Of a stretch of 64,000 bases of DNA, positions 1 to 64,000 are shown in pieces. The first letter of the stretch is position 1; each line of letters begins with the position of its first letter. The stretch covers positions 1 through 64,000 of the forward strand of contig JAJDXM010000085.1 in assembly GCA_022823225.1 (NCBI GenBank). The letters are read 5' to 3'. Made by a program: the position numbers and the translations under genes. Source of the stretch: Gemmatimonadota bacterium (GTDB lineage: Bacteria > Gemmatimonadota > Gemmatimonadetes > Longimicrobiales > Gaopeijiaceae). The notes beneath the pieces were generated by a model. It searched no databases, was not told where the DNA came from, and saw only the letters and a list, made by a program, of their open reading frames with translations.

Positions 1-2
1 TG

Positions 3-305
3 ACCCTCGCCCTCGGGAAACACGGGAACGAGGAGGGCTTTTCGCTCTCGGTCTCCCCGCGCTGGGGCGGCCCGGCCCGCGCCACCGGCCAACTCCTGCA
101 CGGCCCGCTCGGCGGAAGGCTCCGCCCCGGCGGGCCGGACCTGGGGCGCTGGACCCTCGACGCGCGCGCCAACTACGGCGTCCTTCTGCCCGGTGGCCTC
201 AAGCTGGACGCGCAGGGCGGCTACGGCGGCGCTTCCGGCGGGCTCGGCCTGAGTCTGCGCGTCGGCATGCCCGACAACAGCCGCGGCGCCGCCGGTCGCC
301 GGTAG
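3..305 (+). CDS. C-terminal end of an outer-membrane beta-barrel-like protein (5' partial)
   Basis: This is an open frame from the window edge to a TAG stop, about 100 residues, with its start outside the window. The visible part is rich in Gly and alternating hydrophobic/polar residues (for example F-S-L-S-V-S-P-R-W-G near the start and G-G-L-G-L-S-L-R-V-G near the end). That pattern suits the last strands of an autotransporter- or porin-like barrel. The final residues are a short basic tail rather than a classical terminal aromatic. It is the only plus-strand gene before 39.8 kb and converges on the propeller gene at 511-1455. Barrel identity is inferred from composition only. Confidence 0.45.
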   Translation, partial: TLALGKHGNEEGFSLSVSPRWGGPARATGQLLHGPLGGRLRPGGPDLGRWTLDARANYGVLLPGGLKLDAQGGYGGASGGLGLSLRVGMPDNSRGAAGRR

Positions 306-510
306 GGAGGAAGTCAGCGCCCGAAGGCGTGCCCGGAAGATGATGGACGGCGGCCACCGACGCCTCGGCGCAAGCCCCGCATATTCCCGCAAAACAATCC
401 GGGTTTTCCCGCTCGCGCGGCACGGTCCAGCAAGGTCCGGTACATCGGAGGGAAACGCAGATCGTGCAGTCCCGTATGACTTTAGAAGCTTCCCTGCCGT
501 GATTCAGACT

Positions 511-1455
511 TCAGGCTATCCGCCCGTCCGGCAGGAAGTCCCAGAATACGGACAGTTCCGTCGAAACCGCTGCCCCTTCAAGTCTCTCGCGGGTGGCGGA
601 CCGTTGATCGGCAGATGCCCGGGAAACCGCCCGGTCGATCACCTGCTCGAGCGCTTCCGGGACCGACACGGGCTCCGTGGGCTCCCACGCGACTTCCCCG
701 CTCGGCACACCAGCCGGCCCAACCCGGCGAATCAAGGGCTCGAGCGTATCGCCGAGGTAGAGACGGATTCCGTCCGAAGCGAACACGGACCGGGGGGACA
801 GCGGCTCCGGACCGCCAAGGCCGGCCGCAACGTAGCGAACGATGCCACCGGCCGAGCCAAGGTCACCGAGGTGCGCGCCGTCCCGGTCGAAGTGATGAAT
901 CTCGACCCGGTCACGCTGGCCCGGCCCTCCGGCCGCGACACCACCCAGCGCCCACCCCCGGTCCAGTGGCCCCACGCCGAGACTCATATCGGGGAAGGGT
1001 CCACCGGGGACCTGGACGGTCGCCACCGGGCCGTCCGGCAGAAAGCGAGTCAACCGGCGAAGCTCGCCGTCGAACGCCTCGATCGTGTCTCCACGTGGCC
1101 AGGCCGCGGAAAGGGACAGGAACTCGCCGGGACCCTCGCCGGCCCCACCCAGCCGGTATGCGAAGTCCCCGTCCGCCGTGAACACCCGGATGTCGCGGCT
1201 TCCGCCCAGCGGCACGACAAGCCGCCCGTCAGGCAGGACGAACGAGGTCACGACCCGGTCGAAGATCTCGAGCGTGTCGCCCGCGACCACCCCCACGCTC
1301 AGCGCGGGCGCCGCATCGATTTCGAGTGGCGTTCCCGGCGGGGAAGCCGGCGCCGGTTCGGAGCCCGGCTCCTCGACGCAGCCCGACAGGGTGACCAGGA
1401 CGCAGAGCGCGAAGAGAACAGGAAAGCGGCTCGGCATGCGACTGGATTCAGCCAC
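511..1455 (-). CDS. 6-bladed beta-propeller lipoprotein, apparently C-terminally truncated
   Basis: A 314-residue protein with a lipoprotein signal (L-S-G-C lipobox near residues 23-26), so probably membrane-anchored outside the cytoplasm. It has propeller features shared with five other genes here: repeated F-x-x-D-G-x-x-x-x-x-L turns and the motif G-E-G-P-G-E-F. The stop comes right after W-D-F-L-P-D-G-R-I-A, a blade strand that continues in the longer relatives (about 390-430 residues), so roughly one blade is missing. The chosen GTG at 1455 overlaps the stop of the upstream peptidase gene and has GGAAGG just before it; an ATG at 1437 is an alternative. Substrate or partner is unknown. Confidence 0.7.
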   Translation of the reverse strand: MAESSRMPSRFPVLFALCVLVTLSGCVEEPGSEPAPASPPGTPLEIDAAPALSVGVVAGDTLEIFDRVVTSFVLPDGRLVVPLGGSRDIRVFTADGDFAYRLGGAGEGPGEFLSLSAAWPRGDTIEAFDGELRRLTRFLPDGPVATVQVPGGPFPDMSLGVGPLDRGWALGGVAAGGPGQRDRVEIHHFDRDGAHLGDLGSAGGIVRYVAAGLGGPEPLSPRSVFASDGIRLYLGDTLEPLIRRVGPAGVPSGEVAWEPTEPVSVPEALEQVIDRAVSRASADQRSATRERLEGAAVSTELSVFWDFLPDGRIA

Positions 1456-3661
1456 CCGCCTTCCCCCCCGCCGGCAGGTGCTCCAGCAGATACCGCACCA
1501 TCAGCATGCGAACGTGGAGCGCCGTCCCCTCCCCCTCCGACAGGCCGTGGTTCCGGTTGGGGTAGGTGAAGTAATCGAAAGTCTTCCTGAGCTCCACGAG
1601 TCGGTCCACCAGCCCCTCGACGATCTCGATGTGCGTGTTGGTCTCCCCTGTGCCGTGAATGATGAGCAGGTCCCCCTCCAGCCCTTCGGCGTAGTTGATG
1701 GGCGCGGAGACACGGTAGCCTTCCGGGTTCGTCTCCAAGGTCTCCATGTAGATCTCCTGGAACCACGCGTTGTAGAGGTGCGGCTGGGGCTTGGGGACCA
1801 CGGCGATCCCCACGTGGTAGACGTCGGGCCTCCGGAAGAGCGAATTCAGCGTGTTCGATCCGCCGCCGCTCCACCCCCAGATCCCCACTCTGGACACATC
1901 CACGTAGGGGAGCATCCGGCCCAGTTCCCGGACTCCCGCCGCGTGTTCCTCCGTCGACTGCACGCCGATGGTCGGGAACGGCGCCCGCCGCCATTCGGCT
2001 CCTTTGGGCGCGGGCGTGCCCCGGTTCTCGATCGATACGACCAGGTATCCGAGGTCCGCGATCGCCCGATGGTAGTTGTTCCGCGTCGACCACCGGTCCA
2101 GAACGGTCTGGCCGTGCGGCTCGCCGTAGACGTAGATGAAGACCGGGTACTTCGCGCCCGCGTCGAAGTCCCGCGGCTTGATCATCCACGCGTCCATCAC
2201 CACGCCGTCCCCGATGTCCAGCTCCAGGAACTCCGTGGGGTGGGAGGTGGTGGCCTCGGCACGGCGCCGGACCTCGTCGTTGTCCTCCAGGACCCGAACA
2301 ACCCGGTGGTTCGGGAGGCTGACCAGCGCGGTCACCGGCGGGGTGTCGAAGGTGGAGTGGGTGTGAAAGGCCCACCGAAGGTCGGGAGAGAAGTCGTAGA
2401 AGTGGGTCCCCGGCTGGTCTTCGGGGGTGACCCGCTCGGGCGGTTCGGACCCGTCCAGCCGGACCCGGTAGAGGTAGCGCTGCGTCGCGTTGTCGGGAGA
2501 GGCGAAGAAGTAGAACCAGCCCTCATCGTCGCCGCCCCCGCGCTCATCGACCGGGCCCCGCTCCATGACGTCGAAGGGCCCCGGCGTCAGGAGGCGCTCC
2601 TCCCGCCCCTCGCGCGAGTGCACGTAGGAGTGACGCCACCCGTCCTTCTCGGTCAGCAAGAGGAAGGAATCGCCGCCCCGGATCCACTCGAGGCCGGCGT
2701 TCAGGCGATAGCTCGCGACCACCCAGGCCGGATCGGACTCGTGGTGGATCCGCCTCAACTCGCCCGTGGTCACGTTGGCGATGAAGAAGTCCCGCTCGTC
2801 GCGGAAGCGGCTGAACTGCTCCACCAGGAGCTCCTCGGAGTTGCCGGCCCAGCTCACCTGCCCGAGGTAGAAGCCCTCGGTCGGGGACGGAATCGAGATC
2901 CAGCGGACTGCCGTGCCCTCGGCGTCCACCACCCCCACCCGCAGCCTGGTGATGGTCTCGCCCACCCTCGCGAACCGGACCTCCCGCAGTTCGGGATAGG
3001 ACGGATCGGTGGGGACGAGCATCGACCGCATCCGCACCCCGGAGGCGTCGGACTGGACGAACGCGACGCGGTTGCCGTCGGGACTCCAGGTGGCGCGGCC
3101 GTTGGAGACAGACTCGGCGGTGGTGTGGGTCAGGCGCGTGGTTTCGGTGGTTGCAACGTCATGGACGTGGAGGTCGCCGTCGCGGGTGAAGAGGATCCGG
3201 GTTCCGTCCGGGGAGATCGTGTTCCCCCCTCCCCCGTCCACCCTTTTCAGCGTGGACGTGGCCCATTCGAACATCCAGACGCCGTCCCCCCTGGTCTGGA
3301 GCAGCACCCGGCCGCCGTCCGGGGCGAACTGATAGCCGGAGAGGCGCATGGGCTCAGAAGCGCCCGCCGGCGTGAGGTGGGCGAGAGAGACGAGGACCGT
3401 CCGGTCTCCGCTGGCGGCGTCGTAGCGGACCAGCTCCCGCGCGGAAGCCCCCGGGGGGGACTCCAGGGTCGTGTATCCGGACCCGTCGGGCAGCCAGGTG
3501 GCCTGGAAGGAGCGGGCGTTGAAGTCCCCGGATTCGAAGATGGAGCGGAGGCGGGACTCGGTGGCCGGTGGAACCTGGGCGGAGGCGGGGTTTGGGGGGA
3601 GGGCGGGGATGGCGAGGATGGTGGCCAGGGAAAAGGTCAGTACAATCCGTCTCGCGATCAT
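1448..3661 (-). CDS. Secreted S9-family (dipeptidyl-peptidase IV-like) serine peptidase
   Basis: About 737 residues: a signal peptide (hydrophobic residues about 6-28), an N-terminal propeller with S-P-D-G/W-S-P-D-G-type repeats, and a C-terminal alpha/beta-hydrolase domain. The nucleophile is the Ser near 598 in G-W-S-G-G-G, and the catalytic His is near 705 in R-N-H-G. The usual acid position (H-G-T-x-D-D-N in DPP IV) reads H-G-T-G-E-T-N, so Glu near 673 replaces Asp. The family cleaves dipeptides, often X-Pro, from peptide N-termini outside the cytoplasm. The ATG at 3661 follows a good GGAAGAGAG ribosome binding site; the frame stays open far upstream but there overlaps the neighbouring gene. 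It sits between two propeller lipoprotein genes in one minus-strand string. Confidence 0.85.
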   Translation of the reverse strand: MIARRIVLTFSLATILAIPALPPNPASAQVPPATESRLRSIFESGDFNARSFQATWLPDGSGYTTLESPPGASARELVRYDAASGDRTVLVSLAHLTPAGASEPMRLSGYQFAPDGGRVLLQTRGDGVWMFEWATSTLKRVDGGGGNTISPDGTRILFTRDGDLHVHDVATTETTRLTHTTAESVSNGRATWSPDGNRVAFVQSDASGVRMRSMLVPTDPSYPELREVRFARVGETITRLRVGVVDAEGTAVRWISIPSPTEGFYLGQVSWAGNSEELLVEQFSRFRDERDFFIANVTTGELRRIHHESDPAWVVASYRLNAGLEWIRGGDSFLLLTEKDGWRHSYVHSREGREERLLTPGPFDVMERGPVDERGGGDDEGWFYFFASPDNATQRYLYRVRLDGSEPPERVTPEDQPGTHFYDFSPDLRWAFHTHSTFDTPPVTALVSLPNHRVVRVLEDNDEVRRRAEATTSHPTEFLELDIGDGVVMDAWMIKPRDFDAGAKYPVFIYVYGEPHGQTVLDRWSTRNNYHRAIADLGYLVVSIENRGTPAPKGAEWRRAPFPTIGVQSTEEHAAGVRELGRMLPYVDVSRVGIWGWSGGGSNTLNSLFRRPDVYHVGIAVVPKPQPHLYNAWFQEIYMETLETNPEGYRVSAPINYAEGLEGDLLIIHGTGETNTHIEIVEGLVDRLVELRKTFDYFTYPNRNHGLSEGEGTALHVRMLMVRYLLEHLPAGGKAGG

Positions 3662-3780
3662 GGCTCTCTTCCTCAGGTCCGGCAGTCCCGCGGAGCTGCT
3701 TCCCAACTGCTGTTTTCGAGAGCATACGCGCGAGTCCGCGTGGCCGCAACGGGTGTGACGGCGTGTTCCCGAACTCCGCG

Positions 3781-5067
3781 CTACTCCCGCTCGATCCGGT
3801 ACATCGCTACCCGCTGGACATCCATCTCGTCCGTCTCGCGCAGGAGCACGTGGTACTCGCCGAGTTCGAGGATGTCGTCGGAGCGGCCCGTCGCGATGCG
3901 CGCCAGCGGCAGCGCTTTCTCGTCGAAGACGGTCCACCAGGTCGTGTCGGGGACCAGGAGCAGTCGTGGCGGCACGTAGTCGGCAACCCACAGCCGCCCG
4001 GCATCGTCGAACCGCAGCTCGCCGAAGAAGGGGATCTGTCCGCCGGCGGGAACCTCGTCCAGATACATCAACGCCAGTTCCCTGGGGCTGATGCTGGCCG
4101 GCGTCCCCATGAGCGCCCGGATCGCGTCGAGATCCTGCGAAGTCACGAATTCCGGCTCCATGGCTACGCGCAGGATGCGCCGCAACGCCCCTTTGGAATC
4201 TCGGAACCTGATCTCGAAGCTGTCCGACTCGCCAAGCGCCACCGTTCGCGGACCGAAGGCCCAGTGCCCCTCCAGCGCGAAAACCTCCGGGACACTCCAA
4301 AGGGCCGGCACTCCACCGAGCGATTGCACGATTCTGGCCCGCCCGCCCGCGGGAATGGAATCGACCACGACAAGGCTGTCACCGGAACCGAGTCCAAGGT
4401 AGCGAATGCCGCCCGGGCTCCGTTGCACCGCCCTGGGGTTTGTCCCGGGTTGCGGTCCGGGAGAGCGGCGCGTTGCATACCAGAAGACTCCGTCGTCCCC
4501 GGTCAGACCGCCCATGTAACAGACGGCGACGCCGCGGAAGTACCAGCCAGCAACGCGACAGGAGGACGATCGCGTCGCCTCGACCGAGTTCTGGTCGTCG
4601 AAAAGGGTCGCCCTCCTCAACTCACCATCAGCCGCGGCCATGCCCCCTTCCAGGCGCTTCCGCACTGCCATCACTCCCCCGAACTCGCCCGGACCCTCGC
4701 CCCTTCCACCAAAGCTCGTGCGATACACGCCGTCTGGACCAAAGACCCGGAACTCGAAGTCGAAGCCTTCCACGACCACGATCTCATCGGAGGGAAGTCT
4801 GACCGCGGCGAGGACGCTCGCGAACAGATAGGGGTCTTCTCCAGACGTGTTACCGATCGTAAGGGTCGGCTCTGCGGAGAAGGTCCATTCCGGGAGACTG
4901 TCAAGCGCATCCGCACCGACTTCGACGAGTTCGATGTCCGCGGAGTCGATGACGGAGATGCCGGTGGCGCGAACGGTGGCATCCACGCCCTCGGATGCGG
5001 ACTCCCCACACCCGGCCAGGAGAATCACGGCCGAGACGCCGACGTGGAGCCGGGGTGTTCGGGGCAT
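3781..5067 (-). CDS. 6-bladed beta-propeller lipoprotein
   Basis: A 428-residue protein with a short signal peptide and lipobox L-L-A-G-C near residues 14-18. It carries the cluster signature G-G-R-G-E-G-P-G-E-F and repeated blade strands (F-x-V-F-G-P-D-G and similar). Its ATG at 5067 shares one base with the stop of the upstream Cys-rich gene (TGATG), so the two are probably translationally coupled and work together. This is the full-length reference for the truncated copy at 511-1455. The propeller could bind the Cys-rich partner or a ligand; no catalytic motif is visible. Confidence 0.8.
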   Translation of the reverse strand: MPRTPRLHVGVSAVILLAGCGESASEGVDATVRATGISVIDSADIELVEVGADALDSLPEWTFSAEPTLTIGNTSGEDPYLFASVLAAVRLPSDEIVVVEGFDFEFRVFGPDGVYRTSFGGRGEGPGEFGGVMAVRKRLEGGMAAADGELRRATLFDDQNSVEATRSSSCRVAGWYFRGVAVCYMGGLTGDDGVFWYATRRSPGPQPGTNPRAVQRSPGGIRYLGLGSGDSLVVVDSIPAGGRARIVQSLGGVPALWSVPEVFALEGHWAFGPRTVALGESDSFEIRFRDSKGALRRILRVAMEPEFVTSQDLDAIRALMGTPASISPRELALMYLDEVPAGGQIPFFGELRFDDAGRLWVADYVPPRLLLVPDTTWWTVFDEKALPLARIATGRSDDILELGEYHVLLRETDEMDVQRVAMYRIERE

Positions 5068-5363
5068 CAGTGCGGCTCGAGACCGTCCGGCCTGGAATGG
5101 CACTCGACCTCGAACATCCCGGGACCTTCGTCTATGCATTCTTGCATCTCGGGCGCGATACAGTGTCCATGCCAGTTGCCCTCGGGGCACATGAAGTCGC
5201 ATTCCTCCTCAAGGTCTTCCGAAGAGGAATCCGGGCAGTACCAGGAACAGAATTCACAGAATCCATCCGAAAGTCCCTGGACTGGCCCAGAGACTACGGG
5301 CAGCAACAGGATCACTGTTAGCGCGGCTATGCTCAGGGCTAAGGATCTGATCTGACGGTGCAT
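5067..5363 (-). CDS. Small secreted Cys-rich protein (98 aa)
   Basis: It has a signal peptide (M-H-R-Q-I-R, then a hydrophobic stretch ending about V-V-S-G) and an acidic mature part with eight Cys (F-C-E-F-C, Y-C, E-E-C-D-F-M-C, H-C, E-C, V-E-C). The even number suggests up to four disulfides in an exported domain. The start is well supported: GGAGGG lies about 7 bases before the ATG. It is coupled by a TGATG overlap to the propeller lipoprotein downstream. No family recognised; by context it belongs with the other Cys-rich/propeller pairs in this window. Confidence 0.75.
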   Translation of the reverse strand: MHRQIRSLALSIAALTVILLLPVVSGPVQGLSDGFCEFCSWYCPDSSSEDLEEECDFMCPEGNWHGHCIAPEMQECIDEGPGMFEVECHSRPDGLEPH

Positions 5364-5418
5364 TCTTACTTCCCTCCGATGAAAGGTTCGTAGTTTCGAA
5401 GTGTTAGCGGTATTCGCG

Positions 5419-5778
5419 CTATCGCCTCCCCGTGCTCAACGCGGCCTCAACGAGTGCTGTCAATGTTAGCGAATCCGCCGCCGAGCCCAGAAGTGTTTCG
5501 TTCACCAGGATTGTCGGGGTGCCATGCGCTTCGAGCTCTCTGGCCGCTTCGATGTCCCGCTCAATCGCCTCGACCGGGTCAAGGTCATCCAGGCAGGCTT
5601 CAAACCCCTCCAAGTCCGGCATGTTGATCTGGGTCGCGAAGGCCGCGAACCGCCCCCGAGGGTTCGCCATCCACTCGGTATCTCGGTAGAGCCATTCGTG
5701 GAACGCCTCGAACTTGCCCTGGATTCCCGAAGGTTCGAGTCTCCCAGAGTGTGGTGCCTCGTCGGCGAACTCCCTAAC
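5419..5778 (-). pseudogene. Remnant of a DsbA-like thioredoxin-fold oxidoreductase (C-terminal part)
   Basis: The frame encodes about 119 residues matching the second half of a DsbA-family protein: a Q-G-K-F-E-A-F-H helix, the segment M-P-D-L-E-G-F-E-A-C, and the cis-Pro region A-H-G-T-P-T-I-L-V-N. The first half with the C-x-x-C active site is missing. Homology begins immediately after the 33-bp element at 5781-5813, and the frame reads through the element into unrelated sequence. No plausible start with a ribosome binding site lies close by. I infer a deletion or recombination that joined the promoter element to the gene's middle. A short product from an internal ATG near 5695 cannot be excluded. 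Confidence 0.6.
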
Positions 5779-5780
5779 AG

Positions 5781-5813
5781 TTAATAGACACTTCTCGGAC
5801 CGAAAACGTGCAA
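5781..5813 (-). promoter_or_regulatory. 33-bp promoter-like element, copy A
   Basis: Read on the minus strand it starts TTGCACG and ends GTGTCTATTAA, with 21 bases between TTGCAC and TATTAA. The same sequence with the same spacing recurs at 10080-10112 and 18571-18603. All three copies are identical over TTGCACG, GAGA and GTGTCTATTAA and differ mostly in the middle. It faces the DsbA remnant, the Cys-rich gene, a propeller, the S9 peptidase and another propeller. I read it as a promoter (TTGCAC as -35, GTCTA/TATTAA as -10) probably used by the ECF sigma factor encoded at 7739-8419; that link is inference. Confidence 0.6.
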
Positions 5814-5984
5814 TCGACGAGAATCTTCGCCCGGTGACCCCTGCCGCGGAACTGACCCGGGCCCGCCCGTTTCCGGGGAAAGAATCCGCTTCCAACGAGA
5901 GTCCAGGCGGCGTCCAGACTCATCCCCCACAACCCCTCCCCGTGCTCGGGGTGTCGGGCAACCCTGAGGATGTCCGCCCCCATC

Positions 5985-7244
5985 TCAACCGTCATCAGTC
6001 TGCGGCAGCAACCTCCTGCCGACGACATGGGGCCTGTCCATCGAATCCCACCAGATCCCCCACACGTGGGTCTCCGTGGCGTCGCTGACGCGGAGCCATT
6101 CGGGGAGCAGGACCCGGCGCGGCTCGTCCTCCACATTGCCTCTTCGCACCACGTAGTGGACCCTGAGGGTGTCCGAGAGTTCGGCGGTCCGAAGCCAGAC
6201 TTCGCCCGAGGTCGTGAGAACGGGTGGTCCGGTCACAGCCGGCAGATGCTCCGGTCTGTAGAGCGCTGCGTCATACGCCGTCCGGACTTCGTCCATCGAG
6301 AATCCTGACGCACGTCGACGGTCGGCGACCAGGGCCACCCGCTCATCCACCCAAGCCTGAGCACGCTCCGATGTCAGCTTTCGAGGCTCAAACTGCAGGC
6401 GGCGGTGCCATACGGTATCGCCTCCGGCGCTCATCTCGATGAGCTCGACCGCACCGGGCTCGTCCCTCTGTCGCTTGACCAGGGCAACACCCGCCTCAAG
6501 GCGCACCTGATCACCGTCTCCAAACGGCTGTGTTCCATACACCCGGCTCCCGTCGGGCAATTCCGGGGCGTAGTACCGGTTCCGATAGTCCAGCCAAAGC
6601 AGTGGCTCAGGATCGTGCCACTGTCCCGTGTCGGCCCGGCGGACGCGCAGCAATGGTTGTATGTCGAACGGACGCCCGCCGAAGTGTCCCATCACAACGG
6701 AAAGCCCCACCGAGGGGACACCCAGGTACGAGCCGCCACGGGGCAAGGTGAGGGCCAGGCCGAAGCCCTAGTAGCTGAGACGCGAGTCCTCCCCCCGCAC
6801 GGTCTCTACCAGGTCCCCTCCTGGCGTGAAATAGGTGAATCTGGCACCGCCGGATTCCAGAACCGTGAATGACCCGTCCTCCTCGACGAACAACGCCTCG
6901 GCCGAGACGAATTCGCCGGGGCCCTCCCCCCTGCGACCCACGGTAAAGAGGAGCACGCCTTCGCTGCTCCAGACGCTGACTTGCGAGTTGGGTCCGTCAA
7001 GGACCAACACACGGTTCCGCGCCGGATCGGCACGGACATAGGGGCGCGAAAAGAACATATTCCGATCGGGGGCGTCGCCAAACCGGGACTCCGCACCGGT
7101 GATCCAGGTGGGCTGCTCAAGGTCGCCATGCTCTCGCCCTGCGTCGTCGCATGCTACACACGCTACAAGCAGGAGCGCTGGGTGCCGGCCGACCCGAAAA
7201 AAGAGCTGGGCCGCCAACCGCGCCCACTCAATCCCTGCCAGCAT
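5985..7244 (-). pseudogene. 6-bladed beta-propeller lipoprotein gene interrupted by an in-frame amber codon
   Basis: Two open frames in the same phase (6768-7244 and 5985-6746) are separated only by one TAG at 6768-6770 within T-A-C-T-A-G-G-G-C. Reading through it gives a continuous protein of about 419 residues. The N-terminal part has a lipoprotein-type signal (L-L-V-A-C-V-A-C) and the cluster motif G-R-R-G-E-G-P-G-E-F. The C-terminal part continues with normal blade strands. So this is a full-length propeller gene with one nonsense mutation, an assembly error, or a read-through site. It starts 33 bases after the anti-sigma stop, behind paired direct repeats at 7255-7294. Confidence 0.75.
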
Positions 7245-7254
7245 CCGTCCATAC

Positions 7255-7294
7255 TGTAATGTCCGGTTTACAAAATGTCATGTCCTCTTTACAA
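7255..7294. repeat. Pair of 19-bp direct repeats, 21-bp period (possible operator)
   Basis: On the plus strand the units at 7255-7273 and 7276-7294 match at 16 of 19 positions; both contain ATGTCC and end TTTACAA. The 21-bp period equals two helical turns, so a protein could bind both on one DNA face. One unit overlaps the last codons of the anti-sigma gene; the other lies in the 33-bp gap before the amber-interrupted propeller gene. It may be an operator for that gene. A remnant of an insertion-sequence end is the alternative. Confidence 0.45.
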
Positions 7295-7742
7295 CCATGT
7301 CTGCAGTTTCCACACTGTCCGCTTGATCTACCGGTGCTCGCTCACGGTCGCTCCGCCACCAGTGATACCACGCAACGATGGCGCCGCCGATCACCCCGAA
7401 GGCCACCGAATAGGGGTTCGGCGCGAAAATGCCTCCTCCACCGGTGGCCGCGAACGCAGCATACGCGCCCGCGCCAGCCAGAACGCCGGTGATGAGGAGG
7501 TCCAGCGGACCCGGGCGCCGGAGCAGCTTTGCGGCGCGGGCACGGACACGCGCCATCACACTCGCGTTCAGCTCCGCAGGCACCGGGATGTCGGGGTACA
7601 GGGCCCCGCGGACGGCTCGCGCGATCTCCCGGTCCAGGTCCCGCCTGCATTCGGGGCATTCCTCAAGGTGTCGCGACAGTGCCGGATCGGCCGTGCCGCC
7701 TCGAGCGACCCGGGTCAGTGTGGTCTCATTGGGACAACTCAT
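7278..7742 (-). CDS. Zinc-binding membrane anti-sigma factor
   Basis: 154 residues. The N-terminal domain has the ZAS-type signature H-L-E-E-C-P-E-C (H-x3-C-x2-C), with an earlier Cys at residue 3, which binds zinc and an ECF sigma factor. Two hydrophobic segments follow (about 80-105 and 112-132), anchoring it in the inner membrane. Its ATG overlaps the stop of the sigma gene (GGAGGAGGAATGA, which also supplies the ribosome binding site), so the two are coupled. The expected role is to hold the sigma factor at the membrane until an envelope or redox signal releases it. Confidence 0.85.
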   Translation of the reverse strand: MSCPNETTLTRVARGGTADPALSRHLEECPECRRDLDREIARAVRGALYPDIPVPAELNASVMARVRARAAKLLRRPGPLDLLITGVLAGAGAYAAFAATGGGGIFAPNPYSVAFGVIGGAIVAWYHWWRSDRERAPVDQADSVETADMVVKRT

Positions 7743-8419
7743 TCCTCCTCCTTCAAGTAATCCCTGAGCTTTCGCTTGGCGTGCCGCACGAGGGATCTGA
7801 TCGTGGAAGCCTTGCCACCCATGATCTCCGCCGCTTCCCGAGCTGAGTACCCTTCGATCTCGGTCAGAATGTAGGCATGCGCCAGACGCCCACCCAGCTG
7901 GTCGAGCGCCCGTTTGATGCGCTCCCTGGCTTCCACTCCGAGCATATGTTTCCATGGGTCGGCCGATACCCCGGAGGGTAGGACACCATTCGGGTTAGCG
8001 TCGGCGTACCGCTCGGTGGCGGCCTGCCTTGACTTCCGAGTCCTGATCAGGTTGCGGCAGCAACGGTCCGCAGTTCGGAAGATCCACACGTGAAGCGCAC
8101 CATCCCGGAATGTCTCACGCCCTGCCCAGATGCGAAAGCAGGCTTCCTGGTAGAGATCCTTTTCCTCATCGCCGTCCTCCGCGTAACGGTGGGCCACGGA
8201 GTGGATCATTGGGCCGAACTTCGCCAGAACGGCTTCAAACCCCTCGCCCCTGCGGAAGGCGGCGAGGTCGATTTCCCGTTTTGGGCGGGCCGGCTCCGAC
8301 CGGTCAAGCCCGTTCCCGGAGGTGGCGCCGGATGACTGCGACGGTTCGTCTGCGTCCTGCGCATCCGGCTGGGCATCATCCGGCTCGGTACCGCCGACGG
8401 GTGTGTGCGGGTCGCTCAC
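7739..8419 (-). CDS. ECF-type RNA polymerase sigma factor
   Basis: 226 residues. A long, Asp/Ser/Pro-rich N-terminal extension (about 1-50) precedes region 2 (including D-L-Y-Q-E-A-C-F-R-I-W) and region 4 (Y-S-A-R-E-A-A-E-I-M then S-T-I-R-S-L-V-R-H-A-K-R-K-L). The GTG at 8419 overlaps the stop of the upstream membrane gene. It is followed directly by its anti-sigma factor. The gene lies downstream of promoter-like element B (10080-10112), so autoregulation is likely if the element is its target. The acidic extension is longer than in a minimal ECF factor. Confidence 0.85.
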   Translation of the reverse strand: MSDPHTPVGGTEPDDAQPDAQDADEPSQSSGATSGNGLDRSEPARPKREIDLAAFRRGEGFEAVLAKFGPMIHSVAHRYAEDGDEEKDLYQEACFRIWAGRETFRDGALHVWIFRTADRCCRNLIRTRKSRQAATERYADANPNGVLPSGVSADPWKHMLGVEARERIKRALDQLGGRLAHAYILTEIEGYSAREAAEIMGGKASTIRSLVRHAKRKLRDYLKEEE

Positions 8420-9165
8420 GAGCGTTGCCTCCACACGAGATACCCCAGCACGAGCACCTCCGCCAGCGGCAACGCCAACGGGCCCCAGGCAGCCAGGACT
8501 CCCGATCCCATGGGATCGCCGCGGAGAAACGACTGGATCGGCGACCCCATCTCCTGCAGCGCAAAGAAGGCGATTGCACCTAAGACGCCAATCGCCAATC
8601 GTGCATTCCATTGGACGGGCCGGTTCAAGCCAACGGTCGCCTCCGCAGCCAGCATCCCGAGGAACAGGTTGATGATCCCGAACACAGCAAGGGCGATTGG
8701 ACGATTCAACTCCCAATGAAGCACCTCCGGGGGGCGGTGCCGCCTCAGGTTCGAGCCGAGGCTGAACTCCGTCGGCGGATTCTGCTCCACGAAGATGAGA
8801 TTACGGACCAGGCCGGTTGGTGTGCCGGGCCCGAAGGGCTGCACCTCTTCGATGTCCGGTAACTGTTCAGCCAGGGATCGATGGACCAGCATCGGTGTGA
8901 GGACCGCCGAACACCCGTAGGCCAGGGATGCCGAGAAGATGCCGAACACCACTGCGATTCCGACCAGCCGACGAGAGAACCCGACGACTCGGGCAAGAGC
9001 CGTTCCAGCAGAGAAAAGCAGGAAAGGCAGGAAAAGTCCAACGTCGCCGGCGACACCAGCGAACCACCTCGAAAGGGATCCTGTCCACTCGTACGGTGGC
9101 CATTCCGGGGTCAAGAACGGCCGAAGGAAGACGAGCAGGAGCAGCCAGGGAAGGAGCGCCCGCAC
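8416..9165 (-). CDS. Multi-spanning membrane protein of unknown function
   Basis: About 249 residues from the chosen GTG at 9165 (GGGGCAGGG precedes it). At least five or six hydrophobic segments are visible, including L-L-P-W-L-L-L-L-V-F-L at the start and L-A-V-F-G-I-I-N-L-F-L-G-M-L-A further on. A loop between the second and third groups carries a P-D-I-E-E-V segment and an aromatic/Pro-rich stretch; the general plan recalls LptF/LptG permeases, but it is shorter and I am not sure. It lies between a tiny Cys-rich peptide gene and the sigma factor gene, with the sigma start overlapping its stop. The frame also extends upstream to 9315, overlapping the peptide gene. Confidence 0.6.
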   Translation of the reverse strand: MRALLPWLLLLVFLRPFLTPEWPPYEWTGSLSRWFAGVAGDVGLFLPFLLFSAGTALARVVGFSRRLVGIAVVFGIFSASLAYGCSAVLTPMLVHRSLAEQLPDIEEVQPFGPGTPTGLVRNLIFVEQNPPTEFSLGSNLRRHRPPEVLHWELNRPIALAVFGIINLFLGMLAAEATVGLNRPVQWNARLAIGVLGAIAFFALQEMGSPIQSFLRGDPMGSGVLAAWGPLALPLAEVLVLGYLVWRQRS

Positions 9166-9230
9166 CCCTGCCCCAACGCACCGTGCGGAACCACAGGTGC
9201 TGATTCCGCTGCCAGGGGCAATGTGCTGGG

Positions 9231-9410
9231 TCAAATGCAGTCCAGGTCGGAGTCGCAGTTCGGGTAGTAGCAGCAGCCCACACAGCAATAGGCGTCGACC
9301 CCCGTTCCTCGGCAACAGCTGAACATCGAGTCACCCGGATACGGGTGCGGACGACCCATCGCGCCCAGTGCGGCATTCAGGAGGATGAGGACCACGATCA
9401 CAGTTCGCAT
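9231..9410 (-). CDS. Tiny secreted Cys-rich peptide (59 aa)
   Basis: A short frame, ATG at 9410 to TGA at 9231. The N-terminus is a compact signal peptide (M-R-T-V-I-V-V-L-I-L-L-N-A-A-L-G-A). The mature part of about 40 residues has eight Cys, six of them as three adjacent pairs (S-C-C, Y-C-C-V-G-C-C), then N-C and D-C-I at the very end. Vicinal Cys pairs in a small exported peptide suggest a disulfide-knotted fold or a metal site. It is located between a thioredoxin-like gene and a membrane protein gene, in the same string as the ECF sigma factor. No family recognised. Confidence 0.65.
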   Translation of the reverse strand: MRTVIVVLILLNAALGAMGRPHPYPGDSMFSCCRGTGVDAYCCVGCCYYPNCDSDLDCI

Positions 9411-9510
9411 CGTCTCGGGTTCTTCTCTTTTCTTCGGGGAACACGTCCCCTGGTTGCGAAGGTTGGTCGCCGTTCCTACCGACTGTCAAGGAGAAAACCA
9501 GCGACCTCGG

Positions 9511-10014
9511 TTAGCCTGCTCCCATGCGCTTCGTGGACGACCCGGCCATTCGAGTCGACCGCGACCACCCACGGGGTGCGTCTTGTACGGGATGTATTCC
9601 CGGCGGGTCCTCCGATCCGGTCGTGGCTGCCACCACGACCCCCCATCGCTGTGCCCGCGCGTATTCCGCAGCCGCAGCTACCGGCCCTGGTGCGACGGCC
9701 AGTACGGTAAGTCCCTCAATTGCACCTGAGGCCAACAACGACGACCACAGCGGTGCGATCCGGCTGGTGTGAACGCAATCCGGATCGAAGATCAGGAGGA
9801 GCATGGGATGAGTTGGGTCCAGGGCGGCGATGGTCCCGTCGCTGTACTCAAGTGACATCAGCGACAGATCATCACCGATCTCGACCGGATCACCGGGGGG
9901 AGGCTCATTGCGGCCTGAGACGATACCGACGATCTGAAGAATGGCAACCAGGGCAAGACCGATGGCCACCGGCACTGCCAGTTTCGATTGCCCTCGCCGC
10001 CTGGATCGTGACAC
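9511..10014 (-). CDS. Membrane-anchored thioredoxin-like protein, probably frameshifted at its 3' end
   Basis: It starts with GTG at 10014. A basic N-terminus and one transmembrane segment (about 11-34) precede a thioredoxin-like domain with L-L-L-I-F-D-P-D-C-V-H-T near residues 72-83. Only the first Cys of the usual C-x-x-C is present. After about residue 130 the frame gives low-complexity sequence, while a frame one base off encodes a typical ending (T-P-W-V-V-A-V-D-S-N-G-R-V-V-H-E-A-H-G) and stops at 9476. A 1-base lesion near 9612-9625 therefore seems likely and the intact gene would be 9476-10014. It is the first gene after promoter element B. Confidence 0.65.
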   Translation of the reverse strand: MSRSRRRGQSKLAVPVAIGLALVAILQIVGIVSGRNEPPPGDPVEIGDDLSLMSLEYSDGTIAALDPTHPMLLLIFDPDCVHTSRIAPLWSSLLASGAIEGLTVLAVAPGPVAAAAEYARAQRWGVVVAATTGSEDPPGIHPVQDAPRGWSRSTRMAGSSTKRMGAG

Positions 10015-10079
10015 GCTACTCTCAGCCTCGTCTTAGTCGTGTGGCTGCTAATCAGCTCATTCATCCACTCAAGCCCCTT

Positions 10080-10112
10080 TTAATAGACACATCTCAGAGC
10101 CAAATCGTGCAA
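10080..10112 (-). promoter_or_regulatory. 33-bp promoter-like element, copy B
   Basis: Second copy of the TTGCACG ... GTGTCTATTAA element, with the same 21-base spacing. It lies 65 bases before the GTG of the thioredoxin-like gene and drives, by position, that gene, the 59-residue Cys-rich peptide, a membrane protein, the ECF sigma factor and the anti-sigma factor. A sigma gene behind its own presumed promoter fits positive autoregulation. The middle of this copy differs most from the other two, while both ends are identical. Confidence 0.6.
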
Positions 10113-10211
10113 TTCGGTGGCGGCGGGAGTGACTGGACGGCGGCCAACACGGGGCTTATGGCGCACGCGGCAGATGGTTGTTCCCACCGCCGACTCGCGG
10201 TTGCCCGGAGG

Positions 10212-10778
10212 CTACTCGACCCGCGTGGACTCGTTCCCGCCCCCGGCCACGAGAACGCGTGACAGGAGTGTGAGGTTGTCGTAGGCAGGATTCGCTACCT
10301 TGCCACGAACGACCCCGTATCGATCTACTCCGATCGCGAAGGGTGTCAAGAAAACGCGCCACGATGCGGACGTGTCTCCGGTGGGATCCGCGATCACGGA
10401 CACCTCCGGACCCAACTCCCCGGCGAATTCGCGCACGCGTTCGACGGGCCCGGAACAGCATACGACGGTCTCCAGAGCTTCCGCCTGGTCGGCCGCAAAA
10501 TGAGAGATCTGAGGGCGGCGGCGCCAGCACGGATCGCACGTGACCGCCATGAACAGGACCACCCTTGGGCGTCCCGGAGTTGTAGCGGCGAGCCGGACTT
10601 CCTCACCCTTGAGACGGGGCACGGTCGTGCCCTCCGGAGGCCCGTGAAGGCGGGATCGGCCCTCGTGGGAGCCGAGCAGCAGATCGGCGTGCTCCCTCAG
10701 CATCACGATCATACCCGCTCCCAGAATGAGCACCACCACCCACAGGATGCCGTAGCTGGTCCAGAACAGCCAAGTCAC
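10212..10778 (-). CDS. MauD-like membrane-anchored thiol-disulfide oxidoreductase
   Basis: 188 residues from a GTG at 10778 that overlaps the stop of the MauE-like gene (GTGA). One N-terminal transmembrane segment (about 4-25) is followed by a thioredoxin/TlpA-like domain with active site C-D-P-C at residues 81-84. The acidic/hydrophobic strand arrangement and the late segment L-T-P-F-A-I-G-V-D-R-Y-G suit a periplasmic thioredoxin fold. In methylamine-utilisation loci MauD supports disulfide formation in the Cys-rich light chain; a similar role for the Cys-rich proteins encoded upstream is inferred from context. Confidence 0.75.
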   Translation of the reverse strand: MTWLFWTSYGILWVVVLILGAGMIVMLREHADLLLGSHEGRSRLHGPPEGTTVPRLKGEEVRLAATTPGRPRVVLFMAVTCDPCWRRRPQISHFAADQAEALETVVCCSGPVERVREFAGELGPEVSVIADPTGDTSASWRVFLTPFAIGVDRYGVVRGKVANPAYDNLTLLSRVLVAGGGNESTRVE

Positions 10779-11398
10779 GTTGCACGGCCTCCGGCTTGGT
10801 CCTCCGATCGTACAAAGGCCTCGACTTCCTCGCTCCGCAGGCGTGCCCCCGCAGTTCGCATTGCGACCACCGCGGCAATCATGCCGTACAAGAGAAGTAC
10901 CCCCACCGTGGTCGCGGCGGCAAGAGCGATCGTCGCGGCGGGAAACGCCCACAGCGGCTGCACAGCCGTCGGAGATTGTGTGACGGCGAACGCAACAGCG
11001 ATGAGCACAGCATTTCGAGCGAGGTCCAGGGAGCCAACAGGCCCTGTGTCGGTATGGTTTCCAAAGCAGGCGCAGCCCCCTTGGTAATCGCGTCGGCGAA
11101 GCACGAAGAGCGCGGCCGTGGCGGCACACAGAAACCCCACCGTGCCCCTAGCCGCCATGTCCGTATGGACACCCGCGACCAGCAGGCCGGCCAAGAGCAC
11201 CTCGAAACCCACGATGCCAGCTGCCAGGAAAGCGATCGCTGCTGCGGGCGCCCGAGGCATCAGGAAGCGAAGCACACCGCGAAACCCACCCCAGTCGCGG
11301 AGCTTCGCCCACCCCGCGAAGCCGAGCACGACGGCGAGGAACGCTCGGCCCAAAGCGGCGATGTCGCCCGTTTCCGGAGCAAGAGACTGCGAGATCAT
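10775..11398 (-). CDS. MauE/DoxX-like redox-associated membrane protein
   Basis: 207 residues with about five transmembrane segments and a C-A-C-F-G motif (Cys 109 and 111) in a loop after R-R-R-D-Y-Q-G-G, the pattern seen in MauE-type proteins (usually C-x-C-F-G). Such proteins are thought to pass electrons to a partner thioredoxin during disulfide formation outside the cytoplasm. The partner is encoded immediately downstream with a start-stop overlap. The gene starts 5 bases after the propeller stop at 11403. Function in this cluster is inferred from the pairing. Confidence 0.75.
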   Translation of the reverse strand: MISQSLAPETGDIAALGRAFLAVVLGFAGWAKLRDWGGFRGVLRFLMPRAPAAAIAFLAAGIVGFEVLLAGLLVAGVHTDMAARGTVGFLCAATAALFVLRRRDYQGGCACFGNHTDTGPVGSLDLARNAVLIAVAFAVTQSPTAVQPLWAFPAATIALAAATTVGVLLLYGMIAAVVAMRTAGARLRSEEVEAFVRSEDQAGGRAT

Positions 11399-11402
11399 GC
11401 GT

Positions 11403-12599
11403 TCAAGGTTCGCTGGGTGGGTTTGGGGCGGGCTGGAACCTGAGTCGCACCACCTGTTCCACGTCGAATTCCACCCTTCTTACGCCGACCGCCACGTCGC
11501 CGCTCAATCCGCCACGCCAGATTTCGATCCCCCTCGGCCACTCGGCCTCATGGAGAAACCGGCCCTCCGAGTCATACACGTGCGCCCGATGCATGGAGTC
11601 GGCTTCCGCCTGCCAAAAGCAGACCCACAGCCGACCGTCGTCGTCGTACCACATGCGGTTGATCACCGGCTTCCTCTCCGGGATCCGGTAATCCGTGTAG
11701 TCTACCAATTCAAGTGGTCCCCCGGACCGGAGCACGTCGCGGGTATTCGCCAGCTCTTCGTACCCTTCCCGCATCTCCCCTTCACTGACAAGAGGTCCTA
11801 GCCGGTCGCTCTGCACCCTGGCCGTTTGCGCGCCATCCGGTCCGTGAACGCGAATGTCGTAGACCGGAGAAAAGACCTGAGCGAACCCGCCGTCAGGCGC
11901 ATGGGCCACGAGGACTCTGGCCGCGAACGGTGGAGGGAAGGCACCTGGATTGGTCCCCAGAGTCGGCGACCGAATTACCATGACAGGCCATTCCCATACG
12001 CCGAAATCCGGAGCTGAATGCACGTTAGGCACTCTGCCCCATACCTCCCCGCTCTCCGTCACCTGAACGTGCTCGTCCTTGGCTCCCTGATTACTTGGCC
12101 CCCTGCGCGGGACCGTGATTCCCGTCGGCCCAGCAAACATCGGGTTGCCGCAGAGCGCTCTTGTACTGGGGTCGCGGACAACGAAGGACTCCAGGTAGCG
12201 CACACCTCCGGGACCGACCGTAAAGATCTCGAAGGAAATCGTCTGATTCACCCAGAGTCGGCCGTCCGGATCGAACGCGAGGCCGCAAAGAAGCGGTGAG
12301 CTGAACTCGCCGGGGCCCTCGCCTCGTCCTCCAATGCTGACAACGTGTTTTCCGCGGTGATCGAATACGCGAACCGTGCGCGATCCGGAGTCGGCCGCGT
12401 ATATGAGTCCCTCCGGATCCCGTGCAAGCGCCTGCACGTCGTGGAACAGGTATGCCGGATCGCCGTCCAGGATGGCCCCGATAGCCAGCTCAACCTCCCC
12501 CCGCAAGAGCGCCGCCTCCTGGGCAACCCCCTCGCCGGGGACGCGGCTGTGCCTGCGACTGCCGCCAACGATCCCGAGCTCATCGTCGAGAGACGTCAT
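11403..12599 (-). CDS. 6-bladed beta-propeller protein, possibly with a disrupted signal peptide
   Basis: 398 residues; the propeller shows G-G-R-G-E-G-P-G-E-F, D-P-D-G-R-L-W-V and D-D-D-G-R-L-W-V turns. The ATG at 12599 has AGGGA about 10 bases before it. Unlike its relatives, the N-terminus in this frame is not hydrophobic. The +1 frame just inside offers a weak signal-like stretch (M-S-S-G-S-L-A-A-V-A-G-T-A-A), so an early frameshift is possible. It lies between the Tat-type Cys-rich gene and the MauE/MauD-like pair, the place of the propeller subunit in a mau locus. Confidence 0.75.
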   Translation of the reverse strand: MTSLDDELGIVGGSRRHSRVPGEGVAQEAALLRGEVELAIGAILDGDPAYLFHDVQALARDPEGLIYAADSGSRTVRVFDHRGKHVVSIGGRGEGPGEFSSPLLCGLAFDPDGRLWVNQTISFEIFTVGPGGVRYLESFVVRDPSTRALCGNPMFAGPTGITVPRRGPSNQGAKDEHVQVTESGEVWGRVPNVHSAPDFGVWEWPVMVIRSPTLGTNPGAFPPPFAARVLVAHAPDGGFAQVFSPVYDIRVHGPDGAQTARVQSDRLGPLVSEGEMREGYEELANTRDVLRSGGPLELVDYTDYRIPERKPVINRMWYDDDGRLWVCFWQAEADSMHRAHVYDSEGRFLHEAEWPRGIEIWRGGLSGDVAVGVRRVEFDVEQVVRLRFQPAPNPPSEP

Positions 12600-12635
12600 T
12601 TTCGTATTTCCCTGGCTCAGACCGTCATTATCATG

Positions 12636-13031
12636 TCACACTACTCTGTCGCACCCTGCGTAACCAAACGTCCAGCAAGTACAATACTCCCACCGTGTCC
12701 CGGGACAAAAACAGTCACATACGTGCGCCCAGGCCCCCCCACCCATTGCGTGACACCAGCAGTTGGCTCCGGCACCCGGCCATTGCTTGCTGTACCTGGT
12801 ACAGGGTCCTGCACTCGGTTCGCAACCTCCGCTGCATTGTCCGACCTCGTCGCATTCGCAGACGCCGCTCGGAATGACGCGCGGGGACGCGGGCCGTGCG
12901 ACACCACCGAACGTGACCAGCGCCAATGTGCGGGTGAAGGCGCGCCGGCTGAGCGCGAGGGCGCGGGGACGTTTCGGATCGTGAACCTTTTCGGTCACCC
13001 GAATCAAGCAGCGATACAGACTCGAAAGCAT
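12636..13031 (-). CDS. Tat-signal, Cys- and Trp-rich secreted protein (MauA-like by context)
   Basis: 131 residues. The N-terminus has a twin-arginine signal (S-R-R-A-F-T-R-T then L-A-L-V-T-F-G-G-V-A). The mature part of about 85 residues contains 13 Cys (C-E-C, Q-C, G-G-C, N-C-W-C, C-D-C-F-C, Y-C-T-C) and five Trp. Methylamine dehydrogenase light chain MauA is also a Tat-exported small protein with about 12 Cys and a two-Trp (TTQ) cofactor, and its genes sit beside a propeller, mauE and mauD, as here. AGGAGG lies 5 bases before the ATG. Homology to MauA is suggested by composition and order, not proved. Confidence 0.7.
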   Translation of the reverse strand: MLSSLYRCLIRVTEKVHDPKRPRALALSRRAFTRTLALVTFGGVARPASPRVIPSGVCECDEVGQCSGGCEPSAGPCTRYSKQWPGAGANCWCHAMGGGAWAHVCDCFCPGTRWEYCTCWTFGYAGCDRVV

Positions 13032-13081
13032 CGTGGCCTCCTGTTAGATTCCCAAGATTCGATTTACGACACTGCGCAACG

Positions 13082-13678
13082 TCATTCGAACGGTGCGAGA
13101 TTCCAGTATTGAACCACGACGCCCACCAGGAACGACGTGACGAGCCGACCGAATAGGTCGGGCAGGGGTCTCGACCAGCCCAACCAGTCCAGGCAGTCGT
13201 GTGTTTGTGGTGGTCGCCGCGACAGACATCTGCCAACCACAATCAGCGGAACGGCGCGAGCCAGACCGAAGGCTCCGAAGAGACCGGCCGCCAGAAGCGG
13301 CATCTCCGCAGTGGCGACGAGCAACGCCAGAACGTACACGGTTCCTGTCGTGATCGGCGTCGCGAACCCCGTTCCCAACGCGGCCCCGAACAGCAGTGAA
13401 TAGCCCGACCTCCCGAACCGGCTCCAACCTCGCGGAACCATCCAGCGACCGGAAGGCGGTCGAAGCGAGGTGAACAGAATCGGCCTCAGGAGTAGCGCGG
13501 CGGCGGCAACGAGGGCCGTTCCGTGAAGCGCGCCTACCTGCAGGAGTCCACCCAGCGACTGCAGCGCGACCCCGACAAGGGCACCCGCGGCGACGGCACC
13601 GAGCGCGAAGGCGCCCGAACCGGCAAGGAACTGTCGCAACCATGGTTTAGCGTCGTCACCCACCGGGGACGTGATCAC
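13082..13678 (-). CDS. CcdA/MauF-like integral membrane protein
   Basis: 198 residues from a GTG, with about five to six hydrophobic segments, including a Gly/Ala-rich one with F-G-A-A-L-G-T-G-F-A-T-P-I-T-T-G, the style of CcdA/DsbD transmembrane helices with a Pro at the centre. The intramembrane Cys pair of CcdA is not visible; the Cys present lie in a loop (G-R-C-L and H-D-C-L). In mau loci the membrane protein MauF sits with MauE and MauD. I infer a role in electron transfer or export for the Cys-rich proteins. It begins 18 bases after a small membrane protein gene. Confidence 0.5.
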   Translation of the reverse strand: MITSPVGDDAKPWLRQFLAGSGAFALGAVAAGALVGVALQSLGGLLQVGALHGTALVAAAALLLRPILFTSLRPPSGRWMVPRGWSRFGRSGYSLLFGAALGTGFATPITTGTVYVLALLVATAEMPLLAAGLFGAFGLARAVPLIVVGRCLSRRPPQTHDCLDWLGWSRPLPDLFGRLVTSFLVGVVVQYWNLAPFE

Positions 13679-13696
13679 GTGGATCGAGTTCGTTCC

Positions 13697-13918
13697 TCAC
13701 GGCGAATACGTTGCAAGCCATCCGGAAAGGGCGGCCAGCAGGAATGAAGTCCACAGCAGCGCGGCAGGTCCGGCCAGAGCCCAGCCGGCCGCTACGGCGA
13801 CCAACGGAAGCAGGTACAACCTGACGCCCTTCGCGACCCCGGAGAGCCGGTGGTCATACAGCCCGTCCAGAGGAACCGACGGGCCATGCGGCGCCTGGTC
13901 AGGGACGGCGGATGACAT
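13697..13918 (-). CDS. Small two-helix membrane protein (73 aa)
   Basis: The ATG at 13918 overlaps the last 20 bases of the upstream propeller gene (same sequence read in another phase). The N-terminal third is soluble; the rest forms two hydrophobic segments (about 31-46 and 49-67: L-L-P-L-V-A-V-A-A-G-W-A-L and L-W-T-S-F-L-L-A-A-L). The tight overlap and the following CcdA-like gene 18 bases on suggest it is a subunit or partner of that membrane protein. No family recognised. Confidence 0.55.
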   Translation of the reverse strand: MSSAVPDQAPHGPSVPLDGLYDHRLSGVAKGVRLYLLPLVAVAAGWALAGPAALLWTSFLLAALSGWLATYSP

Positions 13919-15065
13919 ATCGAACCAGGTACGAGATGTCGAGTTCGTCACGCTCGACGAACCACAGCGATTCCGCATCCACCCACGCCATCCTGCCTTG
14001 CGGCGCATCGACACGCGCAAAGGCACGGCCGGATTGGTCCAGAACTTCCCACTCGAATGATTCGACGCCCGTGCGGAGGCGCAGCCAGGTCGAGCCGTCC
14101 GGCACGGCACGTACACCGCCGACAGGAGGGAAGAACTCCAACGCGCCATAGGCTCTCTCCAACTGCCGCCGAATGCGGCCCTCAGGAAACGTGGGTTCCT
14201 CGACGATGTCGCGGACCTGGCGCTCCACGTGCCGTGACCGCCACGCCGCGGGCACGCGGATCGGATCGTACGGGATCTCGCGCGCCCACGCGGTGTCCGC
14301 CAGGGCGTCGAACCGGATCACGCGAAACGTGTGGGGTTCGGCGCTCGTCGGGGCGGTGCGGTGCACCACGACGAATCCCGACCCGTCCGGCGCGACCGAT
14401 AGCAGCGAGCGGTACGACACGGGAATGGTCGAAACCACCGTCCAGCCGATCCCAAGCAGTCGGACGACGTTGTTGCGCCCGACGATCATGGCCACCGTGT
14501 CCCGCAGCAGCCCATCGGGCCCGAATCGGAACACAGCCCCCGGCTTCCCGGCCTCCTCGTCCGCTGAAGTCAGGGCGTACCTGACGAGTCTGGAGCCATC
14601 CGGCAGAATCCCCCGCACGCTCAGCAGGCTGCTTGCCGGCATAGTCGGGTGGCCCTTGATCCGCGCCGACGACACGAAGCGGCCCTCGGCGTCAAAGTAC
14701 TGGTGGCGCTGCAACTCGGGATCGCCGACCCATACCCGGCCCTCGTGCACGCCCATGCTGCCCACCCTCCGAAACTCCCCCGGTCCTTCTCCCCTGCGGC
14801 CGATGAACCCGAGGAAATCCCCGGTGAGGGAGAAGACCCGGAGGCGGTGCTCCAACGGTTGCGCCACGAGCATCCGGTCACCCTGTACAATCACGCGTCC
14901 CACCCGAGTGAGTCCCGTCTCCGGGTCGAACGCATCGCCAATCGTGACGGTGCGCTCCAACGTCCACCGTTCCAGCTGCGCCGAGGCCGGGAGGGGCGAA
15001 GCGGCGCAGAAGCTAGCCAGCGCGGCACCCATCAAGGCGCCGGCGGCTATCTCAGATCTTGACAT
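13899..15065 (-). CDS. Secreted 6-bladed beta-propeller protein (paralogue 1 of a tandem pair)
   Basis: 388 residues with a signal peptide ending in A-S-A-Q and a mature start L-E-R-W-T-L-E-R-T. The motif G-R-R-G-E-G-P-G-E-F is present. It aligns end to end with the 387-residue product of 15615-16778 (shared: W-T-L-E-R-T, G-E-G-P-G-E-F, S-A-E-P-H-x-F-R-V-I-R-F-D, E-F-F-P-P-V-G, Y-L-V-R-Y-V-I-R-R-P), so the pair arose by tandem duplication. Its ATG lies inside the end of the Cys-rich gene (14-base overlap), just as in the sister pair. Probably binds or serves its Cys-rich partner in the periplasm. Confidence 0.8.
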   Translation of the reverse strand: MSRSEIAAGALMGAALASFCAASPLPASAQLERWTLERTVTIGDAFDPETGLTRVGRVIVQGDRMLVAQPLEHRLRVFSLTGDFLGFIGRRGEGPGEFRRVGSMGVHEGRVWVGDPELQRHQYFDAEGRFVSSARIKGHPTMPASSLLSVRGILPDGSRLVRYALTSADEEAGKPGAVFRFGPDGLLRDTVAMIVGRNNVVRLLGIGWTVVSTIPVSYRSLLSVAPDGSGFVVVHRTAPTSAEPHTFRVIRFDALADTAWAREIPYDPIRVPAAWRSRHVERQVRDIVEEPTFPEGRIRRQLERAYGALEFFPPVGGVRAVPDGSTWLRLRTGVESFEWEVLDQSGRAFARVDAPQGRMAWVDAESLWFVERDELDISYLVRYVIRRP

Positions 15066-15465
15066 GCCGGAGGCCCGAACGCAGTTCAGCGATTCTCGCC
15101 GGGGAGTAGCGTTGTCGAACGATCCCGCCGGTGCATCCGTGCCGGGCCACCTCCGGCAGGACGTTGGTGGCGGGCGCCGCCTCCTGCATCCGTCGGGGGA
15201 GCTCCGCCGAGTAGACGCGGCCGGCCTGATCGAGAACCATGAGGCAATTCGGGCTACCGCCCGGGCGGTTGCTGTGGCTGCATTGCCGCCCTCCCCTCAA
15301 CAGCCTGCATGCTTCGAATGCCGTTTCCTCCGTCGCTCTGCAAGCAAAGTAATGCGGAGGAGGGTCTTCGTCCTCCTCCGGCGGAGGAGGGTCTTCGTCC
15401 TCCTCCTCCGGTTCCCACCGCTCGCACTCATAGCAGTAATCCTGGGCCGTGGCGCGCGCCGGCAC
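15052..15465 (-). CDS. Secreted Cys-rich protein with acidic/Pro repeats; signal peptide separated by a frameshift
   Basis: The frame gives 137 residues: Cys-rich start (D-Y-C-Y-E-C), an acidic/Pro segment encoded by a 27-bp tandem repeat, more Cys, and a C-terminal block C-T-G-G-I-V-R-Q-R-Y-S shared with the product of 16765-17235. From the GTG at 15465 it would lack most of a signal peptide. An ATG at 15541 with AGGGAGGG before it starts M-N-K-P-F-N-Y-F-N-Y-L-F-P; a one-base shift near 15500-15515, by a C run, would join it to R-S-L-L-A-I-A-C-L-G-V-P-A-R-A-T-A-Q, a good signal peptide. So the intact gene is probably 15052-15541. Confidence 0.6.
   Translation of the reverse strand: MPARATAQDYCYECERWEPEEEDEDPPPPEEDEDPPPHYFACRATEETAFEACRLLRGGRQCSHSNRPGGSPNCLMVLDQAGRVYSAELPRRMQEAAPATNVLPEVARHGCTGGIVRQRYSPARIAELRSGLRHVKI
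15354..15407. repeat. 27-bp tandem repeat, two copies, inside the Cys-rich gene
   Basis: Two 27-base units (15354-15380 and 15381-15407) match at 26 of 27 positions. On the minus strand they encode E-E-D-E-D-P-P-P-P twice, adding nine acidic/Pro residues per unit without changing the frame. The sister Cys-rich gene at 16765-17235 has no such segment, so the repeat is a recent expansion in this copy. Confidence 0.85.
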
Positions 15466-15614
15466 GCCCAGGCATGCGATCGCGAGCAGGGATCGCGAGG
15501 GCGGGGAATAGGTAGTTGAAGTAATTGAATGGCTTGTTCATCGGAAAGCCCTCCCTTGGATGAATGGAAATGCATGAAGTTTCGTCGGGCCGAGTCGGGG
15601 CCTGCGACAGCTGC

Positions 15615-16778
15615 TCACGGGCGGCGAATGACATATCGAACCAAGTACGGGACATCGAGTTCGTCCTCTTCCACGAACCACAGCGAGTCGGTGCCCGCCC
15701 ACATCATCCTGCCCTGCGGAGGAGGCTCGACGCGCGCAAGGGAACGGCCGAACGCGTCCAGCACCTCCCACTCGGAGGTATCCGCGCCCGTGCGGACGAG
15801 CAGCCAGGTACTGCCATCCGCGCCGGCCTGCACATCCCCCACGGGAGGAAAGAACTCCAGATTCCGATAGGCGCCCTCGAGCACGCGGAGCAGTGGCGCG
15901 CTCAAGTCGCTGCGCTCCTCAAGGTGCCGAGACCGCCACTCGGAAGAGACCGGGATCGGATCGTACGGGATGTCGCGCACCCACGCGGTGTCCGCCGTGG
16001 CGTCGAACCGAATCACACGAAAGGCGTGGGGCTCGGCGCTCATGGCGGCCTCCCGGTGCACGATGACGAATCCCGACCCGTCCGCACTCGGGGCGAACAG
16101 CGACCGGTAGGATTCGGGCAGCCAAGTAACCGTCCTCCCGAGCTTCAACGCGCCCGAACGGCCTGCGAGAACCGACACAGTGTCTCGGGGCGATCCCTGC
16201 GCATTGAGCCGTATCACGTGTTGCGGGCGATCGGGAAAGGCTGCGTCCTCGGTAGCGTACCGAAGGAACGTGACGAGCATGGACCCATCCGCGAGCACAG
16301 CGCGCACGCTCATGTCGCCCATGGAAAGCGTCGGATGGCCCCGGACCCGTATCGAGGAAGCGTAGCGGCCTTCCGGGTCGAAGTACTGCACGCGTCCCCT
16401 GAGCCGGTCGGAGACCCAGACCAGCCCATCGCGGACGCCTATCCCGTTCACCTCCCTGAACTCCCCCGGCCCCTCGCCCCGGCCGCCGAGGAAGCCCTGG
16501 AAGTCGCCCGCGAGGGAGAAGATCCGGAGGCGCTGCTCATGGTGTTGCATCACGAACAGGCGCTCGCCTACAACGATCACATCGCGCACCCAGGTCAATC
16601 CCCGTTCCGGGTCGTGGTGATGGCCGATCCTGATGGTGCGCTCCAAGGTCCACCTCTCACCCTGAGCGGAGCCGGAGCACGGTGAAGCCGCCCAAAGGCA
16701 CGAGCAGCCGAGTGCCGCCACCGCCATGGTGGCCAACCGAGGACCCCCTCCGGGGACCTTTGCGTTAGATCGTGACAC
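15615..16778 (-). CDS. Secreted 6-bladed beta-propeller protein (paralogue 2 of a tandem pair)
   Basis: 387 residues from a GTG at 16778 that overlaps the Cys-rich gene end by 14 bases; the start reads M-S-R-S as in its paralogue. The signal peptide ends S-G-S-A-Q, then G-E-R-W-T-L-E-R-T. The motif G-G-R-G-E-G-P-G-E-F is present, and the C-terminus is again Y-L-V-R-Y-V-I-R-R-P. The frame stays open upstream to 16928, but that part overlaps the Cys-rich gene and has no signal peptide. Pair member of the Cys-rich protein upstream; no catalytic motif seen. Confidence 0.8.
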   Translation of the reverse strand: MSRSNAKVPGGGPRLATMAVAALGCSCLWAASPCSGSAQGERWTLERTIRIGHHHDPERGLTWVRDVIVVGERLFVMQHHEQRLRIFSLAGDFQGFLGGRGEGPGEFREVNGIGVRDGLVWVSDRLRGRVQYFDPEGRYASSIRVRGHPTLSMGDMSVRAVLADGSMLVTFLRYATEDAAFPDRPQHVIRLNAQGSPRDTVSVLAGRSGALKLGRTVTWLPESYRSLFAPSADGSGFVIVHREAAMSAEPHAFRVIRFDATADTAWVRDIPYDPIPVSSEWRSRHLEERSDLSAPLLRVLEGAYRNLEFFPPVGDVQAGADGSTWLLVRTGADTSEWEVLDAFGRSLARVEPPPQGRMMWAGTDSLWFVEEDELDVPYLVRYVIRRP

Positions 16779-17235
16779 GTCGGAGTCCAGCACGTATTTC
16801 GGTGATGCGCGCCAGCGAGTAACGCCGTTGGACGATGGCACCGGTGCATGCTTGCCGCGCGACTGCCCAGGACTTTTCGGCGGCGGGCACGACGAGCTGC
16901 TGCCACCAGGGGATCTCCACCCCACCAACCGCGCCCGTCACCACCCCTGAAGCCCAATGCAAAGCCTCATGCATCGCCCTGCCGTCGAAACCAGGATCGG
17001 CGACGCAATCCGGCTCATCGCTGCTCATCGCGCAGTCCTGGTGCGGCTTCACGACCAAGCACGTGTCGTAGCCATCGCCTTCCAGTTTTGGCACGCACTC
17101 CGGCGGACCGTTGTCCTCCTTCACGCACTCGGTGCACCCCTCCTCTTGGGCGGCGACGCTTTCCGGCATCCCGGACACACCGAGTGCGAACAGCGCCGCG
17201 AGGACCGGGAGCAGGGAGCTTGTTGCATTACGCAT
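16765..17235 (-). CDS. Secreted Cys-rich protein paired with a propeller
   Basis: 156 residues. The signal peptide (M-R-N-A-T-S-S-L-L-P-V-L-A-A-L-F-A-L) ends about V-A-A-Q. The mature part has seven Cys, beginning G-C-T-E-C, a middle region with P-W-W, and a C-terminal block C-T-G-A-I-V-Q-R-R-Y-S followed by A-R-I-T-E-I. The block and the C-x-E-C start are shared with the product of 15052-15541. The ATG overlaps the stop of the upstream gene by 8 bases (ATGCGTAA). Unknown family; by architecture the small partner of the propeller downstream. Confidence 0.7.
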   Translation of the reverse strand: MRNATSSLLPVLAALFALGVSGMPESVAAQEEGCTECVKEDNGPPECVPKLEGDGYDTCLVVKPHQDCAMSSDEPDCVADPGFDGRAMHEALHWASGVVTGAVGGVEIPWWQQLVVPAAEKSWAVARQACTGAIVQRRYSLARITEIRAGLRRVTI

Positions 17236-18508
17236 CGGAGTTTCTCCTTTCGGGAAGTGACCCACTGCCTGCGGGGGCGCGGAGTCGCCACCGCCAGGAA
17301 TACAACACGATTTCGCTCGCTTCGAACGTCCGTAACGCAGCAAGAATCCGGGCGTGGGAGGCCACGGCGACAAGACCGAAGGGGGCTTGCAAGACTCGAC
17401 TAGACACGACATCACCCCTATCGTCGTACGTAACCAGCAGACGATCATCGCTCGTGACGTCCGCGATGACCTGGACCACGCCGGGTGCGACGGAGAGCGC
17501 ACTCAAGCCCATCCATCTTGGAGGGGGGTCTCGTTCGGCGGTTCCATTCGACGGGGGACGGTCTGGCTGCATCCCCGCAACAACATCTCCGTCAACGCCG
17601 ATCCTCCACACCAGGAAAGGTGAATCGCGAAGCGCGACCAGGGCGTCGGTGCCGGCGGTCGCCAGGAACGCTCGATCGGGCGAAGCGGCGAGCGGCATCA
17701 CGTGCTTGGGACTCGACACTCCGTCGCCGGGCAGGAAATGTAGAGCTGCGTCTTCGCCCGTTCCCTCGGCCAGCAGCCACCAGCCACCGTCCCCCAAAGC
17801 AGCCGAACGGATGCCGGAAACCGGAATGACCCTTGACGTACGATGTTTCCAACTCCCCCACTCGACCGCCGACACCCTTCCTCCGGCGTGGATGATGCCG
17901 AGCGTGGAGTCGTCGAGAAATGCGACGCCCGCGATCTCCTCGGGTGGCAGGCGCTCACGGGGAACCGACCGGGCACCTCCAACACCGCGTTCGAAGTACA
18001 GGAAGCCCCTCGGCCGGGACCCCCAGACGACCACGCGGGCACCGCTCGGGGAAAGCGCTGCTCCCTCGACGGTCATCCCGAGCGGAAGAGTGTAAGTGGC
18101 TATTTCCGTAAGTTCAAGTGCGATATCCGATTGCGTGCGGACCGGGGGACGATTCGGATCGCTGGCGATCGCGTGCCTCGTGAGCGTGACCCGCATCGGG
18201 GCAGCATCTTTCGATTCATCCGCTGCGCGCTCCACCGCTTCGGCAGGCCTTCCGGCCTCCCGCGGCTCCTCGTCGAATCCTGCGCTTCCGTACTCCGAGA
18301 CATTCAGTGCCTCCTCTCTCCTGCACCCCGGAAGGGTTGCTGAACTACTGTCCAGGGAAACCGGGGGCACTATCGTCTCGACCTCTGCCAGGATTTGATT
18401 CGCTGACGTGCGCAACGCAACGTGCCGATAGGCTACCCAAATGACCGTCAGAACGACAATCATTCCCGTTACCCAACGGCCAATACGATCAGTCGCCATG
18501 GTGGGCAT
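17228..18508 (-). CDS. Membrane-anchored propeller-like protein, first gene of the long Cys-rich/propeller string
   Basis: About 426 residues from the ATG at 18508 (a TTG at 18532 is the longer option). One transmembrane segment (about 10-27, W-V-T-G-M-I-V-V-L-T-V-I-W-V-A) is followed by an acidic, probably disordered region with one Cys, then a domain with W-G-S-, L-S-P-S-G-A-R-V-V-V-type repeats suggesting WD40/propeller blades. It lacks the G-E-G-P-G-E-F signature of the other six. It starts about 63 bases after promoter element C and is coupled to the Cys-rich gene behind it. A sensor or scaffold role is possible; nothing shows it directly. Confidence 0.6.
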   Translation of the reverse strand: MPTMATDRIGRWVTGMIVVLTVIWVAYRHVALRTSANQILAEVETIVPPVSLDSSSATLPGCRREEALNVSEYGSAGFDEEPREAGRPAEAVERAADESKDAAPMRVTLTRHAIASDPNRPPVRTQSDIALELTEIATYTLPLGMTVEGAALSPSGARVVVWGSRPRGFLYFERGVGGARSVPRERLPPEEIAGVAFLDDSTLGIIHAGGRVSAVEWGSWKHRTSRVIPVSGIRSAALGDGGWWLLAEGTGEDAALHFLPGDGVSSPKHVMPLAASPDRAFLATAGTDALVALRDSPFLVWRIGVDGDVVAGMQPDRPPSNGTAERDPPPRWMGLSALSVAPGVVQVIADVTSDDRLLVTYDDRGDVVSSRVLQAPFGLVAVASHARILAALRTFEASEIVLYSWRWRLRAPAGSGSLPERRNSDA

Positions 18509-18570
18509 CGTCCCGTGCGTCCTCTCGGCCAATCAGCACTAGTGGCGGCTCTTGCCACTCGACCTACTGG

Positions 18571-18603
18571 TTAATAGACACATCTCAGGACGAAAACGTG
18601 CAA
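18571..18603 (-). promoter_or_regulatory. 33-bp promoter-like element, copy C
   Basis: Third copy of the TTGCACG ... GTGTCTATTAA element, with 21 bases between TTGCAC and TATTAA. It precedes the string 18508 to 10212 (membrane-anchored propeller-like protein, two Cys-rich/propeller pairs, small membrane protein, CcdA-like, Tat Cys-rich, propeller, MauE-like, MauD-like). It lies in the short gap after the ankyrin gene stop at 18635. Most similar to copy A in the middle part. Confidence 0.6.
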
Positions 18604-18634
18604 CGCGGTCCCCGAGAACGTTCCCCGCGCCCCC

Positions 18635-20515
18635 TCAGCAGCTCACGCAACGATGATTGTTCTTCGCCCCCAGCCGCTCCAGCAGCACCACCGTCTCGAC
18701 GAATGGCTGGATCCGCTGGACCGGCCCGTTCGCCATGTCCACCGTCGTCTGCCCGCTCCGCGCCACCGCAGTAACGTCCGCCCCCTGCTCCACCAGGTAC
18801 AGGATCATCTCGTTGTCGCCGCGGGCGGCGGCATGGTGGACCGGGGTGTAGCCGTTGTGGTCGCGGGTGTTGACGTCGGCGCCGAGTTCCTCCACCAGGA
18901 ACCTCATGGTGGGCATCCAGCCGTCGGGGGCGTGGCGGTGCGAGTTGCCGGCGAACCCCTGGCCGTAGCCGACGCCGGCGGCTGCGTGGATGGGGTGCAC
19001 GGCGGGGCCCCCGATGGGGACGGGGGGAAGGCCTGAGGGGTCCGTTTCGTCGCCGCCGCCGCCGAAGCTGCGCCGGGGGACCTTGATGGTGGGGAGATGG
19101 GCGTCGGCGCCGTACTCCAGGAGGAGCTTCATGGCGGGGACGTCGGTGGCGTGGGCGGCGCGCCAGAAGGGGGTCGCGCCGGTGCGGTCGACCCCTAGGA
19201 GGTCGCGGTTGTAGGTGGTGAACCAGAGGGTGCGGTTCAGGCGGGCGTTGACGTCGGCGCCGGCGTCGAGGAGCGCGCGCATCAGCTCCAGGTAGCCGGT
19301 CGTCTGCTGCTCGTAGGCGAGCGGCTGCGGGTGCCGGGCCTTGGGCGCCCAGTGCACGTTCAGCACCGCGTAGAGCGGGGTGGCGCCGGCGTCGCTGGCG
19401 AGTGTGGGATCGGCGCCGCGCTCGAGGAGTTCAAGGACGAGGTCGAAGTAGCCGTTGATGGCGGCGATCAGCATCGGCGTGGTGTTGTCGGCCGCGCTGG
19501 GGAGGTCGATGGGGACACCGCCGTCGAGGAGGGCCATGACGGTAAGGCTGTGGCCTTCCCGGGCGGCGAGGTGGATCGCCGAAAGGCCGCCGTGCCAGCT
19601 GACCAGGTCCGCGTAGTTGAGGGGGATGGGCTCGCCGGTGCGGCGGCGGGCCTCCAACGCCTCCTGCACGGCGTCCCGCGCCTGCGCCTCCCGGGAAGTT
19701 GCAGGCGCGGACGACCCCCGCGGCGTCGCCCCCGCGACCCCGGACTCGACCGGGTAGCTCTGCGCGTCCTGCCCGCCCCGCAACGCCGCAAGTTCGGTCC
19801 GGCGCCGCCGCTCGGACTCGCGGTCGAGGATGTCGCGCTCCACCAGGTCCATCACACGGGCCGTGACCCGCGCATCGGCCCCCGCCTCAAGCAGGGCGAC
19901 CACCGCATTGGTGCGCCCCAGCGCCGAGGCGAACATCAGCGGTGTCTGCCCCCACTCGGGTTCCCGCGCGTCCACGACCGCGCCCCCGCGCACCAATGCC
20001 GTCACGGCCCCCACATCACCCGAGGCGGCGGCAAAGTGGAGCGGTGCGGCCCCCGTCTCCGTCACGGCAGCCACATCGGCGCCCGCCTCGACGAGCATCG
20101 CGACGACCTCCCCCCGCCCCGCCCTCCCCGCCACGTGGAGCGGCCGGTGCGCCCCCAATCGCGTCGCCGCCTCGAGGTCGGCCCCCGCATCGATCAGCAT
20201 CCGCGCGATCTCTGCGTTCCCGTTCAGCGCCGCCCAGTGCAGCCCCGTCATCCCGTCGCCCCGGGGCGCGTCCACGTCCGCCCCCTCGGCGATCAGCGCC
20301 CGCACGGCCTCCGCGTCATCGCGCATCGCGGCATCGGCCACCGGCGAGTCGGACACGCGCTCACCCTCGGCGACAACCGGCGAGTCGAACGCGCGCACGC
20401 CCCCGGCGGCCACCGGCCAATCGGCCAGCCACACGCACCCGGCGGCCACCACCACCCCCACCAGATCCCTGCGCAGCCTGACCAGCCCGCCCATCGCTCC
20501 GCCCAGCCTGCCCAT
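18635..20515 (-). CDS. Secreted ankyrin-repeat protein (module copy 1)
   Basis: 626 residues with an N-terminal hydrophobic segment (V-G-V-V-V-A-A-G-C-V-W-L) and about ten ankyrin repeats (G-x-T-P-L-x-x-A, L-L-x-x-G-A-D-x-N patterns), separated by a charged linker near the middle. It ends H-R-C-V-S-C; the paralogue at 24535-26310 ends N-C-V-S-C. The ATG at 20515 shares a base with the stop of the DUF1552 gene (TGATG); the open frame reaches much further upstream but there it is a shadow of that gene. Ankyrin repeats bind proteins; the partner is presumably a product of the same operon. Confidence 0.8.
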   Translation of the reverse strand: MGRLGGAMGGLVRLRRDLVGVVVAAGCVWLADWPVAAGGVRAFDSPVVAEGERVSDSPVADAAMRDDAEAVRALIAEGADVDAPRGDGMTGLHWAALNGNAEIARMLIDAGADLEAATRLGAHRPLHVAGRAGRGEVVAMLVEAGADVAAVTETGAAPLHFAAASGDVGAVTALVRGGAVVDAREPEWGQTPLMFASALGRTNAVVALLEAGADARVTARVMDLVERDILDRESERRRRTELAALRGGQDAQSYPVESGVAGATPRGSSAPATSREAQARDAVQEALEARRRTGEPIPLNYADLVSWHGGLSAIHLAAREGHSLTVMALLDGGVPIDLPSAADNTTPMLIAAINGYFDLVLELLERGADPTLASDAGATPLYAVLNVHWAPKARHPQPLAYEQQTTGYLELMRALLDAGADVNARLNRTLWFTTYNRDLLGVDRTGATPFWRAAHATDVPAMKLLLEYGADAHLPTIKVPRRSFGGGGDETDPSGLPPVPIGGPAVHPIHAAAGVGYGQGFAGNSHRHAPDGWMPTMRFLVEELGADVNTRDHNGYTPVHHAAARGDNEMILYLVEQGADVTAVARSGQTTVDMANGPVQRIQPFVETVVLLERLGAKNNHRCVSC

Positions 20516-21909
20516 CACCCCGACAGCCCGAACGCGCCCGTGCTGTTCCCGAAGCTCGTCACGTCGTCCATCCCCAGCTTGTGCATGAGGCTGAGCATGA
20601 CGTTCGCCATCGGCGTTCCGGGAGCGGCGCGCAGGTGGAGGTTGCCGTCGAGGCGGCCGTTCGCCCCTCCGACCACGAAGAGCGGACAGCGCTTGTGATT
20701 GTGGACGTTCGAGTCGCCCATCGGCGAGCCGTAGACGACCATGGTCTTGTCGAGCAGGCTGGCGTCCCCCTCCTGGGTGCTCGCGAGCCGCTCCAGGAAG
20801 TAGGGGACCAGCCCCACGTGGTACCGGTTGATCTCGGCGAACTCGAGCACGTTGTCGGGCCGGCCGCCGTGGTGCGACGACGGGTGGAAGCCCTTCTCCA
20901 CCCCGCTCTCCGGGTAGACCCGGCTCGACGCGTCGCGTCCCATCTTGAAGGAGAAGATTCCCGTAACGTCGGACTCGAAGGCGAGCGCCTGCAGGTCGAA
21001 CATCAGCTTGACGTGCTCGTCGAAGGAGTCGGGCACGCCGGCTGGCGCCCCGGGCAGCGCGCGCTCCTCCCCGCTTTCGTTCCGCGCCACCACGCGCGCG
21101 ATCCGCCGTTCGATCTCGCGGATGTCGGTCAGGTAGCGGTCCACCCGCTGCCCGTCGACCGGATCGAGCTGCCGCTTGAGCGCGTTCACCTCGCCGACGA
21201 TGAAGTCGAGCACGCTGCTGCTCGTCCGCCGCCTGGCCGCGCGGGCCTCGGGCGTGCCGCCGGCCCCGAAGAGCTGGTCGAAGGCGACGCGCGGGTCCCG
21301 CACCATCGGCAGCGGCTGGTCGGGCGCGGCCCACGAGATCGTGTCGGTGTAGACGCAGGCATACCCGTAGGCGCAGCCCCCCGCCTGGTCCACGTTCTCG
21401 ATGCACAGCTGCATGGACGGTATCGGCGTGTCCTGGCCAAAGCGCTGGGCGTAGAGCTGGTCGAGCGAAGTGCCGACCCAGACGTCCGAACTCTCGGTCT
21501 GCTTGGGATGCGACTGCGTCAGGAAGGTCGCGCTGGAGCGGAAGTGGTCCCCGCCGATCTCCTTGGGCCTGGTGGCCTCCGCGCCCTCCACGTCGGTGTC
21601 GCTGATGATCGTGAGCTGGTCGCGCCAGGGCTCCAGCGAACTGAGCACACTCGGCCCGAAGTCGAAGTCGCGGCCCGTCTCCGGGGGCGACCAGAGGTGC
21701 TGGCTCGCGCCCCACGCGTTGCTCCCCGCCGACCCGTGCACCATCTCGATCGCGACCAGGCGGGTGCGGTCGAGCGAGGTGCGCGCCCGGGTCACGGCCC
21801 ACCGTTCGCGCGCCGGGACCATCGCGTCCAGGAACGGAAGCGCCACGCTGGCACCGAGGCCGCGCAGGAAGGTTCGGCGCGCGAGGTGCCTTCCGGTGAT
21901 CAGGTGCAT
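20515..21909 (-). CDS. Tat-exported DUF1552 protein (module copy 1)
   Basis: 464 residues with a Tat signal (A-R-R-T-F-L-R-G-L-G, residues 10-19) and the family body: M-V-H-G-S-A-G-S-N near the start, G-G-D-H-F-R-S-S-A-T-F-L-T, C-A-Y-G-Y-A-C, S-S-H-H-G-G and D-N-V-H-N-H-K-R-C in the last third. DUF1552 proteins are nearly always encoded beside DUF1592 proteins, as here; their reaction is not established. Conserved His/Asp-rich motifs and remote similarity to sulfatase-like folds suggest a metal-dependent role, but that is inference. Stop and ankyrin start overlap by one base. Confidence 0.85.
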   Translation of the reverse strand: MHLITGRHLARRTFLRGLGASVALPFLDAMVPARERWAVTRARTSLDRTRLVAIEMVHGSAGSNAWGASQHLWSPPETGRDFDFGPSVLSSLEPWRDQLTIISDTDVEGAEATRPKEIGGDHFRSSATFLTQSHPKQTESSDVWVGTSLDQLYAQRFGQDTPIPSMQLCIENVDQAGGCAYGYACVYTDTISWAAPDQPLPMVRDPRVAFDQLFGAGGTPEARAARRRTSSSVLDFIVGEVNALKRQLDPVDGQRVDRYLTDIREIERRIARVVARNESGEERALPGAPAGVPDSFDEHVKLMFDLQALAFESDVTGIFSFKMGRDASSRVYPESGVEKGFHPSSHHGGRPDNVLEFAEINRYHVGLVPYFLERLASTQEGDASLLDKTMVVYGSPMGDSNVHNHKRCPLFVVGGANGRLDGNLHLRAAPGTPMANVMLSLMHKLGMDDVTSFGNSTGAFGLSG

Positions 21910-21914
21910 TCCCG

Positions 21915-24485
21915 TCAGCCTCCGTTTCCGTTCGCCGGCCCGCCGTCGGCCGCGGCCGGGACAGCCTTCATCAGGAAGGCGTCGCTGCCGGCCACCCCGA
22001 CGACGAACGCCGAAATCCGGTACTCCTCCTCCGCCGCCTGCCGCACGATCCGCCGCACGGCCGGCATGTCATAGTACTCCAGCCTCCGCCCGAGCGCATA
22101 CGCCATCAGGTTCTCGGTGAAGGTGCGCAGCAGCGGCTCCGGGCGCTTCAGCAGCGCGGCCCTCAGCTCCGAGGGCGTCGAGATCGGCGTTCCGTCGTAG
22201 AAGTCGGACGCCGCGTCGATCGGCACTCCCCCGTCGCGGATCCGCCAGGCCCCGCTCACGTCGTAGTTCTCGAGCGCGAGGCCGATCGGGTCGATCATGC
22301 GGTGGCAGGCGTTGCAGGTGGGACTCGCCGCGTGCATCTCCAGCCGCTCGCGCACGGTCAGCAGACGCCCGTCCTCGACGGCCTCCTCCTCCAGCTCGGG
22401 CACGTCCGGCGGCGGGGGCGGGGGCGGCGTCCCGAGGAGCACCTCCATCACCCACTTGCCCCTCAGCACCGGCGACGTGCGCCCCGCATGCGACGTCAGC
22501 GTCAGCATGCTGCCGTGCCCGAGGATCCCCCGCCGTTCGGCGTCCACCTGGCGGACGCGCCGGAAGTGGTCCCCCGCCACGTCCGGGATCCCGTAGTGGC
22601 GGGCCAGCCGCTCGTTCACGAAGGTATAGTCGGCGGTGTAGAGATCGAGGACGGGGCGGTCTTCGCGGACGAGGTTCTCGAAGAAGACCTCCGTCTCCTT
22701 CAGCATCGCCCGCTTGAGGGGCTCGTCGAAGTCCGGGTTGACGCGGACGTCCGGCTGGATCTTCTCCAGGTCCTGAAGCCGGAACCACTGGCCGGCAAAG
22801 CGGGTGGACAGCGCTCTGGCTCGGGGGTCGCGAAGCATCCGGCGGACCTGCGCTTCGAGATCGGCCGGATCGGAGAGGCGGCCGGCCGCGGCGGCGGACA
22901 TCAGCTGCCCGTCCGGCCCCGAGCCCCAGAGGAAGAAGGAAAGCCGCGCGGCAAGGTCGTAGTCGCCGAGGCGGTAGGATCCGTGGGCGTCGGTGGCTCC
23001 GCGGGCCTCGTCGCCGGCTCCTCGACCGCCGGCTCCGCCGTCTCCCGGCTCCTCGATCCGGAACACGAAGTGCGGACTCGCCAGAATCCCCTCAACCGCC
23101 GTCCGCACGCCCCCCTCGAACCCCTCCTCCGCCGCCCCCGCCTCGTACAGCCCCATCAGCCCGGCGACGTTCGCCTCGCTCAGCGGACGCCTGTACGCCC
23201 GCGTCCCCAGCCGCGTCACGATCTCGCGCGCACAGGCCCGCACCTCCGCCTCGTCCGCCTCGGGCCCGGGACGGCACGAGAAGACCGCCGCGCGGCTCGG
23301 CGTCTCGGAGACCCCCTGCGCGTCGTACGGCCCCCCGATCGCGAGGTCGCGCAGGTGCGGAAGCACGGTGAAGCCGTAGCTGCCCGCGATGCTGGTGCTG
23401 GCGAGCGACCAGTCGTGCGGCGAGATCAGGTCCTGCAGCGGCCCCTCGGTGCGGCGAATGAACGCCGCCGACACCTGGCGCGGCCCGGCCCGCACGAAGA
23501 CCCGCCCGGAGCGGATGTTCAGCCCGTCCGGATCCGACGCGTGCATCCAGCGGTTGACCTCCAGGACCTCCGCCGGCCCGCCGTCGATCGATATCTCGAG
23601 CAGTTCGGGCTCGCCTTCGCGGGTGTGGAGCGCGTTGCGGCCGTTGCCGACGAGCGCGCCCGTGGTCTCGTGGTGGAACGATACGCGGAATTCGTAGTGG
23701 CCGTCGGCGGGGAAGTTGTGCAGGACGGAGACACCGCCCCGGGTGCCGTACGGCGCGCCCTCGACGCGCTCGGATTGCGAATCCCAGCGCGATACCCGGT
23801 AGGTGGCCTCGCTCGGAGTCACGTGGGGGTCGCCGATCGCGAGCCGGCTGATCTCGGCGGCGGCGCGCAGGTAGCCGTCGGTGAGGGTGGCGGACAGCAG
23901 CTGCGCGTCCGCGATGTTGTCGAAGTTGGCGCTCCTGGTGTCCAGCGGCAGGTACGCGCCCGCGTCGATCTCAAGGTCGAGCAGGTCGCGGATGGAGGCG
24001 CCGTACTCCGCGCGGTTGAGGCGCTGGAAGGTGCGGCGGCCGGGGTTGGGGTTCGCGGCGGCCGCTCGGTCCATCTGCCCCTCCAGCGATTCGACCAGCG
24101 CCAGCAGCGTCTCGTCGTCGGGCCGGCTGTTCCCCGGCGGCGGCATCAGCCCCGCGCGCAGCTTGCGGATCATCTTCTCGGTGAGCTCGCCGTTCGCGGG
24201 GGCGTTCGCCGCATCATACTCCTCGAGCGACATGTTGCCCAGCAGCCGCCGCTCGTTGTGGCAGCGCACGCAGTACTCCTCGATGACCTCGTTGTCGGTG
24301 GGGGTGGCGACGCCGGCGGCGGGGGGGGCTGCCATTCGCGCGGGCCCGGCCAGCCCGGCATCGGCGGCGCCTGCCCTCCCGGCCGGCACCGGCACCAGCG
24401 AGCGGTCCGGCCCCGCGGCGGGCGCAACCGCGAACCCGGCCACCAGAACGCCCGCCGCCGCAACCGGAATCGCGAACTTCAGCAC
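21915..24485 (-). CDS. Secreted DUF1592/DUF1587/DUF1588/DUF1585 protein with a c-type heme motif (module copy 1)
   Basis: 856 residues from a GTG at 24485 with a signal peptide. An N-terminal planctomycete-type cytochrome c domain carries C-V-R-C-H (72-76), so covalent heme is expected. Then come DUF1587 (F-x-R-L-N-R-A-E-Y), a carbohydrate-binding-like beta domain, DUF1592 (A-Y-R-R-P-L), DUF1588 (R-x-G-I-L-G-H, T-S-P-V-L-R-G-K-W-V) and DUF1585 at the C-terminus (the G-R-R-L-E-Y-Y-D region). A C-N-A-C-H-R motif near residue 720 may bind a second heme. It is first in the operon. Similar proteins occur in organisms degrading complex polymers; the substrate here is unknown. Confidence 0.85.
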   Translation of the reverse strand: MLKFAIPVAAAGVLVAGFAVAPAAGPDRSLVPVPAGRAGAADAGLAGPARMAAPPAAGVATPTDNEVIEEYCVRCHNERRLLGNMSLEEYDAANAPANGELTEKMIRKLRAGLMPPPGNSRPDDETLLALVESLEGQMDRAAAANPNPGRRTFQRLNRAEYGASIRDLLDLEIDAGAYLPLDTRSANFDNIADAQLLSATLTDGYLRAAAEISRLAIGDPHVTPSEATYRVSRWDSQSERVEGAPYGTRGGVSVLHNFPADGHYEFRVSFHHETTGALVGNGRNALHTREGEPELLEISIDGGPAEVLEVNRWMHASDPDGLNIRSGRVFVRAGPRQVSAAFIRRTEGPLQDLISPHDWSLASTSIAGSYGFTVLPHLRDLAIGGPYDAQGVSETPSRAAVFSCRPGPEADEAEVRACAREIVTRLGTRAYRRPLSEANVAGLMGLYEAGAAEEGFEGGVRTAVEGILASPHFVFRIEEPGDGGAGGRGAGDEARGATDAHGSYRLGDYDLAARLSFFLWGSGPDGQLMSAAAAGRLSDPADLEAQVRRMLRDPRARALSTRFAGQWFRLQDLEKIQPDVRVNPDFDEPLKRAMLKETEVFFENLVREDRPVLDLYTADYTFVNERLARHYGIPDVAGDHFRRVRQVDAERRGILGHGSMLTLTSHAGRTSPVLRGKWVMEVLLGTPPPPPPPDVPELEEEAVEDGRLLTVRERLEMHAASPTCNACHRMIDPIGLALENYDVSGAWRIRDGGVPIDAASDFYDGTPISTPSELRAALLKRPEPLLRTFTENLMAYALGRRLEYYDMPAVRRIVRQAAEEEYRISAFVVGVAGSDAFLMKAVPAAADGGPANGNGG

Positions 24486-24534
24486 GGCCCGCTTCCGCGT
24501 AGTATCATCGCGTCCGCCCAGGTAGTATCACCCA

Positions 24535-26310
24535 TCAGCAGGACACGCAGTTGTTGTTGTTCACCGCACCCAGGCTCACCAGCAGCGCGACGGTTTCCGG
24601 GAAGGGCTGGATCCGCTGCACGGGCCCGTTCGCCATGTCGGCGGTCGTCTGTCCCCTGCGGCTGACGAAGGTCACATCCGCGCCGTGCTCCACGAGATAG
24701 CGGATGAGATCGTTGTCGCCGCGGGCCGCCGCGTGGTGCACGGGGCTGTAGCCCTCGTGGTCGCGGGCGTTGACGTCGGCGCCGAGTTCCTCCACCAGGT
24801 ACTGCACTGCGGGCAGCCATCCGTCGGGGACGTGGCGGTGGGCGTTCGCCGCGAAGCCCTGGCCGTAGCCGACGCCGGAGGCCGCGTGGATGGGGTGCAC
24901 GGCCGGACCGTCCACCGGGACGGGTGGGAGGCCGGAGGGATCGGGCTCGTCGTCCCCGCCGCGGCCGCCGAAACGCCGCGACGGGACCTTCGCGGTGGGG
25001 ATGGCGGGGTCGGCGCCGTGCTCGACCAGCAGCTTCATGGCCTCCACATCGAGTGCGTAGGCCGCTCGCCAGAACGGGGTGGCGCCCCGGCTGTCGATCT
25101 GTAGCAGGTCGAAGTTGTAGGACATGAACCAGAGGTGCTTCGCGAGCCGCGCGTTCGGGTCCACGCCCGCTGCGAGCAGCTTCTCCATGACCTCCAGGTA
25201 GCTGTGGTCCTGCTGCATGTAGATGTGCTGCTGGGGGTAGCGCGACTTGGGCGCCCAGTGCGTGTTGATCGCGGCGAAGAGGGGGGTCGCGCCGGCATGG
25301 CTCGCGAGCGAGGGGTCGGCGCCGAGCTCCAGGAAGCGCATGGCGAGATCGTAGTGGCCGTTGATCGTGGCCATGAGGATGGGGGTGGTGCCGTCGCCCG
25401 CGCCGGCCTGGTCGATGTCGGCGCCGGCTTCGAGCAGCGCAAGGGCGGTGGCGGCGTGTCCCTCGCGTGAGGCGTGCAGGAGCGCGGTGAGGCCGCCGTG
25501 GCCACCGACCAGTTCGCCGTAGGAGAGCGGTTCGGGCTCCTCGATCATGCGGGTCTCGGCTTCCTCGGCCGACGCGGCCTCGGCGCGCTCCCGGCGGGAC
25601 TCCTCCTCCTGCTCGCGGCGGACCTGTGCGGCCACCTCCGGCCCCCACGGCTCCCCGGCCGCGAGGCGGCGGTTGCGCTCCGAGCGCTCGATCCGGTCGT
25701 ATACGGCCCGCGTGGCCACGTCCGTCACGCGCGTGTGCACGGCGGGATCGGCCCCGGCCTCCAGCAACGCGCGCACCGCGGCGGTCCGGCCCTTCGACGC
25801 GGCGAAGATCAGCGGCGTCTGCCCCCACGATTCCTCGGTGGCGTCGACGCCCGCCCCCGCGGCCACCAGCGCCGTGACGGCCCGCACGTCCCCCGACCCG
25901 GCCGCGAAGTGAAGCGGCCGCGCCCCGCCCCCCACCAGAATCGCGCGTTCCGGGTCGGCCCCCGCGCCCAGCAACAGTTCCACCACCTCCCCCGCCCCGG
26001 CCTCGGCGGCCATGTGGAGCGCGGTGTAGTGCCCGATGCGGGTCCCCGCGCCCACATCCGCTCCGGCCTCGATCAGCGTGCGCACCAGCCCCCCGTCCCG
26101 GTTGCGCGCCGCCCAGTGCAGCGCGGTCATGCCATCGCCCTGGGCCTCGTTCACGTCGGCCCCTTCGGCGATCAGGGCCTTGACGGCCTCCACGTCGCCG
26201 CGCATCGCCGCGTCCGCCACGGGGCTGTCGCGCGGGCCAAAGGCAGGGAGCGCAAGCAGCAGGACAAGCGCCGACGCCCATCCGCTGGCTCGCAAGACGA
26301 TCGGCCTCAT
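24535..26310 (-). CDS. Secreted ankyrin-repeat protein (module copy 2)
   Basis: 591 residues. A signal peptide (A-S-A-L-V-L-L-L-A-L-P-A-F-G) leads to two blocks of ankyrin repeats, with a long charged, Glu/Arg-rich helix (about 225-260) between them. The C-terminus is N-N-N-N-C-V-S-C. It matches the 18635-20515 product over most of its length, including W-A-P-K, the segment R-R-F-G-G and P-V-H-P-I-H-A-A. It starts 12 bases after the DUF1552 stop. Same presumed protein-binding role. Confidence 0.8.
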   Translation of the reverse strand: MRPIVLRASGWASALVLLLALPAFGPRDSPVADAAMRGDVEAVKALIAEGADVNEAQGDGMTALHWAARNRDGGLVRTLIEAGADVGAGTRIGHYTALHMAAEAGAGEVVELLLGAGADPERAILVGGGARPLHFAAGSGDVRAVTALVAAGAGVDATEESWGQTPLIFAASKGRTAAVRALLEAGADPAVHTRVTDVATRAVYDRIERSERNRRLAAGEPWGPEVAAQVRREQEEESRRERAEAASAEEAETRMIEEPEPLSYGELVGGHGGLTALLHASREGHAATALALLEAGADIDQAGAGDGTTPILMATINGHYDLAMRFLELGADPSLASHAGATPLFAAINTHWAPKSRYPQQHIYMQQDHSYLEVMEKLLAAGVDPNARLAKHLWFMSYNFDLLQIDSRGATPFWRAAYALDVEAMKLLVEHGADPAIPTAKVPSRRFGGRGGDDEPDPSGLPPVPVDGPAVHPIHAASGVGYGQGFAANAHRHVPDGWLPAVQYLVEELGADVNARDHEGYSPVHHAAARGDNDLIRYLVEHGADVTFVSRRGQTTADMANGPVQRIQPFPETVALLVSLGAVNNNNCVSC

Positions 26311-26321
26311 CGGCTTCCCTC

Positions 26322-27704
26322 CTACACCGTCAGGGAAAAGTCGCCGGTGCTGTTCCCGAAGCTCTTCATGTCGTCCAGCCCGAGCTTGTGCGCCATGCTC
26401 AGCATGACGTTCGCCATCGGGGTCCCCGGAGCCGCGCGCAGGTGCACGTTGCCCTCCAGGCCGCCGTTGGCGCCGCCGAGCAGGAAGAGCGGACAGCGCT
26501 TGTGGTTGTGAACGTTGGGATCGCCCATCGGCGAGCCGTAGATGATCATCGTGCGGTCCAGCAGGTGCGTGTCGCCCTCCATCGTGCTCTCGAGCTTGTC
26601 GAGGAAGTAGGGCAGCATGCCGACGTGGTACCGGTTGATCTGCGCGAAGTCGGTGATGTTGCCCTCGTTGCCCCCGTGGTGCGAGGCCGGATGGAAGGGC
26701 TTGTTGACGCCGCTCCCAGGGAAAATCCGCGCCGACGAGTCGCGGCCCATCTTGAAGGAGAAGACGCGCGTCACGTCCGACGCGAAGGCCAGCGCCTGCA
26801 GGTCGAACATGAGCTGGACGTGCTCCCGGAAGGAATCAGGCACGCCCGCGGGCGCCTCGGGCAACTCCCGCCGCTCGCCACTCGTGTTCTGGACCTCGAC
26901 GCGCTCGATCCGGCGCTCCAGCTCGCGAACATGCTCGATGTAGCGGTCGAGCCGGATCAGGTCGGCGGGACCGAGTCGGCGCTTGAGGGTATCGACGCGT
27001 CCGGTGATGAAGTCGAGGATGCTCTTGTTCGTGCGGCGGCGGGCCGCGCGTTCCTCGGGGCTGCCGCCCGCGCCGAAGAGCTGGTCGAAGGCGACGCGCG
27101 GATCCCGCACCATCGGCAGCGGCTCGGTGGGCGATGCCCAGCTGATCGTGTCGGTGTAGACGCATGCGTAGCCGTACGCGCAGCCGCCCGACTGGTCCAC
27201 GTTCTCGATGCAGAGCTGCATCGACGGGACCGGCGTATCCTGTCCGAAGCGCTTGGCGAACATCTGGTCGAGCGATTCGCCGACAAAGATGTCGGACCCC
27301 TCTGTCTGGCGCGGATGCGACTGCGTCAGGAAGGTCGCGCTGGAGCGGAAGTGGTCACCGCCGATCTCCTTGGGCTTCTTCGCCTCGGCGGGCTCGATGT
27401 CTGTGTCGCTGATGATCGTGAGGTGTTTGCGGTAGGGATCCAGCGGGCTGAGCGAGGTGGGTGTCAGATCGAAGTCGCGTCCGGTTTCGGCCGGCGACCA
27501 GTAGTTCTGCGTCCTGCCCCATTCGTTGCTGCCCGCGGCGCCGTGCACCATCTCGATCGCGACCAGGCGGGTCGGCCCCTCGGCCGCCACGGACCAGCCC
27601 CGGCCCGCCGGGACCATCGCATCGAGGAAGGGCAGCGACAGGGAAGCGCCCAGCCCCTGTAGGAAGGTTCGGCGCGGTATCGCGGTACCGGTGATGTATT
27701 TCAT
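26322..27704 (-). CDS. Tat-exported DUF1552 protein (module copy 2)
   Basis: 460 residues from the ATG at 27704; Tat signal P-R-R-T-F-L-Q-G-L-G (residues 10-19). Nearly every family block of the 20515-21909 product is repeated: M-V-H-G-A-A-G-S-N, G-G-D-H-F-R-S-S-A-T-F, C-A-Y-G-Y-A-C, S-H-H-G-G and V-H-N-H-K-R-C-P-L-F. The start is 5 bases after the DUF1592 stop. The open frame continues upstream to 27815, which is only overlap. Function as for copy 1: unknown, exported folded, probably with a cofactor because it uses Tat. Confidence 0.85.
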   Translation of the reverse strand: MKYITGTAIPRRTFLQGLGASLSLPFLDAMVPAGRGWSVAAEGPTRLVAIEMVHGAAGSNEWGRTQNYWSPAETGRDFDLTPTSLSPLDPYRKHLTIISDTDIEPAEAKKPKEIGGDHFRSSATFLTQSHPRQTEGSDIFVGESLDQMFAKRFGQDTPVPSMQLCIENVDQSGGCAYGYACVYTDTISWASPTEPLPMVRDPRVAFDQLFGAGGSPEERAARRRTNKSILDFITGRVDTLKRRLGPADLIRLDRYIEHVRELERRIERVEVQNTSGERRELPEAPAGVPDSFREHVQLMFDLQALAFASDVTRVFSFKMGRDSSARIFPGSGVNKPFHPASHHGGNEGNITDFAQINRYHVGMLPYFLDKLESTMEGDTHLLDRTMIIYGSPMGDPNVHNHKRCPLFLLGGANGGLEGNVHLRAAPGTPMANVMLSMAHKLGLDDMKSFGNSTGDFSLTV

Positions 27705-27708
27705 GTCG

Positions 27709-30192
27709 CTATGGTCTCCTCGGAATCCGGCGATCAGCGGCCCCGGGCTCCCGCTCGCCTGCGGGCTCCTCGACGGTGACGGCCTGCATCGCCATCCGGA
27801 ATGGCTGGCTCCCAACGACCTCCTCGACGAAGGCGGAGAGCCGGTAGTCCTGCTGGGCGGCGGCCCCGGCGATGCGGCGCACGGCGGGCATGTCGTAGTA
27901 CTCGACCCTGCGGCCGAGCGCGTAGGTAAGCAGATTCTCGGTGAAGCTCCTGGCCAGCGACTCCGGGCGCCGCAGCAGCGCGGCCCTCAGGTCGCCGGGC
28001 CCCTCAAGCGGCGTACCGTCGTACAGCTCGCCGAGCGTCTCGACCGGGGTGCCGGTGTCGCGAACCCGCCAGGTCCCCGTCACGTCAAAGTTCTCGAGCG
28101 CGAGCCCGATGGGGTCGATGAAGCGGTGGCAGGAGATGCAGTTCGGGTTGGAGGCGTGCTGTTCGAGACGTTCGCGCACCGTGAGGAAGCGGCCGTCGGC
28201 CGCCGCGTCGGTTTCCTCCAGCTCGGGGATGTCGGGCGGGGGCGGGGGCGGGGGCGTGCCCAGCAGGACCTCCATCACCCACTTGCCCCTGAGCACCGGC
28301 GAGGTGCGGTTGGCGTGCGAGGTCAGGGTGAGGAAGCTGGCGTGGCCAAGGATGCCCCGCCGGTCCCGGTCCGTGTATTCGACGCGGCGGAAGCGCTCTC
28401 CGGCGACGCCCGGGATCCCGTAGTGGCGGGCCAGCCGCTCGTTCATGTACGAAAAGTCCGCCGTGAGGAAGTCCCACAGCGAGCCGCCGTCGCGGACCAG
28501 CGCGTTGAAAAAGGTGACGGTCTCGAGCCGCATGTCGCGCGCGAGCTGCTCGTAGAAGTCGGGGTAGCGCAACGCGTCCGGGTGCACCTTGTCGAGGTCC
28601 TGAAGGCGAAGCCATTGCGCCGCGAAGCGCTCGCCCAGGGCGTCGGCACGGGGATGGGCCAGCATGCGGTCCACCTGTGCCTCGAATGTGCGCGGATCGG
28701 ACAGCCCGCCGGCCGCCGCGACCTCGATCAGCTCCTGGTCCGGAGGTCCGCCCCACAGGAAGAACGACAGCCGCGACGCCAGTGCAGCGTCGCTGATGGG
28801 CCGCATGCCACCGGGTCCCGCGGTCTCCGTTCCCGTCGCCTCGAAACGGAAGACGAAGTCGGGACTGGCAAGGATCCCCTGCAGCGCGGTCCTCACACCG
28901 ATATCGAAACCGCCCTCGGCGCGTCCCTCCTCGAAGAGCCCCATCAGCCCCTCGGTCTCGGCCGCGGTGACCGGACGGCGGAAGGCGTGCGTCCCCAGCT
29001 CTTCGATGATGCGGCGGGCGCAGGCCGGCTCTTCGTCGGCGCCCGCGGGGCGGCATGTCATGACCCGCTCCCAGGCCGGCGTGCGGGTCACGCCGGTGAT
29101 GTCGTACGGCCCCCCGATCGTGAGGTCCCGGAGGTGCGGCACCCCGGTAATCCCGTAGGAGTACCCGATCTTCTTGTCGGCAAGCGACCACTCGTGCGGC
29201 GACGTCAGGTCCTCCACCGGTCCCTCGGTCACCTTGATGAACGCTGCCGAGACCCGGTGCGGGCCGGCCGTGACCGGTATTCGCTCCGTCACCACCTCCA
29301 CACCGCCCGGATCCTGCCGGTGCATCCAGCGGTCGAGCGGGATGAGGGCCACGCGCACACCGTCGATCGAGACCTCGACCTCCTCGTCGAAGGGCGCGGT
29401 CTGGCCGAAGAAGTTCCCCGTCGATTCGTGCTGGAAGGCCAGCCGGAAGAAGTAGTCGCCGTCGGCGACGAAATTGTGCACCACCGAGATCCCGCCGCGG
29501 GTCCCGAATGGCGCCCCGGGCACGTGCTCGCGCTGCTCGGCGTAGCGCGACACCTCGTAGGTGGCCTCGGAAGGCGTCGCGTTGGCATCGCCCAGCGCGA
29601 GCCGGCTCACCTCGCTGGCTGCCGTCAGGTACGACTCGAGGAGCGTTGCGGACAGGTTCTGCACGTCGGCGATATTGTCGAAGCCCGCGCTCATCGTCTC
29701 GCCGGGAAGATACGCGGACGCATCGATCTCGATGCCGATCAGGTCCCGGACCGCAGCCGAGTACTCGGCGCGGTTGAGGCGCTGGAAGGAGCGTATTCCC
29801 GGGTTCGGATTCTGCGCCGCGGCCGCGTCCAGCTTCTCCTCGAGTCCGGTGACGAAGACGAGGAGTTCGTCGTCCGGCGGCCTCGTCTGGCCCGGCGGCG
29901 GCATCATCCCCGCGCGGAGCTTGCGGATCATCTTCTCCGCGATCGGCGCGTTGGCGGCCGGGTTCGCCGCGTCGAACTCCTCGAGCGACATGTTGCCGAG
30001 CAGGCGCCGCTCGTTGTGGCAGCGCACGCAGTATTGCTGGACGAGATCCTCGCTGGCCGCGGCCTGCTCGCGGCCGGCCGGCCCACCGTGGCTGGCGGCC
30101 TGCTTGCCGGCCGGAGACGGCTGGGTCCCGGAGGTCAGTGCAAGCGGCAACACGGCGGCAGCCGCCGTCAGGGCGGCAAGGGATTTCGTCAT
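27709..30192 (-). CDS. Secreted DUF1592-family protein with a c-type heme motif (module copy 2)
   Basis: 827 residues from the ATG at 30192. After a signal peptide the cytochrome c motif C-V-R-C-H is at 55-59, then G-N-M-S-L-E-E, DUF1587, the beta domain, DUF1592 (F-R-R-P-V), DUF1588 (T-S-P-V-L-R-G-K-W-V) and DUF1585 with C-I-S-C-H-R. It is the first gene of the second three-gene module and the start of the duplicated block. Likely periplasmic or outer-membrane-associated, carrying one or two hemes. Confidence 0.85.
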   Translation of the reverse strand: MTKSLAALTAAAAVLPLALTSGTQPSPAGKQAASHGGPAGREQAAASEDLVQQYCVRCHNERRLLGNMSLEEFDAANPAANAPIAEKMIRKLRAGMMPPPGQTRPPDDELLVFVTGLEEKLDAAAAQNPNPGIRSFQRLNRAEYSAAVRDLIGIEIDASAYLPGETMSAGFDNIADVQNLSATLLESYLTAASEVSRLALGDANATPSEATYEVSRYAEQREHVPGAPFGTRGGISVVHNFVADGDYFFRLAFQHESTGNFFGQTAPFDEEVEVSIDGVRVALIPLDRWMHRQDPGGVEVVTERIPVTAGPHRVSAAFIKVTEGPVEDLTSPHEWSLADKKIGYSYGITGVPHLRDLTIGGPYDITGVTRTPAWERVMTCRPAGADEEPACARRIIEELGTHAFRRPVTAAETEGLMGLFEEGRAEGGFDIGVRTALQGILASPDFVFRFEATGTETAGPGGMRPISDAALASRLSFFLWGGPPDQELIEVAAAGGLSDPRTFEAQVDRMLAHPRADALGERFAAQWLRLQDLDKVHPDALRYPDFYEQLARDMRLETVTFFNALVRDGGSLWDFLTADFSYMNERLARHYGIPGVAGERFRRVEYTDRDRRGILGHASFLTLTSHANRTSPVLRGKWVMEVLLGTPPPPPPPDIPELEETDAAADGRFLTVRERLEQHASNPNCISCHRFIDPIGLALENFDVTGTWRVRDTGTPVETLGELYDGTPLEGPGDLRAALLRRPESLARSFTENLLTYALGRRVEYYDMPAVRRIAGAAAQQDYRLSAFVEEVVGSQPFRMAMQAVTVEEPAGEREPGAADRRIPRRP

Positions 30193-30237
30193 CGCGCGCA
30201 ACTCGCTCGTTCGCGGAAGGTTCGGCGCTCCAATAGG

Positions 30238-30246
30238 AGTATAATA
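30238..30246 (-). promoter_or_regulatory. Possible -10 element upstream of the DUF1592 module
   Basis: On the minus strand the sequence reads C-C-T-A-T-T-A-T-A-C-T-C-C, 46-54 bases before the ATG at 30192. It is a clear AT-rich -10-like stretch in a very GC-rich region, just after a GGCCCC/GGGGCC inverted repeat (30254-30268). No good -35 is visible. A promoter here would drive the six-gene duplicated block. Confidence 0.3.
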
Positions 30247-30357
30247 GGACCGGCGGCCCCTACGGGGCCAGTGGAGACAACCCGCCATGCCCGCGGGGGC
30301 GCGGACACAATGCGCGAGGCCCGGGCCGGGAGAAGCCCGGCGCCTTTCGGGCCGCCG

Positions 30358-30549
30358 TCAGGCGATGATCGCGAGGGGCAGCAGCACGACGTAGCCGAGG
30401 ACAAGCAGCACGGGCGCAAGCGTGATCGACCCCTGCCCCAGCAGGTAGTAGCCGGCCACGATGGCCGCGAGCCCTCCCAGGGCGAACCACAGGTTGACCC
30501 TGGTGAACTTCAGCGTCGGTTCGGCGCCCCGTTTCCTGGCCTTCCTCAT
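30358..30549 (-). CDS. Small two-helix membrane protein, DUF3098-like
   Basis: 63 residues: a basic start (M-R-K-A-R-K-R), then two transmembrane segments (L-W-F-A-L-G-G-L-A-A-I-V-A-G-Y-Y-L-L and L-A-P-V-L-L-V-L-G-Y-V-V-L-L). The plan and size fit the small DUF3098-type proteins. It is the last gene of the yggS-punA-ileS-rluD-peptidase string and starts 9 bases after the peptidase stop. Function unknown. Confidence 0.65.
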   Translation of the reverse strand: MRKARKRGAEPTLKFTRVNLWFALGGLAAIVAGYYLLGQGSITLAPVLLVLGYVVLLPLAIIA

Positions 30550-30558
30550 GACCGGACG

Positions 30559-31575
30559 CTACTCGGAAGACGGCTCGCGGTCAACCTCCCGGCCGGCACG
30601 CGGGAAGATCCAGAACGCCGGCGTGTCCGGCGGATCATCCGCGCGGAGCCTGGCCATCTGCTCACGCCGGTAGCGGCGCCGGACGAGGCACATGGCTCCC
30701 AGCGCCGCCACGAGCGCGATCCAGAACACGGTCGAGTGAGTGAGGAACAGCAGCCACCCGTAGCGGCGCTCGACCCACTTGCGCCAGACCGGCTCCAGCT
30801 GCTCGGGAGTCGCTCCATAGACCTCGCGCATTGCGTCGTCGAAGGAGCCGCTCGCGCGCCACCTGTCCAGGAAGAGTTCCAGTCCCCTGGTTCCGCTGGA
30901 CTCCACCAGATACTGGATCACCGAGGCCGAAAGGAGGTACGCGACCTCGGCGGGCACCCGGTCGCGCGGCCATGCCAGCGTGATGGAATCCAGAGCGGGG
31001 GGATCACCGAAGGCAAGGGCGACGCTGAGCTTGAGGCCGCCGCCGCGCAGCCACCCCCCCGCGGCCCACTCCGCGTATCCTTCGTTGAACCACCGGGGGA
31101 TCCTGAGCGGGGCCATCTCGGCGGCGAGCGCCAGATGCGCCCATTCGTGCCGCAGCGTGCGCACCTCCTCCTCGCGGGAACCCGGCCAGAAGCGGCCGCT
31201 CGGGACGATCATCTCCATCCGGTCCGGGATCGCGACGGCGCCCGCCCACTCGGGCACACGGCCGCCCAGAAGCGCGTCCATCGCTTCCCGGGTCGGGGCC
31301 ACCGTGAGGGTCGCGCGAGGTGGCTCGCCCCGCAGTCCGGGGAGCGGCCCCACCGCGTTGAGCGTCGCGAGCGCGCGGGCCGCCCGCAGCGAGTCGCGGC
31401 CCTGGTAGCGAACAGTGAACGCGGGCGTCTCGATGTAACGCCACAGGGAGGTCGAGTCGGCGGGGATCTGAGCCGAGACGGGCGTCCATGCGAGCGCCAG
31501 CGCCGCCCCCACCGTGCAGACCCTCGCCAGTCGGGTTGCCGCGGTCCAGCACCTCGTCGCGCCCCAGCGCCTCAT
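30559..31575 (-). CDS. Secreted gluzincin-like metallopeptidase with a C-terminal membrane anchor
   Basis: 338 residues from an ATG at 31575 that overlaps the rluD stop (ATGA). Signal peptide ends about V-S-A-Q. The zinc motif is R-H-E-W-A-H-L (H-E-x-x-H), followed by R-W-F-N-E-G-Y-A-E-W with the third ligand Glu, the peptidase MA-like arrangement. A late hydrophobic segment (S-T-V-F-W-I-A-L-V-A-A-L-G-A-M) anchors the C-terminus. A peptidase facing the periplasm with a short basic cytoplasmic tail is expected. Confidence 0.75.
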   Translation of the reverse strand: MRRWGATRCWTAATRLARVCTVGAALALAWTPVSAQIPADSTSLWRYIETPAFTVRYQGRDSLRAARALATLNAVGPLPGLRGEPPRATLTVAPTREAMDALLGGRVPEWAGAVAIPDRMEMIVPSGRFWPGSREEEVRTLRHEWAHLALAAEMAPLRIPRWFNEGYAEWAAGGWLRGGGLKLSVALAFGDPPALDSITLAWPRDRVPAEVAYLLSASVIQYLVESSGTRGLELFLDRWRASGSFDDAMREVYGATPEQLEPVWRKWVERRYGWLLFLTHSTVFWIALVAALGAMCLVRRRYRREQMARLRADDPPDTPAFWIFPRAGREVDREPSSE

Positions 31576-32534
31576 TTCGGCACGTCCCCGGCGCGCACCG
31601 CCCAGTCGTGCACCACCTTGAGGTCGGGCGGCAGCGGCGCCTCGAAGTCCATCGGCTCGCCGCTCAGCGGGTGTTCGAACGCGAGACGGCAGGCATGCAG
31701 GAACTGGCGCGCCACGCGCCTCGCAAGGGCGGCCGCCCACTGGCGCCGGGCACCCGCAAAACCGCGCTCCCGGCCGGCGCCGTAAAGGGAATCGCCCACC
31801 ACCGGGTGCCCGGTCGCCGCCGCGTGCACGCGAATCTGGTGGGTGCGGCCGGTCTCCAGCCGCGCCTCGCACAGGAAGGCCGCGTCCCAGCGGTCAAGCA
31901 CCCGGAAGCGCGTTCGTGAAGGCCGCCCATCCGGCACCACCGCCATTCGGGTGCGGTCGCGCGGGTGCCGCCCGATCGGCTCCTCGACAGTCACGCGCGA
32001 TTCGCGCGGGGATCCCCAAAGCGCGGCCAGGTATGTGCGCTTCACCTCGCGCGCCTTGAGCGCCGCCGAGAGCGCCTGGTGCGCGAGGTCGCTCTTGGCC
32101 ACAACCATCAGCCCCGAGGTGTCGCGGTCGAGGCGGTGTACGATCCCCGGCCGGAGCGTCCCGCCGATCCCCGAAAGGTCGCCCACATGATAGAGCAGCG
32201 CGTTGACCAGCGTGCCGTCGGGGTGGCCCGGCGCGGGGTGCACGACCAGCCCGGGCTGTTTGTTGACCACGGCAAGGTCCCGGTCCTGGAAGACGATGTC
32301 GAGCGGGATCTGCTGGGGCTCGGCTGCCGCGGGAACGGGGGGCGGAACGGTCGCCTCCACCTCCCGTCCCGGACTTGCCGGCTCGGATTTCTTCGCCGCG
32401 CGGCCGTCGACCAGGATGTGTCCTTCGGCCAGCAGCGACGCGACTCGGCTGCGCGACAGGCCGAGGCGGGCCGCGATGTAGGCATCGAGGCGGCCCCGGG
32501 CGCCTTCCTCGACGGTCCAGCGTTGCCGGGTCAC
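31572..32534 (-). CDS. rluD: RluD-family 23S rRNA pseudouridine synthase
   Basis: 320 residues. An N-terminal S4 domain (S-R-S-R-V-A-S-L-L-A-E-G-H-I-L-V-D-G) is followed by the catalytic domain with H-R-L-D-R-D-T-S-G near 133-141, whose Asp (136) is the nucleophile, and G-R-T-H-Q-I-R-V-H. RluD makes pseudouridines in helix 69 of 23S rRNA; RluC or another family member cannot be excluded from the sequence alone. GTG start overlaps the ileS stop (GTGA). Confidence 0.85.
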   Translation of the reverse strand: MTRQRWTVEEGARGRLDAYIAARLGLSRSRVASLLAEGHILVDGRAAKKSEPASPGREVEATVPPPVPAAAEPQQIPLDIVFQDRDLAVVNKQPGLVVHPAPGHPDGTLVNALLYHVGDLSGIGGTLRPGIVHRLDRDTSGLMVVAKSDLAHQALSAALKAREVKRTYLAALWGSPRESRVTVEEPIGRHPRDRTRMAVVPDGRPSRTRFRVLDRWDAAFLCEARLETGRTHQIRVHAAATGHPVVGDSLYGAGRERGFAGARRQWAAALARRVARQFLHACRLAFEHPLSGEPMDFEAPLPPDLKVVHDWAVRAGDVPK

Positions 32535-35500
32535 CGCGTGGCCGAGGTGGAAAGCCCCAGGACCGCGGGCTCCCCGTCCAGCGCAGCTTCCCTGATGAAA
32601 TCGAAGGATCCGTCGAGCCGTCCGCCCACCTCGACAGCCACGGCCAGGGTCTCGCGCGCGATCACCGCTTCATGCTCGCGCGCGGCGCTCAGCACCAGCT
32701 CGCCGCCGGCGACGCCCAGCCGGATCCTGTCGCTGACCGCCAGCCCCGAGTCGCGCCGCAGCCGCTGGATGCGATTCACCAGCTCCCGCGCCAGCCCCTC
32801 CAGGCGGAGAGGCCCGGTGACGGTGGGGTCGAGGCCGACGGTGCAGCGCCCCTCCGACCGCACCACCCAGTCCCCCCTGGCCTCTTCGACGATCTCCATC
32901 TCGTCCCCCCCGACCTCGTGCCATTCGCCGCCCACCTCGATCCGGGCCACCCCCCCCGCGCGCACGGCCCCGAGCGCTTCTCCGCCGAGCGCCCGGACGG
33001 CTGCGGCGGCCTCCTGGGTCAGCTTGCCGAAGCGGCGGCCCAGCGCCCGAAAACCGGGGCGCGCGGCCAGCGAGACGAGTCCCTCCGAGGAAGCCGCGAA
33101 CTCCACCGTCTTCACGTTGAGCTCGTCGAGCAGCAGCGCCGTGACGCCGCCGGCCGGGACCTCGCCCGGCACGACCGCGAGGATGCGCCCCAGCGGCTGC
33201 CGCACCCGGATCCCCACCTCCTCGCGCGCGGCCCGGCCCAGCGTGCTCAGTGTCCGCACGTGGGCCATGTCGGCGTCGAGCCGGTCATCGATCATGCCGT
33301 CGTGGGCTTCGGGGAAGGACTCGGTGTGGCTGCACCGGCCGGTGAGCGCGCGGTGGAGCCAATCGGAGGTGAAGGGCGTCACCGGCGCAATCAGGAGCGC
33401 GGTCACCCGCAGCGCCTCATGCAGGGTGGCGAAGGCCGCCGCCGCATCGTCCGCCTCGGTGTTGCCCCAGAAGCGCGAGCGGGCGCGCCGCACGTACCAG
33501 TTGGACAGCTCGCCGTCGACGAACGCCGCCACCGCGCGATAGGCGCGGGTGGGATTGTAGGCGTCCAGTTCGGCCCGCACTGACAGTACCAGCCCGTTCA
33601 GCCGGGAAAGGAGCCAGCGATCCAGCGGAGGCCTCGACGCCGGCACCGGGGATTCGTCGTCCCGAGTCCACCCCTCCAGGTTCGCATACAGGGCGAAGAA
33701 CCGGTACGTGTTGAAGAGCGTGTCGAAGAACCGCGACGCCGATTCCTTCACACCCTCCGGATCGAAGCGGGTGGGCAGCCACGGGTTGCTGACCGTGATC
33801 ATGTACCAGCGGACTCCGTCGGCGCCGTGGTCCGCGACCGCGTCCCAGGGATCCACCACGTTGCCCCGCGACTTGGACATCTTTCGGCCCCGGGCGTCCA
33901 GAATCAGGTCGTTGACGATCACGTTGCGGAACGCCGGACCAAGGCCGAGCATCGTCGAGATGGCATGCAGCGAATAGAACCATCCGCGCGTCTGGTCGAC
34001 CGCCTCGCAGATGAAGTCGGCCGGAAAGTGCCGCCTGTACTGCTCCCCGTTCTCGAACGGATAGTGCCACTGCGCCCAGGGCATGGCCCCGGAATCGAAC
34101 CACACGTCGATCACCTCCGGCGCGCGGCGCATGACCGACCCCGTCTCCGTGCATTTCCAGGTCACTTCGTCGATGAAGGGGCGGTGCGGATCGAAGTCGT
34201 CGGGAAGGCCGCCGACCTGTTCGGCCAGCTCGGCGAAGCTCCCGATCCACTCAATGCGGTCGGGGTCGTCCTCCGAGATCCACACGGGCAGCGGCGTCCC
34301 CCAGTAGCGGTCGCGCGAAAGCGCCCAATCCACATTCCCCTTCAGCCACTCGCCGAACCGCCCCTCGCCCACCTGCTCCGGGTACCAGTTCACTTCGGCG
34401 TTGTTGTCGAGCAGTTCCTGCCGCAAATCGGAGGTGCGGGCGAACCAGCTGTGGCGCGCCATGTACACCAGGGGGGCGTCGCAGCGCCAGCAGTGGGGGT
34501 AGGAGTGCGACTTGCGTTCGAACGCGAAGACCAGACCCCGCTCGCTCAGGTCCTCGACCAGGCGGTCGTCAGCTTCCTTGAAGAAGACGCCGCCCACCAG
34601 GGGCAGCTCCCGGGCGAAGGTCCCGTCGGGCTGGACGGGCTCCAGCACCGCGAGCCCCAGTTCCTTGCCCGCCTGGTAGTCATCGGCGCCGTAGGCCGGT
34701 GCCAGGTGCACGATTCCGGACCCCTCCTCGTCGGACACGAAGTCGGCGGCGATGATCTCCCATGCGCGCCCCCGGGCGGAATCGGCGGGGATCAGTTCGA
34801 AGGGCCGGCGGTACTTCACGCCGACGAGATCCGAGACGTCCACGGGACCGCGGATCCGGCCCGCGTCGAAGATCGCCTCCGCGCGGCTTCGCGCCGCGAT
34901 GACGAGCTTGTCTCCGGCGTCGACCTCGACGTATTCGATTGCCGGGTGCACGGCGAGTGCCACGTTCGAGACCAGCGTCCAGGGCGTGGTCGTCCACACC
35001 AGCAGGTGGCGTCCGGAGCCGTCGAGCAGCTCCAGGGTGACCCAGAGCGACGGATCCTCCACGTCGCGGTATCCGAGCGAGAGCTCGTGCGACGAGAGCA
35101 CCGTCTGGTCCGAGGGGCACCACGGCACGACCTTGTGGCCCCGATAGAGAAGTCCCCGGTCGGCGAGCTGCTTGAGGATCCACCAGACCGACTCCACGTA
35201 CTCCGAGTGAAAGGTCACGTACGGACGCGAGTAGTCCAGCCAGTACCCGATCCGCTCAGAGAAGCGCTCCCACTCGTCCTTGTAGGTGAACACCGACTCC
35301 TTGCAACGGGCATTGAACCACGCGATACCCCGCTCCTCGATCTCGCGCTTGTCCTCGATCCCCAGCCGCTTCTGTGCCTCGATCTCGACCGGCAGCCCGT
35401 GGGTGTCCCATCCGGCGATGCGCGTGACATGCCTGCCCAGCATCGTCTGGTAGCGGCACACGAGGTCCTTGATCGCACGGCTGATGATGTGGTGCAGCCC

Positions 35501-35659
35501 CGGCCGCCCGTTGGCGGTGGGCGGGCCCTCGAAGAAGACGAACTCCTCGGCCCCGCGCGTGGCGTCCAGCGACTGCCGGAAGGGATCCTCCGCGCGCCAG
35601 CGCGAAAGTACGGCCTCCTCAAGGTCGACCAGCGAGGGCGGCAGCGCCGGGTAGCGCAT
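32531..35659 (-). CDS. ileS: Isoleucyl-tRNA synthetase
   Basis: 1042 residues, a normal length for the long IleS type. The class I signature appears as G-P-P-T-A-N-G-R-P-G-L-H-H-I near residues 45-58 and the second signature as K-M-S-K-S near 592. The editing domain lies between them and the anticodon-binding domain follows. It charges tRNA-Ile in the cytosol. The start ATG at 35659 is 2 bases after the punA stop. The open frame extends to 36634 but there it only overlaps punA. Confidence 0.95.
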   Translation of the reverse strand: MRYPALPPSLVDLEEAVLSRWRAEDPFRQSLDATRGAEEFVFFEGPPTANGRPGLHHIISRAIKDLVCRYQTMLGRHVTRIAGWDTHGLPVEIEAQKRLGIEDKREIEERGIAWFNARCKESVFTYKDEWERFSERIGYWLDYSRPYVTFHSEYVESVWWILKQLADRGLLYRGHKVVPWCPSDQTVLSSHELSLGYRDVEDPSLWVTLELLDGSGRHLLVWTTTPWTLVSNVALAVHPAIEYVEVDAGDKLVIAARSRAEAIFDAGRIRGPVDVSDLVGVKYRRPFELIPADSARGRAWEIIAADFVSDEEGSGIVHLAPAYGADDYQAGKELGLAVLEPVQPDGTFARELPLVGGVFFKEADDRLVEDLSERGLVFAFERKSHSYPHCWRCDAPLVYMARHSWFARTSDLRQELLDNNAEVNWYPEQVGEGRFGEWLKGNVDWALSRDRYWGTPLPVWISEDDPDRIEWIGSFAELAEQVGGLPDDFDPHRPFIDEVTWKCTETGSVMRRAPEVIDVWFDSGAMPWAQWHYPFENGEQYRRHFPADFICEAVDQTRGWFYSLHAISTMLGLGPAFRNVIVNDLILDARGRKMSKSRGNVVDPWDAVADHGADGVRWYMITVSNPWLPTRFDPEGVKESASRFFDTLFNTYRFFALYANLEGWTRDDESPVPASRPPLDRWLLSRLNGLVLSVRAELDAYNPTRAYRAVAAFVDGELSNWYVRRARSRFWGNTEADDAAAAFATLHEALRVTALLIAPVTPFTSDWLHRALTGRCSHTESFPEAHDGMIDDRLDADMAHVRTLSTLGRAAREEVGIRVRQPLGRILAVVPGEVPAGGVTALLLDELNVKTVEFAASSEGLVSLAARPGFRALGRRFGKLTQEAAAAVRALGGEALGAVRAGGVARIEVGGEWHEVGGDEMEIVEEARGDWVVRSEGRCTVGLDPTVTGPLRLEGLARELVNRIQRLRRDSGLAVSDRIRLGVAGGELVLSAAREHEAVIARETLAVAVEVGGRLDGSFDFIREAALDGEPAVLGLSTSATR

Positions 35660-35661
35660 GA

Positions 35662-36519
35662 TCAGGCGGGCGCGTCCGTGGGGGGCTCGGCGCCCAGCCC
35701 CTTCACCACGCCCGCCACAAGCCGGGTCAGCGCCGGTCCCGCCGCCATCGCGGTGGCGATGATCTTCTCCACGTCGACCTCCTCGAGCGCATCGGGGAGA
35801 CACTGGTCCGTGATCACGGCTAGGGCCATCACCCGCATCCCCATGTGGCGCGCGGCGATCACCTCGGGCACCGTGGACATCCCCACCACGTCGGCGCCCA
35901 TCGCGCGCAGCATGCGGTATTCGGCACGCGTCTCGAGCTGCGGGCCCGTCACCGCCGCATAGACGCCTTCGCGCAGCACGATCCGCTCCTCCATCGCCAC
36001 GGCGGCGGCCGCCTCGCGCAGGCCGGGGTCGTACGGGGTGGACATGTCGGGGAAGCGGGGGCCCAGTTCGTCCAGGTTCTCGCCGACCAGGGGACTGTCC
36101 CCCATGAAGTTGATGTGGTCGTCGAGGAGGACCAGGTCGCCCGGTCCCCACAGCGGGTTCATTCCTCCGCACGCCGCCGAGACGATCAGGGTTCCGGCGC
36201 CGAGAAGGCGCATCACCCGGACGGGAAACGCGATCTCCTGCAGGCTGTATCCCTCGTAGCGGTGAAATCGGCCCTGCATCGCGACGAGCGGGACCCCGTT
36301 CAGGCTCGCGAGCAGGAGTCGTCCCTGGTGCGACTGCACCGTCGAGACGGGAAAGTGCGGGAGATCCGCGAACGGCACCGAGACCTCGGCGTCCATCGCG
36401 TCGGCCAGTCCCCCCAGCCCCGTCCCCAGGATGATCCCCACCCGGGGGGTGCCGCCCCCGAGGCGCCGCACCGCATCGGCCGCCTCGCGGATCCGCCCCA
36501 TCTCGCTGCTGGCGCTCAC
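35662..36519 (-). CDS. punA: Purine nucleoside phosphorylase
   Basis: 285 residues with the trimeric PNP motifs: L-G-T-G-L-G-G near the start, G-R-F-H-R-Y-E-G-Y, a C-G-G-M-N-P turn and M-S-T-V-P-E-V-I-A-A-R-H-M-G. It phosphorolyses guanosine/inosine-type nucleosides for purine salvage in the cytosol. It overlaps yggS by 4 bases and abuts ileS, so the three are one operon. The low-molecular-mass PNP class is clear; exact substrate preference is not. Confidence 0.9.
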   Translation of the reverse strand: MSASSEMGRIREAADAVRRLGGGTPRVGIILGTGLGGLADAMDAEVSVPFADLPHFPVSTVQSHQGRLLLASLNGVPLVAMQGRFHRYEGYSLQEIAFPVRVMRLLGAGTLIVSAACGGMNPLWGPGDLVLLDDHINFMGDSPLVGENLDELGPRFPDMSTPYDPGLREAAAAVAMEERIVLREGVYAAVTGPQLETRAEYRMLRAMGADVVGMSTVPEVIAARHMGMRVMALAVITDQCLPDALEEVDVEKIIATAMAAGPALTRLVAGVVKGLGAEPPTDAPA

Positions 36520-37226
36520 GCGGGGCGCGCTCCGAACAGTGTCGTGCCGAGCCGCACCATCGTGCTTCCCTCCTCGATCGCAATCTCGAAGTCGTTCGAC
36601 ATCCCCATCGACAGCTCCCTCCCCTCGACGCCATCGATCCCGGCCGCCTGTTCCAGCACGAGGCGGGTCCTTCGGAAGGTATCGCGGAGCGCCGGCTCGC
36701 TGGAAGTGAAGGGCGCCATCGTCATGAGTCCGTCGACCCTCAGCCCCGGCAGCTCAGCCAACGTGCCGATCCCGTCCAGGGCATCCGCCGCCGGGAAGCC
36801 TCCCTTGGTGGCCTCGCCGGAGGCGTTGACCTGGACCAGCACGGGGATTCGACGTCCGTCCAACTCGCCCCGGCGCGAGAGTTTCGCGGCAAGACGGAGC
36901 GAATCCACGCTGTGGATCAGCGCGGCGAGGCGCGCCGCGCCGCCCGCCTTGCGGCTCTGAACGTGCCCGATCATGTGCCAGGCGATCCCGCGGCCCTCGA
37001 AACGGAGCGATTTCCGCGCCAGCTCCTCCACCCGGTTCTCGCCGAGATCGCGCAGCCCCGCGGCCAGCGCCGCCTCCACCACCCCGTGCGGGTGGCCTTT
37101 CGTGACGGCGACGACCCGCACCGCGTCCGGACCGCGGCCGCTGCGCGCGGCCGCCGCGCCGATCCTCTCGCGAACGCGCCGCAGCCGCTCCCGAACCGCG
37201 CGGTCGTAAGCCTCGTGGTCTGCCAT
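36516..37226 (-). CDS. yggS: YggS-family pyridoxal-phosphate homeostasis protein
   Basis: 236 residues, single-domain alanine-racemase-like barrel. V-V-A-V-T-K holds the PLP-binding Lys; later motifs include G-E-N-R-V-E-E, H-M-I-G-H-V-Q-S-R-K, and L-S-M-G-M-S-N-D at the C-terminal end. The family binds PLP and keeps vitamin B6 and amino-acid pools balanced, without a known catalytic reaction. First gene of the yggS-punA-ileS-rluD string. Confidence 0.9.
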   Translation of the reverse strand: MADHEAYDRAVRERLRRVRERIGAAAARSGRGPDAVRVVAVTKGHPHGVVEAALAAGLRDLGENRVEELARKSLRFEGRGIAWHMIGHVQSRKAGGAARLAALIHSVDSLRLAAKLSRRGELDGRRIPVLVQVNASGEATKGGFPAADALDGIGTLAELPGLRVDGLMTMAPFTSSEPALRDTFRRTRLVLEQAAGIDGVEGRELSMGMSNDFEIAIEEGSTMVRLGTTLFGARPA

Positions 37227-37251
37227 CGTGTGATTTCCCGTTACGACATGG

Positions 37252-37288
37252 AAACGCCCCGCCGGCCACTCGGGCCGGCGGGGCGTTT
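37252..37288 (-). terminator. Strong hairpin after tonB
   Basis: A perfect 16-bp stem with a 5-base loop (AAACGCCCCGCCGGCC pairs with its reverse complement). On the minus strand it lies just past the tonB stop (37314) and before yggS (37226), ending in only a short T run. On the plus strand a TTTT follows. It most likely ends the exbB-exbD-exbD-tonB transcript. Confidence 0.75.
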
Positions 37289-37313
37289 TCCGCTCTCCCC
37301 AGGCCCGTGGGCC

Positions 37314-38003
37314 CTACGTGGCCTTGAATGTAATCGGCAGCTCGATCCAGAGCGCGACCGTCTTGTCGCGGTTCTTCGCCGGGCTGAACCTCGCCACCAG
37401 ACCCACCTTGAGCGCGGCCTCATCAAGCCCCTTGTGAGGGGAGGGCACGCTGACCAGGGTCCTCTCCGGAATGCCCTGTTCATTGATGAAGAGGTGAATG
37501 ACGGTCGTGCCGCCGATGCCTGCGTCCTTGAGGAGCGACGGGTACTCCCTTTCGGTGCTGCTGATCACCTCCCGCTCGTTCAGCAGCACGGGAGCCTGCG
37601 TATGCACGACGAACTGCGGAGCCACGGAGATGTCCACCGTCTTGGCCTGATCGGGCGGTGGTGGAAGATCGCCCGTGTCCCAGTTGGAGAAGTCGGTCAC
37701 TTCGATGGTGATCTCCTCGCTAATGGTGGCCTCGGTGATCACCGGAGTCGCGGGGCGGCGGATCGCCTCGGGGGGAGGCGGAATCTCCACCTCCGGGATC
37801 GCGTCGAGGACCTCGATCTCCGTTTCACTGAAGGTCATGTCCTCCGCCTGCATCGAGGGCAACCACGCGAAGATCGCGAAGTGCAGCGCGGTGGCGCCGG
37901 TGATGGACCCCCAGAACCAGGAGGAGAACGAGCGCTTGAATCGCTCGTTGGCGGTGGCCGCGGTGTCGACGGCCTCAGTCGATTGGATGTCCTGTTCGTT
38001 CAT
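37314..38003 (-). CDS. tonB: TonB-family energy transducer
   Basis: 229 residues. One transmembrane segment near the N-terminus (about 29-48, W-F-W-G-S-I-T-G-A-T-A-L-H-F), a Pro/Glu-rich periplasmic spacer (E-I-P-P-P-P-E-A), and a C-terminal TonB box-binding domain (Y-P-S-L-L, G-I-G-G-T-T-V-I-H-L, A-L-K-V-G-L-V-A-R-F-S-P-A). It carries proton-motive energy from ExbB/ExbD to outer-membrane receptors. ATG overlaps the second exbD stop. The N-terminal cytoplasmic extension is longer than in E. coli TonB. Confidence 0.85.
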   Translation of the reverse strand: MNEQDIQSTEAVDTAATANERFKRSFSSWFWGSITGATALHFAIFAWLPSMQAEDMTFSETEIEVLDAIPEVEIPPPPEAIRRPATPVITEATISEEITIEVTDFSNWDTGDLPPPPDQAKTVDISVAPQFVVHTQAPVLLNEREVISSTEREYPSLLKDAGIGGTTVIHLFINEQGIPERTLVSVPSPHKGLDEAALKVGLVARFSPAKNRDKTVALWIELPITFKAT

Positions 38004-38446
38004 CGTCTCTGCCTCGTCATGGATTTTTCGAGTTCAGTCGCAAACACGACTTTGAGCGCTCCGGCGGATACCAGCTCCTTCTGAAGCTGGTCGATATAGT
38101 TGTACGCGACGTTGCGGTCCGAGCGGATGGAGATCTTGAGGTTGGGGTTCCCGACGAAAATCGGGTACACCACGTCGCTGACCTCGTCCATCGTTCGTTC
38201 CAGGTCGTTGATGTAGACCGCGCCGTTCGATTCCACCCACACGTTGAGAATATCCTTCTGCTTCTCGTCCATCTTCTCGGTCGCTTCGGCGTTGGCCCAC
38301 TCGATCTGACGGTTCTTGTCACTCTGGAAGACCGTGGAGACCATGAAGAAGATGAGGAGCAGGAACGCGATGTCGGCCATCGACGACGAAGGAATCTCCG
38401 TCGCCGCCTTCGATTTCCGCTCAAGACCGCCTGATTTCAAGCCCAT
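38000..38446 (-). CDS. exbD: ExbD/TolR-family biopolymer transporter (second copy)
   Basis: 148 residues. One transmembrane segment (M-A-D-I-A-F-L-L-L-I-F-F-M-V-S), where the Asp in M-A-D is the conserved proton-path residue, then a periplasmic domain. It forms the rotor/stator-like complex with ExbB. It starts 4 bases after the first exbD stop and overlaps tonB, so the stoichiometry is set by one mRNA. Two ExbD copies are common in this kind of operon and may form a heterodimer. Confidence 0.85.
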   Translation of the reverse strand: MGLKSGGLERKSKAATEIPSSSMADIAFLLLIFFMVSTVFQSDKNRQIEWANAEATEKMDEKQKDILNVWVESNGAVYINDLERTMDEVSDVVYPIFVGNPNLKISIRSDRNVAYNYIDQLQKELVSAGALKVVFATELEKSMTRQRR

Positions 38447-38450
38447 GTCC

Positions 38451-38876
38451 CTAACCCTCCAGCAAGCCGAGTGAAATGCGGTTGGAGCCCGCCGCCTTCA
38501 AGGCGTCAAGCACATCGATCATGAAGCGGTAGGATGCGTCCGGATGCGTCTTGACCGACGCGATCAGATTCGGGTTCTCGCTCACGCCCTGGCGCCAGAT
38601 GGATCTGAGGTTGTCCGCGGGCACCGTCTGCTCCTGGGGGCTGTCCCCGTACCTGACGACGACCCGCCCGTCGGGATTGACGATGATGTGGAGGATGTTC
38701 TTCTGGCTCACCTCGATCTGCTCGGACTCCTCGGGGAGAACGAGCGACAGCCCCTTGTCCTTGGGGAAGGTCGTGGTGACCAGGAAGAAGATGAGCAGCA
38801 GAAATGCGATGTCGGCCATCGACGAGGATGGGATCTCGTCCGACACCTTCGATTTCTTGTTTCCGAGAACAGCCAT
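38451..38876 (-). CDS. exbD: ExbD/TolR-family biopolymer transporter (first copy)
   Basis: 141 residues with the same S-S-M-A-D-I-A-F-L-L-L-I-F-F segment as its neighbour and a different periplasmic part (N-I-L-H-I-I-V-N-P-D-G). The membrane Asp is kept. It follows exbB after a 104-base gap that contains a hairpin with a T run (38921-38954), so its expression relative to exbB may be reduced. Confidence 0.85.
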   Translation of the reverse strand: MAVLGNKKSKVSDEIPSSSMADIAFLLLIFFLVTTTFPKDKGLSLVLPEESEQIEVSQKNILHIIVNPDGRVVVRYGDSPQEQTVPADNLRSIWRQGVSENPNLIASVKTHPDASYRFMIDVLDALKAAGSNRISLGLLEG

Positions 38877-38920
38877 GAATTATCTCGCCTCCGTGCCGAC
38901 TGGATATTCTGTTCTACTCC

Positions 38921-38954
38921 AAAAAGCCGCCGGGGTTCCCCTCTGTGCCGGCGG
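38921..38954 (-). terminator. Hairpin plus T run between exbB and exbD (attenuator candidate)
   Basis: On the minus strand CCGCCGG pairs with CCGGCGG across a 14-base loop, followed by C then TTTTT. This is terminator-like, inside the exbB-exbD gap of one operon. Partial termination would give more exbB than exbD message, consistent with the unequal ExbB:ExbD ratio known for these complexes. Confidence 0.5.
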
Positions 38955-38980
38955 GGCCCCCGCGCCTCCCGCCATCTCCT

Positions 38981-39640
38981 CTATGCCACGATCGTCAGCC
39001 TGCCGTCACGCTCCAGATCCCATGCGAGATTGAGCACCTTCTGCGTGCTCTCCTCCATGTCGACGATCAGCTTGTCGATCCTGGTCACGAAATAATTGTA
39101 GCCGATATTGACCGGAATCGCGATAGTCAGCCCCGCCGCCGTGGTAAGGAGCGCCACCTTGATGCCCCCGGCGACGGTGGCGGGCTCGACGTCTCCGGAC
39201 TGGTGAATCGCATCGAAGGCCAGGATCATCCCGGTCACCGTGCCCAGGAACCCCATGAGAGGAGCCACGTTGGCGATCGTCGCGAGGATCACGAGGCCGC
39301 GCTCCAGAAAGCTGAGTTCGATGGTGCCGGTGGTCGAGACCACCTGCTCGAGCTCGCCCTTGTGCAGGGTGAGGTGCCGGATGCGGCGAAGACCCGCCAG
39401 CAGAATCGCCGCGGCCGGCCCCGGGCTCGACGCCGCGATCTCGACCGCCTCGTCGAACGATCCCGTCCTGGCCGCCTCTTCAACGCCCTCCATCACCCTG
39501 ACGGCGCTGCGGTGCGCCACCCACAAGGTCCACGTCTTGGCGATGATGACACCCAGGCCGATCAGAGAGCAGATGACGAGAGGATACATCATCGGCCCGC
39601 CATCCGAGAAGAGCTGCGAAAGATCGTAGCTGCTGTCCAA
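38981..39640 (-). CDS. exbB: ExbB/TolQ/MotA-family proton channel protein
   Basis: 219 residues with three transmembrane segments (about 14-38, 110-135 and 150-172) and the family pattern G-L-R-R-I-R-H then L-G-T-V-T-G-M-I-L-A-F in the second segment. It forms the inner-membrane proton channel powering TonB. First gene of the operon; a good sigma-70-type promoter lies 48-76 bases upstream (39688-39716). Confidence 0.9.
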   Translation of the reverse strand: MDSSYDLSQLFSDGGPMMYPLVICSLIGLGVIIAKTWTLWVAHRSAVRVMEGVEEAARTGSFDEAVEIAASSPGPAAAILLAGLRRIRHLTLHKGELEQVVSTTGTIELSFLERGLVILATIANVAPLMGFLGTVTGMILAFDAIHQSGDVEPATVAGGIKVALLTTAAGLTIAIPVNIGYNYFVTRIDKLIVDMEESTQKVLNLAWDLERDGRLTIVA

Positions 39641-39687
39641 AGCTTGCTCCAGGTGAGCGGTTGCAGTTTGAATCGGGGACCGGCGCC

Positions 39688-39716
39688 AATGTAGGGGGCG
39701 GCGTTCCTGCCGTCAA
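39688..39716 (-). promoter_or_regulatory. Sigma-70-type promoter of exbB-exbD-exbD-tonB
   Basis: On the minus strand TTGACG (39716-39711), a 17-base spacer, then TACATT (39693-39688). Both boxes are close to consensus and well spaced, which is unusual in this GC-rich window. Transcription would start about 40 bases before the exbB start at 39640. Confidence 0.7.
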
Positions 39717-39799
39717 CGATAATGTGACCTGGCGTCCCGCGCCACGGGCCGCGCGGCGCGAGTCTCCCGCCCCTTCCGCCGCCTGTTATTGTTGAATGC

Positions 39800-40609
39800 A
39801 TGAACGGTCTCCTTCCGCAGCTGCAGTTCCTCCGCCCGGGTTGGACCGACCTGGTCGAGATCGCCATCGTATTCCTGCTGATCTACCGGATCCTCCTTCT
39901 GATCCGGGAAACACGCGCGATGCAGATGCTGCTGGGTGTCCTGCTGCTCGCAGCCATGTACCTGATCGCGGTGATCGCGGACTTCTCACTGATCCGCGGC
40001 ATCCTCGAAGCGCTCTTCGATTACGGCGTGATCGCCGCGCTGGTGGTCTTTCAGCCCGAGATGCGCGCGGCGCTGGCCCGGCTCGGCCAGACCCGGCTCA
40101 TGCGGCTCCTGGGATCGGCCCGGGAGGCGCGCATCGTGGACCGGCTGGTCGAGGGAGTCGAACGGCTGAGCCGCCAGGGGGTGGGCGCGATCGTGGCCGT
40201 CCAGCGGGAGACCGGGCTGAAAGAATATGCCGACACTGGGCGCAGCGTCGAGGCGATGCTCTCGCCCGACCTGCTCGGCACGATCTTCGCGCCGCAGTCG
40301 CCGCTCCACGACGGCGCGGTGATCGTCGTCGGCGACACCATCAAGTCGGCGGGCGCCATCCTTCCGCTGACGCAGAACCCCGTCAGCGACCGCTCGCTCG
40401 GCACGCGCCACCGGGCGGCCATCGGTCTCAGCGAAGAGACCGACGCGGTGGTGATCGTGGTGAGCGAGGAGACATCCCGGATCTCGGTGGCGCACCGGGG
40501 ACGCATCGAGGTCGGGATCAGCGGCGAGCAGCTGCGAGAGACGCTGGAGCGGTCCCTGCCGGAGGCCGACGGCCTTCCGGCCGCTCCGTCGTTTGCGGAC
40601 GCGGGGTAG
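39800..40609 (+). CDS. cdaA: Diadenylate cyclase (c-di-AMP synthase)
   Basis: 269 residues: three N-terminal transmembrane segments (about 17-34, 42-60, 66-82) and the DAC domain with L-H-D-G-A (D171-G-A173) and G-T-R-H-R (201-205), the two catalytic signatures. It makes c-di-AMP from two ATP at the inner membrane, a messenger for osmotic and cell-wall control. It is divergent from exbB. Nothing downstream on the same strand until 47.5 kb, so it stands alone. Confidence 0.95.
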   Translation: MNGLLPQLQFLRPGWTDLVEIAIVFLLIYRILLLIRETRAMQMLLGVLLLAAMYLIAVIADFSLIRGILEALFDYGVIAALVVFQPEMRAALARLGQTRLMRLLGSAREARIVDRLVEGVERLSRQGVGAIVAVQRETGLKEYADTGRSVEAMLSPDLLGTIFAPQSPLHDGAVIVVGDTIKSAGAILPLTQNPVSDRSLGTRHRAAIGLSEETDAVVIVVSEETSRISVAHRGRIEVGISGEQLRETLERSLPEADGLPAAPSFADAG

Positions 40610-40621
40610 CGGTACGCTGCC

Positions 40622-40641
40622 GACCGGCCCCGGTGCCGGTC
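40622..40641. terminator. Possible bidirectional hairpin between cdaA and ftsH
   Basis: GACCGG and CCGGTC flank an 8-base loop in the gap between the convergent cdaA (ends 40609) and ftsH (ends 40640). It overlaps the ftsH stop region and lacks a T run, so it may only be chance in GC-rich sequence. Confidence 0.3.
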
Positions 40642-42631
40642 AGCCCGGCGACGGCAGCGGGTCGGCCCCGGGGATCGCCGGGTTCGGCTGCGGAGCGACC
40701 TTCACCTCGGCATCCGCGGGCGCCGACACCGGTTCCTCGGCGTCGAAGTCGTTCGCCAGCGGAGCCAGTTCCCTGCCCTCAACCAGCAGCTGGATCTCTT
40801 CGGCGTCCAGCGTTTCGCGATCGAGCAGCGCCCGCGCGACGCTCTCAAGCAGTGGGAGGTTCGCCTCGATGATCTCGCGGGCATGGGCGTGGGCCTCGTC
40901 GAGGATGCGCTTCACCTCCTCGTCGACCGCCTGCGCGGTGAAGTCGGAGACCTCGCGGCGCTGAACCAGCTCGCGGCCCAGAAAGACCTCCTGCTCGCTG
41001 TCCCCCACGGCCATGAGGCCGATCCGATCGGACATGCCGAAGCGCGTGACCATGCGCCGGGCCATCGTCGTCGCCCTCTCGATGTCGTTCCCGGCTCCGG
41101 TGGTGACCTTTTCGAGCCCGAAGGCGATTTCCTCGGCGACCCGGCCTCCGAAGAGCATCGCAAGCTGACCCTTCAGCCATTCGCGCGTATGGGAATGGCG
41201 GTCCTCCTCCGGGAGAGAGGCGGTCAGGCCCAGGGCGCGTCCGCGCGGCACGATCGTGACCTTGTGGACGGGGTCGAGCCCGGGAACCTTGACCCCGATC
41301 ACGACGTGGCCGGCCTCATGGTACGCGGTCAGCTCGCGCTCCGCGTCGGTCAGGACCATGCTTCTGCGTTCCGTGCCCAGCATGACCTTGTCCTTGGCCT
41401 GTTCGAAGTCGACCATCGCCACCCGGTCCACACCGCGCCGCGCCGCGAAGAGGGCGGCCTCATTGCAGATGTTCGACAGGTCGGCGCCGCTCAGCCCCGG
41501 CGTCCCGCGCGCGACGAGGGACAGTTCGACGTCCTCGCCGAGCGGGAGCTTCTTGGCGTGGACCCGGAGGATTCCCTCGCGCCCCTTCACGTCCGGAAGG
41601 TCGACCACCACCTGCCGGTCGAAGCGCCCCGGACGGAGCAGCGCCGGATCCAGCACATCCGGGCGGTTGGTCGCCGCGAGGAGGATGACCCCCTCGTTGG
41701 CCTCGAATCCGTCCATCTCCACGAGAAGCGCGTTCAGGGTCTGTTCCCGCTCGTCGTGGCCGCCACCCAGTCCGGCGCCACGGTGCCGTCCCACGGCATC
41801 GATCTCGTCGACGAAGATGATGCACGGCGCGTGCGCCTTCCCCTGCTCGAAGAGGTCGCGCACGCGGGAGGCGCCCACGCCGACGAACATCTCTACGAAG
41901 TCTGAGCCGGACATCTGGAAGAAGGGGCGTCCCGCCTCCCCGGCGACCGCGCGGGCCAGCAGGGTCTTTCCGGTCCCGGGCGGACCGACCAGCAGCACAC
42001 CCTTCGGCAGGCGCCCCCCGAGACGGGAGAACCTCGGCGGATCCTTGAGGAATTCTATGATCTCCTCGAGTTCCGCCTTGGCTTCCTCGGCGCCGGCGAC
42101 ATCCACGAAGGTGACCTGCGGCGTGTCGGGACTGATCATCCGGGCCCGCGACCGGCCGAACTGGAACGCGCGGTTGCCGCCGCTCTGCATGGCGCGCAGG
42201 AACCAGATCCAGAAGGCGATGAAGAGGAGGAAGGGGAAGATCGTGAAGACGTAGGTTCCCCACCCCGGGCCGCGCGGGACGGCGTTCACCTCCACACCCT
42301 GTTCCTGCATGCTCTTGAACAGGTCCTCGTTGAGGCCGGGCGTCAGCTTGGTGACGAACTCCACGACCTCGGCCTCGTCGAACGTGATCGTGTTCTTCAG
42401 CTGCCCCTCGACGCTCTGTTCGCCGTGGATGGTGGCTTCGAGGATGTTGTCGCTTTCCAGTTGCCGGTACAGCTCCGACAGGCTGATCTCGCCGACCACG
42501 CGATTGGACGAACTGATGAACTGGTAGCCGATTACGCCCATCAGAGCCACCACGAACCAGAAGGGCGCCGTCCGCGGCATCTTCTTCAGCTTCTGCGGAT
42601 CCGTCTGCGGTGTCTTCTTCGGTTCGGACAT
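40640..42631 (-). CDS. ftsH: ATP-dependent membrane zinc metalloprotease FtsH
   Basis: 663 residues: two transmembrane segments (about 23-40 and 126-146) around a periplasmic domain, an AAA+ domain with Walker A G-P-P-G-T-G-K-T (216-223), the second region of homology, and the protease zinc motif H-E-A-G-H (438-442). It degrades misfolded and short-lived membrane proteins and the regulators they carry. The C-terminal 40 residues are Pro/Ala-rich and acidic. It lies 17 bases after hpt, in the order tilS-hpt-ftsH found in many bacteria. Confidence 0.95.
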
Positions 42632-42648
42632 CTACGGGTTCCCTGCTC

Positions 42649-43194
42649 TCAGATCGACCCAATATAGGGAAGGTGCCGAAAGTCCTCGGCATAGTCCAAC
42701 CCGTAACCTACCAGAAACTCGGCGGGCGCGTCGAAGCCGACCCAGCGGACATTCCAATCCAGGCGGGCGATCCGCTTGTGGAGAAGGGTACAGATCTCGA
42801 GACTCGCCGGTCCTCGCTCCTGCAGCAGGGGCATGAGCCGGTTGATGGTTGTGCCGCTGTCCACGATATCCTCTACGAGGATCACGTGGCGGCCCTTCAT
42901 CGAGGCCTCGGGATTGTACATCAGCCTCACCTTGCCGCTGCTGACCCTGTCGTTTCCGTAGCTCGACGCCAGCAGGAAGTCGACGTGAATCGGAAAGGGT
43001 ATCCGGCGGACCAGATCCGCAACGAATATGAAGGACCCCTTGAGCATGCCCAGAACGAGGACGTCGGACCGAGGTCCGTACGCCTCGCCGATCTCCGTGC
43101 CCATCTCCGCCACCCGGTGCTGAATCTCGTCGGCGGAATACACGATGCGGCGCAGTTGCCGGGCGCCGAGCTGACCGTTCCAGATGTGTGCCAA
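42649..43194 (-). CDS. hpt: Hypoxanthine(-guanine) phosphoribosyltransferase
   Basis: 181 residues, normal size. The phosphoribosyl-binding motif is I-L-V-E-D-I-V-D-S-G-T-T; near the N-terminus Y-S-A-D-E-I-Q and late V-G-F-D-A-P-A-E-F-L-V-G-Y-G-L-D-Y are typical of Hpt. It converts hypoxanthine/guanine plus PRPP to IMP/GMP. I chose the TTG at 43194 because GGAAGGAGG lies 6 bases before it and it gives the family length; an ATG at 43251 is possible but unnecessary. Confidence 0.9.
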   Translation of the reverse strand: MAHIWNGQLGARQLRRIVYSADEIQHRVAEMGTEIGEAYGPRSDVLVLGMLKGSFIFVADLVRRIPFPIHVDFLLASSYGNDRVSSGKVRLMYNPEASMKGRHVILVEDIVDSGTTINRLMPLLQERGPASLEICTLLHKRIARLDWNVRWVGFDAPAEFLVGYGLDYAEDFRHLPYIGSI

Positions 43195-43267
43195 GGGAGC
43201 CTCCTTCCGGTCGCTCGGCAACCCGGGAATCGATGGGTGGGACCGCCCCATGAGCGGGAACCCTACT

Positions 43268-44287
43268 TCACCGTGCGCGAAGAGCGCAACACTTGATTGC
43301 CACGATCCCGGAGCGGTTCTCCACCACGATCCCGCCACCGGCGTCGACCCGGCGCCCGCTCGGCAGGTCCCGAACGAGGCTGACCAGGGCGGCGGTCGCG
43401 GCGCGGCCGGGGTCCCCGCCGAGACGCTGGGCCGCGCGGCGCAGCACCAGGGTCAGCAGGGGCAGCGAAAGAGCGCCCAGCGCCCGGCGGTCGAGGAGAA
43501 AGCCACTCGCCGAGGTGGCGCCGTCCCGCGCGGACCTGGGCGTTCCGGAGGAGCCGGGACCGGGCCGGGACAGCGCCGCGATACGCTCGTCGAGGAGTTC
43601 GTCGAGGGCCGCTCCCTCGAGTCGGCTCGTGCCGGCGAGGGCCGCAAGCGCCGCGCTCGCTCCCGGGACCGCATCTTCGAGCGCCGGGAGGACGGTGTGC
43701 CGGATCCGGTTGCGGGTCCAGCGCGGATCGCGATTGGTAGGATCGTCGCGGAAGGGGATGCCGCGCTCCCCCGCGAAGGCCTCGATCTCCGCGCGCCGAA
43801 ATGGCAGCAGGGGCCGCACGACGTGGGGAGACCTCTCCGCGCGGATGCCTCCGAGGCCGCGAGGACCGCTCCCCCGCGCGGCTCGGAAGAGCACGGTTTC
43901 CGCCTGGTCGTCCGCGGTGTGTGCGGTCATGGTGACCGCGCCGTCGCCCATCCGGCTCCGGGCCTGCTCGAAGAAGCGGTAGCGGAGGCGCCTCCCCTCG
44001 GCCTCGCTCGCCACCGGCGCGGCGGCGCGCTCAAGGTGGAAGGGCACGTCCCACTCGGCGCAGATTCCGGCCAGCCAGGCGGCGTCCTCTCCGCTTCCTT
44101 CCCGCATGCGGTGGTCGACATGGGCGGCGTGCAACCCGATCCGGGGCGGCCCTTCCCGGAAGCGCAACAGGTGCAGGAGCGTCATCGAATCAACGCCGCC
44201 CGAGACGCCCACGATCACGCTGCCGCCGTCCCTCAGCCACCCCGAGGCGGCGGCGTGCCTCGCGAAGCGGACGTCGAGGGCCTTCAC
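43268..44287 (-). CDS. tilS: tRNA(Ile)-lysidine synthetase
   Basis: 339 residues from a GTG at 44287 that overlaps the GDPD stop (GTGA). The PP-loop ATPase motif S-G-G-V-D-S lies at 29-34, followed by H-V-D-H-R-M-R (the H-V-D-H motif) and H-T-A-D-D-Q-A-E-T. It puts lysidine on the anticodon of tRNA-Ile2 so that AUA is read as Ile. The long open frame upstream to 46498 is only overlap with other genes. The C-terminal domain is shorter than in the longest TilS types. Confidence 0.9.
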   Translation of the reverse strand: MKALDVRFARHAAASGWLRDGGSVIVGVSGGVDSMTLLHLLRFREGPPRIGLHAAHVDHRMREGSGEDAAWLAGICAEWDVPFHLERAAAPVASEAEGRRLRYRFFEQARSRMGDGAVTMTAHTADDQAETVLFRAARGSGPRGLGGIRAERSPHVVRPLLPFRRAEIEAFAGERGIPFRDDPTNRDPRWTRNRIRHTVLPALEDAVPGASAALAALAGTSRLEGAALDELLDERIAALSRPGPGSSGTPRSARDGATSASGFLLDRRALGALSLPLLTLVLRRAAQRLGGDPGRAATAALVSLVRDLPSGRRVDAGGGIVVENRSGIVAIKCCALRAR

Positions 44288-45135
44288 GACGGCCTTCCGT
44301 TGCGGTCGGCGCCCGGCGGAAGCGGACGCCCCGCGACTTCGGAGAGCACGCGGGCGAGCAGGTCGGGCCGGTCGGTCATGATCCCGTCGGCGCCCCACCG
44401 TAGCAGGCGCCGCATGTCCTCGGTGTCGTTCACCGTCCACACGTAGACCGGCATGTTGGCCGCGCGGGACGCCCGCAGAAGCCGCGGGGTGACGACGCGC
44501 AGCCTTCCCGACCGTTCGGGGAGCTGGAATCCGTCGGCGGCGGGCGCGAACCACCGGCCCGCGAGGCCGATGTGGTGCAGAAACCAGAAGGGGGCGACCT
44601 GCCGCCGGGAGGCGCCCCACGGGCCGCGGTAACCGCGGGCTCCCACGCGCGTGGCCTCGAACTCGGCGCCCACGAGGACGCGGTCCTCGGCACCGGCGGC
44701 CCGGATCTCGCGCACCAGGGGGGCGGCTGCCTCGGCGGCCTTCGGCTCCACCACGATGCGCGTGTCCGGGAAGGCGTCGAGCACCTCCTCGAAGAGAGGC
44801 ACGCGCACACCGCACCCGCGGAAGGACGCCTCGCCCGCGGGGTCGGCGAAACGGAAGCCCGCATCCAGTTCGCGGGCGCGCGCCCAGTTCATCTCGCTCA
44901 CGCGCCCCGTCCCGTCGGTGGTGCGGTCCACGGCCTCGTCGTGGATGACGACCACGCGCCCGTCCGCGGTCACCCGCACGTCCATCTCCAGGATGTCCGC
45001 GTCCCACTCCTCGATCGCCTGCCGGAAGGCGGCCATGGTGTTCTCCGGCGCCAGACCCGCCCCGCCCCGGTGCGCAATCAACTGGGGCGCGCCGGCGAAG
45101 AAGGCGTGACCCGGCCGGTGGAAGCGCGACGGCAC
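44284..45135 (-). CDS. Glycerophosphodiester phosphodiesterase family protein
   Basis: 283 residues. Motifs: A-H-R-G-G-A-G-L-A-P-E-N-T near the start, W-D-A-D-I-L-E-M-D-V-R, H-D-E-A-V-D-R-T-T-D-G-T-G, and late N-D-T-E-D-M-R-R-L-L. The His/Glu/Asp set for metal-dependent hydrolysis of glycerophosphodiesters is complete. No signal peptide is visible, so probably cytosolic. Start codon is GTG or ATG at 45135, 10 bases after the S46 peptidase stop; its own stop overlaps tilS. Confidence 0.85.
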   Translation of the reverse strand: MPSRFHRPGHAFFAGAPQLIAHRGGAGLAPENTMAAFRQAIEEWDADILEMDVRVTADGRVVVIHDEAVDRTTDGTGRVSEMNWARARELDAGFRFADPAGEASFRGCGVRVPLFEEVLDAFPDTRIVVEPKAAEAAAPLVREIRAAGAEDRVLVGAEFEATRVGARGYRGPWGASRRQVAPFWFLHHIGLAGRWFAPAADGFQLPERSGRLRVVTPRLLRASRAANMPVYVWTVNDTEDMRRLLRWGADGIMTDRPDLLARVLSEVAGRPLPPGADRNGRPS

Positions 45136-45144
45136 GGCCCGGCC

Positions 45145-47385
45145 TCAACGTCCTCCGGTCAGCTCCCGCACGATCCTGTCGGCGCCGTAGATCTCCTCGA
45201 GGGCCTCCAGGATGCCGCGGGCGTCCACCGCGACGGAGCGGTTCCGGTCCGGGATATAGATGTAGTCTCCCGGAAGGCTGTCGATGTTGCCGTCGAAGAC
45301 CACGCCCACGACCTCCAGCTCGCGGTTCACGACCGGGGAGCCCGAGTTGCCGCCGATGATGTCCGCGGTGCTCACGAAGTTGAGCGGAGTGGAGAGGTCG
45401 AAGCCGGGCGGCGGGGCGGTCCAGCGCGCCGGCAGCGCCCACTCCTCCGCCAGGGGGTTCGAATGATGCCGGTCGTAGAGGCCGTAGAAGGTCGTGAAGG
45501 CCGGAGCAACCGTGCCGTTGTACGGAAATCCGCGCACGACGCCGTCGGCGAGCCGCAGCGAGAAGGTCGCGTCCGGGGGCACGGCGGTGCCGCTGACCTC
45601 GAAGCGCGCGCGGCCCAACAGGGCGGAGATCTCCACTTCGCGGGGCGCGACCGTCGCGGCGGTCTCCTGGAACGGGAAGTACTGCTGCAGCAGTCCCTGC
45701 AGGAACGCGAACGCACTTTCGGTGATGGGGTCGAGGGTGCCTCCGGTGAGCGCGCCGACCGCCGCCGCCGAGTCGGCCATGGCCGAGCTGGCCAGGAGCG
45801 CCCCCACCGTCTCGTCGACCGTGCGTCCCCGGAGAAGCGATGTCACGGATGGGTCCGCTTCGCCGTAGGCGTCGATCACGTCCCGGATGCGGGCGGCCAG
45901 GAGGGCCGCGTCGAGCTCCGCCGGCCGGTTTGCGACCGAGCGCATCTCGTCGACGACTTCCTCCAGCTCCTCGGGCGAAGCTCCGCTGGCCTGCGCGTTG
46001 AGGTAGCCGAATGCGGCCAGGGTCCGCTGGATCAGCGAAGACTCGTAATCGGCGTTCCCGAAGCCGATGAACGCGCGGAACCCGCTCGCCACCTCCGCCT
46101 TGCGCTCCTGCAGCGCCGCCATCCGGTCGAAGAGCGGAAGGTAAGCGTCGCGGAGCGCCGGATCGGACCCGATCGCCGCCTGGAAGTCCGCCTGGGCCGC
46201 AGCCCTGCGCGCGATCACGTACGGGTCGCGCAGTCCACCGAGCATGCCCGTGTAGGCCTTCTGCGCGTTGAGGAGGCTGAAGAGGGTGTTTCGGGCGTCG
46301 TCGATGCCCGGCTCGTCCTCGCGTCCCTCGAGGTACTGCTCCATCGCCCCGATCCTCGATTCGAGAAACGCCAGGAGCGCGGGCATCTCCACGTCGCGGC
46401 GGAATTCGAGTTCGGCGACCGTCTGGAGCCGTGAGGTGCTGCCCGGATTCCCGATGATGAAGACGAGGTCGCCTTCGCGCACGCCGTCGGGGCTCCACCG
46501 GAAATGATCAGGCGTGGCCAGCGGCTGCCCTCCGTCGTCCAGCAGGCGGAAGAAGGCGAAATCGAGGGAGTAGCGCGGATAGGTGAAGTTGTCCGGCTCG
46601 CCGCCGAAGAAGCCGAGGCCCAGCTCGGGGGCCATGACCAGCGCGGCCCGCGTGTAGCGCCTGAAGACGTACGCCGAATACAGTCCCCCGTTGTACAGCG
46701 AGACCACCTCGACCTCGATTCCGGCCTCCTCCCCGCCCCGCTCCTCCCGGATGCCGGCGGCGAGGGCTTCGGTCACGCTGTCGCGCACGGTGAGGCGCGC
46801 CGCCGGATCGGGTGCCGCGTCGACAATGGCGCGGACCTCCGCGGTCACGTCGACGATGTCGATGAGCTGGTCCGCCTCGAAGTCGCTCACCGCGCGCTCG
46901 TCGGTCCGCGCCGCCGCGTAGAAGCCTTCATCGAGGAGGTTTTCGCCCTCGGCGGAGACCTGCGTGACGAACTCCCGCGCACAGTGGTGGTTGGTGAGGA
47001 CCAGTCCGCCGGGAGAGACCAGCGACGCCGAGCAGCCTGGAATCCTGAGCGCGCCGAGCCGGGCCCGCGCGTACCATTCGTTGCCGGGCGAAAAGCCGTA
47101 GGTGTCGCGCAGGTAGGATGTGGGCGGGGCGTCGAAGGTCCACATCTTCCCGTTGTCGAACTCCCCCGCCCGGACGGTGTCGTAGCCGGGCATGGGGGCG
47201 GGGGCGGCGGTGGGGCGGACGTCGGGGGTGAAGTCGTCGCCGTACTGGATGGCGGCCACTCCGACGGGCGCGTCCGGGTCGGTGGGCGCGGGGGCCGGCG
47301 CTGCCGGGGCGGGAATGGAGGGGGGCGGGGGGGCGGCACAGGCCGCCAGGGCCAGAATCAGAACGGAGGCCGGGGCGTTGCGCAT
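45145..47385 (-). CDS. S46-family dipeptidyl-peptidase (DPP7/DPP11-like), secreted
   Basis: 746 residues. Lipoprotein-like signal (L-A-A-C-A-A) and a Pro/Ala-rich linker; the chymotrypsin-type fold has L-T-N-H-H-C (His133/134) and G-G-N-S-G-S-P (Ser about 681). In the family the specificity depends on a residue just before the Ser domain; not determined here. It releases dipeptides from peptides in the periplasm. A GCCGGCC/GGCCGGC hairpin lies 34-52 bases upstream of the start, divergent from nfo. Confidence 0.85.
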
Positions 47386-47514
47386 AGGTTGGTCCCCTGG
47401 TCAGTCGCACGAGCGGTCGCCGGCCGCGGGGGCCGGCGGGTGTCCGCGGCCCGGCAATGCCCGGTCGCGGATGTCTCACCTTGCAAGATAAGGCTTGGGA
47501 GGCGAGATAGGATA

Positions 47515-48384
47515 ATGTCATGTGAACATGACGAGTTGGGCGCTCACGTATCGGTCGCGGGGGGAATCGACCGGGGCCCGGCGCGGGCCGAGGAGATCGG
47601 AGCGGCCGTCTTTCAGATCTTCACCAAGCAGCCCAACCGCTGGGCCGAGCCCACCGTGGCCGATGCAACCGCGGACCGGTTTCGCGCCGAGTGCGCCCGT
47701 ATCGGAGCAACCTTCACGGTGTCGCACGATTCCTACCTCATCAACCTGGCCAGCCCGGATCCGATGCTGTGGCGCCGTTCGGCCGAGTGTTTCCGGGGCG
47801 AAGTCCTGCGCGCCGGGCTCCTCGGGCTCGATGCCGTCGTCACGCATCCGGGCAACGCCACCGACGGGGACCGCGTGGGCGGCATCGAGCGCAATGCGGA
47901 AGCAATCACGGAGGCGCTCGTCGCCGTCCCCGGGCGGACCCGGATCCTGCTGGAACTGACCGCGGGCGCGGGCACCTCCATTGGCGGCACCTTCGAAGAC
48001 CTGGCATCGATCATGGATGGAATCCCCGAACCGCACCGCTCGCGCCTGGGCGTCTGCTTCGACACCTGCCACGCCTGGGTCGCCGGCTACGACCTCGCAG
48101 GCGACTTCGAGGGCGTGTGGATCCGCGCGGACGACACCTTCGGTTCGCACCGCGTGGAGCTGTTTCACCTGAACGATGCCCGCACACCCTTCGGCTCACG
48201 GCTGGACCGCCACGCGAACATCGGCGAAGGCACGATCGGCATTGGGCCCTTCCGGCGCCTGATGAACCAGGGCCGCTTCACCTCCGTCCCCAAGATACTG
48301 GAGACGCCCAAGGGTGAAGACGCCGTGACCGCGGACCGTATGAACCTGCGGTTGCTTCGGCGCCTCAGGACGGAGGAACGTTAG
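47515..48384 (+). CDS. nfo: Endonuclease IV (AP endonuclease family 2)
   Basis: 289 residues from the ATG at 47515: G-A-H-V-S-V-A-G-G-I at the start, V-S-H-D-S-Y-L-I-N-L, T-H-P-G-N-A-T-D, C-F-D-T-C-H-A-W-V-A-G-Y-D, and G-E-G-T-I-G near the C-terminus. These are the zinc-binding and DNA-repair motifs of Nfo. It cuts DNA at abasic sites. The open frame begins at 46504 only because the opposite strand is coding (S46). First gene of the plus-strand run. Confidence 0.92.
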   Translation: MSCEHDELGAHVSVAGGIDRGPARAEEIGAAVFQIFTKQPNRWAEPTVADATADRFRAECARIGATFTVSHDSYLINLASPDPMLWRRSAECFRGEVLRAGLLGLDAVVTHPGNATDGDRVGGIERNAEAITEALVAVPGRTRILLELTAGAGTSIGGTFEDLASIMDGIPEPHRSRLGVCFDTCHAWVAGYDLAGDFEGVWIRADDTFGSHRVELFHLNDARTPFGSRLDRHANIGEGTIGIGPFRRLMNQGRFTSVPKILETPKGEDAVTADRMNLRLLRRLRTEER

Positions 48385-48481
48385 CGGCCCCCGGTGTCCG
48401 CCGACCGGTCCCGTTCGGCCGTGTACCCGGAACGCGTCTCCACGGGCTCGCACAAGTCCTTCCACAATGATAGGTTACCGC

Positions 48482-49426
48482 ATGTCGACGATCCCGATGA
48501 GACCACTCGGATTCGGCGAAATCCTGGACGGTGCCCTGCAGCTGTTCCGCCGCGATTTCGGTCTTTACTACCTGATCGTGCTGGTTTGCTCGCTGCCGGC
48601 CTACGTGTTTACGGTGGTGTGGAATCCGAACGAACTGCTGGAGGGCGCGGAAGCGGTCGACAGCGCCGCCGACCCCACGATCGCCCTGGAGCAACTCGGC
48701 ACCCTGATGGGGCAGGCGGGCTTCCTCTTCCTCGTCCAACTGGTGGGCCTGGCGTTCTCGTTCTTCGCGTCGGTGGCCCTGGCCGTCGCGATGCACGACC
48801 GCATCGAGGATCGGCCGTCCTCGCTCGGATCCGCCTACAGGGGCGCGCTCCCTCACCTGGTCAGCGCGGCCGGCGCATCCATCGTGGCTTTCCTGATCTT
48901 TCTCGTGGTCTTCGTTCTGGTCTGGCTGCTCACGATGGTCAGCCTCGCCGCACTCCTCGTCGCCGCCGGAAGCCCATGGCTGTTGGTGGCCGGCGGCGTG
49001 GTCATGGGGGCCGTGCTGGTGGCGGTGGTGTGTCTCTGGCTGGCGGCCACCTTCGGGATCTTTCCGGCGGTCGTCGTTGAGGGGCGATCGGCAATGGATG
49101 CCCTGGGGCGGTCGGCTTCACTGTGCCGGGGTGCTTTGCTGAGGGTCATCGGCATCATGGTGGTGGCGGGGATCGTGAGTACGGCGCCAACGGTGGCCGT
49201 CACCTTCTTCACCGGAACCTGGGAGCTGTTCCTGCCCTCCGCGGAAGTGGCAACGATCAGCCCGACCCGCCAGTGGGTGCTGAACACCGCCGGTCTGGTC
49301 GTGACTCCGCTTGCGACGCCGTTCACGCTGGGTTGCATCATGATGCTCTTTCACGACCGCCGGGTCCGCAGTGAAGGCTACGATCTGGAAAGGCTCGCGG
49401 ACGAGATGGACGTCGCCGCTCCGTGA
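48482..49426 (+). CDS. Multi-spanning membrane protein of unknown function
   Basis: About 314 residues (ATG at 48482; another ATG at 48467). Six or so hydrophobic segments (from Y-Y-L-I-V-L-V-C-S to V-V-T-P-L-A-T-P-F-T-L). The N-terminal P-L-G-F-G-E-I-L-D-G-A-L-Q-L-F-R-R is typical of a widespread family next to DUF4129 and RDD/SpoIIM genes. It overlaps the DUF4129 gene (stop/start GTGA). Likely part of the same membrane complex as the following four genes; no enzyme motif. Confidence 0.65.
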   Translation: MSTIPMRPLGFGEILDGALQLFRRDFGLYYLIVLVCSLPAYVFTVVWNPNELLEGAEAVDSAADPTIALEQLGTLMGQAGFLFLVQLVGLAFSFFASVALAVAMHDRIEDRPSSLGSAYRGALPHLVSAAGASIVAFLIFLVVFVLVWLLTMVSLAALLVAAGSPWLLVAGGVVMGAVLVAVVCLWLAATFGIFPAVVVEGRSAMDALGRSASLCRGALLRVIGIMVVAGIVSTAPTVAVTFFTGTWELFLPSAEVATISPTRQWVLNTAGLVVTPLATPFTLGCIMMLFHDRRVRSEGYDLERLADEMDVAAP

Positions 49427-50211
49427 CCGGATCGGGAGTTCCCGAGCGTCTGCTCCCGCTGGGCCGGCTGCCCACACCCGAACAGCTTCCCGCCCCGGGG
49501 GCCTCCCCGGCATCCCAGGAGCTGCCCTCGCCCGAGGAGATCTCCGGGACGTTGCGCGACATCGTTGCGGGGCCGGACTTTGCGACCTTCGAGGCGCCGG
49601 TGGGCAATCCCCTGATGGATGCCGTAATCGATCGGTTCTTCCAGTTCGTGGAGTGGATCCTGGAGATGCTGGACCGCGCTCCGGCGGCGGTGTCCGTTCT
49701 GGCGATCATCATTCCCCTGCTGGCGCTGCTGGCCGCGGGCGTCATGGTCGTGCGGCGCAGGCGCGGGGCCGTGAAGCGGGCTGCTGACGGACACGCAACG
49801 ACGGAGGAACCGACTCCCGTGACCCCGGCCGAGTGGCTCCGGCTGGCCAGCGACAGGGCCGGCAGAGGCAGGCTTCGTTCCGCGGCGACCGCGCTGTACC
49901 AGGGGTTCCTGCTGACACTGGACCAGCGTGGAACGGTCGCCTTCCATCCTTCCAAGACCCCCGGCGACTATTCGCTGGAGATCGCCCGCGGCTACTCCGC
50001 CGGAACGGATGTTGGCGCCGGCGGGCAATTTCTGAGTTCGTTTCAGGGCTTTTCCTTCGGGCAGGAGGACCCCTCCCAGGACGGATACGCCGACCTGACC
50101 CGTCTGGCGCGGGAGGCCGGATGCCCGGCCGACGGCTCTGCGGCCGCACGCGATGCCGGTTCGGTAGCCGCTGCGGATTCGGAGCCGGGGACGCCGGCAG
50201 GTACCGGGTGA
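49423..50211 (+). CDS. DUF4129-domain membrane protein
   Basis: 262 residues: an N-terminal region without a signal peptide, one transmembrane segment (about 86-108, A-V-S-V-L-A-I-I-I-P-L-L-A-L-L) followed by basic residues, then the DUF4129 domain with A-E-W-L-R-L-A, A-L-Y-Q-G-F-L-L-T-L and K-T-P-G-D-Y-S. In many bacteria this domain is coded beside MoxR and DUF58, as here. It starts inside the upstream gene's stop and overlaps the DUF4350 gene. Confidence 0.75.
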   Translation: MTGSGVPERLLPLGRLPTPEQLPAPGASPASQELPSPEEISGTLRDIVAGPDFATFEAPVGNPLMDAVIDRFFQFVEWILEMLDRAPAAVSVLAIIIPLLALLAAGVMVVRRRRGAVKRAADGHATTEEPTPVTPAEWLRLASDRAGRGRLRSAATALYQGFLLTLDQRGTVAFHPSKTPGDYSLEIARGYSAGTDVGAGGQFLSSFQGFSFGQEDPSQDGYADLTRLAREAGCPADGSAAARDAGSVAAADSEPGTPAGTG

Positions 50212-51557
50212 GCCGCGTGCAAGCCCGGGGACGCAGAAGAACCGTTGCCTGGATCCTCGTGATCCTCGGGCTGGGTGCACTGGCAGGATACCTGACCCTT
50301 CCCCAGGGCCGCCGCTCGACCGAGGTGTTGCGCAGTTCGCTGCGGACCACGCCCGACGGTGTTGCAGCGCTCTCGCGCGGGATCGCCCGGCTCGGGCGGC
50401 ACACCGAGCCCCGGCTGACCCCGATGGCGGACGCGGATCCGGTTCGGGGCACGATCGTCCTGCTTCAGCCGAGGCTGGTCATCCTGACCCCCGACGAAAT
50501 GCAGGCGCTGCTGGATCATGTCAGGGACGGCGGCACGTTCATCTACGCACCGCCCGCGCGATCCGGTGTTCCGGGCAACACCCCGTTCATGGTGGTTCTC
50601 GGGGTGCACTTCCCAATGGGCTCGAGCCGCGTGCTGCCGGACTCGGCGGTCGGTCGCTGGGCCGCCCACCCCCTGACCGCCGGGCTTCCCGCCCCGGAAT
50701 CCCCGCGGTTCGGCTTCCAGGTGTTGTTCGCGGAGGAGGCGGATTCGGCCGGGACGGAAGCGCGCCTGGCGGAAGCGGAGCCGGAGACCGACGAAACGGA
50801 GGCGGCACCGGACTCCGTCCAGGACTTCATCGACGGGCTGCGTCAAATGTCCGCCGGGTTCCCCGACGCCGGGGACGCGGGACCGCCCATACCGCTGCTG
50901 ACCGCCCCCGATTCCAGCGGCAACGAGCTGATGGCGGCCGCGGAGATCCCGCTGGGCGAAGGGCGGATCGTGATCCTGGCGCACTCGGCGCCGCTCGCCA
51001 ACCGGGCCGCGGCCGAGGATCCGCTGGCGGCGCTGGCCGTGCGGGCCGCGCTGGCCTACACCAGCGAGACGGACACGGTGTTCTTTGACGAGTTCCATCA
51101 GGGAATCACCGGATACGGAAGCCGGGCTCAGGTTCTCGCCAACTTCTTTCTGGCCAGCCCCGGCGGCCTGACCCTCCTGAGCATCATCGCGGTCAGCTTT
51201 CTCTACCTGGCCTGCAGGGGCCTGCGGTTTGGCGTGCCGAACACGGCCGTTGCACCGGCCGACCGGGAGCGGAGGTCCCCGCTGGAACACGTCTCGGCCC
51301 TTGGGGACCTCTACAGGAAGGCCGGCTCGGCCGACACGGCCGCGCTGCTCCTGCTCTCGCGGCTGGCGAGATCGATCCGCCGTCCCCCGCCCCGGGACCT
51401 GGACGAGGCCGGCGCGCTCCTGCGGGAACTCGAGGCGCGCAGCGGCAAGCACCCCTCCCTGGACCGTCTGCGGGCGGGGCTGCAGTCGGAGCCGGTGGAC
51501 CTGACCATCGTCGCCGCCGGAGTGGATGAACACCTTGCAAGGAGATTCAGCAAATGA
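50208..51557 (+). CDS. DUF4350-domain membrane protein
   Basis: 449 residues from a GTG at 50208. One transmembrane segment near the N-terminus ([14 protein letters not shown]), a soluble region with [10 protein letters not shown] and G-T-F-I-Y-A-P-P, and a second segment near 322 ([14 protein letters not shown]). Such proteins sit with DUF4129, MoxR and DUF58. The C-terminal part is cytosolic and Arg-rich. Its stop overlaps the moxR start (ATGA). Confidence 0.7.
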
Positions 51558-52495
51558 CGACGCCGGATGCGGCGCTTCGCCTGCTCGGCGACCTCGAGCA
51601 GGTCGTGCTCGGCCAGCAGGTCGTGCTCAGACAACTGATGATCACCCTTCTCGCGCGGGGGCACGCCCTCGTGGAAGGGGTTCCCGGGACCGCAAAGACC
51701 CTGGCCGTGCGCGCCATGGCACGGGGACTCGGACTCGATTTCGGCCGGATTCAGTTCACGCCGGATTTGATGCCGACAGACCTGGTCGGCGTCAATGTGC
51801 TCGGCGACACCGGCTTCACCTATCGCGCCGGACCCGTCTTCACCGATCTGCTGCTGGCCGACGAGGTCAACCGGGCGCCGCCGAAGACGCAGGCGGCGCT
51901 CCTGGAGGCGATGGAGGAGCGGCAGGTCACGGTGGACGGCAAGACGCGCGCGCTGCCCGGGCCCTTCACCGTCTTCGCGACCCAGAATCCGGTCGAGTAC
52001 GAGGGCACCTATCCGCTGCCCGAGGCGCAGGTGGACCGATTCCTGATGAAGATCGTGATCGACTATCCGCCGGAGGAGGCCGAGCGCGCCATCCTGGACC
52101 GCCACGAGAGCGGCTTCCGCGCCGACGACGAGCAGACGTACCCGATGGGCGAACCCACGACCCGCGATGAGCTGCTGGAGATGCGCGGGGAGGTCAACCG
52201 GGTCCACATGGACGAGCGGGTGCGGCGCTACGTGACCGACATCGTCCGGGCGACCCGAAACGACGCCGCCTTCGTGCTGGGGGCGAGCCCTCGCGCCGGG
52301 GTGGCGCTCTTCCAGGCCGCCCGGGCCGAGGCCTACCTGCAGGGGCGCGATTTCGTCACCCCGGACGACGTCAAGTCGCTCTCCTTCCCGGTGCTGCGCC
52401 ACCGGGTGGTGCTGACGGCCGAGGCCGAGGTCGAGGGCCGCTCCTCCGACGACGAGCTTTCGTCCCTCCTGGAGACGCTGGAGGCCCCCCGATAG
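51554..52495 (+). CDS. MoxR-family AAA+ ATPase
   Basis: 313 residues: Walker A G-V-P-G-T-A-K-T, Walker [14 protein letters not shown], sensor [16 protein letters not shown], and Arg-finger region. MoxR proteins act as chaperones that insert metals or assemble VWA/DUF58 partners; the DUF58 gene is next. AGGAGA lies just before the ATG. Cytosolic. Confidence 0.9.
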
Positions 52496-52509
52496 CCCGG
52501 CTGCCCCTC

Positions 52510-53895
52510 ATGCCCACCGGGCGGACGCTCTCGCTTCTCGGGCTGGCGTCGTTCCTGTTCCTGGTCAGCACGCCCGCGGCCCTGGCGGCCGATGCCCTCA
52601 TCGTGCTGCTCGCGCTGCTCGACGCACGGCGCACCTTCCCGCCGTCGGCGAGCCGCCAGGCGCCACGCATCTCATCGTTGGGTGCGGTTACCGACGTGAC
52701 CATCAGCGTCACCAACGAATCGGTCCGCCCGCTGTCTCTCAGGCTCACCGACGACCTCGATCCCTCGCTGCGCCGGCTGCCCGGCTCCGGCGGCCGGGAC
52801 GAGTGGGAGGAGGGCTTCCCGGTGGACGTTCCGGCGCGCTCGGTGCTGCGGTGCCACTACAACGTGCGCCCCCGTGCGCGGGGTTTCCTCTCGCTGGGGG
52901 CGATCCACCTTCGGACGCGTTCGCCGTGGGGGCTCGTCTGGCGCCGTTCCAGCGTGGAGGCGTCCGACATGCTGCAGGTACAGCCCGGAGTGCGCGACCT
53001 GCTGCGTGACCGCAGCCATGCGATCCACCGCCGGCTGCGCACCCCTGGCCCGCGCCGGAACCGGCAGTGGGGAGACGGGCGCGAATTCGAGAGCCTGCGG
53101 GATTACGTTCAGGGTGACGACCCCCGCACCATCGACTGGAAGGCTTCGGCCAAGCGCCGCAAGTACGTGGTCCGCAACTACGAGGCCGAACGCAGCCAGA
53201 ACATCATTCTGGCGATCGACGCGGGGCGTCACATGCGTGAGCGGCTGCCCCCGGTGCGCGCAGGAGAGATGGCGGGGGCGGTTGGAGACGGTTGGCGGGA
53301 GGTCGTCCCGGGCGACGCGCAGGGCGGCCCGCTGGACCGCGAGCGGATGGACTATGCTCTGGGAGCCTGCATGATGCTCGCAAGCCGCGCCCAGAACTTC
53401 GGAGACAGGATCGGGGTGGTCGTCTTTGACGAGCGCATCCGGCACGTGTCGCCTCCCCGGCGCGCAGATCCCCCGTCCCTGGCACGCACGTTCGCGGAGG
53501 TGGAGACCCGGCTGGTCGAACCGAACTACCCGCTGGCCTTCGCCACCCTGGGCCGCTCGTTCCGCAAGCGGTCGCTGGTAGTCCTCTTCTGTGACATCAT
53601 CGACGGGTCGGTGTCGCGGGCGCTGGTCCAGTCACTTACCCGGATCGGACGCGCCCACCTCCCGCTCGCGATCGCGATTCAGAACCCGGGGCTCGATGCG
53701 GCGGCCGTGCGGCCCGCGGGAAACGCGGCTGACGCCTACCACCGGGCCGCCGCCGAGGAGATGGTGCAGGCCCGGGCCGCCACCCTTCAGGTCATGCGCC
53801 AGGCCGGGATTCTGGTGGTGGACACCCCGCCCGGCGACACCCTGGTGCGGACGCTCGACAAGTACATGGAGATCAAGGAGCGCGGGCTGCTGTAG
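52510..53895 (+). CDS. DUF58/VWA-like membrane protein
   Basis: 461 residues: two hydrophobic segments at the N-terminus (L-L-G-L-A-S-F-L-F-L and L-A-A-D-A-L-I-V-L-L-A-L-L), then a beta domain and the DUF58 motif D-D-P-R-T-I-D-W-K-A-S-A-K with a VWA-like fold (A-I-D-A-G-R-H, then V-F-D-E-R). The VWA metal site looks incomplete. Partner of the upstream MoxR ATPase. Its 3' end overlaps the end of the convergent RDD-SpoIIM gene by 23 bases. Confidence 0.85.
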   Translation: MPTGRTLSLLGLASFLFLVSTPAALAADALIVLLALLDARRTFPPSASRQAPRISSLGAVTDVTISVTNESVRPLSLRLTDDLDPSLRRLPGSGGRDEWEEGFPVDVPARSVLRCHYNVRPRARGFLSLGAIHLRTRSPWGLVWRRSSVEASDMLQVQPGVRDLLRDRSHAIHRRLRTPGPRRNRQWGDGREFESLRDYVQGDDPRTIDWKASAKRRKYVVRNYEAERSQNIILAIDAGRHMRERLPPVRAGEMAGAVGDGWREVVPGDAQGGPLDRERMDYALGACMMLASRAQNFGDRIGVVVFDERIRHVSPPRRADPPSLARTFAEVETRLVEPNYPLAFATLGRSFRKRSLVVLFCDIIDGSVSRALVQSLTRIGRAHLPLAIAIQNPGLDAAAVRPAGNAADAYHRAAAEEMVQARAATLQVMRQAGILVVDTPPGDTLVRTLDKYMEIKERGLL

Positions 53896-55696
53896 CCCGG
53901 GCGCTCGCAGTCCGTGCATCGCCGCCCGAATGCAGCGGGGACCTATTCCACGGGCTGCCAGCAGTCCATCCCGCAAAACCGAAGTACAGCACCAGTGCCA
54001 GCGCCGTTGCGCCTCCGAACGCGAACTTGGCAATGTCCGGGAGCGCGGAGGGCGAATAGAAGCCCTCGATGAGCCCTGCTACGACGAGCATCAGCACCGC
54101 GCCGGCCAGCAGCGTCAGGAAGGCCCGTCCGCGCTCCCGCAACGCATCCCGGCGGGTGCGCCGTCCCGGCATCAGCAGTGCCGAGCCCAGGCCCAGACCG
54201 GCCGCGCTGCCTATGCAGATGGCGGCGAGTTCAATGAAGCCGTGCGGAAACACGAACGACATGATGATCGGCAGCTTGTCGTCGCCGGCGTAAACGCCGA
54301 AGACCGCTCCGATCCGGACCCCGTTGTTGATGAGCACAAACAAGGTTCCGAGCCCCGCCAGCAGACCTCCGGCAAACGCAATCAGGGTCACCTGGATGTT
54401 GTTGGTCATGAGCCTGGCCGAGAGGGTCGGCATGGCCGCGCCCTCGACCACGTCGATGTAGCGGACATCGGGATCGTCCGCGTCGGTGGTCTCGGCCCGG
54501 GTCATCATGCCCTGCCCCGCCAGCGTGCGCCCCAGCACGGGCCGGTCCTTCACGGCTACCGCCGTCGCCAGCATGGGACCGAAGAGGAGGAGGGAGGCCA
54601 GCAGCACCTGGCGGTGGAACCGGCGCACCGCCCGCGGGAACTCGACGGCCACCCAGTGACCCAGCGAAACCGCGACCCGGCCGCTGGTGCGGTACAGGAG
54701 ATTGTGCCCCGCTCCCGCCCAGCGCTGTACCGTTCCCATCAGCCCCGGGGAGGCGCCATAGGTGCGGGCGCGGGCAAGATCGGCGGTGACGCCGCGGTAG
54801 AGCTGCCCGAAGGCACGCACTTCCTCCTCGGTGAGGCTGGGCAGGCCGCGTTTTCTCCCCTTCTCCACCAGTTCGATGTAGCGTGCCCACTCCTCCCTCT
54901 GTTCCCGCGCCATCGCCGCTGCCTGCAGGCTGGCGCCTCCTCGCCTGGCGGCGTGCCGAGGGGCTTCCTCCTCGTACAGCCGTGCCAGGTTCTCGTCCGC
55001 GGTCCGGGTCCGGTGCCTGGGTTCCTGCTCGATCACCGCAGCCAGCGCGTCCCGCAACGACCGCGCCACGCGCCTTCGCACGTCCGCCTTGAGCCCGTCC
55101 CGCCGCGCCATGTATCCGGCCAGCAACTCGAACTGCTCGACCGAAAGCACCGGCCGGCCGACCCTGCCCGGCGGCAGCTCGTCCGCACCGAGCAGCGCGC
55201 TCCCTCCCGCGTCGTGCAGCACGACCGTTCCGCCCACCAGGTCTCCCAGGCGCTGGGCCCGCGAGCTCACAAGGATGAAGAGCACCCCTACGAGCCCGAC
55301 CCCCAGGTCCACGATCCGGAGCAGATTGCGCAGCGCGGCTCCATGCGGCGACACCGGTTCGCCGCCGGTGTGGACGACCCGCAGCCCCAGGGCGCGCTTG
55401 CCGGGGGTGCGTCCGCCCCAGAGCGCCTCGAACAGGAAGAAGTAGCCCCATTGAGCCAGGAAGAGGAGGATGATGAACAACGGCCGAACGATGCTCCGCA
55501 GGGCGTCGTCCAGGAGGCCGAGCCGATCGGCGACAAAGCCCACCAGCGTCAGCGTCACGAACAGGATCGTGAAGTCGATCGCCAAAGCGGCCGCGCGCGA
55601 ACCCACGTCGGCCAGCACGTAGTCCAGACGCACGTGCTCGGGGGTCTCCACCGCGAACTTGCGGTGCAGCGCGGAGGTGGGTTGCCGATCTTTCAT
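53873..55696 (-). CDS. RDD-SpoIIM fusion membrane protein
   Basis: 607 residues. N-terminal RDD domain (three segments; R-A-A-A-L-A-I-D-F-T and G-K-R-A-L-G-L-R-V-V-H), a charged middle part with R-R-R-V-A-R-S-L-R-D, then a SpoIIM/DUF95 domain with several segments (V-L-I-N-N-G-V-R-I-G-A-V-F and F-P-H-G-F-I-E-L). In other genomes RDD and SpoIIM proteins are separate neighbours of MoxR-DUF58 operons; here they are one protein on the opposite strand, facing that operon. Role probably in membrane/envelope integrity. Confidence 0.8.
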   Translation of the reverse strand: MKDRQPTSALHRKFAVETPEHVRLDYVLADVGSRAAALAIDFTILFVTLTLVGFVADRLGLLDDALRSIVRPLFIILLFLAQWGYFFLFEALWGGRTPGKRALGLRVVHTGGEPVSPHGAALRNLLRIVDLGVGLVGVLFILVSSRAQRLGDLVGGTVVLHDAGGSALLGADELPPGRVGRPVLSVEQFELLAGYMARRDGLKADVRRRVARSLRDALAAVIEQEPRHRTRTADENLARLYEEEAPRHAARRGGASLQAAAMAREQREEWARYIELVEKGRKRGLPSLTEEEVRAFGQLYRGVTADLARARTYGASPGLMGTVQRWAGAGHNLLYRTSGRVAVSLGHWVAVEFPRAVRRFHRQVLLASLLLFGPMLATAVAVKDRPVLGRTLAGQGMMTRAETTDADDPDVRYIDVVEGAAMPTLSARLMTNNIQVTLIAFAGGLLAGLGTLFVLINNGVRIGAVFGVYAGDDKLPIIMSFVFPHGFIELAAICIGSAAGLGLGSALLMPGRRTRRDALRERGRAFLTLLAGAVLMLVVAGLIEGFYSPSALPDIAKFAFGGATALALVLYFGFAGWTAGSPWNRSPLHSGGDARTASARATAARAP

Positions 55697-55704
55697 GGGA
55701 CCAG

Positions 55705-55778
55705 TGCCGGAGGAGGGACTTGAACCCCCGACACGCGGATTATGATTCCGCTGCTCTGACCAACTGAGCTACTCCGGC
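55705..55778 (-). tRNA. tRNA-Met (anticodon CAT)
   Basis: A full cloverleaf: acceptor GCCGGAG/CTCCGGC, D arm G-C-T-C ... G-A-G-C, anticodon stem GCGGA/TCCGC with loop ATCATAA (anticodon CAT), T arm GGGGG/CCCTC with TTCAAGT. No CCA encoded. An elongator Met is most likely; a CAT-anticodon tRNA-Ile2 (lysidine target of TilS) is the alternative. Confidence 0.92.
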
Positions 55779-55790
55779 GAAGCGCTCGAA

Positions 55791-55819
55791 AGCTCCATGG
55801 GCGGCCACCCCTTGTCAAG
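55791..55819 (-). promoter_or_regulatory. Promoter candidate for tRNA-Met
   Basis: On the minus strand a perfect TTGACA (55819-55814) lies 35 bases before the tRNA 5' end, the right place for a -35 box. The -10 position (about 55796-55791) reads GAG/GCT-like and is weak, as in some GC-rich tRNA promoters. Confidence 0.4.
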
Positions 55820-55947
55820 CGCACGGGCGGACGGCTCTTTTGTGGGTCCGGGCGGTCCCCCGCGCGTCCGGGCCTTCCCCCGGGCGGGCTCGGATGGTCT
55901 CATTCGGAACCGGGCCGCACACCAGTTCGCCAATGGAGAAGTGCAAC

Positions 55948-56925
55948 ATGGATCCCGTCTTCTTCTGGATTCCAGCCGCCACCCTGGGCTTCGTGGGCCT
56001 GCTCAGCTCCCTGCGCATCCTCTTCGAGTACGAGCGCGGCGTCGTTTTTCGCCTCGGCAAGCTCACCCGCGCGAAGGGGCCGGGCATGATCTTCCTGATC
56101 CCGTACGGCATCGAGCGCATGCGCAGGATGGACCTCAGGATCATCGCGCTGGACATCGCGCCGCAGGACACGATCACGAAGGACAACGTGAGCTGCACCG
56201 TGAACGCGGTGGTCTACTTCCGTGTCGTGGACCCGTCGAAGGCGGTGGTCGAGGTGGAGGACTACTACTTCGCGACCAGCCAGATCGCACAGACGACACT
56301 GCGCAGCGTGGTGGGGCAGTCCGAGCTCGACGACCTCCTGGCCCAGCGGGAGCGCATCAACGAGATCGTGCGCCGGATCATCGACCTGGAAACGGATCCG
56401 TGGGGGATCGAGGTGACGGCCGTCGAGATCAAGGACATCGACCTGCCCAAGGAGATGAAGCGGGCGATGGCCAAGCAGGCCGAGGCCGAACGCGAACGCC
56501 GCGGCAAGGTGATCGCCGCCGAGGGCGAATTCCAGGCCTCGCAGAAGCTCTCGGCGGCGGCGCAGGTGATCTCGCAGCACCCGGTGGCGCTGCAGCTGCG
56601 GTTCCTGCAGACGGTGGTGGAGGTGGCCGCCGAGAACAACTCCACCACGCTCTTCCCCATCCCGGTGGACCTCTTTGCCCCGTTCATCGAGAAGGCCACC
56701 GGGGTGGCGGGGGGCGGGTTCCCGAAGAGCCTTTCACAGGAGGACGCGAAGGCGCTGGTCGCCGCAGCGGTCGAGGCGCTGGAATCAGGCCCGGACGAGA
56801 ACATGGAGGCACTGGACTCGGGAGAAGCGCAGCGCCTGCTGGAGGGGGCGAAGAAGGCGCTCGGGATGGCGGAGGCCCGCAGCGGGGATAACCCCGGGGG
56901 CGGCGGGGACGCCGGGGATTCCTGA
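55948..56925 (+). CDS. SPFH/band-7 (slipin-like) membrane protein
   Basis: 325 residues. N-terminal membrane hairpin ([16 protein letters not shown]), SPFH domain ([21 protein letters not shown]) and a long coiled coil ending about A-A-A-Q-V-I-S. ATG at 55948 has GGAGAAG 7 bases upstream; the frame is open back to 55840. Slipins organise membrane patches and often sit with NfeD, which is not seen nearby. Confidence 0.88.
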
Positions 56926-56960
56926 CAGGGCGAGGACGCGGGGACCCTGTCCGCGGGCTG

Positions 56961-60323
<3,363 letters not shown>

Positions 60324-60329
60324 CCGGTT

Positions 60330-61925
60330 CTACCCCGGACTTGCCTGGTCGAAGGTGACGAACGGAAACGGCAGATCCGTCGGGGCAGCCCCGTCCCGGC
60401 CGCCCAGTTGACGAACGGCCGCAGGAATCCCCTCCACCACGTCCGAGGGCATCAGCGACACCCCCAGACCCCCGGATGCGGCGGAGCGTCCGGTGACGTG
60501 CAGCGCCAGGCCGCACGCAACAGCGGGAGGGGCGCCCTGAGCGAGGTAGGAACCGATCGCTCCGGTAAGGACGTCCCCCATTCCCGCGACTGCGAGTGCG
60601 GAGGTGCTTTCCGTGGTGCTCACGAGCAGCCCGCCATCCGGACCCGCCACAAGCGACGGCGCCCCCTTGAGCAGCGTGACCACGCCCTGGCCGGCGGCGA
60701 AGGTTCGGGCCGTTCCGATCCGGTCCGCCTGTATCTCCGCCACCGGTGTACCGGTCAGCCGCGCCATTTCCCCCGGGTGGGGCGTCGCGACCGTGTCTGT
60801 GCCTGCAAACGCCCGCATTCCCCCGCAAACCCCCCGCGCGAGGAGGGTGAGGGCGTCGGCGTCGATCACGAGCGGACGCCCGCCGCGCGCGGCAAAGACT
60901 GCGTCCAGCTGCTGCGCGGCGGTCCTTCCGCGCCCGAGCCCGGGCCCGATGGCGACGGCGTCGCTGGCCTCGACGGCCTCGCGAAGCGCCCCGGGGTCTC
61001 CCGCGTCCGCGAAGATCGCTTCGGGCACCTCGCCGACCACCGCGCCGGCCTGCCGGGACGCACATACTCTCACCAGCCCGGCACCGGCCCGAAAGGCACT
61101 CCTCGCGGACAAGACGGCCGCCCCCGGCATATCCGTTCCCGCCACGATCGTGAGAGCACCCACGGCGTTCTTGTGCGCCGCCGGGTCGCGCCGGGGCATG
61201 TTCCGGGCGGCCCACCCGGCGGTTACCAGACGCGCCCATCCCTCCTGCTCTTCACCGCCCGGCGGAAACCCGATCTCGACGGCGACGATTCGTCCGCAAA
61301 ATGCGCGGCCCGGGTACACGAGCGTACCCAGCTTGGGCCACCCGAACGCGACGGTAAGCTCGGCCCGCACCGCCGACCCGGCCACACCACCGGTCGCGCC
61401 GTTCACCCCGGAGGGCGTGTCGAGCGCCACCACCGGGGCTTCCGCCGCGTTCGCCGCCTCGATGGCCGCTGCGAATTGCGCCCGTGGAGCGTCCCTGATG
61501 CCCGTGCCCAGCAAACCGTCCACCACCACGCCCACGCCGTCGAACAGTCCCGTCATCGATCTGTCATCGCCCGCACGCGAATCGAATCGGACGGCGGGCA
61601 ACCGCCAACCGTGCAGCACCGGATCCTCATCCGGCCGCCTGCCCACAACGATCGCCTCAACCGGCCGCCCCCACGCGGCGAGGGCGCGCAGACACACCAG
61701 GGCATCGCCACCGTTGTTGCCGGAGCCGACCAGCGCCGTCGCCTTCCCGCGCGGGAACAGATGCTGGATCAACAGCGCCGCCTGCCTGCCCGCATTCTCC
61801 ATGAGGGCGGGTTCGGGCACGCCGCGCTCTCGAATCGCGAACCGGTCGAAGCGAGCGGCTTCAAGCGCGGTGGGAGCGGGCACTCCCCGTTTCCCGAACG
61901 GCCCGTGCAGGCTGCTCGGGGACAT
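60330..61925 (-). CDS. nnr: Bifunctional NAD(P)HX epimerase/dehydratase
   Basis: 531 residues. N-terminal YjeF epimerase domain with E-N-A-G-R-Q-A-A and V-G-S-G-N-N-G-G-D-A-L-V-C-L-R; C-terminal ADP/ATP-dependent dehydratase with K-N-A-V-G-A, H-P-G-E-M-A-R-L-T-G and A-G-M-G-D-V-L-T-G. It repairs hydrated NADH/NADPH. ATG at 61925 is 2 bases after the zinc-ribbon gene stop. Confidence 0.92.
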   Translation of the reverse strand: MSPSSLHGPFGKRGVPAPTALEAARFDRFAIRERGVPEPALMENAGRQAALLIQHLFPRGKATALVGSGNNGGDALVCLRALAAWGRPVEAIVVGRRPDEDPVLHGWRLPAVRFDSRAGDDRSMTGLFDGVGVVVDGLLGTGIRDAPRAQFAAAIEAANAAEAPVVALDTPSGVNGATGGVAGSAVRAELTVAFGWPKLGTLVYPGRAFCGRIVAVEIGFPPGGEEQEGWARLVTAGWAARNMPRRDPAAHKNAVGALTIVAGTDMPGAAVLSARSAFRAGAGLVRVCASRQAGAVVGEVPEAIFADAGDPGALREAVEASDAVAIGPGLGRGRTAAQQLDAVFAARGGRPLVIDADALTLLARGVCGGMRAFAGTDTVATPHPGEMARLTGTPVAEIQADRIGTARTFAAGQGVVTLLKGAPSLVAGPDGGLLVSTTESTSALAVAGMGDVLTGAIGSYLAQGAPPAVACGLALHVTGRSAASGGLGVSLMPSDVVEGIPAAVRQLGGRDGAAPTDLPFPFVTFDQASPG

Positions 61926-61927
61926 GG

Positions 61928-62131
61928 CTACTTGTAGCTCTGTCCGATCGACCGGCCGAAGGTGATTTCGCCGTTGTCTATGCGGATGTTGAATCCACAG
62001 TCGGGGTTGGAACAGACCCACGCCTTGTATCGGATGGGAGCCCCGTCCCGGCCGTAGTCCGACATCGGCAGGAGAAGTCCGTCATTACACTTCTTGCAAT
62101 CGGCAAAGCCGTTCTCCGCCAACGTGTTCAT
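61928..62131 (-). CDS. Small zinc-ribbon-like protein (67 aa)
   Basis: Two Cys pairs (C-K-K-C and C-S-N-P-D-C) 25 or so residues apart form a likely zinc ribbon; the rest is charged, with a G-F-N-I-R-I-D-N-G-E-I motif. No signal peptide, so cytosolic. It heads the nnr-thiL-plsC-eno-ftsB string. Function unknown; a nucleic-acid or protein-binding role is possible. Confidence 0.7.
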   Translation of the reverse strand: MNTLAENGFADCKKCNDGLLLPMSDYGRDGAPIRYKAWVCSNPDCGFNIRIDNGEITFGRSIGQSYK

Positions 62132-62315
62132 CAGCCCCTCATCATTGCTTGGTCGATGGGCCTTCAGGCCCCGCCGTCATGCCGGTCGCTCGCGGACCGC
62201 CTATGGTCTTTCGTGCGTGATGCCGCACACTATCGCAGAAACTACAACGGATTCCGGGAGACTGCCAGCAAAACTCTCGGTTCCAAGCCTCGCGCGCCGC
62301 GGGAAAAGGGAAGTG

Positions 62316-62693
62316 CTATGTCGCGACGCTCCAGGGATAATCGTGGTCGAAAACCTGCTCGAAATCGAAGACATCCTCGAAGTCCTCGCGCCGGTCCTCG
62401 TCCCGCTTGACCAGCACGCCGATGTCCACGAGGGCGAAGACGAGCTCGCCCACATCGTCGGTCGAGTGGATGCCCCAGTACTCGAGGACGGTGCGCGCGA
62501 GGGGGCCGAAACGAGCGATCGCGAGGCCGCGAGCTCCCTCGGCGAGCTCCTGCCCGGATATGTGGCGCCGCTCCTCCTGCCGCGCGATGACATCATGCAG
62601 CGCATCCAGGAGAAACACGTAGGCGCCGCGGTGGTAGCGCGGATGCCGCTCCTGAAGCCGGGTCAGCACGTCGACGGATTCGCAGGCGTTCAT
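62316..62693 (-). CDS. Minf_1886-family conserved hypothetical protein
   Basis: 125 residues, soluble and acidic. The pattern Y-V-F-L-L-D-A-L-H, H-I-S-G-Q-E-L-A-E-G, F-G-P-L-A-R-T-V-L-E-Y-W-G-I and D-D-V-G-E-L-V-F is typical of this small family of unknown function. It follows glyA by 35 bases on the same strand. Between it and the zinc-ribbon gene (62132-62315) I see no clear promoter or terminator. Confidence 0.75.
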   Translation of the reverse strand: MNACESVDVLTRLQERHPRYHRGAYVFLLDALHDVIARQEERRHISGQELAEGARGLAIARFGPLARTVLEYWGIHSTDDVGELVFALVDIGVLVKRDEDRREDFEDVFDFEQVFDHDYPWSVAT

Positions 62694-62728
62694 GCAGCAA
62701 AGTTACATCTTCGAGCCGAGGTCGCCAA

Positions 62729-63967
62729 TCAGGGCGCGTAAAGCGGGTAGGCGGACGAAAGCTCATTTGCACGGCCGCGAATCCGCGCGATCCGGTCCTC
62801 GTTCCCCGGCTGCTCGAGGATGTCGGCGATCCATCCCCCGATCGTCGCCATCTCCTCCGTGCCCATTCCGCGGGTGGTCAGGGCCGGCGTGCCGATGCGC
62901 AATCCGGAGGTGACGAAGGGTGATCGCCTTTCGCCGGGAACGGTATTCTTGTTCACCGTGATCCCGGCCCGCTCCAGCGCGTGTTCGGCATCCTTGCCCG
63001 TGAGTTCCCTTTCGCGCAGATCGACCAGGATCAGGTGGGTGTCGGTCCCCCCGGATACGAGGCGCACGCCGCGGTGTCTCAAGGTGCGGGCCAGAACCCT
63101 CGCATTCTCGATGACGCGGGCGCCATAGTCCCCGAACGCCGGGGCGAGCGCTTCGCCCAGAGCCACCGCCTTGGACGCAATGACATGCATCAGGGGTCCG
63201 CCCTGGATGAAGGGGAAGACCATCCTGTCGATGACGCGCGCGTGTTCGCCGCGGCACAGCACGAGGCCGCCGCGTGGGCCGCGCAGCGTCTTGTGGGTGG
63301 TCGTGGTGACGACATCCGCATGCGGCACAGGGCTGGGGTGATGTCCTCCGGCCACGAGCCCGGCGATGTGGGCGAGGTCCACCACGTGGACGGCGTCCAC
63401 CTCGGCGGCGATCCGGCCGAACGCCTCGAAGTCGAGTGCGCGCGGATACGCCGACGCCCCCGACATGATCAGCCTGGGACGGCACCGGCGAGCGACTTCC
63501 AGGACGCTGTCGTAGTCGATGCGCCCGTCCTCCTCGCGCACGCCGTAGGCCTCCACCCTGAAGAGGCGCCCACTGAAGTTCACGGGGGATCCGTGGGTGA
63601 GGTGGCCTCCGTGGCTGAGGTTCATCCCGAGGATGGTGTCTCCGGGCTCGAGGAAGGCGAAGTACGCAGCCATGTTGGCCTGCGCGCCCGAATGGGGCTG
63701 CACGTTGGCGTGGTCGGCGCCAAAGAGCCTGGTGGCGCGCGACCGGGCCAGCTCCTCCACCTGGTCGGCGAATTCACAGCCGCCGTAGTAGCGCCGCCCC
63801 GGAAGCCCCTCGGCGTACTTGTGGGTGAAGACCGTTCCCAGCGCCTCCCTGACCGCGGGCGAGACAAAGTTCTCGCTGGCGATCATCTCGAGCTGGCCGA
63901 GTTGCCGCCCGGTCTCGTCCTCGACGGCGCGGAAGACTTTCTCGTCGGCCCTCCTGAGGTGTTGCAA
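62729..63967 (-). CDS. glyA: Serine hydroxymethyltransferase
   Basis: 412 residues, normal length. S-E-N-F-V-S near the start, [14 protein letters not shown], and [13 protein letters not shown] with the PLP Lys. It interconverts serine and glycine and supplies one-carbon units. The first ATG/start at 63967 is close to the window end, so its promoter is only partly visible. Confidence 0.95.
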
Positions 63968-64000
63968 CGTGCCTCCAGCTACGCCTTAAGGGAACGTCCA

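Follow-up and report, generated by a model that had tools for sequence, protein, structure and literature searches.

A mau-like gene cassette of Gemmatimonadota in which MauF is very probably a selenoprotein

The five genes at positions 10212–13678 of the window, the whole 64,000-nucleotide stretch of contig JAJDXM010000085.1 analysed here, resemble those of a mau locus, which raises the question of whether they encode a methylamine dehydrogenase or serve another product. All five ORFs are encoded by the minus strand and follow the order of the preliminary description: MauF-like protein, Tat-exported Cys-rich protein, propeller, MauE, and MauD-like protein. The gene order is beyond chance because the same set recurs in G012, G009, Ca. 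Palauibacter poriticola (G096), and G281. In all intact loci, the Cys-rich gene is linked to mauF. The five genes are a real, conserved operon. The features of the locus, in the direction of transcription, are as follows.

16765–17234, minus strand: another small Cys protein, with the C-terminal motif of the first (CTGAIVQRRYSLARITEIRAGLRR)
15615–16928, minus strand: second upstream DUF5128 propeller, start tentative
15052–15465, minus strand: small Cys protein, C-terminus CTGGIVRQRYSPARIAELRSGLRH conserved, overlapping the next propeller; 5' end tentative
13899–15065, minus strand: propeller gene upstream, encoding a Sec-type signal of its own and probably in the same operon; overlaps the start of mauF by 20 nt
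13082–13918, minus strand: single gene from ATG 13918 across the UGA, predicted to encode a 278-aa membrane selenoprotein of MauF type with U74 (hhalign against Cys-type MauF)
13697–13699, minus strand: UGA in frame within mauF, the putative codon for selenocysteine (U74), at the alignment column of the invariant Cys in 'SPCG' of MauF
13654–13671, minus strand: candidate bacterial SECIS hairpin, CGUCCCC-GGU-GGG-U-GACG (pairing, synonymous constraint)
12636–13031, minus strand: Tat-exported Cys-rich protein, 131 aa, with invariant C-W-C and C-D-C; proposed substrate of the redox module
11403–12599, minus strand: beta-propeller (DUF5128/NHL) without signal peptide, probable co-exported partner of the Cys-rich protein
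10775–11398, minus strand: MauE/DoxX-family membrane protein with CxCFG (PF07291, 57.9 bits)
10212–10778, minus strand: MauD-like membrane-anchored thioredoxin with CDPC; GTG 10778 overlaps the mauE stop

The gene previously described as CcdA/MauF-like encodes a genuine MauF homologue, but its ORF (13678–13082) is only the 3' part, and the key Cys position, an in-frame UGA, had been overlooked. The same frame continues across the UGA at 13699–13697 to the ATG at 13918. The profile of Gemmatimonadota MauF matches Cys-type MauF over 194 columns (hhalign E 2.6e-14), and the UGA is aligned with the sole Cys that is invariant in all four Cys-type MauF proteins (YSP-UGA-G versus WSPCG). U74 is the only position of MauF that is invariant at a Cys site. 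A UGA occupies this position in all 11 Gemmatimonadota loci examined, three of which came from a profile search and lay outside the building set of the profile, and in Thermomicrobium roseum; another stop is present in none of the 12. The T. roseum MauF reads 'LWSP-UGA-GYS' after a 20-codon lead that begins at an ATGA overlap with mauD (profile comparison, hhalign E 1.8e-11). Coding is conserved on both sides of the UGA across the 12 loci of two phyla, with a codon-position pattern upstream of 0.32/0.22/0.55. The small membrane ORF upstream was considered as a separate conserved protein and rejected, as it ends SP-UGA in frame with MauF in intact loci.

Synonymous ratios are near neutral (~1) across most of the mauF gene. 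Constraint peaks at U+7 to U+16, with 144 identical codon pairs observed versus 55.2 expected, a value reached in 0 of 2000 simulations. The constrained codons after the UGA include CCG (9/9) and GGT, the least-used Gly codon (9/9). In the candidate SECIS, the apical loop begins with G and lies 32 nt past the UGA, and a U is bulged. Across seven loci, 93.9% of the cells are paired and the loop G is invariant, with a compensatory change in one pair only. The candidate hairpin is modest; for most members, the folding energy of the 60-nt region after the UGA is no lower than that of shuffled sequences. The genome carries tRNA-Sec (79.6 bits versus a gathering score of 47) and SelB (TIGR00475, 306.9 bits versus a cut-off of 242.25; 650-aa ORF). 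Because the gene is continuous, the UGA is universal and aligned with Cys, the codons downstream are constrained, and tRNA-Sec and SelB are present, this MauF is very probably a selenoprotein, in which the UGA at 13699–13697 encodes Sec.

Gene fission would account for the UGA differently: a small membrane protein would end at a true stop, a second protein would start downstream, and the halves would assemble. TGA is an ordinary stop here, ending 117 of 201 genes (58%) in the examined loci, and start codons follow shortly after the UGA in several members (ATG at U+2 in G012), where restart is possible. However, fission would put the stop, UGA each time, exactly at the MauF Cys in 12 of 12 loci. 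The residues N (U+3) and I (U+5) are conserved, though in many members both lie ahead of any possible start, and locus G281:C85 has no ATG, GTG, or TTG before U+24, yet its residues between the UGA and U+24 are conserved. Fission would also leave T. roseum with a 20-codon stub, and it is at odds with the tRNA-Sec and SelB of the genome and with the constraint directly after the UGA. We consider it very improbable. Still more remote is a misread UGA, pseudogene remnant, or assembly error. Locus G281:C19 is also frameshifted and several loci are destroyed by deletions, but the same UGA recurs in 12 loci of several genomes, with open frames and neutral synonymous patterns elsewhere.

A Sec-containing MauF would be an unreported selenoprotein family. 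MauF and CcdA are not among the 119 prokaryotic selenoprotein families listed in 2026 (PMC13188914), no Pfam or NCBIfam model matches UGA-type MauF, and searches of the literature outside subscription found no known MauF or CcdA selenoprotein. The case resembles the known families in that UGA stands where homologues have Cys, the genome carries tRNA-Sec and SelB, and the sequence after the UGA is constrained; nearest in spirit are membrane types such as YeeE/YedE and the rhodanese/DsbD-fusion-like TsoB (PMC13188914). MauF would add an integral-membrane family, present in two phyla, to the selenoproteins.

A residue swapped for Sec in evolution is almost surely redox-active. With Sec at its single membrane position, MauF, whose role has long been unknown, therefore becomes open to a direct test of function. 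CcdA and DsbD are small multi-helix redox membrane proteins whose first helix region carries a P-C motif, and MauF is of the same general kind. However, CcdA has a second conserved membrane Cys, whereas MauF has one invariant redox residue and no PF02683 match. A two-thiol relay of the CcdA type is therefore unavailable to MauF. In a fold search, the MauF model (pLDDT 50) matched generic helical bundles (Z up to 6.5), and CcdA was absent among the matches listed. MauF of Paracoccus denitrificans is a full-length homologue (27% identity) with the same single membrane redox position, 'SPxG', but with Cys in place of the UGA. Its operon likewise places MauF beside MauE, a MauD-type protein, a Tat Cys-rich protein, and a propeller, but the partners in our locus are not MauA and MauB.

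MauE, as the preliminary description had it, is a genuine homologue: its PF07291 score is well over the cut-off of 27, and it carries GGCACFG. Within the genus, PF07291 matches of such strength occur only in genomes that have the propeller of the system. The MauD-like protein is related to MauD in type, having a redoxin domain with CDPC, but its TIGR02661 score of 22.4 bits falls below the equivalog cut-off of 188.6. The disulfide-rich light chain of Paracoccus depends on thiol oxidoreductases of the MauE and MauD types. The window holds no di-heme MauG-type gene, as had been noted, and neither MauG nor amicyanin nor cytochrome is encoded in the locus. Two di-heme PF03150 genes are present in the genome, unlinked, on contigs C29 and C67.

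The 131-aa protein has the Tat motif SRRAF and the five Trp residues ascribed to it, but 14 Cys instead of 13, which is the number past residue 50. Its family has 11 invariant Cys residues. Among nine members, one Trp is invariant (C-W-C), and some members have no further Trp after the signal peptide; a two-Trp TTQ is therefore impossible for this family. Nor do sequence tests identify the protein as MauA. The MauA family model (PF02975) matches nothing in the genome, and hhalign of the nine members against MauA/AauA aligns the Tat signal alone (probability 7%), with no homology beyond it. Membership of the MauA family was thus rejected, being unsupported by Pfam, NCBIfam, profile–profile, and PDB sequence searches. 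The best PDB sequence matches, Cys-rich viral glycoproteins at E 0.07, were set aside as chance. A low-confidence model (pLDDT 59) gave partial fold matches only (Z up to 4.0), none significant.

The 398-aa propeller had been likened to the heavy chain of the mau locus. It is of the DUF5128/NHL type, with matches barely over the cut-offs, and no PF06433 (Me-amine-dh_H) match at E 1; the genome-wide PF06433 search had silent controls. The absence of a signal peptide was judged by hydrophobicity alone, by which no clean numerical gap separates this propeller from the Sec-type ones. Three degraded loci keep the propeller, fused to a Tat signal (G007), to the first MauF helix (G011), or to a truncated MauF (G096:C39). 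Such fusions are expected if the propeller needs export. Co-export of the signal-less propeller with the Cys-rich protein is the reading we lean towards. Internal stops ('1 TGA') are also seen in other propeller matches.

The locus is very unlikely to encode a methylamine dehydrogenase. It is quite probably a cassette for maturation and export, mau-like in its make-up and with a selenoprotein MauF. tRNA-Sec and SelB would decode the UGA at 13699–13697 as Sec at the RNA signal directly downstream. The product would be a single membrane protein of 278 aa, with Sec74 as its one redox residue at the CcdA/MauF 'SPC' position. From MauF-Sec, thiol/selenol redox equivalents may cross the membrane to reach MauD (CxxC), with MauE (CxC) as the putative oxidant, and the three proteins together would introduce disulfides into the Cys-rich Tat substrate and proofread them. 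The signal-less propeller would leave the cell bound to the Cys-rich protein (hitchhiking), as its working partner. MauF, MauE, and MauD are likely dedicated to disulfide maturation of the Cys-rich protein.

Other assignments of the module carry less weight. MauF-Sec could, for instance, handle selenium or a metal, or sense peroxide, with a Cys-rich protein that binds metal or signals and is not disulfide-bonded. The C-x-C patterns could indeed bind metals, but such a purpose is rather doubtful given the Tat export and the unfailing association with thiol oxidoreductases of the MauE and MauD types. It is unlikely that the selenoprotein MauF, MauE, and MauD build a new kind of exported enzyme or binding complex, with a Tat-carried propeller presenting the invariant C-W-C of the Cys-rich protein, which would bear a protein-derived Cys-Trp cofactor or other special thiol chemistry. 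Slightly less likely again is a divergent methylamine or amine dehydrogenase, with a light chain no longer recognisably MauA-like and a quinone cofactor made by a distant MauG. Gene order and types do resemble mauFBEDA, the unlinked PF03150 genes could be recruited to this reading, and in T. roseum MauA-like light chains adjoin propellers, MauE, MauD, and UGA-type MauF; against it stand a MauA homology limited to the Tat signal, the single invariant Trp, a propeller not of MauB type, and a locus without MauG, amicyanin, or cytochrome.

In the maturation-cassette reading, the MauD/E/F accessory set serves partners besides MauA/MauB and would act as a maturation module of general use wherever a Tat-exported Cys-rich protein is paired with a propeller. 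The T. roseum locus (NC_011961) is similar in having UGA at the same place of MauF, MauE, MauD, Tat Cys-rich proteins, and propellers, with no MauG nearby. Unlike ours, that locus encodes light chains that genuinely belong to PF02975 (36.2 bits) and have both TTQ tryptophans. A search of the T. roseum plasmid alone found no SelB. Annotation pipelines split or truncate UGA-type MauF; the annotated T. roseum protein, for example, is truncated after the UGA.

A small membrane ORF precedes the ORF at 13678-13082 in the same frame and ends in ...GWLATYSP-UGA. Reading through the UGA (13699-13697, minus strand), the proposed selenocysteine codon of mauF, gives GWLATYSP-U-GTNSIHVITSPVGDD. Paracoccus MauF reads GGLLSTWSPCGYSSISLLRPDGRG at the equivalent place, and the Cys at the UGA-equivalent position is the single invariant Cys in Cys-type MauF of four Alphaproteobacteria. 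When profiles of seven Sec-type and four Cys-type MauF are compared (E 2.6e-14), the UGA falls on this Cys. A profile search in the taxonomic order of Ca. Palauibacter poriticola (G096) reveals three more loci with exactly one TGA each, all at SP-UGA-G. The mauF on contig C19 of another genome, G281, keeps the UGA and has a frameshift further on. The genome of the window, a Gemmatimonadota MAG of 4.19 Mb, encodes both tRNA-Sec and SelB.

We compared codon identity among same-amino-acid pairs with the codon-usage expectation in 2000 simulations. From U+7 to U+16 (codons downstream of the UGA), codon identity is strongly raised (144 versus 55 expected; 0/2000 simulations as high); the simulations disregard kinship of the sequences, and the neutrality of the remainder of mauF serves as the control for this. 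Codon identity is at expectation at -20 to -11 (31 observed, 32 expected) and likewise along most of the gene, with milder rises at -10 to -1 (92 versus 66 expected) and at U+21 to U+30. In the constrained stretch, the Pro codon CCG and the Gly codon GGT are fixed in 9/9 divergent sequences; GGT is the Gly codon that these loci use least. The folding energy of the candidate hairpin after the UGA is by itself unremarkable.

In Thermomicrobium roseum, a member of another phylum, an annotated hypothetical protein begins directly downstream of a UGA. This MauF in fact starts at the ATG overlapping the mauD stop (ATGA), and its read-through product is MTLWLVPLALASGCSALWSP-U-GYS (homology E 1.8e-11). 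The same plasmid locus (L092, NC_011961.1 474850-489068) encodes two MauA-like light chains (1717-2169 and about 6900-7340), both with both TTQ tryptophans, several propellers, a MauE fused to a propeller, and MauD; no MauG is found in the 14 kb examined.

The full-length read-through MauF matches nothing in NCBIfam or Pfam. Neither MauF nor CcdA is among the 119 prokaryotic selenoprotein families and subfamilies inventoried in 2026 (PMC13188914), and no such selenoprotein is mentioned in the main text of deep-Sep (PMC12013277) or of an earlier review (PMC9312934). We found no published description in open-licence papers.

All five ORFs of the preliminary description are present on the minus strand, packed as one transcription unit judging from the intergenic distances.

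Spacing of the cassette genes
MauF to Cys-rich protein: 50 nt
Cys-rich protein to propeller: 36 nt
Propeller to MauE: 4 nt
MauE/MauD: slight overlap

Regarding the proposed mau-type partners, MauE is a clear PF07291 member; the thioredoxin resembles MauD only distantly (TIGR02661, 22.4 bits versus a cut-off of 188.6). The propeller is present and is of the DUF5128/NHL type. Outside the operon, 9511-10014 (minus strand) encodes a thioredoxin-like protein; it has just one Cys (DPDCVHT), and its C-terminal part appears frameshifted.

The disulfide-rich light chain of Paracoccus requires MauD and MauE. On the simplest interpretation, MauD, MauE, and MauF-Sec would act together as a dedicated relay. 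MauE would oxidise, MauD would isomerise or reduce, and MauF-Sec would swap reducing equivalents with the cytoplasm through a single reactive residue, where Sec would quicken the exchange and resist over-oxidation.

The suggestion that the Cys-rich protein is a MauA-like light chain is not supported by sequence comparison, which detects no homology to MauA outside the Tat motif. The nine Cys-rich proteins compared share RR..F, eleven invariant Cys, C-D-C, and a single common Trp, in C-W-C. Most end in a Gly-rich tail, GGGGRHPGELL/F (loci L062, L078, L079, L080, L081, and L131), which may serve in processing or recognition and is absent from the copies of the window, G012, and G009. Genuine MauA (169-173 bits) occurs in ordinary mau-like loci of other Gemmatimonadota (L093, L094, and L095, from G173, G374, and G203).

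Judged by hydrophobicity, the cassette propellers have no signal sequence; propellers upstream in the same operon have one. Three degraded loci have lost the Cys-rich gene, and their propellers are fused to export or membrane elements.

Degraded loci (deletion-fusions at L009 2725-4047; L053 7740-9272; L133 8137-9675)
G007: propeller fused to the Tat signal of the Cys-rich protein
G011: propeller fused to the first MauF helix
G096, contig C39: propeller fused to truncated MauF

These fusions point to selection to keep the propeller exported. Therefore, the propeller of intact loci on balance appears to be exported by riding on the Cys-rich Tat protein. Ahead of the operon's Sec-type propellers lie small exported Cys proteins with the common C-terminus C-S/T-G-A/G-I-V-x-R-x-Y-S ... 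LRRI.

Small Cys proteins
Window, 15052-15465: clean start and signal seemingly lost (possible frameshift)
Window, 16765-17234
L062, about 5287-5954
L080, 7409-7999

The cassette is also found in G012 (propeller and MauF 89-95% identical to those of the window), in G009 (about 30-40% identity), and in the Palauibacterales G096 (several copies), G281, and, in part, G333. Four genomes of the genus, G000, G009, G011, and G012, give strong MauE matches, and these are the genomes that also have the system propeller. DUF5128/NHL-like propellers are hugely expanded in the window's own genome and its genus relatives, with 54-261 first-look candidates per genus genome.
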